Below, one piece after another: positions 1 through 64,000 of a stretch of 64,000 nt of DNA. This DNA comes from Dioscorea cayenensis subsp. rotundata (taxonomy: Eukaryota > Streptophyta > Magnoliopsida > Dioscoreales > Dioscoreaceae): assembly GCF_009730915.1 (NCBI RefSeq), contig NC_052474.1, positions 97,501-161,500 on the forward strand, given 5' to 3'. The position numbers and the translations under genes were made by a program. The first letter of the stretch is position 1; each line of letters starts with the position of its first letter. Under the pieces are notes generated by a model. The model was not told the DNA's origin, did no database searches, and saw only the letters and a program-made list of their open reading frames with translations.

Positions 1-1026
1 TTTTACAAACAGGCCAAACTAATTTGGGCTTAAACAGAGGCCTTGGGCTCCTGGGCTCGTGACCTCGTAGCCTTCTACTTCCTTTCCCTTGTAAGTTGGG
101 TGACAAACATCAAATCAATTCCTTCTCCCACGTCATATGAAATAAATTCTCTTTAAATATCAAACCATTATAATTCAAAGCAAGAAAAAATAAAAGGCAA
201 ACAAAACCCTGAAAAGCGGCCTGGTTTGCTTGCCTTTTATTCTTACTTACCTCGGAGACGGAGGGCCAATTCCTCCTCTCTGAAATATTTCAAATATTAA
301 ACTATTTTATAAACTCTTTAGTTATTAATATTATCAATTCTCTAATAATTAAATAATACATATAGAAATTATTATTATTTTATTTAAAATTCTATAAAAT
401 AATTTATTATTGAGTTGACATGTTATAGTGTCTTATTTCACAATAGAAAAACCAAAAGTATATTTTATTTTGAATTTGAGTAGCGGAAATCCATTATAAT
501 ATGTCGATCTATGGCCATATTTATTAATTTATTTATTTTGAAAAATTGGATGAACCATGTTCATCATCACCATATTTATTAATTTCATTAATTTTAAAAA
601 TTTAAATAATAAAAAAATTAATCTAATATAATTTAATTATGGAAAGTCAAGATGGGCCCGGGGACTAACATGGTATTTGACCCGGTAGCACTAGCACCGG
701 TTCTTATCCATGGTTCGGCCCATCCATCATAATAATACTTGTTAATTTCGCGAGCTGGTACCAAATAAATAAAAATTAAAAATAGAAAATTAAAGAAAAA
801 AAAAAAAAAGGATCAAAGAAAGAAATATTGCAAAGAAAGCGATCCAAATCGCGGATCCTTGCTTCTTTCTTTCTTTCCTTCGGTCAAGACTCGAAGAAAT
901 TCAAGAAACTGAATCCAAAACCCTCTTTGCAAATCTCCATCTTCTTCTTTCTTCTCCTCATCTCTCCCTATTGATTTCACGCATCTCGAGAATCTCAATA
1001 GCAATGAGCTCTTGAGGGTGGCGTCG
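1..1026 (+). promoter_or_regulatory. Upstream region and 5' leader of the RIN2-like gene
   Basis: No gene is visible here. The first 60 bases hold three TGGGCT motifs (25-30, 44-49, 52-57) and a TGGGCC lies at 653-658; these match plant site II (TGGGCY) elements, although the leftmost cluster may serve a gene off the left edge. Positions 280-640 are very AT-rich. From about 840 to 960 the sequence becomes rich in TTC/CTT runs, typical of a plant 5' untranslated leader. The ATG at 1004 opens a two-codon upstream ORF (ATG AGC TCT TGA, i.e. three codons plus stop) that ends before the main start at 1027. Confidence 0.45.
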
Positions 1027-3135
1027 ATGGCCGTCAATTTCCTCTATGTCTCGGTCGCCTACACGGCGCTGAGCTTGCTTGGGCTGCAATGGTGGCTGAC
1101 CTCGTTTCTTGATCGGATTAAATCCGATGGGATCCTCTCTGGGGGTGCGCTTGAGGTGGTGCTCAGCTCGCATGTCACCATCGCTTTACTGGTGAATCTC
1201 GCTCTCAACGTGTATTTTCTGATCGTCATCGGACTCAAGGTACTAAATTTTTTTGTTTGTTTGATTAATATCTTTCTCAGTTTCCCATTAAGGGAGTTTG
1301 CTTGTTTCTTGTTTTCTGAGGGGGTGGACAGTGAATTGATCCAATTAGATGTTTGTTTATATTATATGTCAAAAATGCTGTTTTGGCCGATCACTTGCTT
1401 AGCTGATCTCAAGTGAAGAGTATCATGGATCTTACTGAAGTTTTTTTTTCCCCTTCTTTTTGGTAGGTTATTATGTTTTGATGAATTGTTTTCTGTGATA
1501 TAAATGATCAAGTGGTTTAAATGGCTCATCATGTTTAATTACATCATTCCTTCGCATATGTTGGCCATTTGGATCATTGTGAAATGAGCAAAATGTTAAC
1601 TTGTCTTGGGAGGGGATCTTCTTGTTTGGCTTGTTATGCTAAGTGTATCCAATCTTGCTAGTTCCATGAATATAAATATGAAATCAGAATCATTTACTTA
1701 TCTATGTTGCTCACTGAGCTTTAGAGTAAGTGCATTTTTTGACTGGCCATATATGTTAAGTCTAAGAATTCAACGACCTCAAATTTCTGATACGAACAAT
1801 TCATTCCTAGATATCAATTCTGGAACTATATATTCCATCTAGGAATTAGAACTGCTTTAAAAGATCGGGAGGTAATGGATCATATGGATTCTATAATTGT
1901 GTATCCACAAGTGCATACCTGTGCATAGCAAAATGTGCCTTCTTAGTAACCATACAGCATTCTTTGTGTCTTTTTTCCCTGTTTGACAGTGTAGTTATTT
2001 TTTTCACTTTTTTATCTGACTTCAACTTGTTTCCTACAGACGCTATTCTTTGTCCAGCTGTCTCCAGCAGAGACTCGAAAAGTCTTGGAACGATTCATTA
2101 ATTATATCATTTACAAGGTGATAGTCCTTTTAGAATTTTGGCTCCTGAGTTTAATATATAGTTTTTTTCAAGTGTTGTATCTCTTTTTGCTAGTTTTCTT
2201 GGGTAACATATGACCTCATTGTACATGTATGCGTATTGGTTGATTGGTTTGCAATATAATCCAATTATGCAATTCTTGCGCATGTCACAAATACTGCATG
2301 TAAGAATATTAGTAGATAATTTACTCTCAAGGTCTTTTTCCATGGATAACTTATCTGAGGGATGACATTATCAAGCCAAAATGAAGGACTTGGCTGCATT
2401 TTAATGATGATTAAACATAATTGCTTCATTCCATTTGACTTGATGAGAATAATTGCACAATGCAATATCTGATCTGGCTTTCCCGTCAATCTGGATAATT
2501 GAATTTGTTTAGTTCCTAGTAAGGTTCTATGACAAGGATCTTAAAGTTTTGGTCTACATTGAAGAGAGAAATATGATTTTTTTTTTTTTGGGTAAGAGAT
2601 CAAAGCCAATTGATGCTTGTTATTTTCTTAGTTATTGTAATTTGTACCTGCACTCCAGTGCTCATCTGAAGATATAAAACAATTCTTTGAAGTCTTGAAT
2701 AATTATCTCATGCATCTAATGATATTTTAGTAATTTTACTATAAAAAGAAGTTATTTCAATGCATAAAGATGAGACCACAGTTATCTAAAGCCTTGCACC
2801 ACATTCTGTGGTTGTTTTCTTGCTCTTAAAGCATGTCAAGTAGACCTTTCCTTTGTGATCATAAAAGATAAGCTTTGTTATGTTACTCATTTGAGTTTGT
2901 TTATATTATTTTAGGTAAGAGAAAGACGCGGTTACCTTTTGAATTAGTTTAGTTGTATTCCCTTTGTCTCATTGTGTACATTTGTGATGATTCCATAATG
3001 CAAGATTGACCGTGCTTCTTTATGCACACCATGAACTATATTTTTTGTGTTGCTTTATTTATTTTTGTTAGTTATAATGATTATGTGCATTTATTGGAGT
3101 ATCTCCTCCCTACTGCATCATTGCACTGATGATAT

Positions 3136-3173
<38 letters not shown>

Positions 3174-6100
3174 TAGTACTTTTATGTGCTAGTGAAGATG
3201 CAGACAGAGTTACTGAACATAGATTATTATTTGAGTGCCCAAATTGTATTACTTTCTTCTCATTAAAATTAAAATAAGTAGTTTCAGCTCCGTTTAAGCT
3301 ACATTACCTGTGTTCATTGCATGTCTGATCCTATGACAATAGGGAACGTTCCTTCCATTGGTTGTGCCACCTAATGGTTATCAAGTGGCAGTGTGGTCAA
3401 CGTGGCTGCTTGTACTTTGTTCATTCAAGGTATTGTGTATGAATGTCTTGCCCTGCCAAAGCTTTTTCGCAGCTTTACGAGCAGTGCTACTTGTTTTCCG
3501 TATGCAGTTAACTTGTACTCTTTCTGATATGCAGATGTTTCTTACCTTGGCCAAAGATCGCCTTGAACGGCTGAATGCTTCGCCATCTGCTACACCTGCA
3601 AAATATTTTCGTGTTTTTTCTGCCTTATTGTTTGTTGTTTCTGCGGATTTCCTTTGGTAATTTTTTTAATCATACTATAATCAGCATTTGTTTTCTGTTA
3701 TTTTAATTGTGGCTTTAGCCTGATTGTATTCTGGCTGATTCGAAATTCAATCACATTATCTTCTCAGTTACAGTGCGATTTGTTATCTAAGACCACTAGT
3801 CTACATTCAGATTTTAGGATATGTTTATTATCATGTGTATGAATATAGCTTGCTGTCCTTCAGAAAATGAACACTGTTTTCTTATAATTGTTATTGACAA
3901 CTTTTATTATCATGTGTATGAATATAGCTTGCTGTCCTTCAGAAAATGAACACTGTTTTCTTATTATTGTTATTGACAACTTTTACAACGGGTTTTATTT
4001 TGGTAAAGTTTTAAGCTATGATTGCACAACTCATTTTTTTCTCTTTTTTCTTGCTCCTCCATAAAAAGGCATTACTTAATGTTAAAAATGATTTATCGCC
4101 ATTTGACAGTGGTTTTAAAATTTTCTTTTTCCCAACATCTCCAGATTTTATTAGGTTTATTCTCTTATAACTCAATCTTCAATGCTTAATCTCTGATAGA
4201 TTTTCTTTGAACAAAAAGGTGCCTATAACTGCTTTTGCCTTTTCCCTTTTTCTTGAAGAAAATTGCTTACATTCCATGCATGGTTGTTCTTTCAGGATAA
4301 GGCTATGCTTGATGATCTACCAATCGTTTAGTTCTAAATTGTATCTGCTCTTGTTCTTTGAGCCTCTTTGCATTTTGTGTGAGACGCTGCTGGTAAGTGC
4401 ACCTGGTTGAAGTGTTATGTAGGCTCTCTTTATTATATACTTCAACGATTGAAAGAGCTAGAGAATAATGTGGAGTGATGATAGGCACCACATCCAACTA
4501 TAACTTGAAGCTGTTAATTTTGAGCTTGTTCCAGATATATGTTTAATGCATTTTCAGTCATAAAATAAAAGAAGTTATTGATGCAAAAAGAAAGTAGTTA
4601 AAATATTTCCAATAATCTTGTGATATGTTGTCAGCATTTTTCTCTGACAAATGGAATGTATGTGTTGTAGTCTGTCATGGTACATGGATTTCAATTTCTT
4701 GAGATTTGGCATCGCCATTATATTGAGAGTGGTGGGGATTGCTCAGGATCTCAAGCTTCTTATAAATCAGGAGCAGGTATATTGTGCGTGATATCTCCTT
4801 TTGGATTCTTTGTTCATATATATTACTGCAGAGTTACAGACTTTTGTTGATGGCCTCATAAATTGTTATGCAAGAAAGGACATAGGAGTATGTGATTCCA
4901 GACAATTTTATTTGTTGAAAAAAAAACCTATTGTTACTATGAACAACAATTCATAATTGGTTAGAGTGCGAACTCATTTTTATTGTAAGGTTTTGGCTTT
5001 CCTGAGTTTGTTGCTAGCATGTTCTAGAGCAGAAGTATTGAAAATGCCAGAGGATGATAATGAGGGAGGGTAGCGGATGGAGACATAGGTGGCCATTTCA
5101 TGAACTATTCTCATGCATGTTGCCACTAGCTACTTTTAGGCTATGTCTAAGTTCTCTGTCAAAGCTTTTTGACAATGGCTTTTAAAAAAAAAAAATTTAT
5201 GTAGTAATTATGGAGACATAGGTGGGCTATCTCCCAAATTATTCTCATGCTCTTGATGTTGGCATGAGCAACTGTTAGGCTATGGCAAAGTTATCTGTCA
5301 TAAAAATTTTTGACAATAGCTTTCTTTAGATTATATAGTAATTACTTGGCCTTGCTCATATTAGTTTGCGGTGTTATAGCTGGAAGTGCTCTCTAGAATT
5401 CTGAATGGTGTGATATAATGGGATAATACCATTGTTAATTCTATAGTTTCATTTTTTTTTTAAATAAAGTGTTACTCTATATTAAAAATTTGAAATTTCT
5501 CATGACTTGTAGAAAGATTAACCTCTTGGTTTGAATCAGTTTTGAGGCACTAGAAAATATTCAACTGTTTTGATGTTTCTGGAGATCAAACTATTTCTTG
5601 GGTTGCAGGATCTCTATCAGAATGGAAGGGGATTCTCATTCGACATGGTGGGTTTCTTCTGGACATGATGACAGTACTAATGGCTTTGGGACATTATCTC
5701 ATCATCTGGTGGCTGCATGGAATGGCATTTCAACTAGTGGATGCAATCCTTTTCCTAAATTTGCGTGTAAATTTTTTTTGGGGTTTTATTTATTTATTTA
5801 TTTATTTATTTTTGAGATGGATGGCAATTGTATAATGTAATCATTTCATGTGATTAATGTACAGGCTCTTGTAAGCACTGTTGTAAAGCTGGTCAAAGGA
5901 TATATCAAGATGAGGAAGGCCTTGAATTCTCTTAATGGAGCACTTCCTGATGCTACATATGAGGAGTTGTGTGCATATGATGATGAATGTGCTATTTGCA
6001 AAGTGAGTTGTCCTAGTTCCTGGAAATTTCATTATTTTCATACTTGCAGAGTGGTAATTAGTTGTCTAAATCACAGGGACCGATGGCCAGAGCCAAAAAA

Positions 6101-8455
6101 CTACAGTGCAATCATCTTTTTCATCTGGGCTGCTTAAGGTCTTGGTATGATCTGACTGCAATTTTGAAGCTATGACTAAGTGTTCATTCTATCATCCCTT
6201 GCTTTTAGCTTCTCATGTCCAATTTATTGTAGCTTTTTACTGTAAGGCTTTGCTTAACATTTGGAATTTACCTCAGTAGAATCTATTGAAAGATTTCCAA
6301 ATTTGAGAAAAAAAAATGTAAAACACTGTAGACTTAATAATCTTGTTTGTCTAGATGGAGCAGGCAATTAACCACACTAAGATAAATGCTAGGAAAAAAC
6401 CATTATTCAAATTTTAAGGAAGCATTATGTTACATTTCCCCAAAAAGTAACATACTGTGATTTACTTGATGTGTTGCTCACACATCATTTTTTGTAAAGT
6501 TCATTTTTTTGGTCTCAAAGGTTGATCATTTTGAATGTGTAGATGTTGCTAAACAACTTTTGAAGCATGAATATTTATTATAACTAGCATTAGGGAAGCC
6601 CTCTTCCAACCAGTAGGTTATTTCTTCTTTTGGAACTCTTGTGAAATTAACCATAACTGCCTGCAATCTAGAACATTTTCCTAATGCTGTCTAATTAAAT
6701 AAATGTTTTATTTAGAAGCTAGTATAAACAGGCCTTGAATGTTCTTCAGGGATGTGATTCTCTAGTTCTCTTTATTTAGTATTTTATTTCACATCAATCA
6801 ACAAGATGTGTATGGTTGGGATTTTGACAACTGCGGTTAAGTTGGCTTGGGGTTTGGCTGTTTGAATTTGTTTTGAAGGACTTTTATTTGAATTTGACCA
6901 AACTTTGAGTTTATTGCAAATGAAATATTTTAAATTATAATGATAATTTTCTATATAGTGTCACAATATTAATATATTTTCAATTAAATCTTAAGAAAGA
7001 ATATCCACTAACTCAAGTAATCCCCCAACATCTAACCCCTCCCCCCAACCAAATGTGCTGTTTGGGGATAAAGATGCCCCCATCTAAGCACACCTGATCT
7101 ATGATATCTTTTTGCTACAGCTTCCATGGTTCTTATTAATTTTTTCCCTATCACCTATTTTTCCCAGGTTGGATCAGGGTTTAACTGATGTATATGCATG
7201 TCCCACTTGTCGGAGGCCTCTTTTTCTATCTAGACCTCAAAACCATTCAGACTCCCCAGCAAGAGAGGTCGCCAATGATGACCAAATTGCTGTACAAGGT
7301 AATTTGGGATTTGATCCCCAAAGAATTCAGGGGCACGCACAACCAGGTGGGGCAATCGCTAACCAGCAGCATAATCCTGATACAGTTTGGAGGTTTGTGC
7401 AGTGTGCTTGCATTACTTCCTTTTTTTGACATATGTTACCATTTCTATTAGCAATGCTTGCTTCCCATCATTTATTTCTATACTGGAGTATGCATAATGG
7501 GATCCTGATATTACTGCTAATTTTATTTCTAGATCACTAAAGTTAGCACTCGGAAATTTCTCCTGAACTAATCTGATTTAAGAATAAGTGCATGCAGGAT
7601 GGAGATGAGACAATTGGGGATCTATTTTGAAAAACTTCACATCTCTTAAGTTTTCATTATGCCATTTTAGTTTTATAATTTTTTACTTGCGACATTTTAG
7701 CAAAATAGATCCAACTATTCAAGCAACTAACCGCCTTAATGAGTTAATGTGAATGTAATATAGAATGAGCATGGATGTTAGCACATTCTGTCTGAGTTTG
7801 CTGTACTTGATAAAACCTGCAGTTATGATTTATATATTCTTGTATTTTTATCTTTGGAGAAATAATTGGCCCGGGATAAAACCTGCAGTTCTTTATTGTA
7901 TTTTACATATTCTTTACTGTGTGCAGGGGAGCTGGGTTAGACTCTGCTGGTTGGGTGCATCCTTGGCCAAATGCTGGAATTGATGGTCCTAGCACATCTA
8001 ATGCTATCAGATCTGTTGGGCTTACTGGGGTTCAGATGATGATGAGGCAGTTGGCTTCGGTTGGTGAAAATTTTTCTCATGGTTCACTTGAAGATGCAGG
8101 ATGGAGCTTCTGGCCATCACATCAGGCCTCTGGTTCTTCTATACCTCCTTCACTCTCCATCAGAAACAATAGAAATGGATCTGGCTTACGGTTTAGAAAC
8201 AACTCACCTTCTGTAAATCCAAACATGTCAGAGTTACGGACCATGGTAGATAGAGTGAGGGAGGTTTTGCCCCATATCCATGATGAGCTAATTGTTCAGG
8301 TATCTTCTAATATCTGGTTTCTTTTTTTCTTTTTTTTTGTGACAATTTTCAGCCCATTTTGACACTGACCATATTGAAATTTTGTTTCCTGTCAGGATTT
8401 GCTAAGAACCAACAACATAAACATTACTGTGAATAATCTTCTTCTTGTGCAATAA
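1027..8455 (+). CDS. RIN2: RIN2/RIN3-like RING E3 ubiquitin ligase (AMFR/gp78 type), 12 exons
   Basis: Exons: 1027-1239, 2040-2117, 3343-3429, 3535-3656, 4296-4392, 4671-4776, 5609-5766, 5865-6002, 6077-6144, 7168-7392, 7927-8299, 8396-8455. All join in phase with GT/AG sites and give 574 residues, close to Arabidopsis RIN2/RIN3. The N-terminal half carries several hydrophobic membrane segments. A RING-H2 domain spans residues 329-370 (C329, C332, C344, H346, H349, C352, C367, C370). The C-terminus (about 531-574) is a CUE ubiquitin-binding domain. In Arabidopsis these membrane E3 ligases bind the immune receptor RPM1 and modulate the hypersensitive response; they resemble animal gp78, which acts in ER-associated degradation. 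The start is the ATG at 1027; the open frame further upstream begins with TTG only. RIN2 versus RIN3 cannot be separated here. Confidence 0.93.
3138..3170. repeat. (CT)n microsatellite in RIN2 intron 2
   Basis: An uninterrupted CT dinucleotide run lies about 170 bases upstream of exon 3. It is intronic and has no visible coding role. Confidence 0.9.
3824..3980. repeat. 79-bp tandem duplication in RIN2 intron 4
   Basis: Two head-to-tail copies of a 79-base unit start at 3824 and 3903. They appear to differ by one base (TATAATTG versus TATTATTG), so the duplication looks recent. It lies entirely inside the intron between exons 4 and 5. Confidence 0.88.
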
Positions 8456-9050
8456 TGACTTAAAGGATGTAAGGGCACTGAGCGGCTAATCTTGTTCCTC
8501 CTGGCTGCAAGGCTGTACATTAGAAGCAGCAGGTGAGATAGGTGAGTACGCGTGCGGCGTGCCAAAAGGTCATAGATTTGCTGTAATAAATTCATTTTAA
8601 TATCACAAAAAATGTATAGAAAGGGAACTTGCCTGCTTGAAGGTTCATTCTTGCCGGGACGTCTCATATATATTCTTAAACAGGTTTTCCATACTATTAT
8701 GTATTGGAGGGTTTAATGATGATTAATTCTCACTGTTATGTCTCAGTTCTATAAATCAGTACTCAGCCCTTTTTGCAGCCTCAACGCCTCAAATTGATTC
8801 TGTTATACTTGTTCTTTCTTCTGCCTGTATCCGCCTATATATGTTCATGGGAAGTGATTGCCCATCTGGTCCCTGGAATCATTTTTTGTTTTTTCAATAA
8901 AATTACAGAATATTGTTATGGTCCGATAACCTGTGTGTGTTATTGAGTATTGCCAATGAAGGCAACCTTGTGAACAAATCAACTTTTAACTAACAGAGTT
9001 AGCTGTGTGTTATTGAATTTATTTATTTATTTTGGGGGCAGTGGAATTGA

Positions 9051-9083
<33 letters not shown>

Positions 9084-10331
9084 TGATCCATATGTAACTT
9101 AAGTTTTACATTAGTGTTTTGCTTTCCTGTTTAGCATTTTATCCCAAGAGAAGCAATGTACTTCACTGTCTGTTCTCTGAAATTCAAAATTGGGATGTAT
9201 GGATACTTACTTATATAATGTGAGTCGGTGAAACTGGAAAGTCTAAAAAGAGATGATTTCATTCCTTGGTTTTTTTTTATGTTTTTGTATCTCTTTTGAA
9301 GGATTGCAAAGAGGCCTAAACTCTCATAGTGTTGGTGGTGCCCCAGGAGATTCCCGCCGTAAAAGTTAGTTAAAAGAGGATCACATCTCATTGTCAATGA
9401 AGCTTGCATTCTTTAATTATCCCTTACTTTTCCATCAGCCGAGACATGATGTCCTCAATTTCTCCATTCCAGTTATCTATCCTTTTCATTAGCACTTGTT
9501 GGTGGCTGCTGCTTGACTACTCTGTTCATATATTATGACTGACTGGAAAGGCTATATCATATCAGGCTATTCCTTTGTCTCAGACACTACACCAGTGTCT
9601 CAATTTTCACTTGGGGCTTAATTTGTGGTAAATTATGAAGTCCACTAGGCTAGTTATATAAAAATTATTTTTCTTTGCGGCTCTCCTGCTTGTCTTATGC
9701 ACGTGGATCCGGAATAAGCTCAGGTCCCCAAATTTTCTATCAATTAATTTTTCTTCTTCTTCTTCTTGTATTAATTAATTAATTAAATATTATATTTGAT
9801 AGTAATGTTAACTACCAATAGAACGTACTTAGAAGTTAGAACTGACAAGCAAAGGACCACACTTAAGGCCGTAAGGTGCGGTGCGGTGCGTTGCGCTACT
9901 TTTATCCGGCACGGCGTAACCCTAATCAGACAATTGACGCACGTTCTTCTCCTCAGTCCTCATTCGCTGCCTGCCTGCCTGCCGGCCGTTTTCACCGTCT
10001 CGTTTCCTGCCGTCCTTTGTGTCCACGTGTAAGAATGATAGTGTTTATTCGGTCAACCTATATATATATATATGTACTGGACGAGAGATATATTAATTAT
10101 TATTAGAAATAAATTATGAACAGATGGAATACAATGAGAAACAGAACCAACAATTGCATTGTATGCAATTGATCAATGGATAGCATACATATATATGTAT
10201 ATATATGAGTAAAGATTATTTGAGGACATCCTTAAAAACATGAGAGATAGGCATATATTGATGCATAAAGAATATTATAAACAGTGTAGCATGGTAGCCG
10301 AGCTATACAAGTTGTACATAGAAGACACAAC

Positions 10332-10363
<32 letters not shown>

Positions 10364-10800
10364 CTATATGCATATGTAATTAGAGAAGAGAGAACACAGC
10401 AAATGGATGTATACTTATAAGAGGAAATTAATTAGAGATCGATCTCAATTTGAACATTCTCTTAGTATACAACAAGACATGCATGCATGCATCCACATGA
10501 AGCCTGTTTTATTAATTTATCAAAATAAGTCGAACGGGAAAAACACAGTGAAACCAGTTGTGTGTGTATATATATATATAGGATCACTAAATAAAAGACA
10601 AGATGCATAAGTTTTCCTTTTCCCGAGCAAAACACTAGCTAGCTAGGCGCTCCGTTTCTTGTTTTTGTTCCACCTTCTTGACACCGGCCCGTATATATAT
10701 ATATATATATAAATTAGAAGAAACATTCAGAGGAGAGAAAGCAATAAAAAATTAATGTTGAGAAAACAACACTAAACTATTCACTTCATCATGTAAATAA
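8456..10800. other. Intergenic: RIN2 3' flank and repeats
   Basis: No coding region is supported. It contains a (CA)n tract at 9051-9080 and several (TA)n tracts around 10060-10080, 10190-10206, 10350-10365 and 10570-10580. A locally GC-rich patch occupies roughly 9865-10030, with short GGTGC and TGCC iterations and a CACGTG core near 10024. The ORFs here have no recognisable family and low-complexity composition. Confidence 0.6.
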
Positions 10801-10831
10801 GCTTTTCCCATAAACTGGGCTTTAACCTTTC

Positions 10832-10838
10832 TATAAAT
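10832..10838 (+). promoter_or_regulatory. Candidate TATA box of the RGF/GLV gene
   Basis: TATAAAT in the context CTATAAATTC lies about 330 bases upstream of the start codon. A leader with a long CT run (about 10964-10988) follows. It is the best TATA candidate in this interval, but no transcription start is known. Confidence 0.45.
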
Positions 10839-11163
10839 TCACCTTTTCACTTCTTCTCTTTCCTCTTTCCCATTGAGGGTCTTCTGATTAGCTTTCTCCA
10901 TTCCTTGGTATTAAGAGAGGAAAGAGGGAGGACAAAGGAGGCCGCCCTGCCTCCATAACCCACCTCTCTCTCTCTCTCTCTCTCTCTTTCTCAACCAACA
11001 CACCAGCATCTATATATGTCTACTTAGAGAAATTAATACTAGCTAGTACAGTACTTCAGTTCATCACAAGCCCTGTATTAATTAATGCCACCATCTGCAA
11101 ATAGTTTATAAACTCTCAAGCAACTCGATCGATCCCCAACTTAACATCAGCTCGATCCGCAAC

Positions 11164-11634
11164 ATGCCCACAATGTCTTCTTTTCATCTTCTCCTCCTCA
11201 TCCTCCTTTCACTATTCATATCCATCCATTCATGCCATGGTCGTCTCCTGAGTGATGATCAAATCCAGCCAGCAAACAAGGTTTGAATACTATACAATAC
11301 TATAGTCTATACATACGTATACATACACATGCATGAACTACTCTTTCTCATATATATATCTTGAACTTGTCGTTTTGGTTGCTGTTATCCATTGAAGAGA
11401 GAGTGGAGAGGTGCAGCAACTACTGCACAAAGCCTCAAGGACGGCAAGACAAGGACTTCCACAAAGGTTGAGGATCATGCAGTGACGAAGGCAGTACTAG
11501 TATCAGGTGCAGTTCGAATTCAGTCCCATGTTTCAGTCTCATGGCGTGTCCCTCCGATGGAGAAACACAAGGGACATCCAGGTTTTAATGTAGACTATGC
11601 TGGACCAAAAACCCATCCACCATCTCACAACTGA
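11164..11634 (+). CDS. RGF/GOLVEN/CLEL peptide hormone precursor, form A (two exons)
   Basis: Exons 11164-11280 and 11398-11634, joined in phase 0, give 117 residues. Residues 1 to about 26 form a signal peptide (hydrophobic LLLLILLSLFISI core, then HSCHG). The middle is a variable, basic region. The last 13 residues, 105-117, are DYAGPKTHPPSHN directly before the stop. This matches the RGF/GLV signature: Asp-Tyr for tyrosine sulfation, Pro at position 5, Pro-Pro at 9-10, His-Asn end. Such secreted peptides maintain root meristems and gravitropic growth through RGI/RGFR receptor kinases. Form A arises when the internal donor at 11507 is not used. The same locus can encode form B (separate entry). 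Which Arabidopsis family member is closest cannot be told from this short peptide. Confidence 0.85.
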
Positions 11635-12587
11635 ACTGAAAGTATATTACGCTACCTACTCCATCATGATCACCTTCTTTATTTTTCTCTTTTGGATCTT
11701 CCTTTTTCTTTTTTTTTCTTTTTTTTACTGATCGTTATGATCGTACTAAACAATATTTTTCATAAAGCACTAGACTATATGTAATTCATGCTCTCAACTA
11801 ATTAGATATGCATTCACCTTATTAATTAATTAATCAAGCAAGAAGCTCATGCATATATATCAATTAATAGTCTCTTGGTTTTTGTGAAGTAACATCTTGA
11901 ATATTGTATATGATCAGAAGGAAATGGATTAATTAAGAAAAGATCCCAAGTTTTGCTCTTAAATATACTTTGCTGCTTGTTGATCAAATTGCAAAAGAGT
12001 TTCGTCCTGTATATGTTGCAAATATTTTTATTAATAGTAACGCAATGTGCAGGATCAATGGATTTTCTAGCTACCTCTCCTCATGCTGGCTATCCACAAA
12101 CAAGTCAATCAATGGTAAGAATATGTATATATACATAGATATATAATCATATATATTAGCACCATATATACATGCATATATATTATATATTTGAATCAGT
12201 ATATAATTAAGCCGGGAATGAAGAGTATGAGAGAACATGCTTAATTTGTGGCCCATATCATGTCCACAGTGAGGGGTGGCAAGGAAGTGAACATGTCATG
12301 CTCATTGCCCTCGATCTCTTTTATACAAGATTAATTAATGCATGAAATGAAATCTCAGAATTTTTTTGAGAGAGGAAAGGGAGTAACATGTCATGCTTTC
12401 TGCTAGCTGTTAATTTGCTCTTCTTAATTTTTTTATATATATATATATATATATATTGTAGGTCTTATCTGAGAAGCAGCAAGAACATAAGAGTTTAGAG
12501 GAACAAGAGGGTACCATCACCAATAACGAATCGTTGTCCATGGACTACCAGATGCCCCAACGTGGGCCATCCATCCATAACAAATAG
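11164..12587 (+). CDS. RGF/GOLVEN/CLEL precursor, alternative form B (four exons)
   Basis: Exons 11164-11280, 11398-11506, 12053-12114 and 12462-12587 give 137 residues. The donor CAG|GTGCAG inside exon 2 leaves phase 1. The exon at 12053 (acceptor TGTGCAG) is open only in the frame this phase requires, and exon 4 (acceptor TTGTAG) continues it to a stop. Residues 1-75 and the Gly76 codon outcome are shared with form A. The C-terminus (124-136) is DYQMPQRGPSIHN, preceded by SLSM and followed by one Lys. It keeps the RGF/GLV Asp-Tyr, Pro5, Pro9 and His-Asn positions but has Ser at position 10. The phase match and the second RGF-like ending argue for one gene with alternative splicing. A separate tandem gene is less likely because the downstream part has no signal peptide of its own. 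Form B could be the constitutive product. Confidence 0.72.
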
Positions 12588-13436
12588 ATGCGCACAATGA
12601 CAATGTTAATTACTCTAGTGTTCATGCATGGGTAGTGACTAACTGATCATGTGTTTGATTGATCAACTGCTTCTAAGTATATTGTGGACGTTGTAGATGT
12701 GCTAGATGGTTGATCATTAATTAATATTATTGGAGGCAGTTATTACTTATTTGTTTGCTAATTAGTTTTTTGGTATATTATTTGTATGTTTCTAATATGG
12801 AAAAAAAACACCTCATGGGTAATATTCATTAATGTAGGAATTTATTAATATTCCAAAAAAAAAAAATCTGGAAAGTATTTGAAACAAAAAAGAAACTTAC
12901 ATAAGTCCAACATTGGGAAAGGAGAAGAAGAAGTTCATGTTAGTTGACTAACTAGTATAGTACTGGAGTAATTAAACAACTAAACATCCTTCAGCGATTC
13001 AATTAATGCTACCTTGAAACTCATCAAAATCTAATAGATATAATTTTCAAATGAAACCCAATGGGTGCCGATCGACAGTACATCTCTTGTTTCTTTAAAA
13101 GGTTTGTTTGCATATTTATTTAGTCCAAGTTGGGATGATATTAACATTAATTAATATATCATGTATGCATGCATTTCGAAGATGTCCCTCTTTAACACAT
13201 TAAACAGCAAACAATTTGGTCTTCCAACAGGACTTCTTGTCAACACTTGCAACAAATAAACAAACGGGATGAGCTAGAATGGCAGAGTACCTTAAAAAAA
13301 TTATTCTTGCCTCAAGAAAGACAGACATCCATCTCTTCGATCAGTCCCATATATGCAACAAATTAAGTTGGACTCAGATTAATTGCATATATTTATAAAG
13401 CACTTAACAATTAATGGTATGCCAAGATCACACACA
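12588..13436. other. Intergenic between RGF/GLV and SKA1
   Basis: No gene is seen. The sequence is AT-rich, with ATTAATTA runs, and contains the RGF/GLV 3' flank. Nothing in it matches a tRNA or a structured RNA that I can recognise. Confidence 0.5.
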
Positions 13437-13660
13437 AAGATAAAAAATCTATGGATGTCCATTATTAGTAGTTGGATCGAGATCCAATGGCTAACATTGA
13501 TGAATAGCAGGTGATACAGTAACATATATAGAAATTATCGTTTTAAACAGTATAATAAATAGTAATACTGTTCATCAATATTAGGCATTGGATTGTGATC
13601 CAACAACTGATAATTAGATGTCCATAGATTTCTTATCTATTAACGTCAATAGAAAATGTA
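13437..13660. mobile_element. MITE, palindromic-TIR family B, copy 1 (decayed)
   Basis: The ends hold imperfect inverted copies of ATCTATGGATGTCCATTAT and its complement near 13615-13640. The interior carries GGATCGAGATCCAATGGCTAACATTGATGAATAG and related text that also occurs in the better preserved copy at 39069-39331; both interiors share the GATCCAAYGGCTAACATTGA motif. No coding capacity. The outer terminal segment on the left is lost or too decayed to see. Confidence 0.6.
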
Positions 13661-13864
13661 TATTATATATATATAAATCTAAAACTTTCTGTCAATCAAT
13701 GTTAATTTCGTCAATGTTATAAAAAATACAATGTCACGCATTCGGATATGCACTAATTAAGATTACAAAGGAGAAAAAGAAAGAAAAAAGAAAAAAAATC
13801 TTATTTTGAATATAGTTAGAAAAAAAAATTAAATTTTTTAGAAAAAATAATGATAAAGGCCCAG

Positions 13865-14041
13865 TGGGCTGGGCCGGTAGTTAGCACTGAAAAATACTGA
13901 AAATGGGCCTCGATGATGATGCTCTATCATGACCGTCCGTCCGTCAAAAGCACCGTCTTAGATATGATGAAATCGTAATTTTGATGTTGTTTAGGGTTAC
14001 ATTTGTAAACATGCTCTGAAAAATCACCCAAATTTCCCGCC
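13865..14041 (+). promoter_or_regulatory. SKA1 promoter: site II, telo-box and E2F motifs
   Basis: Three TGGGCY site II motifs lie at 13865-13870, 13870-13875 and 13904-13909. A telo-box (TTTAGGGTTA, reverse of AAACCCTAA) is at 13990-13999. A consensus E2F site TTTCCCGCC is at 14033-14041, 77 bases before the SKA1 ATG. This combination is known from plant genes expressed in dividing cells and fits a kinetochore gene. Confidence 0.68.
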
Positions 14042-14117
14042 AATCCTAGGGAGCATTTCAAACTTGAACGAGCCCCATCGGCCAGAGCAGCGGAGAGGAT
14101 CTGGGAATCCGGCGACG

Positions 14118-17100
14118 ATGGATCTCAAGCAAGTTGGGCATTCGCTCGATGCGCTCATCTCCGCCTTCAACTCCCGCATCGTTGAGCTCCAGGAGCTCGT
14201 CATTGCCCGCAACAGTAATCCCTCCTCTCACTTCCCCCCTCTCTGTCGATCTATGTATGCCATTAATGGCTGTGAACCCTAGAAATATCTCATTTCTTCA
14301 GTGTATCCAAGCACTAGTATGGCCGATCTCTCGGCCATGGATACGACCCTTAAGACGATGGAGTCACAGATCCAGGTCATCAAGGAACGGCTGCAGGAAG
14401 AGAGGAATGCTATTCCCAAAGCAAAAGTATGATTTGGTTCCAATTCATCTCATTGTACTTTTCCCTTCAATTTTTCATCCGATTTGTCAATTTTTTTTTT
14501 TTTTTATCTCCGGTGCAGAAGCTCATTGAGATGTCTCGGCGCCAGCAGCGGATGCTGCAACACATGCTTGTTCACAAGCCCACGGGAATGCGTGAGGTCA
14601 TTGACCTACCAGATTCAATGCCTTCATGGTATTTTTTATTTTTTTAGTTTTCTTCGCCTTGCTCTGATTTTTTAGTTTCGGAATTACCAGTAAAAAGTTA
14701 TGTTACTTCGATTTTCAGTGATATAATGGACACGCGGGACTATGATTTGTTGAGCGAGGCATCCAAAGTCCAGGGGGAACCAGCTATGGCGCCACTCAAG
14801 GTGGGGAGATTGCTCTTTGAAGATCACCTTTCTTTTTATAATCACTGAAAATGGACTGGTTAGTGATAAATGTGATTATTTGGGATGATCTATTGGCTGC
14901 TTTTTGAAGGTCCAACACGACATAGTTCTTTCTCTGGAAAGCCATGCATATGATGGACGCTAATTTATGCTTATATCATTGGGAAACCTGTTTCTAATAT
15001 GGTGCTGCACTGAGAATTTTTTCCAATTATTTTTCATGCTTTCGTTCCAAGTTATGAATAGCTGTTTATTTATGTAGTTGCTGCTTCCTCTTTAACTCTT
15101 CCTTACATACTAGACTTTCTGACACATTCTTCCACTCTAAGTTTTAGTGAGCACAAATGCTTCTATTGGTGTTTCGCCTACTCTGGTAGCACATCTGGAC
15201 GCTAGATGTAATTTTACTCCTTGTGATGAGAGGAAACAGTAGGTTTTGAATTGCTGTATTTACAAATGGCTTAGAAAATGGGGAAAATGCAATCTGGAAC
15301 ATGTTTGCCACAAAATGCTACCCTTGGTTAAATTTATACTCATGTTAACATAAGTTGTCATCGGTTCACTAGCTTGCATTTTTTCTTGAATCACCTCAGC
15401 CAATGGCCATCCTAAATATTGCTTGACTTTGTTAGATAGTGCCACCTTATTAAAATAGAGATCTATTTGGCTGAGCAAATGTTCATTTCACATTCTCTTT
15501 AAATGTTGGTAGGCTATTTGTGTTGCCTGTCAAAATTAAAACTTATGTGTCCTAAGGAAGAATATAGGATCATTTCCAAATCTGGCTGCTCTGGTTCGCA
15601 TTTGGTATTTGGTGTCAGGACAGCTTAAATTGAAAAACTAAAATATATTTGCACCCTGTTTTAGGTGTCATATTAAAGGAGAAAACTATTTAGAGTTGTA
15701 AATGAGGCTTCCCTTGCCTTTCTATTGTAGGAAATTCTGCACCCTCAAATTAATTTTAAAATGATACTGATTCTTATGATTGTCAAGGATGGTGCTTTCA
15801 AAATTTTATACATTCTTAATGAAGTCTGCTTGTTTATTTTATTGATGGATTTATTGTATTTATTTGAAGGAGAAAAAGGGTCGAATTTCAGCACCACGTT
15901 GGTATATCACTGCAGATGAACTAGACTCATTGTCATCGTGAGTTTGTTGTTTCCATTGCTTCTTTTCCTGGAAATTTTCCTACAAGGCTTAAACCTATAA
16001 CTGAAATGCTTTTGTTTATTAAGAGATAATATGGAAAGAAATTGTTTGGCCATGCATTTGCGATTGTCCTCTTTGGTTTGTGATTCAAACCTTGTAAGTG
16101 CAGTATATAGGCGACCAATCTCCCACAGAGTCCAGTTTTCTTTTAATCTCAAAAATATACCTTCTTATGACATTGCTATCTGCAACTGCTGCTTTTGGGG
16201 ATTTGATAGTAAAAAATCAGCACTCAAATGAATTTCATAGCATATTTGCTGCACCCAGCAAATTAGCGGGTTTGGTCTGCTGACTCTGCTTGAAATCTGT
16301 TGTTTATAAGGTGGATTAACAAGCTGATATGCATCAAATTTGGGATGATCACTTCATTCTTACATTAGTCTCATTCATCAAAGTTTGATTAATAATGTTT
16401 GCTGTTATCTATTTTAGTTATATGCGAGGGAGGCTAACATTGGAGAAGGTCAACATTGCTATCAATGAGATAGCTGTATACGCAGAAGCGAATGCTCAAC
16501 TAATTACAGCTCCCAGAAAGAAGGTCTAAGTTAACTAATTCCCTTCTTTTGATCTCTGTCTGAGGGTTTTTTTTACACCAATTTTGACATCTGACTTCAT
16601 CTGTAGCTGGCTGAGGATTCCTGGGAGAAGGCTCTGGTGAGATTTCCTTTTCAGCTAAAGATCGGGTTTCTTCAAATTATTATAATATGTGCCCTATTTT
16701 CTCTTAAAGAGCCTGTATTTAATAATTAAATTTGTTTATTGCTGTATCCTTGCATTTAGCTTGATGACATATAACTACTGCCAGACTGGTTTACTTATAT
16801 ATTGCCTAACTTTGGCTAACTCAAAAAATTTCAGGAGCTAAGAGATCTGGCAACTTCTGACACAGTGAAGGGGAAGCTGTTTTTTCTTGAATCTGACATA
16901 AAAGGGCCAGGACTGAAACTAGACAACACAGGGAAAGCAATTTTGACGGTAAGTTAGCCAGCTATTAACTTTTGTAGGGTTGTATCCTTGTATTCTACTT
17001 ATATCTAGTGCTTGTACGCCAACATTTGAATTTGAAGTCTCTAACATCACATTCTAAATTTTACAATGCACGAATCATTTTATCTGCTTATTATTACAAC

Positions 17101-17994
17101 ATGGCATCAGTTAGATCAAAATTACTGCTTTATGTTGACGCTATCATGACTTTGCTAGATTGCACTCTTTGCAGAGCTCTCTTAGGTTCTGTAACCAACC
17201 CCAGTTATGTGATGAGACTGGTTTGATGTCTAAGACTCTAAATACAAAATCTAATTGTTAATGTTCATTTTTTTCCTATGATTTTCTTTTAATATTTGGG
17301 TCAAGTTAACTCTCAATGCAGATCTTCCTGACTGCTTTTACAGTCAAGGTTTCTTGCATTTTCTTAATTCCCTGCATCTTTTTGAGTCACTCATGCGTGT
17401 GTCTTTGGACATTCATGCTTGCATATGGAAAGAATGTGTGCAGCATGACTCAAGACATTTACTTTTTTTGAATAATTTTTGCATATAGTGAAGAAAGATG
17501 AAAGAAGCAAGACTTTTCATTGTGGTTTTTTAAAAATAAAATGTTACAGTGCCACATTAATTTCTTGTTTTATTTTGCCAAATAGAACTTGGCATGATTT
17601 TTCTTCCCCAAAGATTTTGTTCTTTCAATGCTTATAGCAGCAATGTTTTTCCCTGCACAGCAGAACCATGGCATAGGATTTGTATTTCATTTTGGCAAAT
17701 CGGTTATCAGCGAACTTCTTTGCTTTAAGCAAGAAGGCTAGATTTGAAACTAGACATATAATTCCATACCTATAAGCAAAATTTTAAAGCTTGCTGCTAA
17801 TGGATAAATTTTATCTTGGTAGATTCATATCTATATACAAACACTTGAATATTCTGAATTCTGTTTTTCCTATGAATAATGACTTGTCCAAGTAACGTTT
17901 TACACAGGTTCTTCGTCACCTTGGACGCATTCAAGAAGCTCGAATTGGTCATCACCGAGTGATAACCCTTCTGAAGCCTCCGCTACATGGATAA
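14118..17994 (+). CDS. SKA1: SKA1 homologue, spindle and kinetochore-associated protein, 9 exons
   Basis: Exons: 14118-14214, 14302-14426, 14519-14628, 14719-14800, 15870-15937, 16418-16523, 16607-16636, 16835-16948, 17908-17994. They join in frame to 272 residues, the size I expect for plant SKA1. The N-terminal 110 residues are heptad-like coiled coil (HSLDALISAFNSRIVELQEL). From about residue 145 comes the SKA1 C-terminal microtubule-binding winged-helix domain (APRWYITADELDSLSSYM, then RLTLEKVNIAINEM-like text and ITAPRKK). The protein ends LLKPPLHG. In the SKA complex it couples kinetochores to spindle microtubules. The ATG at 14118 is preceded in frame only by a TTG-started extension. 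Upstream E2F, telo-box and site II motifs suggest cell-cycle-linked expression. Confidence 0.92.
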
Positions 17995-18726
17995 GCGTCT
18001 CTTTGCTTTTTTGTAGTTTAAGTGTGTTTCAGATGTAGAAATTGTCTCGCTTGCTGTTAGATGTGAAGAATAACATCTAATGTCCTCCCTTTCCCAAAAA
18101 ATTCAGCTCTTGAACTCCTTTTCCCAAAAATGTCCTCCCTTTCAGTTATTAAAACATGCGGCCACATAAGATCAATAATGTGTGTACCGTATCTCTCGTA
18201 TCAATGGATTTCTTATTGAAATTATAAGAACCAACATCATTCTCCGTTGCCACACAACAGCCTCTCATGCACTATAAATTACAGAAATACATGACACTCA
18301 CGCACCACCTCTATTAATGAGACCATCCAAATACTTAATTATTCATAGTTGTAGGGTTCTTTCTTTGCAGAAAAAACCCTCCAAAAATAGGCGTATGCTG
18401 CTTATATGTGGCGTGCACACGGTATTCTTTAGTAAAAGGCGAAAGAATAGTTCGCTCTGTGCTCACCACGCAGCTGCGTGGCTTTTTACACAGTAAGGCT
18501 TCTTTATTTATAGCCCATAGCGGATAGACACTTCTCATCCTACCCGATGTGGGACTAACTAAAAGTTTATCCCAGAAAGGAAGAAAGAAAGGGACGAGTT
18601 GCAACCGCTAGCTAGCCAGGATAAACAGGTTAGGTTCAATCTTGATTGACCCATTTACTAACTTGATCGACCCGATGGATAGATAAATTGATGAAAAGAG
18701 GTGGATCGGAAGAGGAAGAAGCGAAG
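17995..18726. promoter_or_regulatory. Spacer between SKA1 and NDUFB8, with NDUFB8 promoter
   Basis: This 730-base spacer holds the SKA1 3' flank, with TGTCCTCCCTTTCCCAAAAA text occurring twice near 18080-18140, and the NDUFB8 upstream region. An AGCCCA (site II on the minus strand) is at 18512-18517; site II motifs are common in plant respiratory-chain genes. A CCCGATGTGGGACTAA block is at about 18543-18558. No coding region is supported. Confidence 0.45.
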
Positions 18727-21700
18727 ATGGCAGGCAGACTCAGCAGTGCGGCCAGCCGGATCATGGGAGGCGGCGGTGTGGTCGGGAGGTCCCTCCCCTC
18801 CGCCTTCCGTACCCGCGCCGGCATGGGCCTTCCCGTCGGCAAGCACATCGTCCCCGACAAGCCTGTGAGCCCCTTCTCTATCTTTTCTTCTCTGATGCAA
18901 ATCTCTCTCCTCTTATCACCATCTCCATCACTATAACCATCGTCTTCGTCCTATTCAGCTTCCTGCGCACGATGAACTAATTTGGGACAATGGCACTCCC
19001 TACCCCGAACCTTGCGTTGACCGCCTTGCCCCTACTATCGGAAAGGTATCGTATCATTAGGGTTTCATCGATCCCTTTTCTTTGATCCTCCAATCAGAAA
19101 AATTGGTACCCGAGTTCTTGCCTTTGCAGTATGAGGCGCTGGCTTGGCTTTGTGGAGGCCTGAGTTTCTTCGCGTCCATCGGGCTGCTGGCGGTGTGGAA
19201 TGACAAGGCTTCCAAGATACCATTTGTAAGACTCTAATCCTCTTCTGTCTTTTCTATTGGTATCAACTTTACTTCAATTCTGCCTTCTTAGTAGTTGCTG
19301 CCTTGTGTTCCTGTTAGATCTAGATAGGGCTTTTACAATCTATGGGTTTTGTGTAGTTGCTTAATTTTTGGAAACAGCATATGCATGGGAGATTGCTCTG
19401 GTAACTCTTGATGGTTGATCATAGTTTCAAATTCAAATGCTTAGCCCTAGATTTTAGAAGGTGTGATACTCTCATAGAATTGTATTCCCCTCTGCTGCCT
19501 CAACTTCTACAAGCAATGTTTAATTACCAAAAATAATGAATGCAATGTGTTTGTGTAATAAGAAGGCATGAGGATGGTCAAAAGAAAAACAAAATCAACC
19601 TTTGATTGGAAGAGAAATGGTATTGTTAGGTTGGCGTTGGTAGAGATACAGGGTGCCTCACAATTGTGGTCAAATATTTTAGAAAATATTTTTTTTTTAT
19701 ACTTTGGTAGAAGAACTTATGGAAAAAGTGGTTCTTAGAGTATGTTAAGTGCTTCTCTGTATTTTGTGTTTAAATAAGTTAATATAGAAGTACTTTTGAA
19801 GTTGTTTGGATGTGCATTCGTTAGATTTTTTTTAAGTGAATTACTAAAATGGGTATTCATTGAATTATAATAATATCTTAATTATTATGCATTTATGACA
19901 CGGGGAAGGGACATGAGCGGATGGAAGGGAAGGCCTTTAGATCTTGGAGACCGAGAATGATTGGATAGGAATGCAAAAAGCTTGGACTTGGAGAGAAACT
20001 TAAAAACCTAGGTCATTTCTTTATTTCATAAGGGAAGTTAAGTAATTGTGTAACCCCAAAACTGCTTCTAAAAAACTACTTCACATGACCAGCTTCTGAA
20101 AAAAAAACAGTGTTTTTATTTATTTATTTTTTTTACAGCTTCTGTTTAGGCAGGAAAACTAATCCAAACAAATTTTTTTCAGCCCATAAACACTTAACTT
20201 ATAAAAAGCGCTTCTGGGCTTCCTAGAAGCTAATCCAAATAAGGCCTAAGGCTTTTGAAAGGATTTCAATATGCATGGGTTACAATCTTTTGCTGAAGAC
20301 TTGATTTCTACTCTAGCCACTGGTCGGTAACCTTATTTTATAGAGACTTTTAGCATATCATACATCTGATAATTCTGAAGACAAAGTAAGAAAGCATGGA
20401 TGATCTTTTGAGTCTGGCATAGATAAATCTTTTTGTTGACTTTGGAGTACCATATATGTGTCATGGCAAAAATGTCTTTTTTTATCATACACTTGAAGGT
20501 CATGTACTTTTTCGTTGTATTCCTTTTTAATCTTTTCTATATCTTGATGATAAGAGATGCACAAGTTAGAAAATAGTATATAGTTAACGTGCAGTGGCAT
20601 TATGATAGGAATTCATCTGAAAGAAGGATTGGATTGTTATATGTAATTTTAATTAATCATTGTTCAAGTGTAAAAGACAGAACGACAATGGTTTACATTG
20701 CTTTGCTCATGAATATTACCATAGGAGGCAATCAAGTGGAATTGCTCTTTTTCGCAAGGAGTTGAATTGCTTGTGGCTTCAGAGAGTAGTATATGTTCTT
20801 GGAAAGAGATATGGTCTCGACTATGTAATTCTGAGAACAGCCAATCAAACTAAACTCGGATATTGTGATTAAAATTTCTTTTGCTTTCTTGAACTCAATT
20901 ATACAGACCCATTTCTTTGATTTATTGATGCAGCTAATTTTTATAATTTTCAAGTAAAGAGTAAGGCTGCTATTGGCTATATAGTGCAGATTGGCTAACT
21001 GTTTAAACCACTGCTAACATTGCAAGTTCACTATTGTGCTTGAGTGGAAAAGTCCTTCTCTAAGTGTGGGAAATAATTCTGCTAAATATTTTGGTGGTTT
21101 TTCACGTGAACTGTAGGCACAAGGATATGATCCAATGAAATCCAGGTTTCATAATCTACATGGGCAAGGAAAAAAGGATGTTAACTTCTAGTTCACTGAA
21201 CGGAGAGATTCTGATTTTGATGAAAAAAGGGGCCATGCTTATTGTTTTGATTGTTCTTTGAAGTTTTTGTATATGTAAATGCATTTTCCAAAAATTAGAT
21301 GTTGATTTGATATGTTCATAATTATCTTGTCTGAGAAATCCACCATAGGCCATCTAATACATGTATTTACTCAAATGTGCTCTCAAGCTATGGACATATG
21401 GGAATTGGTTTTCCCACAGCTTGTTTGTGCCATGCTTGGGCTTGACATAGAAAAAATACTTGACAACTTTTAGCCACAGGAACATTTCTACTTTCACCTT
21501 TTAAAAAGCCCAATTTAAGTATGCTTTCTTGATGGGTTGATGTGGAACAAGTGATAATGTGCTATTATCAGTTGGTTGGCACTTTTGATGATCTTTGGTT
21601 GCTTATAGGTTCAACGTCATTATTGTGGTGACAATCCATTATTGTTAACTTATGTACTTCTTACTTGGCCATTCATATACTTAATTAAATGTCTAGACTG

Positions 21701-22329
21701 CTTGATGACATGGAATTCAGTCCCATTAATTCTACAGATAAATGAGGTTGGCTTTCCTTGTTTGGGACTGGTCCAACAAATTTCATGTGCATGTGTTGTG
21801 AGTATTCTCACATTGTTAAGGCATAAATGGTCTAGGTAAGGACAAACATTCACCCTAGATTATGATACATGTGATAATTTAAATTTCTAGATTTAAAATA
21901 GTTGTCAATTTTGCCCATAATTTCTTTTTTAAAAAACTTCTCTGGTTCATACTTTGTGGATCAGACATAATTGTTAAAGGTTTTCATCTCATGTTTTCAC
22001 TGATTTGAACTACTGCTAGAGCACTTTTGATATTTTAGATGACAGCTTCCAGTTGATGTAGGGCCAATTGGCCCTTCTTGATCTCAGAATGTAATCTCCT
22101 TTTATTTATTGTTGAGTTTGAGAGAGTAAGTTTGATATCTCTTTTGAAATCATGGACTAAAACTACTCATTTTAATTCAAAGAAATTATTTGCACGCGGC
22201 AACGTATATTAAGGTTAGTTTTGTTTTTATTTTACTACGTGACAAATATTGGTGTTTTCTTTGGATTTACAGGCCCCCAAAGTCTATCCTTATGATGACC
22301 TTCGAGTGGAGCTTGGTGGAGAGCCTTGA
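18727..22329 (+). CDS. NDUFB8: NADH dehydrogenase (complex I) beta subcomplex subunit 8, mitochondrial
   Basis: Exons 18727-18864, 18959-19045, 19130-19225 and 22273-22329 give 125 residues, all in phase 0. The N-terminus (MAGRLSSAASRIMGGGG) is basic and Ser/Ala-rich, like a mitochondrial presequence. Conserved text follows: LPVGKHIVPDKPLPAHDELI, then WDNGTPYPEPCVDRLAP. One membrane helix spans about residues 76-98. The protein ends YPYDDLRVELGGEP. It is an accessory subunit in the membrane arm of respiratory complex I. An in-frame ATG lies 36 bases upstream (18691) and would add an acidic MKRGGSEEEEAK stretch; this is unlike a presequence, so 18727 is preferred. The last intron is about 3 kb, far longer than the others, and shows no gene inside it. 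Confidence 0.92.
19226..22272. other. Large third intron of NDUFB8
   Basis: About 3.05 kb separate exons 3 and 4. The sequence is AT-rich with scattered short ORFs that match nothing recognisable. A segment near 19640-20240 (gcttctgaaaaaaa, acttataaaaagcgcttctgggctt and similar) looks like decayed repeat DNA. No complete mobile element was identified. Confidence 0.5.
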
Positions 22330-23945
22330 TGCTCTTTGCTGCATTTTACAAGTCATATGACTATCTTAGTTTGTGGATTTTATTTGTTTCTAATAAAATG
22401 GAAAGAAATGGTGAATATCTTAATCTTGGATTGATTTTATGGGCACTCCAGTGCCATAGTACTTGAATTCTTTCTGAATGCAAAAGTGCTATATATATAT
22501 ATATATATATAGTACCCTTCCGCTGCAGCAAAATTTGAGAGCTGGGAACTTGGGAGTTATCTGGTCTGAGGATGGATATCGATTGTAGAAAATGATGGCA
22601 GATGGGTAAGTAAATGTGGACGCAACTTGCATTTACTTAACTAATGTGGAATATTTAGGTCGCCCTTATTTGGCTCCAGGACTAACCTTAAGGCCCCCCC
22701 GCTTGAACGCTGAATACCTACCTACCGTGTTGGATCAACATCGATTGCATGTGCTTATGAATGCGACTTGCTCTCTTGACGGCTTGCATAATGAAGGATT
22801 TCTAGACCCAGAATTTCACTAAAATTCACTGTCAATCCTATTAATGACAGGAGATCTTTTTATTATTATTATTACTACTACTATTACTGTTATTAACATG
22901 ATCCAACAAACAGGGATTTATAGTAATGGAGTTCTTGATTATTATTATTATTATTATTCGATAAAAAAAAACCCTTTAAATTCAATCCTCTTAGTAAAAG
23001 TTGAAAATTATGCTGCCCAATGATCAGGGAATTAAGATCTAATCTCAATTCTTTGTCAAGGCACATGGCATCCGGTTTATGTTATTTTTTAGAATGTTTG
23101 TATTTGCATTCTTTCGTCTATCACAATAACGATAATCACATGGTTTTTTAATGATTAAAGTCAATTTTATGTTTTCTTTTGTCAAAAGGAATTATAAGTT
23201 AGAGAGCATCAACACTTGTTTAGTGCAGTGGTAAGATATTTGGTAGTTACTAGTGCATGGGTAATAGAGTTGAAATCCTGCACTGTCATACTATACATCT
23301 TTCAATGCGATAGAGTACTATATACTTACTATTCAATGAGTTTTAATGTGAGTTTTTTATAAGAGGAATCATAAAAATTATATGACAGATTTACTATAAC
23401 AGAATTACAATTCCTAATATATTATTTTGGGCACATATGACAGGTATTCATTGTCATGTGTATCAATTCATCCCACATGAAAAATATTTGATAAATCATT
23501 ATTAAGCCATCTTAATTGGTACATCTTAGTCATACTTGTCCTTTTGATAGCTATATAAATAAATTATTAAAAGGTTAGAGAGCTGATCTTTAATATCAAA
23601 CAAGGCCCAAGAAGACATGTCCTTGTGGACGGATGATCTCTACCGTTGATCTGTCTCTATGGGCCTTTCCTTTTCTTCAGCCTTCTATCATCCATTTTTA
23701 TCCAAAAACAAAAAAAAGACCAAGAAAAGAAAAGAAAAGAGGAAGGTGCCAGTCCAGCCAACCACATATATATGGAAACAAAATGATGGGTAGCACTCAA
23801 ACAAGATGGATATTTAACCCAACATGATTCAATCGCATGCAAAGACGTGGACCACTGTGCTCAACTTGTATTTGCCAGCTAAAACCAGGCCCCATCGATC
23901 TTACCTTCTCACATGGCTAGCGCCATACCATTCAGGGAACTTTTC
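22330..23945. other. Intergenic between NDUFB8 and the first HyPRP gene
   Basis: No gene is supported. It contains (TA)n at about 22491-22512 and ATT/ACT trinucleotide runs at 22859-22890 and 22938-22960. A possible tRNA-derived SINE (separate entry) lies near 23200-23400. The ORF at 23633-23827 is low-complexity Lys-rich and is not believed. Confidence 0.5.
23205..23400 (+). mobile_element. Possible tRNA-derived SINE
   Basis: TAGTGCAGTGG at about 23220 is a perfect match to the RNA polymerase III A-box consensus. About 50 bases later GAGTTGAAATCC resembles a B box with two changes. The spacing is that of a tRNA-derived promoter head. Tail and target duplication could not be fixed, so the borders are approximate. 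Confidence 0.45.
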
Positions 23946-23952
23946 TATAAAA
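23946..23952 (+). promoter_or_regulatory. TATA box of HyPRP gene 1
   Basis: TATAAAA in the context TTTTCTATAAAACCC lies 120 bases upstream of the ATG. It leaves a leader of about 90 bases, which fits a plant core promoter. Confidence 0.65.
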
Positions 23953-24065
23953 CCCTAATTAAACCACAATATATCCTCACCACCTTCATCATCAACAATA
24001 ATTAATTAGTTCATCTCCGACTCCACCACCAACATAATATCTAGCTTAATTAATTAACGTACGTA

Positions 24066-24479
24066 ATGGCATCCAAAGCATTAGTCATTGCAGTTCTTCT
24101 CCTATGTCTGAACCTCCTCTGCTTCTCCTTAGTCTCCTCAACCACTGGTTCTTGTTCGCCACCTTCACACAAGCCCACCCCAAAGCCCTCACCAAAGCCC
24201 TCTCCTTCTCCCTCTAGGCCAGTTAAATGCCCTCGCGACACAGCGAAGCTGGGCAGTTGCGCCAACTTGTTTGGCTTGATCAGCCAAAACCTAGGGACCC
24301 CGCCAAAGGAACCATGCTGCTCACTGCTCCGTGGTCTTGGTGACATGGAAGCTGCTGCTTGTCTCTGCACCACAATCAAGACAAATGTTCTTGGAATCAA
24401 GCTCACCTTCCCCGTTGATCTTTCCTTGCTCCTCAACTACTGTGACAAGAAGCTACCCACTGGCTTCCTTTGTCAATAA
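24066..24479 (+). CDS. Hybrid proline-rich protein with 8-cysteine (LTP-like) domain, 14 kDa DC2.15-type
   Basis: A single exon of 137 residues. Residues 1 to about 28 are a signal peptide (MASKALVIAVLLLCLNLLCF). A short Pro/Ser/Lys linker (about 30-53, with KPSPKPSPSPSRP) follows. The C-terminal 8CM domain has cysteines at 55, 65, 84, 85, 99, 101, 126 and 136, which gives the C-C-CC-CLC-C-C pattern of the protease-inhibitor/seed-storage/LTP family. HyPRPs are secreted cell-wall proteins linked to elongation and stress. The substrate, if any, is unknown. The start is the first in-frame ATG after a TATA box. A second HyPRP lies 1.3 kb downstream on the same strand. Family assignment is firm; a specific gene name is not. 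Confidence 0.93.
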   Translation: MASKALVIAVLLLCLNLLCFSLVSSTTGSCSPPSHKPTPKPSPKPSPSPSRPVKCPRDTAKLGSCANLFGLISQNLGTPPKEPCCSLLRGLGDMEAAACLCTTIKTNVLGIKLTFPVDLSLLLNYCDKKLPTGFLCQ

Positions 24480-25801
24480 TTCCAACTCTTTTTGTTGGTG
24501 GTTCTTTGCTTTCATTTGCCTTTGTGTATGCATGCATGCGTACATATACGCATACATCCTTATTTGCGTATGTGCCTCACGTATCTCTCATAGTGTTTGT
24601 TGAGCTAATTTGCTACTATATATGTATGTATGTATGTATGTACGCATGTATATGCATGCGTGTTTGGGAGTGTGTGTGTCTACGTACTCTTTCCGTTAGT
24701 ATTAGCTTTCAGTGGGAGGGGTTTACCAAAGTGTACTTTAAATTCCCATTCTGAGTAAATATTTAAATAAAGGCACAAGGAAGTACAAGTATGTGCTCTC
24801 TTGTCTAGTTGATCAACTTGACCAGCAGTATCCACGTAGATTAGTATTTTCGTCTTAAGTTCTTAACTATCATGTGGCACTCATGCATCTTTAAAAAGGT
24901 ACCTGTTCTAGCTAGCTACTGAACTCCTTCTTATTTCAAGTATATACTATAAATATAATTGGATGAAATTAATTAGTGCAGGTGATGTCTGCAGGTACTA
25001 ATTAACACATGAGAACAAGATCGAAATTGTAGACAAGAGTAGCTAACTAGTCTATATATGCGCTCATCTTGACTTGTAATGAGTAATAACATCTAAGATC
25101 CTCTACTTAATTAATTAGACAATTACAACCACAAACCATGCAGCCCCCAAAACCAGGAGCTTAAATTCCCGGGTCCCATGGTTTAACTTTCAACTTTCAA
25201 GCATATGTACCTTGCAGTCAACTTGACCAGATTTTTTTTTTGACACACATACCGACAGGCGACAGCTAGTCATATTATTTTTGTCACGTCCATTGTCCAT
25301 TCGCATCTGAGCAAGCACTAAGGCTGGATGAAACAGTACAAATAACACCAAATGGAAAAAAGGCTCACGTGTTCACTTTGAGGACTGAACGGAACCTGTC
25401 CCAGTTGTAAGTTTTAACTCATCTGCACGCATTTAGATATATATATATATATATATACCATCATCCTCATTCATTAACCAACTGGCTTTTATAGTCCGAT
25501 CGTGAGACCTTCTCTTAAACCCATGCACATGTTCTCTTGTGATGTTAATTTGTGCTCTCGCAGGCATATGATCTACTTAATTCTTTGGAGTTATAGCTGC
25601 AACTTGCAAACGGCATCAAACTAAAAAGAATGAGTACTATAGTAATATTAAATAACAAAGAACAAGCACATCAAATGATGGTTCACGGGTTGCCCATAAA
25701 ATTCCACTATATATATATGACTGCACTCTAGCTAGCTGATCTAGCTAGCGCTTGAGATTATATTCCTGCATATTAATTAATTGCTCATTAATTCTTCAAA
25801 G
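24480..25801. other. Intergenic between the two HyPRP genes
   Basis: No gene is seen. It holds the 3' flank of the first gene with iterated GTATGTATGTATG and GCATGC text (about 24525-24665), a (TA)n tract at 25437-25457, and TAGCTAGC clusters just before the second gene. A TATATATATA stretch at about 25708-25718 is the likely TATA region, about 85 bases before the next ATG. Confidence 0.5.
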
Positions 25802-26323
25802 ATGCAAATGGCCTCCAACAAAACCATGGCCATGTTGATCTCGTTGATGGTCCTCGTAACAACACCACTGGTCTCTGCATGCAACGACTGCAATCAGCAG
25901 GCCTCGTCACCCACCACATTCAGCAGCCCTCGTCATCACAGTACTACCAGCAGGAGACCACGAAGAGATCCACCACCTGTGGTAATCCCGCCTCCAGTGG
26001 TGGTTTATCCGCCGTACAATGGTGGGAGTGGGATCAACGCTCCACCCTCAACGCCATCTGATCAAAAGTGCTCCATTGATCTCTTGAAAATAGGATTGTG
26101 CATAGATGTGTTAGGGTTGGTGCATATTGGGTTGGGGAACCCGGTGGAGAACGTTTGCTGCCCGGTGCTTCAAGGTTTGCTGGAACTTGAGGCTGCTGCA
26201 TGCCTTTGCACTGCAATAAGGCTCAAGGTTCTTAACCTCAATATCTACATTCCTTTGGCTCTCCAGGTTCTCATTACTTGCGGCAAAGACCCACCCGCTG
26301 GTTATCTTTGCCCTACTCTCTAG
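25802..26323 (+). CDS. Hybrid proline-rich protein with 8-cysteine domain, second gene
   Basis: A single exon of 173 residues. Residues 1 to about 26 form a signal peptide (MAMLISLMVLVTTPLVSA core). Residues 27-88 are a hydrophilic linker rich in Ser, Arg and Pro (RRPRRDPPPVVIPPPVVVYP), with two extra cysteines at 27 and 30. The 8CM cysteines are at 90, 100, 119, 120, 134, 136, 160 and 170. A second ATG at 25808 would shorten the protein by two residues and sits closer to the usual MAS start; both are possible. The linker is longer and more basic than in the neighbouring HyPRP. The two proteins share the domain plan and the CLCTxIxxxVL block but differ elsewhere, so any duplication is old. 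Confidence 0.92.
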   Translation: MQMASNKTMAMLISLMVLVTTPLVSACNDCNQQASSPTTFSSPRHHSTTSRRPRRDPPPVVIPPPVVVYPPYNGGSGINAPPSTPSDQKCSIDLLKIGLCIDVLGLVHIGLGNPVENVCCPVLQGLLELEAAACLCTAIRLKVLNLNIYIPLALQVLITCGKDPPAGYLCPTL

Positions 26324-26388
26324 CTAGGACCTGGCCGGGCTTTTTGTATTAGTTGTGTGTTGTGTTAAGGTTTAAGTCCGCGCGGTTT

Positions 26389-26429
<41 letters not shown>

Positions 26430-28132
26430 GCTATTTTGGATTAATTAACTTGTGAAAAAGTAGTCTGTTGTCTGACCAGATCATTATTGATTGGTCATAT
26501 GGCTTAAATTTCAGATTGCTCATTGCTGGGAAAAATAAAAATTAAAATAAAAAGATGTGCGTTTGGTTTTTTAAATTATTAGCGTGTTTTAATTGTACGT
26601 AAGTAGAATAATGTCTCATGGTATATATATGCTTTTGCCATGCATATGGATATGGGCCATGGCTTGATTTTTGCTTGGAGATATATATATATATATATAT
26701 ATATATCAGTTCCTTAATAAGTAAAGCAAAGGACAAAAATCGAGCAAAAGATGGTCATGTGATCTATTGGCTTCATCAAAGACATGCAGCTGTCAATAGC
26801 CAATGCGCGCAATACACTATTCTTACAGTATGACAGGCAGGTGCATGCCTTTCAATCTCCTGCTCCTCGCTGATAAAGGTAAGACTTTGCTTCACTGAGG
26901 ATTCAGATTGACAAATTTCTAGAGCTTTGAGAAGAATGAGCTGCATTAAACCAAGAAATAAAAAACAAATTAATATGAAAAGATATCTGATGCGTGGCTT
27001 GCTGCTCCTCTACCTTGTGACGAAAAGATAAGAAAGTATGATGTGTGGGTGCTCCTCCAGGCTCTAGCTACCTTGTGGAAGTGGCCTCGACATAACAACT
27101 TAAGTGGAAACCTTGACGTACGTGGCGTGAATTCTTGTAGCTTTCATGAGAGAGATATCTGAATTAAAGAAGGCCACGCATAGAGCTGCCGGGGAGGACC
27201 TTTCAACCCAATTTCGAACCAACAATTAGTCCTACTATTAATCCTCACCCTAACTTTTAAACCCTAAACCCTAGATTGAATTGATGCAAAACTTGTTTTC
27301 CATCATCCCGTCTTGCCTGTGTTTTCAATATTTTATAAGACTGCTAATATTTTTCTCTCCTGGCTTTCAACAGATTCGGAGTCTCATCGGCAGAAAACTT
27401 CAGATGTCTTCATGAGGATCAAGTGCTCACTCAACTTCTTAAGTACTAAACCTGCAACTCTTAGTGGCGATTTGGCACACACCACTGATCAAGAGTAGTT
27501 CCCTTCTTTTGTTGCTTGGCAGGCATGTGTCCCCAGATGGTTGGCTTCGCCTGCCCAGCTTATCTTTTCCCTTTTTGTATCCTCGTTTGTGATCTTTTCG
27601 TTGTTCAGTTAGCTGTTTTTCCTCATCTATGGTAAGGATTTCAGTCTTTTTATTATTTTCCTGTTCGGTGTGTCTTTTTTTTTTGTTGTTCTTTCTCAGT
27701 ATTCTTTTCTTTTAATAAATTCTTGATTTATTCACTTTATTCAAAAGTCATCCAACCTTGCCACGTACTCATCTTAGTTTCAATATAATATCCATGCATT
27801 TTTTTTTTGTATAATGAATATAGTTTATATTTATATGGATTATATATATAATCCACGCATACGTACTTACTTGTACCCTCCGAGAAAGTGATTCTCAAAG
27901 AGAGGAAGAGATTTATATGCCTTTGAAATTAAATAGATGATGTTGAAGAGGATATATGACAAGATAAATTAAAAGCCTTAAAAAAAGATAAATCTATATA
28001 AAAAGAATTAATATATCCATCCATGAAGGTGTTATAGCTATCCAAATGCTGATTTAAAGGTTTCTTTAGAATGAAAATAAACATTCATATATACATATCG
28101 GTTTCAGCTGTTGCTGTGGCAAGATATACATT
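26324..28132. other. Intergenic between the HyPRP pair and the copia element
   Basis: No gene is supported. (TA)n tracts lie at about 26390-26430 and 26682-26706. The ORF at 27313-27498 has no recognisable family. The stretch from about 27520 to 27746 resembles a LINE 3' end (separate entry). Confidence 0.5.
27520..27746 (+). mobile_element. Possible 3' tail of a LINE (L1-type), plus orientation
   Basis: The T-rich text runs CCCTTTTTGTATCCTCG, then TTTAATAAATTCTTG, then TTTATTCACTTTATTCAAAA. This has the look of plant L1 3' untranslated ends (AATAAA... TTTATTC... AAAA). No ORF2 remains. Start and target duplication were not found. Confidence 0.35.
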
Positions 28133-28137
28133 GAAGC

Positions 28138-28549
28138 TGTTGAGGTTTAGGATGATCAGAAGTGGGGATGCTGTGCATTGCTGTGGATACACTGAATTGA
28201 GTCAAAGGTGCAGTGAAAGCCTGGGAACATCACTCAACTGGAATGACAGCATCCTAACAATTAGTGATTGCATTAAGTTATCTTTATTTTGTTCTATTAC
28301 AGTACCTGTTGTGTGTTTGTATTATGTGTTTTAGAAGTTCTGGTTGTATGTATTAGTCTGCCTAGTTGGCATGCCCAGCAAATGTTTGTTTAAATGTTTG
28401 ACTTAACAATGAATGCAAGGATGAACTAAATTTCAGAGCAATTGTTTTGCCAGTACTTCTTCTTCATTCTTAGTAACAAAATTAGTGCTATCTTCAGATC
28501 AAAAACTGAGTCTTTAAGAGAAAAGATTAAATACATTCTTGCCTCAGCA
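28138..28549 (+). repeat. Left LTR of the copia element
   Basis: 412 bases, TGTTGAGG...CTCAGCA. Compared by eye with the right LTR it shows about two dozen substitutions and two 3-base indels, so roughly 6% divergence. The insertion is therefore not very recent. Confidence 0.95.
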
Positions 28550-28550
28550 G

Positions 28551-28561
28551 TGGTATTAGAG
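28551..28561 (+). other. Primer-binding site of the copia element
   Basis: TGGTATTAGAG lies one base after the left LTR and differs by one base from the usual TGGTATCAGAG complement of initiator tRNA-Met. Confidence 0.85.
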
Positions 28562-29440
28562 ATGTCAAGCTCTTTAGCAAAGGATGCTGATGTTCCCTAC
28601 TTCAACGGTGACAACTATAACCTTTGGGCTCTGATGATGAAGACCATGTACGTTTAGATCAAAGGATCTATGGAAATTAGTTGAGAAAGGATTCAGTGAA
28701 GAAGGAGATACAACTATAATCAATGAAAGTCTCAAGAAGGATGCCAAGGCCATGTACCTGATCCAGCGAGCCCTTTATCCTAGAATACTGGTACGGATAT
28801 CTGAAGAAAATAAAGGAGGCATGGGATATAATAAAAACTGAATTCCAAGGAGACTCAGACAATTCCAACATACAATTTCAATTTCATCCACTTCAAAGGG
28901 AGTTTGATGTTGTTAAAATGAAGCAAGGTGAGAGTGTCCAAGACTTTGTAAGCAGGGTCCTGGACATCGTATATCAAATCAGAGTATTGAAGCAAGATCT
29001 TCCTCAAAAGGCTATTGTCTCTAAAATTCTCATAAGCTTGACTCCCAGATTTTCACAAGCAGTTCATTAATCATTTGCTTAAACACACTCACTATAGAAT
29101 AGCTCAGTGGCTCACTAAAGAATCATGAGGCCATACTCAACATTGAAGGAAACCATCAAGAAGGAGAGAAAGCACTGAATGCTGGCAGAAGTGGTGTTCA
29201 ATTCAATGAACATCCACATCGAGGAGGAAAAGGCCGAGGTCACTATTTCCCTAGAAGCAGAGGTCGTGGGCTCGGGCGAGGAAGAAGCTCAGAGCTCGGT
29301 CGCCTAGAACATACTTAATCAGCAGAGCCTAGTAAACAATATAAAGGCGTTCAATGTTTTGTATGCAAGAAGTATGGGAATGTTAAAGCCCAATGTTGGT
29401 ATAGAAACAGAGAAGCTAATATAGTAAAAGAAGAGAAGGA
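28562..29440 (+). pseudogene. Broken copia gag
   Basis: It starts at the ATG at 28562 (MSSSLAKDADVPYFNGDNYN, the usual copia gag opening). The frame ends at 28655-28657. Gag (UBN2-like) coding then resumes in another frame, with text such as GDTTIINESLKKDAKAMYLI, and shifts again before QGESVQDFVSRVLDIVYQIR. The zinc knuckle near 29360 reads CFVCKKYGNVKAQC, with Asn in place of the usual zinc-binding His. Several stops and frameshifts exclude a functional product. Confidence 0.85.
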
Positions 29441-29465
29441 GAAGGAAGAAGAAGGAGTTGCGTTC

Positions 29466-30880
29466 ATGGCAATCTATGAAGAACCAAAGAAGAGAGGAGG
29501 TACCTGGCTCATTGATAGTGGTTGTTCAAACCACATGACAGGTGAGAAGAATCTATTTCAGCATATCGAAGACACTCCAAGCTGCTCTATCACAGTAAGA
29601 GACGGGAAAGCTCTGAAGGTTGAAGGAATAGGAAGTGTGAATCTCTACTCAAGCAAAGGGAAAATCACTACCTTGAATGATGTACGTACAGTTTGTCCCA
29701 ATTTTAGCTCACAATTTGCTGAGCGTTGGGCAAATGATGGATTCAGGATTTGATGTAGAATTCACCAAAAGAGTGTGTAACATCATGGAAACCGAATCCA
29801 AAGCAAGAGTTGCACAGGTATGTATGACAACTCACAAATTGTTTCCCTTAGAAGCAGATGATGTTGGAGCTGCGTATATGGCGCAAGATGGAGATGTTTC
29901 AGATCTATGGCACAGGAGATACGGTCATATAAATACAAAAAGCTTGAAACGACTATCAGATCAGCAATTAGTGTAGGGATTGCCCAATATCAAATATGTG
30001 CAACCATGCGAAGCATGCTCTTAAGGAAAGCAAGCTCAAGCTGAATTTCCTAAAGGATTGGCAAAGCGTGCGGTGGCTCCTCTGGAGCTAATTCACGATG
30101 ATCTCGTCGAACCAATCAGAACACCATCTATAGGAGGTAATTACTACTTCCTTCTACTGACTGATGACTATTCTAGACATAGTTGGGTGTACTTTATACA
30201 GAGAAAACAAGAAGCTTTCCAGCAATTCAAGCAATTTAAGCTGCTGGTGGAGAAGCAACTATCACTTCCTATGAAGATCTTATGCACAGACCATGGAGGA
30301 GAACTCACATCCAAAGAATTCGAGGCCTATTGTAATACTGTCGGAATCCTCCATCAATTGTCGGCTCCACAAATACTATAGCAAAATGGCGTTGCCGAGC
30401 GTAAGAACAAAATGGTCACTGAGATGGCGCGAACTCTATTAAAATAGATGAAGGTTCCACCGGAATACTGGGACGAAGCGATGGCCACAGCCGTCTACAT
30501 TCTCAATCGATCACCCACTTCAGCCATGAAGTTTCAAACTCCAGTGGAGGTGCTGACCGGAGAAAGACCAAGCGTAGACCATTTCAAGGTCTTCGGGTGT
30601 TTGGCTCATGTGCTCGTTGACTCGCAGCAAAGAGCAAAATTTGACTCCAAGACATGAGGAGGAGTCTTCATTGGCTACAACGATCGCTCAAGAGCCTATA
30701 AAATTATAGATCATGATTCTAAATGTGTACACGTCAGCAGGAATGTGCGCTTTTTCGAAGAGAAGCAATAGGATTGGCTGAGACATACTGACTCGGATGC
30801 ATAAAACTCTGAGCTAGCACATGAGAAGGAGGTGACTCAAACTATTGATTGTCCAACGCAATCTATACCATTCGATCAGA
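29466..30880 (+). pseudogene. Broken copia protease and integrase region
   Basis: The aspartic protease motif WLIDSGCSNHMTG is at about 29505-29545. A frameshift falls near 29690. The GAG-pre-integrase segment LWHRRYGHINTKSLKRL holds the His-His zinc ligands, and CEAC holds the Cys pair. The integrase core follows, with LIHDDLVEP, then CTDHGGEL, then QNGVAERKN, so the Asp, Asp and Glu positions are all present. Stops interrupt at about 29974, 30022, 30379, 30444 and 30655, so no integrase can be made. The conserved ending FGCLAHV...GGVFIGYNDRSRAYKI continues to about 30770. Confidence 0.88.
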
Positions 30881-30899
30881 TTAACAAACGGACGGATCA

Positions 30900-31090
30900 T
30901 TATCAATTCTCCACGGTCGTACTAAACATATCAACACACGTTTCCATTTTATCCGGGAACTTATAAAGGATGAAACAATAGATGTGAAGCATTGCAGGAC
31001 TGAGAAGCAGTTGGCAGACATTTTCACCAAGAGTTTGTTAAGAAATAAATTTGAAGTACTTCGTGGTGAATTAGGAGTTCGTAAAACTTT
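30900..31090 (+). pseudogene. Residual RNase H end of copia pol
   Basis: After an abrupt junction near 30900-30930 the text reads KHINTRFHFIRELIKDETID, then HCRTEKQLADIFTKSL. This is the extreme C-terminus of copia pol. Everything between the post-integrase linker and this point (all of RT and most of RNase H) is missing. Confidence 0.85.
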
Positions 31091-31095
31091 TGATC

Positions 31096-31105
31096 AAGGG
31101 GAGGA
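31096..31105 (+). other. Polypurine tract of the copia element
   Basis: AAGGGGAGGA directly precedes the right LTR, as expected for the plus-strand primer. Confidence 0.85.
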
Positions 31106-31517
31106 TGTTGAGGTTTAGGTTGATTAGAAGTGGGGATGTTGTGCACTGCTGTGGATACACTGAATTGAGTCAAAGGTACAGTGAAAGCCTGGGAACATCA
31201 CTCAACTGGAATGACAACATCCTGGCAATTAGTGATTGTATTAAGTTATCTTTATTTTGTTCTATTACAGTATCTGTGTGTGTGTGTTTGTATTATGTGT
31301 TTTAGAAGTTCTGGTTGTATGTATTAGGTTGCCTGGTTAGCATGCCCAGCAAATATTTGTTTAAATGTTTGACTGAACAATGAATGCAAGGATGAACTGA
31401 ATTTCAGAGTAATTGTTTTTCCAGTACTTCTTCATTCTTAGCAACAAAATTAGTACTATCTTCAGATCAAAAACTGAGTCTTTAAGAGAAAACATTATAT
31501 ACATTCTTGCCTCAACA
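31106..31517 (+). repeat. Right LTR of the copia element
   Basis: 412 bases, TGTTGAGG...CTCAACA, the same length as the left LTR despite two compensating small indels. It is followed by the GAAGC target duplication. Confidence 0.95.
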
Positions 31518-31522
31518 GAAGC

Positions 31523-34500
31523 AACTTATGGTCCAAAAGCATTGATCATGAAAACTGTCCTGATCACTTAATAACCTTTTGTTGTACTCTTGGTTGTTTT
31601 TGTACTTGGCCTTATTCCTGAGCTTGAGGTCCATCCTCATCATGTGCCGTGAAGTGAATCATGCATGCAATGGGTTGATAAAACCTAGTGATGGTTTATT
31701 TTCAAATATTTTTTTAAAAGAAGTATTAATATATTGAAAACTTATCCAAATTAACAAACTGAATTCCTCACCGACCTTCTTACTTCAGAGATATTATATA
31801 TTAATTTGATCCATTTATGAGAGAAGATCATACTTTACTTTCCAGAATTCCAGGTCCAAACTTTGAGTTTGGGCCAAATTTGAAAAATGGATATAGAACT
31901 ATAATATAATTGTACACAAACTGTATTTGTTAGCTGGGAAGACTAAGAACTATTCAAACAATTAATATATATAAATGTCACCGACCTCCATGGAAAAATA
32001 GCACTTGACTTGGAAATTAAGAAATAATATTTTGTGTAGAAATTGTGTTTGTCTTTTGGTTGAAAAATCTGCCAGCAAGAAGCTCCAAAGCTGACATATA
32101 GAGCCATGCTTATGCATAAAACTAATCACTTAATGAAGTAGACCATCTAACCTTTTCTTGTTATTCATTCTTAATTTTCAGTGTCAAACTTTGAGCATCA
32201 CTTTTGTTCCATATGATTTTTTTTTAGAGTACTTTTGTTCCATATGATGTTTCCATGTATCCACAACCCATATTCGTGTCAATAAGGTGATGCCAACCAT
32301 ATATATATATATAACTTCATACTTTTCTTTTCATTGTTTTTTCCAGGAAAAGTTGACGGTGACTTCACTTATACTACTAAAATACACACTCACACACAAT
32401 TAAATAGTTCCTAATTTCCTATGTTTTAATTACCCCCTCAATCGACGGCTCTTCAAGTTTTGATCAGGTGGTTTAGAGAAAATAAATGAATAATTTTTTT
32501 TTTTTTATAAGTGTAGTAACATTAGAGGGAGTAGACGAAGAATGTAAATGTACGTAGTGATAGAACATTTATTATATTTTCCTTGAATTCAACACGCCAA
32601 GACAAAATTTTCATTTGGAAATTATTCCAACTCTCCGAAAATCCAACTTCGTGTTAGTCTGAATCCAATAATTGGATCTCTATATATCAATGGGGAATTA
32701 ATGAACCCAAACAAGCACCTGTGATCCTTAATAGCAATTATTATGCATAATATTTATGTAATAGAAACATTAATTAGCAATTAATTAATGAGCTAGATTC
32801 ATTGTGTATGCGTAATTAATTCAAATAATGTTCCAGCACTGACGCCTAATCATTGACCAATATTTTATAATGAGTTTTCGTGGCTGAGAGAAACCGACTC
32901 TATATCCAAACTTGTCGTACATGGCTCTCTTAAGAGATGCATACTCATGATACAAATTAATTAAAAGTGACTTCATTGGTCGTGGACCAAACGAATGGAT
33001 AAATAACACAACCTGTGGTGAGGATAAGAGGCCACATGTTATCGTCTAGACAGTATATGTATATAAATTAACTACCCTTGTTTCAATGACATCAATGTGT
33101 GAGAAATATAAATGATTAATGGAGATTTGCCTGTCCCTTAATGCCTTGTGTTAATTTAAGCACTAATGTCAAGATGCATATATGTTACGCATGCATTACA
33201 AGACGTCACTCTCAAACTTTTTAACTCGATCTATTCTCTCCTTCTCAATTGACTAGAAGAGTTTAAGAACATGAAGAAAAAAAAAATAATGCAGTTGATT
33301 AGGGGAACGATGAAATGATATAGAATTAATCAATGATATGTATAAGTAAATATATATATATATATATATATGTGGCCACTTGTCAACGCTTGTCTGGTGG
33401 AATGGCCTTTAGGATCCCCAAAGGCAGGATTGGTGGGCATCTGTGCATGGTTTCTTAATTACACTAATCACACATTATTGAATCCAATATTAATTAATAA
33501 TAAGATAATTAGTATTCATCAAGATAAATAAGATATGCCAAGTAAATGCATTCTAAATTTTTATGATGTTGAGGGGTGGACGACGTGCTTCTAACTTGTG
33601 CCTTTATTTTATTTTGTCATGCCAAATCACATTATCATCATCATCATCATCTTCATCAAGATTATCCGGTTCATCTCTCTCTAATTTCTTGCCACCTTGC
33701 AAAATCTTCTACAACTGTGATAGAACATGCTAAACTTGAGCTTAAGTATGCTTTCAATATTAAAGATTCATTGTACTTTGCTTGAGCATATTAAATATAT
33801 GTTTAAGGATCATAATGCAGAAATTGATCAACAGTAAAATATAAAACAAGAAAAGCCTTTTTAATTTCGTGTTCCCTTGAGCTCAATTTGAGGGATACTC
33901 ATTGGATGGACCCACGTGTGCATGATTGAATGTTTACGTGAGTAGTAGCTCAAATGGCCCCATATATAATTTTTTGGATTTGAATATTCCTCTATATATA
34001 AATTATATATATAGATGATTTCCATCAATTCTAAGAAACGATATACACACACACAGGTTTATGGACCCTCTCAGAGTAGCAACTTGTGACTATGATCGGC
34101 TCATATTAATTAAAAATGTGTCCAATTATTTGATTGATTAATATTTACCATTATGGCATCATGTTGATTTATATTGAAGTGCAGAGCTAGATTGGATAAG
34201 GGCTCTGTTTCACTCTGATCAATCTGATTTTGTTTATACTCTGCAGTCAACTAACAAGACATCATCATCATCAATTGATCTTCATCAAATTAACTAGCTG
34301 TATATATGCATATTTATGAGAATGACTGCATACTGATATAGATCGTAAATACTACCTAGTATGGTTCCAACTTCCAAGATGTGAATGAATGTGAATAGCA
34401 CAGGAGTTGGCTGTTGCTTTTATTAATTTGATCTTTTTGGGTCGCGCAAACTTATCCGAATCTTAATATATTCATTTTACGAAGATGCATCACCTCTTTT

Positions 34501-34888
34501 ATTAATTAAAAGCGGAGATAAAACAACATGTTCAATTGGACCCTCAAACCATTCATTGATTGACAAGGGATGTAAAAAGAATAAATAAATGGGGGGGAAA
34601 AAAAGGAACAAAGGAAAAATTCAGGCCACCTAGATAAGCAGGTCTTAATCATCCTTAAAGCGCGTTGATGTTTCATTGGTATTAAAGAAATTAAATGCTT
34701 GCTGGTAACTTCATTGTAGTGTTCCATAAGAAATTATTTTCACAATAAATCATGATGTGAAAAGAAAGGACTTCAATAATGACCTATTGGAGTCCGACAG
34801 CTCATTTGAACAGAAACAGAAGTCAGTCACACTCATCACATAGTGTTGATGTCAAACATGCCCTTAATTAATGATTTATTTCAAAAAA
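31523..34888. other. Gene-free interval after the copia element
   Basis: No coding region is supported. The sequence is AT-rich with (TA)n at 32300-32313 and 33350-33371, an (ATC)n tract near 33631-33660, and ATTAATTA runs. Short ORFs are low-complexity or unconserved in appearance. No tRNA or structured RNA was recognised. Confidence 0.5.
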
Positions 34889-35180
34889 GTATAATATCTG
34901 AATTTATCTTTTTATTTTTTATTTTTTTTATCCCTCTATTCAGAAATGCACTTAGCTCATCTACTCTTGAAAATAGTTCTTCTTAATCCTTTATACTCTA
35001 AAATAGATCAATTATTTACAATATTTTTCAAAAATAGAGTAACTAGATAGGAAAAGATTAAAGATAGAGGGACTCAATTAGGTCATTTTTAAGAGTAAAG
35101 GGATTAGTGGGCCGTATTTTTGAGTAGAGGGACTAAAAAATAAGAGAGATAAAATAAATGGACCAATTCTGGTATTATAC
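34889..35180. mobile_element. Foldback/MITE-like element with long imperfect inverted repeats
   Basis: The left end reads GTATAATATCTGAATT and the right end, complemented, reads GTATAATACCAGAATT. Similarity continues inward for about 90 bases (ATCCCTCTATTCAGAAAT versus GTCCCTCTACTCAAAAAT). A TTTCAAAAAA-like direct repeat flanks both sides and may be a target duplication. There is no ORF. The superfamily is not assigned. Confidence 0.6.
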
Positions 35181-36305
35181 AATTTTCAAAAAAATACTTT
35201 GAGTTTTTCTAAAGCAAAAGTAGTCATAGTTTTACTTGTGAGACATATAGATATATCTTGTTATTTATGGTATCCCATTGGCTTCTGTTTTCCAACCTTG
35301 ACAATTTTGGTTTTCACACGTAAAGTTTCATACTTTTCAGGCGCACATATTGTGTCCTTAATTTGAAGGAGCTTTCGATTCAGGGCTTGGAAATTAACTA
35401 ATTAATATATAGAGAATGGGTACCACCAATCAGTGAGACAGTAACCAATTATGTATTATCTCTTTAAATTTGTATTAATTAATGTTCTTCATGGTAACCA
35501 AAAGTGTGCAAGTAAAACGGGGAATCAATACATATAGACTAATTTTGGCAAGTTTTCTAAATTAAACAGAGCCATGTGTTTACATGTCCATAATGAAGAG
35601 AAATAAAAACGTTAATTTGCAGATATTTCTTGAGAAGTTAATCATTATTCATCTTCTTATAGCATGTGATAGCATTGAATAATTAAACTTGCAGTTATAT
35701 TAATGTTAAGGGAGACCCAACCTCATGAAATATGTTATATATTGAGATACAGGAAGGGAGAATGCTGTTCCAAAGGAGACCATTCACATGCTTCTTAATT
35801 AGTTTAGATCAAATCAGAGGTGTGATTTGGCAATAATGGAGATGGGCCATGATCAAAATGGGCACTATGAATTCTTTGGAAAGAGTTGTAATCAAGGGAA
35901 TAAGGAACCTCAATTATTGGGATTAGCTAGCCCTAGCCGACTTGGGGTGTCACTATTAAAATTACTCACAACTTACAACTTGGCTTGGAATTCATCATGG
36001 ATGTACCCCAATTTGGAGTTTAGCAGACAAAATTGGAACTAAGTTCATTTTATAAACTAGTTTTTGTTGTCCAGTTTATTTAGAAGAATGTGCATTAATT
36101 GATTCCTATGGAAGACGAATGCCAATTGGTTCAAGGAAACCTTTTTTTTAAAAAATGATTGGTTGATTTATAGTCCTTCTTAGGCCACATGATCACTTAT
36201 AACCCTAAACAACAACCCCCTAGTCCTCTTTTTTTTCATCACACTATTTTTGTTTTTTTAACTCGTTTGATGTTTCTTGGGAGATTCATATATATATATA
36301 TATAT
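35181..36305. other. Gene-free interval
   Basis: AT-rich, with no supported gene. The ORF at 35827-36042 shows no family resemblance and sits in unremarkable sequence. Confidence 0.45.
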
Positions 36306-36566
36306 GAGGACTCATCATCTAGGGATGTCTTTAGATTTCAACTAGGGATGTTTATAGTAGCCATCGGATGATAATCTGACGGCTCTTATCATTATAAATA
36401 GTAGAAACTGTGTTCTATAGTGTTGTACGTTTTATACAGTGATCACGAACAGTAAAAAGATGTACAGTGTTTATATAAACAATCAACCATCGGATGATGA
36501 TCCAACGGTTTAGATTTAAAACGTCTTTAGATTTCAAATCTAGGAACTTACGTAGATGATCTTTTT
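36306..36566. mobile_element. MITE, palindromic-TIR family A, copy 1
   Basis: The left end reads CATCATCTAGGGATGTCTTT, then AGATTTCAACTAGGG; the right end is its imperfect inverse (TTTCAAATCTAGGAACTTAC, GTAGATGATC). The interior CATCGGATGATGATCCAACGG block and TACAGTG(A/T)TT text match copy 2 at 41495-41762. It is flanked by TATATA, consistent with a TA target. No ORF. Confidence 0.72.
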
Positions 36567-37261
36567 CTTATTTATATATATATATATATATATTACTAAT
36601 TATATCATCCAACAAATACTGATTCACCGAGAAAACTTTGCCCTGAGAATGGAAAAATAGCTCAGTTCTTTTAGAGCACAGATTTAACTCTATTACTGTT
36701 TTATGATATATGACTGACATTTGTTTTCTTGTTGATATTATATAATTAATGTTCTTCATCGATTGAATGCCGCTTGGTTCAAACCTTCTTTATTTTTATT
36801 ATTATTATTATTATTTATTTTCTGGATTAATGAATAATTTCCTTAGTCAAACATCAATCAGTGAAGCAATCTCATCTTCTCGTTTGGTGGTTTCATCAAC
36901 AGCCTCGCATGTATATAATATATATTAAGGAACGAATTAAATCAGTTTGAAAATGTACATTCAAGAACAAATAATTGAAGGGGCGTAATCTAATAAAAAA
37001 CATTTAAAGGGAGGCATCAACTAATTAATTAACAAATAGCAACTGCCAGTTGAGTCGGTCGCATGTGTCCCGAGATCATGATAACTACCACTGCTATACC
37101 TCGAAGATGAAGAAGAAGAAAAATATAATATATGAAAATTTCCATACAAACATAAAACTAATTAAATCCTAAACCTTAAATAATATTATAAAGAATTAAT
37201 AGATAAGAAGTGATGGTTCTGATAATGTATTTTTTTATAATAAAAATTCTAATAATATATT
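36567..37261. other. Gene-free interval
   Basis: AT-rich, with (TA)n at 36575-36592 and an ATT run near 36796-36815. Nothing else is recognised. Confidence 0.45.
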
Positions 37262-37536
37262 ATTCTCTCCATTCTTTTTTATCTGTCATAAATCCATGTT
37301 TTTTTTTATATGCTGTTTTCTAATATTAAAAAGTATTTATTATTTTTTTTCAAAAATTACCTTAACACTCTATTCAATTCTCTTCTTGAAATTAAATATA
37401 AGAAAAAAATGTGAATATATAAATTATGGGTAATTTTGGAAGGATAACAATTTTTTTATAAAAGTTTGTGAAATAACTAAATTTATTGGTATATAAAATT
37501 TAATTAATCATGACAGATAAAAAAGAATGGGAGAAA
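37262..37536. mobile_element. Stowaway-like MITE (Tc1/mariner type)
   Basis: The left end reads CTCTCCATTCTTTTTTATCT followed by GTCAT; the right end is its near-perfect inverse (ATGACAGATAAAAAAGAATG followed by GGAG). Both sit in TATTA/TAATA context, consistent with the TA target preference of Stowaway elements. About 275 bases, no ORF. Confidence 0.75.
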
Positions 37537-38474
37537 TAATATCAAAAAATATAAATTATATTTATTTAAATTTATATTTATCGAATTCACTGATGTTGCT
37601 TTTTGAGATTATCCATCTTAGACTTGGTTGATATTGGCAGGTGTTTTCTTATCTTTTTTATCTAAAGATGATATCTCCAAATCATGCTCTTTGATAGAAT
37701 TGAAATTCCTCAATTATATTTCTCTATATTGTTTTTTTCTTTCAATGATGAAGACCTGAAACGAAAACTTAACCTTTATTAAAAATATTTTTTAATTAAA
37801 AATTAAAATTCCCAATTGTCATACCTAGTACAACAAAACTTTCAATTTGGATAATCTCACTAAAAACAGTATGCAATAGGCTATCAATTATGACATACAT
37901 ACTATGCAACAACGAAAGAATAATCGACGAACCATCTTTTCTTGCAATACGTATTTTTCATATAGTATGGAATCATTTTGGCTGCCAACCTACCATCTAA
38001 TATCAATAATTCTTGAACCTTTAGCAAAGTAGCTTGGATAGTAGCATCTAGGACGTGGTTAGGGATCTCTTAATTTGGCCAATATTTCAAAACATTTGTT
38101 TGTAGTGCAATAGTTGAATATCCGATCAAAATCATTTCTCAAAACTCAGTTATTTTTAGAATTGACCATATATTCCTTTTTTAGTAGTTCATAAATGCAA
38201 TTCTAAATAATTTTAGCTTGTAGAAATAGCAACCACCAGTATACAAAATCTAGATTTCGTCTACATAATTACCCCAAATTATTAGCGAATAAATTATATA
38301 TTGTGAACTCCAAAGATGGAATAAGTTGAGTGCTTAATTTTTTGTTTTACTATAAATGGATGATCTTTGAAATAGATCATTTCCTTTTGTGATAATTCTT
38401 CTTCTTTTTTTGTTCTCATTTGGGCCCTTAATCATCATTAGTTTTAACTTTTAATCCTTATATATCTATGATGT
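37537..38474. other. Gene-free interval, possibly decayed transposon
   Basis: AT-rich. On the minus strand about 50 stop-free codons between roughly 38075 and 37890 read in part ILDGRLAAKMIPYYMKN. I could not place this in a family, so it is left unassigned. Confidence 0.4.
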
Positions 38475-38709
38475 TTGAGATCATTTTTGACGACAATCGC
38501 CCTTTTTATGAATATAAATAGTACCAAACAGCACTGGAACCCGGATATACAGTATATGTACAGTATGAGAATAGTATAAAAATCCCGGGTGAACAGTGTA
38601 TAGACAGTACGGGGAACAGTACTGTTAGAAGAGAGATTTGAACCCATGACCTCCCCCTTACACTCTGGTGTCATACCATTGAGCTATCCAATGGTTGAGA
38701 TCACTTTTG
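38475..38709 (-). mobile_element. tRNA-derived SINE with target duplication
   Basis: On the minus strand the element starts at 38694 with CCATTGGATAGCTCAATGG; TAGCTCAATGG is a perfect A box. GGGTTCAAATC, a good B box, starts about 41 bases after the A box, as in a tRNA. A non-tRNA body of about 130 bases follows. The direct repeat TTGAGATCAYTTTTG (38475-38489 and 38695-38709, 14 of 15 identical) flanks the element, as expected from LINE-assisted insertion. Confidence 0.78.
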
Positions 38710-38882
38710 TTGATTTTCTTTTCAATAAATCTACCATTTATTCACATTATTCAAAATTATATATTTATATTGACCTTTAATTAGTCATCCTAATAATTAT
38801 AAGTGTGCATTAGTTATTGTTTTAATATATTTGGTGCATTACATATTTAATAATTGATTAGTTTAATTTAGTGTAACATGGA

Positions 38883-38927
<45 letters not shown>

Positions 38928-39040
38928 CAAAGTGACTAACTCACAGATACATTAGAAACTAAAACAGGAGAAAGAGTTGAAATATGCAAAACAAACATAA
39001 AAGACTCCACTGGAATCTGGATTGAGGAAACGGTACTATA
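38883..39040 (-). mobile_element. LINE 3' end with (TAA)n tail, minus orientation
   Basis: Read on the minus strand, TCCAGTGGAGTCTTTTATG leads to CTAATGTATCTGTGAGTTAG and then to a tail of about 14 TAA units. The CAGTGGAGT and TAATG(T/C)AT(C/T)TGTG blocks recur in the tail at 62262-62465, which suggests one LINE family. It is strongly 5' truncated. Confidence 0.5.
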
Positions 39041-39068
39041 AGGAGATAATATATATATATATATATAT

Positions 39069-39331
39069 ATAGAGGACCAATCCTCTATGGACGTCCATAG
39101 ATAAGAAATCTATGGATGTCCATTATCAGTCATTGAATTTTGATCCAACGGCTAACATTGATAAACAGTAGATACTACAGTAATATGAACAGTGATTACT
39201 GTTCGAAACAGTATAATGAACAGTGATACTGCTCATCAATATCAACCGTTGGATCATGATCCAACGGCTGATAATTGGACGTCCATAGATTTTTTTTATC
39301 TATGGACGTCCATAGAATGTAAATTCTATAT
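39069..39331. mobile_element. MITE, palindromic-TIR family B, copy 2
   Basis: Both ends hold the 16-base perfect palindrome CTATGGACGTCCATAG (39083-39098 and 39299-39314), so each terminal inverted repeat is itself a hairpin. Flanks are (TA)n. The interior has a 22-base perfect palindrome at 39246-39267 built around GATCATGATC, and GATCCAACGGCTAACATTGA near the left end. No ORF. It lies just upstream of the NPF6 promoter. Confidence 0.78.
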
Positions 39332-39408
39332 ATATATATACATAAAAACAAAATTTTAATATAATATATCCAACCAATTAAGAATGAATTTGATGATGAT
39401 CCTTCCTC

Positions 39409-39416
39409 TATATAAA
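39409..39416 (+). promoter_or_regulatory. TATA box of the NPF6 gene
   Basis: TATATAAA in the context CCTCTATATAAAGGAG lies 91 bases upstream of the ATG, at a good distance for a plant core promoter. Confidence 0.68.
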
Positions 39417-39499
39417 GGAGTAACGCCTTTCTGATATGTGTATATAGGAGCTAGGTTGGGAGACAAAGCAAGATTGTCATTAATTCTGAGAAAAGATCG

Positions 39500-42400
39500 A
39501 TGGCTAGCTTGGAAGATAATGAAGCAGCAAACGGGAAGATCCTTAGCGACGCCTGGGATTTCAAAGGCCGGCCCTCGGTCAGAACCCAGAGCGGTGGCTG
39601 GACCAGTGCCGCCATGATCTTAGGTCCTCAACTTCTATCTTTTCTTTTTCTACATTTTCAATTATGGCATGCATGTTTAATTCTCAAAAAAGAACGAGAT
39701 AATAATTACGATGCACAAAATGAAGGTGTGGAGCTGTGTGAGAGGTTGACAACACTGGGTATAGCGGTGAACTTGGTGACATATCTCACGGGTACGATGC
39801 ATCTCGGCAATGCAGCCTCCGCTAACGACGTCACCAACTTCCTAGGCACATCCTTCATGCTCTGCCTTCTTGGTGGATTCATTGGCGACACTTTCCTCGG
39901 TCGCTACCTCACCATCGCCATCTTTGCTGCAGTCCAAGCCACTGTAGGCTCCCTAGATCTATCATCATCATCATCATTCTTCTTCTTTTTCTTCTTCAGA
40001 TAAATATACATATAGTTCTTCTTTTTTTTCTTTTGAACTTGAGATTCATTATATATATATGTTGTTTATGCTCTCAGGGGGTAACCGTACTGACAATATC
40101 GACAGTGGCGCCTGGTCTGAGGCCGCCCAAGTGCGGAGACCCGGCGGGAGGAGGATGCGAGAGAGCCAACGGGAAACAGCTTGGGGTGCTCTACTTGGGG
40201 TTGTACCTGACAGCGCTTGGAACTGGGGGGCTCAAGTCCAGTGTGTCAGGGTTCGGGTCAGACCAGTTCGACGAGTCAGATCCGAAAGAAAAAAAGGCAA
40301 TGGCCAAGTTCTTCAGTTGGTTCTTCTTCTTCATTAGTTTGGGGTCTCTGCTGGCAGTGACTGTGCTTGTGTACATTCAAGACAACATCGGGAGGGTGTG
40401 GGGTTATGGGATATGCGCTGTTGCGATACTAGCGGGCCTGGTCGTCTTCTTGGCTGGCACATGGAGGTATAGGTTTAAGAAGCTGGTGGGGAGCCCATTG
40501 ACTCAGATAGCAGTGGTGCTGTGGGGTGCCTGGAGAAAAAGGGCCTTGGACCTGCCTTCTGATCCCTCCTTGCTCTATGATGATGTAGCAGCTCATCACG
40601 ATGGACTCACCAGCAACATCAAGCCCAAGCAGAAGCTGCCCCATACCAAGCATTTCCGGTACCTTAATTAATTAATTACCTTCTTTATTTTATTAATAAA
40701 ACTCACTCTCTCGTTTTTTATTTTTCTTCTCTCACCTACAATTATGATAAATAGACGGATTCCATATATATAGACACTGTTAATAATGATATATTTGACC
40801 ACTTTTAGTGGTAATAGATAGATATTTCGATTAGTAGTAGAGTAGTGAAAGACAGAACCAAAGGTCAGTACGCTGGTAGAGTCAAATTGATTGATCACGG
40901 GCGTTGATGTTTTACCATACAAATTATATATATATATATATATATAGACCACTTGCTATTGTCAGCATCACCCGTCCTCTCAGCGTCTCTTTCACTGTAA
41001 GGAGGAGAGACCCTCGAACACACAACCCGAATATGACCAAACTTGTAAGCCGAGCCATGCTCCATTATTTGTTTCTACTTTCTACAGCTAAGTGCTTTGG
41101 TAGGAATGGAGTACTGCATGATTCATCAAAATACATGCATCTTGTTTTCTGGCCAGCCAGACTTATTTATCCTGCAAGGAGTTTTTCAATTTAGCATGAA
41201 TGCATGCACCATGTGTGATCCTAGTTCCCTCGTCTCGATAAAGGGTATCAACAGACCTTAATTATATTACCCATCCTATGCACTGCACGTAGTCATTCAG
41301 ACAAGAGCATCTGATTTTAACATGTATGGGTCAGCCCAAAAACATAATATACTCGATCTCAAGTAAAGACATCGGTTAAACAAATAAATAAACCTGTTTC
41401 GTGGAATCGGGATGAACTTGTTATTGTCGACGAAGTAACTGGTGGAAGTCATATATATATATATATGCACGACCTGTTTCATTCAAAATATATATATAGA
41501 GAGAACCCATCATCTAGGGACGTCCCTAGATTTCAAATCTAGGGATGTCTATAGTAGTCATCGGATGAAAATCTGACGGCTTTTATCATTATGAACAGTA
41601 GAAACCGCGTTCTACAGTGTTGTACAGTGATCATGAACAATGAAAAGGTATACAGTGTTTATATAATCAATCAACCATCGGATGATGATCCAACGGCTTA
41701 AATTTAAAAACATCCCTAGATTTGAAATCTAGGGACGTCCCTAGATGATGTTTTCCTATATATATTAGCATTGCTTTGGTTGTCCAAGAACTGATCACCT
41801 GTAATTAATGGATGGTCCGTGCATACACACACACTCACATTATTGGTTATTGAACTAAAAAAATAAAATATAATAAAATATAATAATGGAATCGTGCTTC
41901 TAATATATCAGATTTCTGGGCGTACGTATATTTGCAGCTTTCTAGACCGAGCAGCGATCATCGTGGAGGAGCAAAGCAAATGGAAGGTATGCACATTGAC
42001 GGACGTGGAGGAAGTGAAGATGGTGGTGGGCTTGCTGCCAGTGTGGGCTACCACCATCGTCTTCTGGACGGTGTACGCACAGATGACCACCTTCTCGGTG
42101 TCACAAGCCAGCATCATGGACCGCCACATCGGTCACTCCTTCCAAATCCCCGCAGGATCCCTAACAGTCTTCTTCGTTGGCTCCATCCTACTCACAGTTC
42201 CCGTCTATGAGCGCCTCATCGTCCCTGTCGCTCGGCGGCTCACCGGCCACCCTCAAGGTCTCTCACCCCTCCAGCGCATCGGAGTGGGGCTCACGCTCTC
42301 CATCCTGGCCATGGGGGCGGCCGCATTCACAGAGCAGAAGCGGCTGAGATCAGCGTGGTCAAACCCGGAGACAATCCAAAAGGGGGCAGCCGTGCCACTG

Positions 42401-42817
42401 AGCGTGTTCTGGCTTGTGCCGCAGTTCTTGTTGGTGGGGTCCGGGGAGGCGTTCACGTATATTGGGCAGCTGGACTTCTTTCTAAGGGAGTGCCCCAAAG
42501 GGATGAAGACCATGAGCACAGGTTTGTTCCTCAGCACGCTGTCCCTCGGCTTCTTCGTCAGCTCTGTGCTGGTGACCATCGTCCATAAGGTCACGGGGGA
42601 GAGTGGGCATGGTGCGTGGTTGCCCGACGACTTGAACCGTGGCAGGCTCTATGATTTCTATTGGTTGCTGGCCATGATCAGTGTCGTTAACCTCGGGGTC
42701 TTCTTGGTCTGTGCCAAGTGGTATGTCTACAAAGATTGTAGGGCCGGCACAGCCGTAGGGGATGACAGCATCAACGGATCCGTGGAGCTAGCCGAGGCCG
42801 AGGCCTGTTACCATTAA
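39500..42817 (+). CDS. NRT1/PTR family (NPF6) anion transporter, NRT1.1-like, with Tyr at the nitrate-binding His position
   Basis: Exons 39500-39623, 39726-39943, 40078-40658 and 41938-42817 give 600 residues, the usual NPF size, with about twelve hydrophobic segments. The proton-coupling ExxER motif is E44-L-C-E47-R48. Thr104 in LGRYLTIAIF aligns with Thr101 of Arabidopsis NRT1.1, the CIPK23 phosphorylation site of the dual-affinity switch. In FWTVYAQMTTFSV, Tyr354 replaces the nitrate-binding His356. In maize NPF6 proteins the same His/Tyr position separates nitrate-preferring (His) from chloride-preferring (Tyr) transporters, so a chloride-leaning NPF6.4-type protein is inferred. It acts at the plasma membrane by family analogy. 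Intron 1 is 102 bases, stop-free and divisible by three. Intron 3 holds a MITE. Confidence 0.93.
41495..41762. mobile_element. MITE, palindromic-TIR family A, copy 2, in NPF6 intron 3
   Basis: The terminal inverted repeats are well preserved: CATCATCTAGGGACGTCCCT at the left (from 41508) and its exact inverse at the right (to 41750). Each contains the perfect palindrome CTAGGGACGTCCCTAG, and TTTCAAATCTAGGGA extends the match inward. Flanks are TATATA. The interior CATCGGATGATGATCCAACGG is shared with copy 1. It lies inside the intron between the third and fourth exons of the transporter gene. Confidence 0.82.
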
Positions 42818-43898
42818 TAATGATATACATATTACTACATATCTTTTTTTTTTTAAGAATAATAATTCCATTCCCCTGCTGTCCTAATTTCACCTCTTGT
42901 CTTTCCCTTCGCGTGCAAGTTGTTGGAACTTTGAAGCCAATGGAACGGAGGCTTCGTTTCCTGCTTAAATGGTAGACATGATGAGCCGATGAAAATGCAC
43001 GATGACAAGTGTGGTGTGGCGCCCTTTTTTAATGTTTACACTGCAGGCTCTCTGCTCACTTAACAAAAGAATGCTTTTCAACTTGTACTTTGTATTCTCT
43101 ACTGGTGAATTTTGTAATATATTATTCGCATAATAAATCATGGAGTTTAATACCGAGACCCACCCAAGATTATATCGGACAACATATAAATAAAGACTTG
43201 GTTAATACGCACAAACACACAAGTCCCACCAACACCACAAACATAACTCTTGCTGCTATATATATATATATATATATATGAACCACAAGATGATGGATAA
43301 AAACACGGTGATTAGAAAAAAAACAAAAAACAAAAAAAGAGTTGTATGTATGATAAAGTTAAAAAAACAAAAAAAAAAATTGACTGCAACCATCACACAA
43401 GGTCAACTCTAGAGTCTTATTTAACTTGTGGCAGTGCTCCACAGAGGAAGATGAATGGTGTCTTGACTTACAATTGAGAATTAAAAATATTTTCTTCACA
43501 TATTTTATTTTTCAAAAATAAGATTTCTTCACACATCATCAATTGTAGATAAATCACCCACTTGTTCTTCAAATGTGAAAATTGTTTGTTACAGGAAAAT
43601 AAAATCCTGCCCGGTGTTCAAAGAGGCGATTCAGGAAGAGACCTTTCACAGATTAGGAGTAGCTAGGTGACCATATATTAAGCATTAAGGTCCCTTAGAA
43701 GGGCCTCAATCTAGTACATTTCACGCTAGTTCAACCCAAATAGTTTCTCTTTAAGATAAGACCTAAAAGCAATAGATACCTAAAACTAGTAACTAGTACA
43801 CTTCCTTTAAATCAATAACATACTGCAAAAGTGTTAAACTAATCAACAAGAGAATGCAACATTAGTTAAAGTGCAGAGCTGGAGCACCATACCAGTTC
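42818..43898. other. Intergenic between NPF6 and the VAP pseudogene
   Basis: No gene is seen. It holds the NPF6 3' flank, a (TA)n tract at 43258-43279, and poly-A/CAAAAAA runs near 43315-43378. Confidence 0.5.
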
Positions 43899-46800
43899 TT
43901 AATTGAGTTTCTGGTTTTGCTGAATAGCATGAACTTTTTCCTTGGTCAGCAGGGAGATGATGTTTGATACCTGAAAAATTCAAACCATCAATTACTACAA
44001 GTACTTTCAAAATTTGTGAATCACCACCAAGCTTTCCGGAACTAATTGTTAAATGCCAATTCCCTTCAGAGAATTTAAACTGCCAATTAATGCCAGGCAT
44101 CTTCTGAAGGAATCAAGTGACAGGTGCACGGCATGGTAATTTCTCCTCATGAGGCCATCCAAACTTTCTTTAGCTTCCATCACAATTTATTCAACATTGA
44201 TATCAGAAACATATAACATATGATTGACTTTCCAAAACTCTTTGATAAGCCTATTCTCATGGCAATTAAACATAATATGATATCCTCAAGCACAAGTATT
44301 TCCTGATTTGATTTGGTGTCTGTTTCATGCTAATATGCATGGTTGCATGACAATCGGGGATACGGACAGCTCCTTACAATCGTTGATCAATGCTCAGTTA
44401 TGTCCTTTTTTGTTTGGATAAAATGCTCAGTTACTTTTACGATGGAATTTCAAGGATAAAGACACAGAATGGTAGAGGAATATGATACCAAAACAGAAAA
44501 CATCTTAGATTTATAGACATTATGATTTAATTTGTCACTTGATAGGTTCAAAATCCATTAAGAATGAAATTTTCTATAATGCAGTGGTAATAATTTAAAT
44601 TTGCTGTCATATATGCATGCCCATGACATCACAGACTCATATAAATCAAACAGAACATGGACTTCCAAGTACAAAATTGTGATTATTTGACCAAGAACTT
44701 CTTGAGGTGTTCACACTTCAAAGATCTGAAGTCACCATTTCAGATTGACAATTTGAGGGCAAACGCAGCTCTGATTACTACAGAGTTTAATGAAGTTTTT
44801 ACCATCGCCTACAGTAATAAACTGAATAATGTTTTTGAAGAATTTTCTCACAAAATCATGGCAAATAATATATAGATAAGCATATCCTTGCTTAGGCCTA
44901 TTTATTTATGGACAATAAGGAATGGATATGTCACAAATTCTTAGACACAAATCAACACCAAACGACACTCTTTGAAATCTTTTGATGCAACATGCAACTA
45001 TGCAAGGGTATCTTTTTGTGAACCTATTCACGAATTTGTTTTCCATATAAGCCTTGTTGAGAACAGAACACTGGGCTAGAAGACTATTTCAGGTATGAAA
45101 CAGCTAAATTGGTTTCCAAAGGGCAAATTTAGCTTGTATAATTAGCATGGATATAAAGGATTGGAAGGGCAGAGATCCAGTTGATAGGTTTAAACAACTG
45201 AAGTAAAGGGCAAAAGAGGAAAAATGCAGAACTTCAACAGAAAGAGAAGAAAGATAACAAGACCTAAGCATTGGATAACACTTGTGCATAATTTATTTCT
45301 TAGACTACTCAACAGCAAATGTGTCAAGGATCCCACCCTACCTTCAGTTCTCTGACTACCCATGTTCATTTGCATTCTGTAATGGGATTTAACTCTGAAA
45401 CATCTGAGCCATATTTCTGTCACTTACATGAATGCTGCCATATGGTCAACAATTTTAGTCCTACCACTGACTCTGTGAAGCCATGATAACAAAAATGCTT
45501 AGGAAAATCTATTTCATAAAAAAAATGGATAGGAAAAATATTCTCCAGTATCATAAACACTAATCACCATTCATTAAACCAGATAATTTTTTAGAAAGTA
45601 AAACACCTCGACAGAATAATCCTTTAGGGCATTGTCATTTCCTATGATTGGAGCAGGTTTTCACTTGAACTAGTTTCAACAACCCAAAAGTGATGACTTT
45701 TTGCCAGGATAGATTAAGGGATCACTTGTCCCATCTCAAACACTGCTGGTTGATTCTCTATTCAAGTAGTAAGTCAAGGGGCATCAGTTTATTTATTTAT
45801 TTTTACAAAGGACATTGACGTTTATTGCTTGTCACAAATAAAAGGTGCAGATTAATTAAATACACAGAACTATGCAATATTTACGGGTTGGGTGCTCCAA
45901 ATTTTCCATAGTAAGAAGAGAGAACGTAATGTATCCAAACCACCTCTGAAGTCTTTTCTTCCACTGTCTCACTCGAGGATTGCATCACCTGATAGCTAGC
46001 ATTTGCCCTCTCATTCAGTGAATCAGTATACGTCAATTGGATAAAATAAAACAAAAGGTAAGAACTTGAAAACTAAAACCATGACAACTTATATAAGTTA
46101 ACGAGAACGAGATCATTAGCAAACTTAAGTCCAAATACCCTTACCGCATCAGACAGAGATGAACTTCGAGGTCCTTTCTCTACTCCAAATGACAATGGTG
46201 ACAATCCCTCCTCTGATTCCTCAGGCACAGGAGAGGGAAGATTGGCTGGCAGGAATGTACACAACCTGCAACTTAAACTCCTCTACAGACAGCTTTACCA
46301 TCTTCTTTATTAAACTGATAACTCAATAGAATCAATAAATAGGCATCATGAAAAGGAACTTATCTTTGCATTGCAGGTCAGCTGGAAGCTCTTTCTGAGC
46401 TTGCATTGTAACTGAGAACATCCAATTCAAACAATACTTGAATATAATTCAAATGAATGATGATTACATAATAAAATAAAATAAAAATACACGTGTATTT
46501 GGCGGCAGGCAGATAGATAGATAGATAGATAGATAGTTAGATAGTATTCTAACTTTCACTCTCAAGACGATAGAATAATTTATGTTGAAGAAAAATGAAC
46601 AAATAAGATAGATAGATAGATAGTATTCTAACTTTCACTCTCAAGACGATAGAATAATTTATGTTGAAGAAAAATGAACAAATAAGATAGATAGATAGAT
46701 AGATGGATAGATAGATAGATAGTATTCTAACTTTCACTCTCAAGACGATAGAATAATTTATGTTGAAGAAAAATGAACAAATATAGGGAAACTCAACAAT

Positions 46801-47145
46801 GAGAGAGAAAGAAGTTCACACTTCACGCCTTGAAGGCCACATACTGATCAGTCGTGTTGGTCACCCGCATTGAGCACCAACTCTTCTTCCTCAGTTCGAC
46901 TTCTCCATCCAAATACAAATTAAAACAACAAACAGAAACCAACTCGATTAGGTATAGAGATAGGTTTCCGTTTCACAACGAATTCTATTTATTATGAGAA
47001 AAGAGAACTTGATCTCATATTGAAAATTGGAAGAGAAGGAAAGCATATGCAGAAGAGGGAGGAGAACCTTTCACAATGGCATTTAAGCTCGGTGGGCTGT
47101 ATAGTGTATACTGAGGAGATCGCCGCCGCCGCTGCCGCTGCTCAT
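43899..47145 (-). pseudogene. VAP27-like vesicle-associated protein (MSP domain), pseudogene
   Basis: Segments in VAP order on the minus strand: 47145-47075 (MSSGSGGGDLLSI..., later PTELKCH), 46899-46829 (FELRKKSWCSMRVTNTTDQY), about 46411-46345 (TMQAQKELPADLQCKDKF), about 46314-46145 (FNKEDGKAV, FKLQVVYIPASQ, PSPVPEESEEG), about 45990-45940, and 43970-43899 (SLLTKEKVHAIQQNQKL). VAPs are ER-anchored proteins that bind FFAT-type partners at membrane contact sites. Lesions: a 7-base near-duplication (TATACAC/TATACAG) shifts the frame after LLSI; the donor after the second segment is GC; the exon for the conserved KTTNPKKYCVRP block is not found; frameshifts occur near 46288 and 46240; and the last segment ends in TAA where family members have Gln. 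No C-terminal membrane anchor is visible. Transcription is still possible. Confidence 0.82.
46510..46785. repeat. Minisatellite with GATA microsatellite linkers, three copies
   Basis: A core of about 63 bases (TAGTATTCTAACTTTCACTC... to GAAAAATGAACAAAT) starts at 46542, 46621 and 46720. (GATA)n runs of variable length separate the copies, so the period changes from 79 to 99. It sits in the VAP pseudogene exactly where the missing MSP-domain exon would be expected. Confidence 0.9.
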
Positions 47146-47416
47146 GGTGGCAGATCTCTTCGGGATGGAAGTGAGAGTAGGGGCAAGAAGCGCGGCTATC
47201 TCCGACATGAGAAGCCGAGAACGATGGGATGGGATGCGATGTAGGAAGACGAGGAACGCGTCCAAAAAAAGAGAACGAGCTTTTAAAACAGAGGGACAGC
47301 CCGGAGAGGAAAGAAAGATGGGCGGGCTTTCATCTTGGGCTTAACTGCTTATCAGTCTCAATGACTAAAATACCCTTGATATTTAAAATAATTAACATTT
47401 TAAAAAGTAAATAATT
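47146..47416. promoter_or_regulatory. Former VAP promoter and leader region
   Basis: This lies directly upstream of the pseudogene start on the minus strand. A TGGGCT is at 47335-47340. GA-rich text at 47200-47300 would read as a CT-rich leader on the minus strand. No other gene is supported. Confidence 0.35.
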
Positions 47417-47620
47417 TTTTTTTTTTTTGGATCAATCACTTAATTAAAACTTAAAAGACAGGAAGAGTACACCAAAACAGAACAGAGAAACAGCAATGAA
47501 CAAACTAGATCCCCACTAAGCTTGAAAAGAGTACATAAAAATCACAACCAACCAAAATACAAACACACAGACACAACAGAAACAAAATTACATACTCTGT
47601 GCTTTTAATGGTTTGCCACA
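47417..47620 (-). mobile_element. Possible LINE 3' end with poly(A) tail, minus orientation
   Basis: On the minus strand the text CTTTTAAGTTTTAATTAAGT leads to GATTGATCC and a poly-A run (T run on plus at 47417-47428). The plus strand beyond is A/CA-rich, as in other plant LINE 3' ends. No coding part remains and no target duplication was found. Confidence 0.38.
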
Positions 47621-47739
47621 AAGATGTTAATTTTTTTTTTTAATAATATATTTATTTATTTATTTATTTATTTTCCTAAAGAAGGACTTACAAATCCTTC
47701 TCAAACTTGTGCATAATCACATTAACTTTTTCAAATACC

Positions 47740-47950
47740 TCAATATTTTTATTTATCTATTTATTTAGATAAACCACTATCATTAATAAATGAGAAGTTT
47801 AAAAAATTTACAATAAAACAAAGACATGTACAACAAGCACTAAACGTAAATTGAATCATTAGTGATGGATCAATATAGTTGCATCAAAAACAGGAACAGG
47901 AACAAGAACAACACTAACACAACTCCCTAGAAAAATAAGACTCATAATGA
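47740..47950 (-). mobile_element. Possible LINE 3' end with AAATA tail, minus orientation
   Basis: On the minus strand TTGTACATGTCTTTGTTTTA leads to CATTTATTAATGATAGTGG, then TTTATCTAAATAAATAAATA. The TTAATG...GTGGTTTATC wording and iterated A-rich tail are typical of plant LINE 3' ends. Borders are approximate. Confidence 0.4.
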
Positions 47951-49190
47951 GAAGTTATTTATTTTTTAAGCAATTATAAATATATACATTTTCTATTCCT
48001 TCATTAGCGTGCTTCCCTTTCTGAGAGCTTGCCAAAGTAAGACGAACCATCCCCTACTTTGGGGAGCCACACATTGAATAGAGTACACTTAGAAGCCGAA
48101 TGAGCTTTACTTAAAGTTCATTGAGATTGGGCAAACTCGCCCAGGATGAAAAGGCTTATCCTAGCTTTAACAAGCTTCTACGTGGCTCCCTGGAATTAGA
48201 GAAAGTTTGTACAGCCTTATAAAAACTCGCTCAGTCCTAGCGAGTAGCAAACTCTCATGAGGCAAAATGAGCTATTTAGCAAATTCAAGCGAGAAAGATA
48301 TATATATATATATATACATATAATAAGAGATAAAATAGAAATTTCATAAATTAGATATGAGTAAGATATTTTTCTAAAAAAAAAAAATTATTAAATATGA
48401 AAAAAATATATTATAGGGACCATGATGTCGTTTTTGAAAATTGGCAAGGACCTTAAATAATTTTCTCTTTGTTTATTTTCTCCGTTGTCGGAACGGAAAC
48501 ATCGAATCAAGCATGCTGCTGAGTGCTCTGAGTTCACACCACTTAACAGAGGTTGTTGGTAGGTTGCCTTGGGCGGTAGGCCCAAACCGCCTTTTGGTGG
48601 GTTTGGTAGAGGTGCTGCATCCTTCAAAAGAAGAAGCAATATAATGAACCCAAAGAGTTCTAATTGTGTTAGAAAGAAAGGGTAAAGTTGAAATGTAATA
48701 TATATATATATATATATACATAAGACAAGGTCCAGTCCAGTTGAAGGTAAGATCTCTACTTTGTTTCAGCAAATATGCAAGCAAACCACAGATGCAAAAC
48801 TAGAAATTTTTTAACAAACCAAATCCCCATGAGTTTGAACTTTGAAGCACACGCTTACAAGCGTGTGCCTTTATATGCTCCGCGATGGCCGCAGATGGAA
48901 ACTAGCTTTCAATAAACAATAATTTGAGATACAACACCAATAAACATGAATACATATGTATGTGCCTTCGCTGGTATCATTTAAAGCAGAGTTTTGCAAA
49001 GCTAGTAAAAGGGATACAGGAAAGAATAATTTACTCAAGTTGCAAACCGTGCTTGGTGATTTGATTCAATCAATGGATAATGATGGAATCTGCAAATGAT
49101 AAGAAATTTACCAAAGAATGAGAACTATTTTATTTGCAGACACAACTAAAATGATGGGGAAATGGTTCTCACCTAAATAATCAAACTTGA
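47951..49190. other. Intergenic 3' of the ORP1C-like gene
   Basis: No gene is supported. The 48000-48300 stretch is less AT-rich than its surroundings and contains CGAGT/GCGAG text repeated around 48225-48295; it may be part of an unidentified mobile element. (TA)n tracts lie at 48299-48320 and 48698-48718. A short perfect hairpin lies at 48847-48868. Confidence 0.45.
48847..48868. other. Perfect 10-base-arm hairpin
   Basis: GCACACGCTT and AAGCGTGTGC are exact complements separated by two bases (AC). It lies about 320 bases downstream of the stop codon of the ORP1C-like gene. The function is unknown. Confidence 0.6.
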
Positions 49191-52100
49191 TTATGAACAG
49201 GAAGTAACATTATTATCCACTAAAGTTTCACTGAATATATGGGGGCAACCATCCCAGTTCATCTTCTCTCTCGCTTCCCAGTATCCACCTACATATCTAT
49301 ACGTCCCCGTCTCACTATCCATTTGAAACCACCTTGGCTTCCATCCATCCTGCTGCAATTTCCTAGACTGTACCAAAAGCAAAATGCAAACACACACGCA
49401 CACAAGCACTCTGTTAAATGACAATCCATTATAAAAAAATTTACACCAATGAAGCTTCATGCCACAGTGCTACACTGCTACTAATATTTGAATAATTGGA
49501 ACAATTCAAGCATAATAGTCTCTTTCATTATTCCAACATGGTTTTATCTACCCATTTCCTTCAACAACAACAACAACAACAACAACAACAGCAACAACAA
49601 CAACAACAATAATAATAATAACAACAAGCTCTTTTAAAAGTATTAAGAACATTCAGCATGTCAACAAATTAAAATTCTGGCTACTGAGACCAATCAGGTT
49701 TCACCAGAATAGCAGCAGTGTAGCAAGTTTATTTAAGAACATCTAGCACAAAAACCTAGCATTTATAACACGCAAAGCCTAGACATGCAAATATCTTTGT
49801 AATTTTGGGACTTTCAACCTAGGATACATTGGCTGCTGTTTGATTTAATTACTTCTGGGCATTCATGGAAGTTCAAAAAAGACATCGAGCAATATTCATA
49901 ACAAAAGTGAAGAGCCATTTAAAGATTTGAAAAGAGAACTCCCTGTTTAAACACAGACAATCAGAAAATATAGCAGACTGAAAGATAAAAATGTATTTGT
50001 CTTAGAGGCATACCATCCGCTGGCGTCTCTCCAACCGCTGCTTTTCTGCATTTGCCTTCTCGTACTCCCCATTTTCCAGATGCCGCTGGTCTGGCCTAAG
50101 TCTCGAATCCGTAGGGGGAAGCTTCTCCTTAATCCGGATCAAATATTCGGGATCAGAACTAGACAGAAGATAAAGAAGAATAAGAGTAAAAAAGAAATAG
50201 AAGCTCGTAAGCAGAAAGTATGCCATCTCTACCTGCAACTCTGGTGTCAACTCATTCAGTGTAATTGCAAATGATGATAAGTTGTACCGAGTAGGATTAT
50301 CAGGAGGTTTACTCCTCCTCCATAGCAAGGAGGTATTTTCAGGTGATCTGCTGTCATTCGTTCTAAACATAGCATCTCCTTCAGTGTAATACATGCTGTC
50401 ATCCCATTTTCCTCTCAAGGCAGCAACTTTAGCTCCCTCACAATCTTCAACAAAGCCTTGCACCTGCATGACACAGTCAGAACTCTAACCAAGAACACTT
50501 CATCGTTTGTTCCAAAAGAAAATGATTTCCTGACCTGACGTGGATTACGGTCAAGTAGAGACTGCTCTTTGAACTTCAGTTTGCATGAATACTGGCTATT
50601 ACCCCTTATGTTCATAGTCCCATGGTGATCACAGTATACTTTACCAAGGATGAGATTATAAATAGTTGTTGTGACCTGAGATGGGTCAGGAAACTGGTAC
50701 CGCTGAATGAAAACAATAAGAGAATATAGCTCTGGATAAGACCAGGGCAACTGAGACACTAACATGGTGAGCTGACTAAAACATACCTTATTCCATTGAA
50801 ATACTTCACCATCATCAAATTCCAGGGTCAAAGTGCCAACAGGGTCTAACTGAATAGATCTTCCCCAAAACTTACTCCTAAGGTTGCTGTCACCCCAGAA
50901 CTTCCATCCTTTACCCTCACAGTGGCATGCAATGAGCATTGGGTGGTGGCTGACCTATTACTCATGGAAAAGAAGAAACTCAAGATCCAAATACGAGCCT
51001 CTTGTGCATGTGAATTGTACATAGAAAAATTTTAATGTACAAACATGGAGAGAAGTAATAAGTTGATTGCATATGACTGCGCTTAAATTAAATAAAATAT
51101 AAAACAAAGCAGAATAGATGCAATCATATGCAAAGAATCAAAGTTAGAAGTTTGCAAACACTGACCTTCTCAGAGAAGAAGCGAATTCCTTTTTCAGGGT
51201 AATCAGCTTCATAAGTCTCACCCAACAAAGGGTTGAATGGTTTGCAGAGCCGCCCATCACAGGAAGCATACCCAGAGACTGCAAAGGCAGCTACATTCAG
51301 AATTCTCATGAGACTGTTTCCCTAGATACAACATATAATTTCGTGTAAGAACAATGCAAAGGCAAGTGCATGTCAAATTTCTCACAGTTATCTTCACTTG
51401 AACAATCTATAATAGATGGCAGGCAGGCTTGCCAGCAGGACGAGTTTACATGAAATAGAAAATCCTTTCTCACCAGATGAAATTAGCACTGTTATAACTT
51501 AATTAGGAGAAGTACGGATTCAATGAAATTTTTCCTAGTATGCAGTTACACCAGATGAAATTAGTATCGACCCAAACATTATATCATTTATGTATGTTCC
51601 AAGTGTTCTAAAATAAAGATGGAAGCATATATTTATATTATCCTGATAAAAAGGTTACTGATGAAGAAAGAACTCTCTGAACTTTAAGGAAATGAGGATA
51701 ACTCAATTGTTGTCAAAGTTCTGCAAAAATAGTTCTGTTCATTATGAGCACTATTTTGCGTCAGAATTAAGAAACAATGTGTTGAGAGTCTACCATTTTC
51801 CCATATTCATAAGCTCTATCCAAGAGATATGAATATTCCATCTCCTCACAGCACTTCTGAAGGGATGAAAGTGGTTCATTGAAGTAAACAGGAAGGCACA
51901 CACGAGTAAGATCCTTTCCAACATTATCTTTGATCACTGACCAAAGGCTAACATATTTCTCTTTTTCAGTAGGCTCCGGTAACCTCTTACGCCTTTGGAT
52001 GTGTGGATATGTGACATGATCACTTTGTACTGTTCCAGTATGCATGTTTGCAGCATCAGCAGAGTGATCGTGATTCTCACATGCCCATCCCTTACTATTA

Positions 52101-55100
52101 TTATCCTCAGAGCCGAGGATCATAGAGGATGAGGTGCCATTACAATCATTAAATAACTCTTCTGTATCAAAAAAGTAAGGTTCATCTTCATCTGACAGTT
52201 CATCAAGATCTCGCTTTCCAACATCATCTGAAGATTCCGTTGTACTATACTCTGGTCAAAACAAAACAATAATAAGAAAACTAAATAGCAAATAACATTT
52301 TAAAGAGAAAACAACTCCCGAAGAATTAATCACCATAAGCAGATTTCACATAATATTACAGTCGCCCACCAAATTATAAAAGTAGGTCAGGGTGATTTTC
52401 ATCATTTGGGAAGCAAGAAAACTAAAATTTTAATGTCTATATATAGAAAAACATGCAAATTGATGATTACTGATGTGAAACTAATAACAAAAGGAAGACC
52501 AAGAATGCTTCCAAAATCTTCAGCAAAAAATGATTTAACTAAACAAATTATCAGCCAAAGAAGTAATCAGCGTAATTATACAAACCAATTGTAGATTTTT
52601 TATATTATTATTAATTGAAAAAAAAAAAAACGGATACAGCTTTATTAAACTTATCAAAGAAACCCCACTTTATTAATAAGATTGGAGACATTTTAAATAT
52701 CCCAATTTCAGTTACTATAACTTGATAGTTAAGAATTGATGGTATTGCTACCTCAAACCGTCTTAAACACAATAATATTAATGAGAAGAGAAATGAGCAT
52801 AAAACAATAGAGATAGAAATGAAAATGAATGCGTAGCCATCTTTATTTTAATGAATTTTTGGTTCATCAAATAAAAAGAAAAGATGAAATACCACTAAAT
52901 TTTCCATGTCCAGAGCTAGAAAACTCATGTTTCATCAACTGTAACTGGCTCTCATGTATAGCTCTACTCTCATCATCCACAGTAACTCCCTGAGAAGAAG
53001 TAAATTTAAAGATGGATCAGGTTCCATGTAGTGGTTGTGAAGAAAAACTAACCTAGATAGAGTAAAGAAAAGTAATTACACAGAAAATGTCATAGCCAAA
53101 TCTTGTGAAAGATCATCTGGTTAAGTAAGTAAATACCTCCTCCAACTGTGAATCATATGTACTTTTGAGCAAGGTTATGTGCTCCTCATATTGAACCTTC
53201 AATTGTCTGTGGTACTCTGACAACTCTGAAATCATGATCTGCTCACAGTCCTTGATAAGTTCTTCACCCAGTCCTTCGGCACGCATCCGATCTCTGAGCT
53301 TTTCAGTTGAAAATGCGATGTCATTATGACTGAAAGTTAACTTGTCATTCAAGGAAATCACACGTCTTGCTGAGACCAAAGCCTCGATCCAAGCTACCCG
53401 ATCCTTCTTTGACTCAGTTTTCAAATGAAGAGTTTTGGTGGGAGAAAATATATAGAACCGCCTGTCATCTGATTTGCTTTCACGGAATGATGAGATCTAC
53501 AGGTAATTAAATGCACATAATTGTTGGTCATTTTCAATGTTCACCAGAAACAAGTACATCAACAAAACATTTACAAGAAATGACAACTACATAACATCAT
53601 AACAAAATAAGGAAGAGAGGTTTATCATTCCTTACAAGTCAACCAATTTATTCAAATATAATAAACTACATCATCAGCAAGACATGTGTGCGTGATATTT
53701 CCACCAATCAATCAAATTTAATACAAAAAAATATATATATTATTTTTCTTTAGCAAGAGATGCACATAACACAGTAAAATAATTTTAAAAGAACTAAAAT
53801 TCCCAAATTACAAGTCTACAACATGAACAAATATCAACAAAAAATGATAAAGCAGAACTCTGCTGCTGCTGCTGCTACGGCTCCAGCAGCAGCAGCAAGA
53901 AACAATAAGAAGAATGACGAAACCTGAACTTAGATCTACAAACATGGAACTGCAGTTCTTAGAACAAGGTTGGATAGGAATAGGAATAGGAATGGGAATG
54001 GGAATAGGAATGGGAATGGGAATGGGAAAACAAAACAATGGAGGGCTGGCTTCATAAACACAGACAAAAGTGTTCCCACTGCCCGATATTCTCCACCTTA
54101 ATTATGGTGTGAAGCAGCAAAGGGATACATAACAAGGCAGAGGAAAGCATTGATGAAAAGCAAGAAAATCAAAATGAACCCTAAATAGAAACAAAACGCC
54201 AAAATTTTAAAATTTGAAAAGAAACCAGGAAATAGAGTATAGTAAAAAGTAGTATGAGAAGCAATCGCTACTACTCCTCCTATACGGCCATACGTGTACG
54301 GCTCTAGCACCACCTCCTACAGTGCTGTCCTATGCTTTAAAACAGATAAAAATAAAGATCCAAAAAGAATAGATTCCAGCTGTCTGTCCGGGAGTGCAAA
54401 AGCCATTGTTAAAATGTTCTGGTCCGAGTCTGCCAGGCCCTTCGTGTACGATGCCACGCGGAACCATTTACACGCTACCCTCCAAACACAAAACACGACG
54501 GAACAAAACCAGAACCCGAACTCCCTCTCACGTCCGCGTCACCGAGTCAAACTCGGGTCCCCTACTTTAGTTTAAAACTTAAACCTGGTTGCCAGTGCTC
54601 CGCTCTATAGATCCTCTATATCAAACGTGAAACTGAAACACCCGTTACACTCCCATTCTACTCCCATGTCCCAAGTTCGGGTCCAAAATTAACGAAATCC
54701 GAAAAAGCAAACAAAAATCAAGAGCTATGAATTTCATATTCAGAGATCACTGATGACATCAGAGATTCGAATTTATTCTATATATATATATATATATATT
54801 AAAAAAAAACGAATAGAAAGACTATCCAAGAAGAGAGAAACGATGACAATCCAATGTGATCTTTTCCTTAAAAAAAGGTTGCTTTTTTTCATTGCAGTGG
54901 TACCTTCAGATAGACGATCCCGACGGGCCTCCCGCCGGCGCGAGCTACCCTCGCAGCGTTCCCGATCAGCCGCGCCCCGTTGATACCGCCGGTGATTTCA
55001 TCGCCATCGTCTTCACGGCGGCGGATCTTGGAGTAGGAGAAGACTCCGTTGCGGAGGGAGAACCAACGGGGTCGCCAGCCGCGGCCATAGTTGGTCCATT

Positions 55101-55254
55101 TATAGAGGACCCCAGCGACAGCTGCGTCATCTTCGGATGAGGATCCGTGGACAAGCGAAGCCAGCGTAACAGCATCGAGATCCGGCGGAGGAGGAGAGAG
55201 GTCTCCAGCACCAATACCCGGGCAGTCAAGCGAGATACAACACAAGGGGTGCAT
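49191..55254 (-). CDS. ORP1C: Oxysterol-binding protein-related protein 1C-like (ORP1C), 10 exons
   Basis: Exons on the minus strand: 55254-54904, 53496-53137, 52989-52893, 52251-51794, 51321-51166, 50954-50787, 50675-50535, 50463-50233, 50127-50014, 49367-49191, giving 750 residues. A PH domain (about 46-162, [18 protein letters not shown]) binds membrane lipids. A coiled-coil linker ([20 protein letters not shown]) and an acidic stretch follow. The ORD lipid-transfer domain includes [18 protein letters not shown] and the fingerprint EKVSHHPM (473-480), the plant variant of EQVSHHPP. The C-terminus ends in a basic helix and [20 protein letters not shown]. ORPs shuttle sterols and phosphoinositides at contact sites. 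[10 protein letters not shown] is the family-typical start; an in-frame ATG at 55269 would add five residues. Intron 8 (50232-50128) is stop-free and divisible by three. Confidence 0.94.
49566..49628. repeat. (CAA)n microsatellite in the last ORP1C intron
   Basis: About 15 CAA units followed by AAT/AAC units. Intronic. Confidence 0.9.
53973..54028. repeat. GGAATA/GGAATG hexanucleotide repeat in ORP1C intron 1
   Basis: About nine tandem six-base units alternate irregularly between GGAATA and GGAATG. The repeat lies in the first intron (54903-53497), which also has a CAG/CTG run at 53860-53898. Confidence 0.85.
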
Positions 55255-55269
55255 CGCTTTAGCCTTCAT

Positions 55270-56109
55270 CCTGATATGACTGCTGCCTTTTCCCTTTGCA
55301 TTAGAGTTAGAGAGGGTAGGGTGGTCTCAGTTGTTGCGCGCGCGTAACTACTGAGTGACTGAGTGAGTGAGTGACGTCCAACGCCAACAACAAAGCCAAT
55401 GCGGGGGATGCTGCCTTTTAAAGACGTCTCCTATGCTTCGAATTTGACATAGTAGTGCTTTTTTTTTTTTTTATGAGGATCTGGTTCCATTAAAAATTCC
55501 GATCCGGTTTGGTCACTCCTTCTAATGTGGAGTATTTGGATCAAACCCGACCCTGAAATGGTCTTTAGTTTCTGGTTCTTAATAATTGAGATAGAAAAGA
55601 ATGACACGCTATAATGTCATGCTTCTTCTATCATGTTGCTATATTAATATTAATAAATGTTATTCGCATTTAATACCTGCACATGTGTATGGATGTGGAG
55701 ATGGATGTCCGGGAATTATTATTATTTATTAGGAGAAACCAATCAAAAACATAAACTTGATTCAAAATAAATTAAAAGTGCCACCTATTAATTACAAATT
55801 AAGAGAAAATGTAAATGAGAGTTACTTTTTTCTATTATTCACTCTAATCTCTTGTTCTAGAACTTAATATGATGTTGATTAAGCACAGCACCAGTATTTT
55901 GACCATCTCATATATTGATGGTTAAAGAAGAAGAAATATTTTTGTTGTAATAACTTTTAAATCAGTGCTAATAAGGAGAAGAGTAAAATTAAATAAACTC
56001 TTGTGCTTAATTTTTTTAAAATTTAGTGGTTATGATCACACTTTCTTGTGGTTATGTAAGCACTTTCTATCGATTTTCTTTCAATGTGAAATGGTAGCAT
56101 AATTATCTA

Positions 56110-56150
<41 letters not shown>

Positions 56151-56952
56151 AAATGAGTTGATTTTATAACCCCGGCTATGACACCAACCAAACTAAAGAG
56201 ACAGAGAGTGACCCTGACCCCCCCTGATCAAAGAAGCAAATGCCATTCTCAAATCCACATCAATAATCAATATCCATGGCGTGTTGATTTAGCAGCCGAG
56301 CTTGAACTGGTTCCAGAGCAGCATCTTCTTTTGTGGGGCCTTATAATTCATGGCCATGATATGCCTACTTCCAACCAAGAAAGTAGCCAACTTTTAGTCT
56401 GATGACCTTTGCATAAACAACTAGAGCCCATGCATGGGGGTTAAACAGTGATGGGTGTAGCTATCTTCTGTAGAATAGGATGAAATATTAATGGAAGAAA
56501 GCTCCACAGGAGTTCATCGATCAATCATGCTTCTTTTGTCTACCACTTTTTAATTTTTCTTCTATTCATTCAATTCATATATATCAGCTGTTCAGGGTCC
56601 ATTTTGCCTTTCTTATGCTTGTTTGCATCACAGAGTACTATTGCAGCATTGCTTCAGCTCCCACCTTTGATATCAGGACAAACTTTAATCGTACTCCTAG
56701 CCATGTCTAGTGCGGAGGAATTAAGAAGCATTAAGAAACATGGTAGTTGTTTCTACATGACCAATCACGAGCCAACCAGTGGAATCAGTTAATGAATGGA
56801 TTTCTTTCTTTTCAACACCTTTCTTTAATTTCTCCAAATAATCAGATATTATTAATAAATTAACAATATAGATGTCTTTGGCTCAAGTACACAGAAGAGG
56901 CAAGGAATGATGCTAGCCACTTGCCAGTTGCCACACATGTATATATGGTGGA

Positions 56953-56992
<40 letters not shown>

Positions 56993-58737
56993 ACTCTTCA
57001 TAATATTCTATATATATAACAAACAAAAAGCTCTTTTATTAGGAATTCCCAGAAGAGGGAGGGACACCACTTTTGATGCGAGGACAGAATTAGATCCAAA
57101 TTAATGGCCAAGAAATCCAAGTCCTCAAGTGTAGCTGCAGGGCCTCTTCAATGCCAATGTCCTCCACTCTCCTACTGTTTACGCCTGCCCTTTTAATAAT
57201 CAACGACAGTATCACTTCAAGATCATATGCCAGTGGTTACCCATATGCTTCTCCAGTTTTTAATTAGATGGTGGTTACTTGTTACCCGATTGATAAGATT
57301 ATATTAAAAAAGGGGATGAAAAAAAAAGGGTCTCACGTGGGATGCATCTTGATCTGTGGACATGCTTCATGCTTGCCTGTGTGCCCTTTGCTTCAACATG
57401 AAAGTATGGAATCAACAATCATGTAATCTATCAACAATTGTTTTTATTAAAATTTTTCATAAATGATGAGAGTTTGAATTATAAATAAGGATATATGTTT
57501 TTTTAGAGCATGAGACTAGAGTGGTTGTGTACTGTTAGTCCTAATGCTCGTGTGTGTTAGCTCAGCCTCCACTTGTTTAGCCAAAGCTTGTGCATACTCC
57601 TATTTTTTTTAATGGCCTAGTTGCTCGTCTTGAAAAAAAAAAATAACGCTGAGAAGTTTGCAAGTAATAAAAATTATAATAAAAGAAGCCACTTGTTTAT
57701 TACCTTCAGCCCAATATTAAGATTCTAATTAAGACCATCCAGAAGATGATTACTCTATTTGATCTTCTTAATTAATTACTTTCAGACTCTTCGCCCACTT
57801 GTCTTTAAATATTGTTGTTCTAAGTTGTTCTAATAACGAGTCCACAGAGAAGTTTAATTTTATTTTGAGACCTTCCCCATAATTAAGGGCCATAACTCAA
57901 AACAACGGAAAGGAAAGGCCTCCTTTGGGACTCTTTGGGCAGATACATCATATATACATAGATAGGTGGATGAATACTCATGATGAATGTGATTTCCTTG
58001 AAATGCTTGGTTTAATTCATGTTGCATGTTTCTGGGTCTCTTCTCTTCTGTACGTACGTCTCTGCTTCAGTTTCACTGGTCGTTGAGTGTTTAATTCTTT
58101 CTCAAAATTTTATTTGGTCATGATAATAATAATAATCATTAAATGAGCAGTCCCAGGACACTTTCTATCCTCTTCAGCTACTCATTAGTCTATTAGGCCG
58201 GCCATGATCCAGTGTCTAATTAAGTCATGTAGACTTGGCTAAAATTAAGAAACTGTTTAGTTTGAGACATCGCATCATAAATTCCATTGGTCTAATTAAT
58301 TAGATGCGTGTGAATGAAACATATATAGATAATGGAGTCCAGCAAGATGGATATCATCTTCGGCAATTTTTATGGTAGGGAAGGTCGAGTAGCATGCATT
58401 GAAGATCAAAAGATAAGATAACATAAGGATAGGTATGGAGCATGATTACATTCTCTTCCAAAAGTCTTTAATTTAAAGCAGATAAGATATTTTCATGTGA
58501 AATATTGTGGTTGAACACTGTTTGATTGAATCTGATTAATTAACAATTAATAAATCCAAGATGAAAGCTAGCTGGGTGCAGCATCATACTATTACTAGCT
58601 ATAATTAGCTAAGCAAGCTCTCCATGGTTCAAATTAACGAACTGATGAGTGGCAGACACATGAAAGGCAGCTGACAGAAACACCCAAAGTGTTGCCACTA
58701 TTTGCTCACATGGTCATAACATGGACATCTTAATTAT
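55270..58737. other. ORP1C promoter side and gene-free interval
   Basis: Upstream of ORP1C, positions 55330-55400 hold GTGA iterations and a TGACGT motif. T-rich text at 55459-55473 followed by CCATTAAAAATTCCGATCCG could be another minus-strand LINE tail. Microsatellites: (GAT)n at 56116-56150, (CT)n at 56956-56990. The ORFs here look random. No gene is supported. Confidence 0.5.
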
Positions 58738-58773
58738 CACAGCATCACAGCATCACAGCATCACAGCATCACA
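58738..58773. repeat. 8-base tandem repeat (CACAGCAT)n
   Basis: Four and a half head-to-tail copies of CACAGCAT. No associated gene. Confidence 0.9.
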
Positions 58774-60111
58774 TTTCTGATCTCGACTAGATCGATCTAT
58801 GATAAGATCCGGCCAGATGAAGAAATTAAGAGTGGGACGAATTGAACTAGCTAGGTGCAAGCGTCACATCCTTAATTCAAAGGCATGCATCTTGTTGCTT
58901 ATGAAAGCGCAAGCATTTGTCAGTAAAGGAGACGAATCTACTGCATCCTGCAAGGTCCTGTTGCAGATAATGCCTGCCTTTGTGGGGACTGATAATTAAT
59001 TAAATGGAACTAGCTAGCTAGACACAATAATACGTAGCAGCTACTTGCTTTTAGCCTTTTAGAGATTAGATTTGTACCTTTAATTTGTTACATGTCACTG
59101 GCTAGCACTAGCAGCAGTAATTGTTTTCTTTCTCTACATCTCTCTCTCTCTCTCTCTCTCTCGCTCTCTCTGTCCATGAAAATTCAATTAACTAGTTAGT
59201 TAGTTGGTTTCCCAACAGACACATGAAATGAACATCACATCACTTTCCTGGTTAACATATATATAATTAATGGTTAAGATAAAAAGGAGGATCAGGACTA
59301 GTCTGACACTGCCACTGGCACTTGAGTTGAAGATGAGCAGCATTGCAGTATCTCCGTAATCCAGCTTCCTAAAGAGGTCGCTGATGTACCCACCAAGCTC
59401 AGACCACCAAAAACAAGGGACACTGTAGATGGATAGATGGTAACAGTTTTCCGCTATATATAAGCTTCTCCCGGCCTGTCGTCAGACTGAGATCGACATC
59501 ATCATGCATGTTCAATTATCAATTCTGCGATGCTGCATATATATTATTATATATATATGCTCAAATCAATTAAGGGGGACATTCGCTTTACAGAACCACT
59601 ATACTGTTTGTTACTCCGCAACAGCTAGCCAGCAGTTTCAGACCATGACTTAAATGACAGTTTGATATATTGAGAACTAATTATTTACAGTAGTTCAGTA
59701 CCTTCTCAAAGGATTAGTAAGTAATTGTCCTCTTGATTTTCTGCTTGTAAGCTATATATGATGCTACTTCTAGGTATTGGATAGGGACATGAGATGTTAA
59801 TCAAATTCAGCTTGGATTTCCACCAAGATTAACTTAATTATATGGTGAAGAATGTCCCACAGGGAGCAGAGACCTTCAAAAGCAGAAGATGGTAAGAAAT
59901 ATAAAACCAAGAGAGATGCTCAAATCAACATCCCACAAAAAATGTATGCATGCATGATGCATACCTCCAACGTTTCTATGCAAAAACTGATTAGAAATAT
60001 CTCACATTTAGTCAAACAGTTTTTTTTTTTTTTTCAAAAGATAGATAAACCAAATGCATTGATGAAAAACCAAAGATACTTTAGTCAAACAGTTCATAAT
60101 ATATGTTGTAT
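58774..60111. other. Gene-free interval
   Basis: No gene is supported. A (CT)n tract lies at 59139-59170. ATGCATGC and CTAGCTAG clusters and a (TA)n stretch at 59538-59558 occur. No microRNA sequence known to me was found on inspection. Confidence 0.45.
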
Positions 60112-60370
60112 GCATTATTATTATTATTATTATTATTTTTTTTTTGGCCATGATGAGTGGCCTAACCGCTAAGAAAGATAGGGGCGCGCACAAGCCTCGG
60201 CGGAACAAGTAGGAGCATGGCCCGAGCACATATGGGCGTTGGGATCACACGCATACAACCACTACTCACACTTCCAGAAATATACCATCACCCAAGATTC
60301 GAACTCTCACCACTAGTGAAGGGTTCCATTACAGACCCGGCTACTAATAGACCATTTGGTCATTGGTATG
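60112..60370 (-). mobile_element. Candidate tRNA-derived SINE with A/TAA tail, minus orientation
   Basis: Read on the minus strand, a moderately GC-rich body contains TTAGTAGCCGGG (imperfect A box) and, about 41 bases on, AGTTCGAATC (good B box). It ends GGCCACTCATCATGGCC followed by A9 and a run of about eight TAA units (plus strand 60112-60146). Head, body and tail order fit a SINE. A clear target duplication was not found, so the 5' border is approximate. Confidence 0.55.
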
Positions 60371-60547
60371 TTTCGCATGCCAAAGAATCGATCAAAGTAA
60401 TTGATCCAACAATAATTAAGTCCATGTGACTAGTGTGATATATACTTTACTTCTGTTTCACCTCTCATTTCAGCCAGGATTCTTGTATACAAGAATCAAT
60501 TAAATAGTCCCACAACCAATAAGAACAAGAGAGATAAAGATCATATG

Positions 60548-61952
60548 CTTATAAGTAGATGTGGCCATTTTGAACCGAAACCGTGGAACCGAACCGCCAA
60601 AAACCGGAACCGGAACTGGAAAAACCGTAACCGTCCTAAAACCGGAACCGGAACCTTCATATAAGGTTCTGTTCCGGTTTCAAAATTTAAAAACCGTGAA
60701 ACAGGCGGTTCCATATGCGGTTCCATATGCGGTTCAACCGGCAGTTCCACATACGGTTCAACCAAAGGTTCAAAACAAAAGTTCATATTATATTATATAA
60801 ATATAATATGAATAATGTCATACTATATAAATATAATATGAATAATGTCATACTATATAAATAACGTCATTTATGATTAGGTTTTTATTTTGTTAATATC
60901 ATTAATTAGTAATTAATTAAGTAATTGCATGTTTAAAGATATTTTAAATAATTAATTAAAGATATTAACCAAATTGATTATTGAATAGGTCTGATTCTGA
61001 ATACTTGATTAGCCGATTAGGTCTAATTTGTGACATTCGTCCAACTTATATGTCTTGTCATCGTACGAAACTTTGTTACACATGCGAGAGGATAAAGTTA
61101 TAATTAATTGATTATGCCTACAAATTATTAGTTACAAATTAAATATGGATTTATTAAAAATAATTTAATTAACGAGAAGTACTTAAATATTCAATTCTTT
61201 AGTAGATTTCCATATTATTTTTTTATAATTTAATATAAAAAAACAAAGACTAGATTTTTATATATCTTCGGTTTTGAAACTTACAAAAATTAACGTAGTT
61301 CATATTAAATTATATTTATTTTTATATAAATGAAAAATATACTTGAGTAAAAATGCTCTCATGTAAAAACATTTGAATCATTAAAAAAAATATAAATAAA
61401 TAAAATAAAATAAACATGAATATATATGTGTATATATATCAATTTGCCTGATTTTGTTGATCATTTATATATATATATATATATTCCAATATATAGATAA
61501 AACTCCCAAGATTTTTCAATTTGTAGAACTATGCAACTTATATAAGTATACTAGAAATCAAAAAGAAAAAAAGGAAAAAAATAAAAAAATAAAAAAACAA
61601 TTCCTAAAGAAAAAAACAAATAACATACATGAACATTAAAAAAATAATAACAACAAAAATAAATAAAAACATTGAAAACCTTGGGTATACTGGTATACCT
61701 ACTAACTTAACCTACTATCTTATATTAGTATTAAATTAATTCTTGTATTTTTGTGTTAATTAATTTGAATCATTGAATTATTTAGTTTAAAAAAAAAACT
61801 GAACCGTATGAACCGTCAAACCGGAACCGTTGAACCAAACCGCCAGAACCGGAACCGAAACCGAACCGCCAAGAACCTTGCCTAGGAGGTTCGGTTCCGG
61901 TTCAGGAACCGTAACCGGTGATTCCTGAACCGTGGCCATGTCTACTTATAAG
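60548..61952. mobile_element. Non-autonomous hAT-like transposon with CTTATAAG target duplication
   Basis: The element runs 60556-61944 (1389 bp). The 8-base direct repeat CTTATAAG flanks it (60548-60555 and 61945-61952). Ends are TAGATGTGGCCA at the left and, inverted, TAGACATGGCCA at the right, giving short imperfect TIRs. Both subterminal regions (about 60570-60775 and 61800-61935) are packed with AACCGGAACCG/CCGGTTCCGG-type motifs in both orientations, as expected for hAT transposase binding sites. The middle is AT-rich and no transposase is encoded. The Thr/Pro-rich ORFs at the left end are by-products of the motif array. Confidence 0.8.
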
Positions 61953-62261
61953 TTATAAGTATGATTTTGATCTAAACATGGTGCTTTTTATAAGGTAAAA
62001 CCCTAAAGCCCTATATCGGATGTTCTAATTAAAGTAGACAAATCCCCGTATAGACTGGGTTGGATAATCACAACTTGTCAATGAGATATATAATAAGTGA
62101 AGGCCCTTCCCTGCCTTGCCTTCTGTTGCCTTCCTTCTTGATACCAGGCCATCAGCATCAAACAGCCTGGGCCAGTGGGCTTCATCTTTTAGATTTAGTC
62201 CTAGTTATAGTTTAGGTTATTTGGGCTACCTTGCATTACACCTGCTTTGGACTGTTATGAA
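61953..62261. other. Gene-free interval
   Basis: About 300 bases with no supported gene. CCTTCCCTGCCTTGCCTTC iterations occur near 62105 and a TTGGGCTACC (site II-like TGGGCT) at 62222. Confidence 0.4.
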
Positions 62262-62465
62262 TGATATATATATATATTTTGATGAAGTGGAAGAATCACA
62301 AATGCATTAATAAAAAATCAAGTACAAAGAGAGCATACAGAAAAACTCCACTAGAAGTGAACAAAAAAACACATATAGACAAAGACAAAAGAAGCTCGAC
62401 ATGAACCAAGAAAACACACTGAGACACAGGGGGAGGAGAGAGACTCCTCCAAGACTTAGAACAAC
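62262..62465 (-). mobile_element. LINE 3' end, minus orientation
   Basis: On the minus strand CTTCTAGTGGAGTTTTTCTG leads to TTTGTACTTG, then TTATTAATGCATTTGTGATT, then CCACTTCATCAAAATATATA. This order and wording are typical of plant L1 3' untranslated ends. The TAGTGGAGT and AATGCATTTGTG blocks recur in the tail at 38883-39040. It is 5' truncated with no coding part. Confidence 0.55.
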
Positions 62466-63422
62466 AAATGCTATACTTTCAACTCTTTATTCCTCTTCTC
62501 GTGCTTGATTTACATGAATGAAAAATCTTTAGATAAATAAAAAGATATTGATAAAAAAAAAAAAAATCCGAGAGCCGTCAATGTAGTTCAAAGTAAGATT
62601 CAGTTTTCCTGCTCAGGTAAAATTGAATATGGAAAGATTAAGAAAAACGAAATTTATGGATTGAGTTTCTGCTCTTACGTCTGCAATAAAAGGGTGAGTG
62701 TTTTATTCTTTTTCTCAATTAAAGATAGAATGTTCCTCTTGTTATTTATCTTTTCTGTCGTAGAAGATTGGGCAGCTATTTATGCACGTCTGCGGTCTGC
62801 CCATCTGATACAAATAGTGGGTCTGGAAATGTCATAACAATTGAGGAGCTATTTTACTGCATCACCACCCCTTTAAATTGGTTAAAATTTCTATGCATTT
62901 GAGAAAATGCTTCAAAAGTTCAAAAGTTTTTTTTTTAAAAAAATTATAAGATATATATATATATCTAGAGAGAGAGAGACACACACACTTGTAGCTCTAT
63001 GGCTGATGAGATAAATCAATAATTCGCTGTATATGATGATTCCTTGGGCCAACGGCTGGCCATTCCTCCCCGACCTTTATAAACAAAACAACAAAATACT
63101 TCAATATCATATATTTATATAGAGAGAAACAAAAAAAAAAGTGCAAAAGTTTTTTTAAAAAAAAAACAGAGAAAGAAAGAAAGAAAGATATTACATTACA
63201 AGCATTGATTCGCTTCATCAAGCCACCAACTCAAACAACCTTTACAAACCTGCCCCAACCCCAAACCGGGAATCTCGAGATAAAAAGAAAAAAACCCGGT
63301 GAAAAAAAAAAAAAAAATTTAAAAGAAGAAGAAGAAGAAAGATAAGATTAAGAATCTAAGATAGTAGAAGATTATTGAATTTTCTATGTGGGTTTAATAA
63401 ATTCATTAAAATAGGAGTAGGT
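62466..63422. other. 3' flank of the right-edge gene and spacer
   Basis: No gene is supported. (TA)n at 62951-62962 is followed by GAGAGA at 62966-62978 and CACACA. A (GAAA)n-type run lies at 63170-63186. Positions 63190-63422 are probably the 3' untranslated region of the minus-strand gene that ends at 63423. Confidence 0.4.
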
Positions 63423-64000
63423 CTAGAGTCTGTAGATGATGAGGAAGCAGGGAAGTACGGCACGTGAGTCGAAGACGAGGAGCTCGCCTCGGGCCGAGGA
63501 AACTGACTCGAACCGCCCGCTAGGTTCGCACGTACCGGACCTGACCCGGCCAGCAATGACTCGGCAGACTAGCATGGACCGCCTCCCGCTCCCGCCGCCT
63601 ACGCTCTCGTGGGCCCCGCCGCTGCCCGCGAAAGTACGGATCCCTCCGGTCGAGCAGGCAACCACGCGGGCATCATAGATTACATCATCGGCGGTAGCGG
63701 CGGCGGCGACGGCGACGGCTGAGGCGGAAGATGAAGGCGGGGCGCATTGAAACCGCATCATCTCGTTGCCATCGGCGGCACAGCGACCATCGTTGGCCCC
63801 CTCAGCCATTCCTTGGACTGCAGCGCGGTAGTCCTCGAAGCGGGAGACGGTGCGGGTAGGGTTATGGACCCGAAAGAGCATCTCGATCTCGCCGGGGAAA
63901 GGAGTGCCACGAGACGACCAGCTGGAGGCGAAGATAATCTCGACGACGCGACGTGAAGAGTGTCCTGCGGGGAGCTCCGTGAGAGTGGGAAGGGACTTGG
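63423..64000 (-). CDS. Plant C2H2-like zinc-finger family protein, C-terminal part (runs off the right edge)
   Basis: An open minus-strand frame runs from the window edge to the stop at 63425-63423: 192 codons including the stop, preceded by a partial codon. It reads KSLPTLTELPAGHSSRRVVE, then FASSWSSRGTPFPGEIE, MLFRVHNPTRTVSRFEDYRA, CAADGNEMMRFQC, GIRTFAGSGGAHES, MLVCRVIAGRVRSG, and ends LLVFDSRAVLPCFLIIYRL. This matches the C-terminal domain of a plant family annotated as C2H2-like zinc-finger proteins (for example Arabidopsis At4g27240). That domain resembles the PARP catalytic fold, probably without activity. The zinc finger itself would lie beyond the window. The segment is GC-rich (Ala-rich runs) against AT-rich flanks. 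The function is unknown. Confidence 0.78.
   Translation of the reverse strand, partial: KSLPTLTELPAGHSSRRVVEIIFASSWSSRGTPFPGEIEMLFRVHNPTRTVSRFEDYRAAVQGMAEGANDGRCAADGNEMMRFQCAPPSSSASAVAVAAAATADDVIYDARVVACSTGGIRTFAGSGGAHESVGGGSGRRSMLVCRVIAGRVRSGTCEPSGRFESVSSARGELLVFDSRAVLPCFLIIYRL

Follow-up and report, generated by a model that had tools for sequence, protein, structure and literature searches.

The window analysed here is the whole stretch of 64,000 nucleotides at C4:97501-161500 of a 584 Mb genome assembly. On its forward strand lies a predicted precursor gene of the RGF/GLV/CLEL peptide-hormone family, which can be read with two alternative endings. The elements of the gene, as deduced from the DNA sequence, are the following (a slash marks an exon border).

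11164..11280, + strand: exon 1, with the start codon and a hydrophobic, signal-like N-terminal segment (MPTMSSFHLLLLILLSLFISIHSCHG...), ending in phase 0.
11398..11506, + strand: exon 2, the pro-region shared by both isoforms, with a predicted acceptor and a phase 1 end at the internal donor.
11507..11512, + strand: predicted internal donor CAG/GTGCAG, phase 1.
11507..11634, + strand: read-through ending (H tail), with the stop codon TGA at 11632-11634.
11593..11631, + strand: predicted peptide 1, DYAGPKTHPPSHN, of group H (His8), directly adjoined by the TGA.
11635..12052, + strand: remainder of the optional intron, which would serve as 3′ UTR, poly(A) site included, in the read-through isoform.
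12053..12114, + strand: predicted middle exon of 62 nt, phase 1 to 0, with acceptor TGTGCAG and donor ATG/GTAAGA.
12462..12587, + strand: predicted last exon, phase 0 at its start, with the stop codon TAG at 12585-12587.
12543..12581, + strand: predicted peptide 2, DYQMPQRGPSIHN, R-like, with Arg7 but Gly8.

The read-through product (11164-11280 + 11398-11634) would have 117 amino acids, with DYAGPKTHPPSHN as its C-terminus. The spliced product (11164-11280 + 11398-11506 + 12053-12114 + 12462-12587) would have 137 amino acids and end in DYQMPQRGPSIHNK, i.e., DYQMPQRGPSIHN plus a Lys, followed by TAG. When the window sequence was read again, a preliminary description of this DNA was confirmed in its coordinates and phases, in its donor and acceptors, and in the two peptides. 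The N-terminus encoded by exon 1 is strongly hydrophobic, as judged only by Kyte-Doolittle hydropathy (best 9-residue value 3.37), and 75 nt of exon 1 match the first exon of a paralog on C16 with 73% DNA identity. The stretch 11638-12052 contains 71% A+T (41% T) and four AATAAA-like hexamers from a list, which is not decisive for a poly(A) site. Elsewhere in the window there are two neighbouring small proteins with a hydrophobic seed protein/lipid-transfer domain (24054-24476 and 25781-26320), retrotransposon-like reading frames (28762-30378) that include an integrase core domain (30025-30378), as well as exons that encode a POT/PTR family transporter (39826-42814, + strand) or an oxysterol-binding protein (50418-50954, − strand).

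Both predicted endings display the features of the 13-residue C-terminal peptides of the RGF/GLV/CLEL family, with an Asp-Tyr start, Pro and a His-Asn end. The pattern DY..P...P..HN, carried by each of them, was matched twice in the six reading frames of the window, both times in this gene, and once in total in 150 windows simulated with a first-order Markov model (0.007 matches per window). The earlier claim that both peptides fit the family signature thus holds. The Asp-Tyr pair of both predicted peptides is a candidate sulfation and subtilase site. Concerning the groups H and R defined by Furumizu & Sawa 2021 (PMC8329595), DYAGPKTHPPSHN has the His at position 8 that marks group H, and so have the corresponding peptides of the paralogs on C16, C3, C5 and C8. 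Group R has R/K at positions 7 and 8, a rule broken by the R7 G8 of the second window peptide, which is therefore named R-like only; its Gly8 and Ser10 do not follow the usual pattern.

In Pfam searches, residues 95-136 of the spliced product (42 residues) matched PF21529 (GLV1-2) with E 1.1e-5 and 26.7 bits. So, its C-terminal region is similar to the RGF6/GLV1/CLEL6-type precursors, albeit below the curated cut-off of 28.1 bits (26.7 bits with the protein, 24.2 bits in the genome search). The window read-through product gave no Pfam match. The read-through products of C16, C3 and C8 and the spliced products of C3, C5 and C8 gave none to an RGF family, GLV1-2 included, apart from a few chance matches of other kinds below the cut-off. 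The second ending of locus C3b matched GLV1-2 at E 3 only. A PDB search with the spliced product of the window gave no match.

All the exon borders are predicted and were chosen to keep the frames open, and the donors were scored with a rough matrix. On this rough scale the internal donor at 11507 is weak (2.01), and several other predicted donors of the family are equally low, e.g., 1.21 to 1.97 in C3. Another AG/GT donor at 11582, CCAG/GTTTTA, is also of phase 1 and scores nearly the same (1.99 versus 2.01). This less likely candidate was set aside, and 11507 was preferred, because C3 and C8 carry the predicted phase 1 donor CAG/GTGCA, common to them and the window, well upstream of the H peptide. 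The preliminary description had considered the phase fit of the donor with the downstream exons unlikely by chance. That was an overstatement: there are 28 combinations of an AG/GT donor with a [CT]AG acceptor, and if the ends of the last two exons are kept constant, 12 of these combinations also keep the frame into DYQMP. The phase argument is therefore weak when taken alone, and since it says little, the case is carried instead by the layout of the paralogs.

Relatives of the gene were sought in the assembly by means of single-protein queries and one Pfam family. At least eight distinct RGF loci were found: the C4 window, C16 (21.26 Mb), C3 (3.27 Mb), C3b (3.39 Mb), C5, C8, a further C3 locus at 15.6 Mb, and C2077. 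This lower bound counts once the 3.27 Mb locus and its near-identical, inverted second copy at 3.33 Mb, and leaves out further search hits (L048, L037-L039 and L029). The hit L057, with E 0.85 and internal stops, was left aside as well. The two C3 copies (C3:3270500-3276500 and 3326500-3333500) are inverted, about 56 kb apart, and identical in 2200 of 2273 alignment columns across the gene. Small indels account for most of the differences between them (60 mismatches, 144 gap openings, 6129 columns), and the pair arose either by a recent inverted duplication or through a duplication in the assembly, with noise in the form of indels. One copy, L021, gave no open reading with the exons tried, and the C3 gene model was read from the other, L023. 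The genome search with PF21529 gave ten matches, three of them at RGF loci; for the other seven (E 0.9 or more), a motif scan of their loci showed no RGF motif. Of 14 control genomes, one responded to the same family, below the cut-off. The C3 15.6 Mb and C2077 loci matched PF21529 over the cut-off and, unlike the window, showed an R-type peptide alone when 6.5 and 6 kb, respectively, were scanned for the motif.

Two endings can be read in four of the eight loci, with the following predicted peptides.

Window: DYAGPKTHPPSHN (H) and DYQMPQRGPSIHN (second).
C3: DYHAPKTHPPKNN (H) and DYHPKGRRKPPVNN (second).
C5: DYHFPKSHPPKNN (H) and DYHERAHHHPPINN (second).
C8: DYHAPKTHPPKNN (H) and DYQSKAHRRPPINN (second).

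In all four loci the terminal coding exon contains a predicted phase 1 donor, which is followed by a predicted middle exon running from phase 1 to 0 (62, 62, 53 and 62 nt in window, C3, C5 and C8, respectively) and by a last exon predicted to start in phase 0. Neither isoform frame is interrupted between ATG and stop in any of them, and the second RGF-like peptide lies 580 to 1234 bp past the first stop. The R/K rule for positions 7 and 8 is broken by two of the second peptides, those in the window and in C5, the latter having His there; the second peptide of C3 has R7 R8, and that of C8 has R8 R9. The gene model of C5 is the least certain one, because its donor (CTG/GTATC) was picked from nine phase 1 GTs. 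The second C5 peptide (L041 2960-2919, − strand) is rich in His at its centre, is extended at its C-terminus, and looks like an odd form between the H and R types. The phases of donor and middle exon being common to the four loci, it is suggested that the layout was inherited within this genome. The single locus with two RGF/GLV endings proposed earlier is thus still the best reading of the window, with a layout and phases that recur in C3, C5 and C8.

The comparison of these loci bears also on whether two separate genes could stand in tandem, the second one with a promoter of its own in the intron and with the ATG at 12013 (MLQIFLLIVTQCAG...) opening its signal peptide. The frame from 12013 to 12052 is indeed hydrophobic and signal-like, it is in phase with the exon at 12053, and its best 9-residue hydropathy (2.87) comes near that of exon 1. 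However, the frame left open before the middle exon has just 4, 19 and 8 residues in C3, C5 and C8, respectively, with no Met in C3 and C5 and a single Met, directly before the exon, in C8. Moreover, the hydrophobic run sits in the U-rich stretch that precedes the acceptor, where such codons are expected, and the acceptor itself belongs to an island conserved between C3 and C8. As the signal-like frame lacks a counterpart in C3, C5 and C8, a separate downstream gene is very unlikely, and a single gene with two endings is preferred.

Independent support for the predicted exon borders comes from paralog conservation. Within the gene, the DNA that C3 and C8 have in common, in the same order, forms islands. 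The first runs from the last part of the shared exon through the H tail to the H stop codon (186 nt, 82%), the second covers the middle exon and the splice sites around it (69 nt, 80%), and the third lies in the final part of the R exon (75 nt, 77%). The further matches were a TTC-repeat at non-corresponding places and one upstream match of 36 nt. The window matches C16 by DNA, but at E 1e-3 none of C3, C5 and C8 was matched, and therefore its kinship with these three is drawn from the layout, the phases, the length of the exon and the H tail, in which 33 to 41% of the residues are identical. No clear sequence similarity was seen between the window middle exon and its C3, C5 and C8 counterparts.

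Substitution rates were estimated for 26 pairs (10 for the H tail, 6 for the middle exon and 10 for the R exon). Fisher tests were run on seven of them, picked as the closer ones, so that the p values below refer to non-independent pairs and, for the R exon, to alignments with unsure flanks. For the H tail, window and C16 gave dN 0.22 and dS 1.41 over 37 codons (Fisher p 3.4e-5), with pS 0.50 and pN 0.035 in 25 hand-aligned codons; C3/C8 gave dN 0.16 and dS 0.41 (p 0.017), and C5/C8 gave dN 0.32 and dS 1.20 (p 6.6e-4). For the R exon, the values were dN 0.47 and dS 1.81 for C3/C8 (p 3.9e-4), and dN 0.28 and dS 1.19 for C3/C3b (p 6.6e-4). Outside the Fisher set, six H-tail pairs had dS of 1.48 or more, saturated in four of them, and three R-exon pairs with C5 had dN from 0.56 to 0.77 and dS from 1.12 to 1.58. 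The six middle-exon pairs displayed no clear constraint (dN 0.25 and dS 0.32 for C3/C8). These results show that, in the closer paralog pairs, both kinds of predicted ending are under coding constraint. Concerning the R exon of the window itself, dS was saturated in all four comparisons, and selection on it is for that reason beyond measurement.

Two paralogs were read with one ending each. C16 has the H ending, its terminal coding exon has no AG/GT, and no second motif was found within the surrounding 7 kb or the next 4 kb (11 kb). A search of the C16 region (L019 and L025) for a relic of the R exon gave no convincing match. An island of 60 nt, 77% identical, occurs 3′ of the gene in the window (13169-13227) and in C16 (L019 3580-3639), and is possibly a conserved non-coding element; it is offset from the H stop by about 1.5 kb in the window and by 0.6 kb in C16. 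Its position closer to the H stop in C16 fits a loss of the R part there, the alternative being that the window gained this part. C3b, on the other hand, kept CAG/GTGCA, but its read-through stops after Gly-Ala-Asn with no H peptide. Its R exon joins in frame without a middle exon, none having been identified at this locus.

Intron retention is common in plants and frequently unproductive, so it could be thought that only the spliced hormone is made and that the read-through form is a retained intron of this kind. Against this stands the H tail, which closes precisely on a peptide of the family plus a stop codon and is conserved with C16, the predicted gene of which has that ending alone. This explanation is thus highly improbable. 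Conversely, the read-through hormone could be the only one made, the downstream exons of the window being a decaying remnant. The atypical Gly8 and Ser10 of the R-like peptide, the weakness of the internal donor and the lack of an R motif in the scan of the C16 paralog would agree with decay. A remnant would hardly be expected to keep 62 + 126 nt of open frame with fitting phases, or similarity to GLV1-2 persisting across 42 residues, and the R exons of C3, C8 and C3b have dN lower than dS. It is therefore unlikely that the downstream exons are decaying. Altogether, the sequence analysis makes it probable that the locus is one RGF/GLV/CLEL precursor gene with a composite terminal exon and two alternative hormone endings.

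The arrangement is not new to the family. The preliminary description knew of no RGF gene so arranged, but there is a precedent in spruce (PMC4016512), besides the H/R pairs of gymnosperms (PMC8329595). Strabala et al. 2014 predicted two-ending CLEL genes in spruce, namely CLEL14/CLEL22, CLEL18/23/24, CLEL15/CLEL25 and CLEL20/CLEL26, and, in the accessible part of their paper, considered the arrangement not known in other plants (PMC4016512). As in the window, alternative downstream exons of those genes bear a separate CLEL peptide; they differ in belonging to a conifer and in having partial EST support (PMC4016512). The predicted window exons show the same design, with a donor in the terminal coding exon leading to an alternative exon with a distinct CLEL peptide.

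As far as the available text of Furumizu & Sawa 2021 goes, H/R pairs were seen in gymnosperms only, possible independent origins were suspected, and it was asked how common such pairs are outside gymnosperms (PMC8329595). Those pairs resemble the window in combining an H-type with an R-type peptide in precursors otherwise strikingly similar (PMC8329595). In contrast to them, here four loci of one genome have a common layout and phases, and the second peptides of two of these, window and C5, break the R/K rule. AtCLE18 is also a single gene with two peptide motifs (CLE and RGF) but, unlike the window, is reported to have both within one protein and not in alternative endings (PMC8708909). Fang et al. 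2021 describe one RGF domain per protein among 203 RGFs of 24 species (PMC8708909). In the accessible text of Ghorbani 2015, one GLV splice variant is counted in Arabidopsis (PMC4526923), and that of a peach RGF study contains nothing on two-ending genes (PMC5641559). In a partial search of the open-licence literature no description of an angiosperm two-ending RGF gene was found, and no mention of the window peptide sequences was found in the RGF literature. So, it can be said that the two-ending design is already known from conifers and, as far as found, has not been described outside gymnosperms.

Concerning the operation of the gene, we infer from its layout that it is transcribed as one unit, and likewise the use of the junctions, the choice of poly(A) site, the processing of the products and their activity on receptors. 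If the donor at 11507 were ignored and the transcript ended in the following intron, the shared part would be joined to DYAGPKTHPPSHN. If the donor were used, two further exons would swap in the R-like peptide DYQMPQRGPSIHN. Most likely, the weak donor would compete with transcript ending inside the intron, and the outcome would be an H or an R-like hormone. Maturation could proceed as in the family, with removal of the signal peptide, subtilase cleavage at Asp-Tyr, Tyr sulfation and Pro hydroxylation, and then binding to RGI receptors. For the precursors CLEL6 and CLEL9, the text consulted reports pre-processing of CLEL6 by SBT6.1 and Asp-dependent cleavage by subtilases, e.g., SBT3.8 (PMC7162652).

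With regard to origin, the common layout would be explained if the window gene and those of C3, C5 and C8 descended from one two-ending ancestor, which is a deduction from layout because the window has no DNA match to these loci and their second endings show no GLV1-2. More tentatively, and with considerable doubt, the two-ending gene could be an old seed-plant arrangement shared with conifers. The R-type hormone would then have started out in an H-type gene, as its alternative last exon, and the loss of one ending would have given the single-hormone genes of angiosperms. C16, with H only, and C3b, with R only, would illustrate such losses. If this were so, one promoter would yield two ligands, in proportions governed by regulated splicing or by the choice of poly(A) site.

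The occurrence of the same phases in four loci of what appears to be a flowering-plant genome suggests that H/R pairs exist outside gymnosperms. If only one protein model is kept for each locus, a survey may overlook half of these hormones. The window gene is a tractable example of a plant hormone gene whose ligand could be selected by RNA processing.
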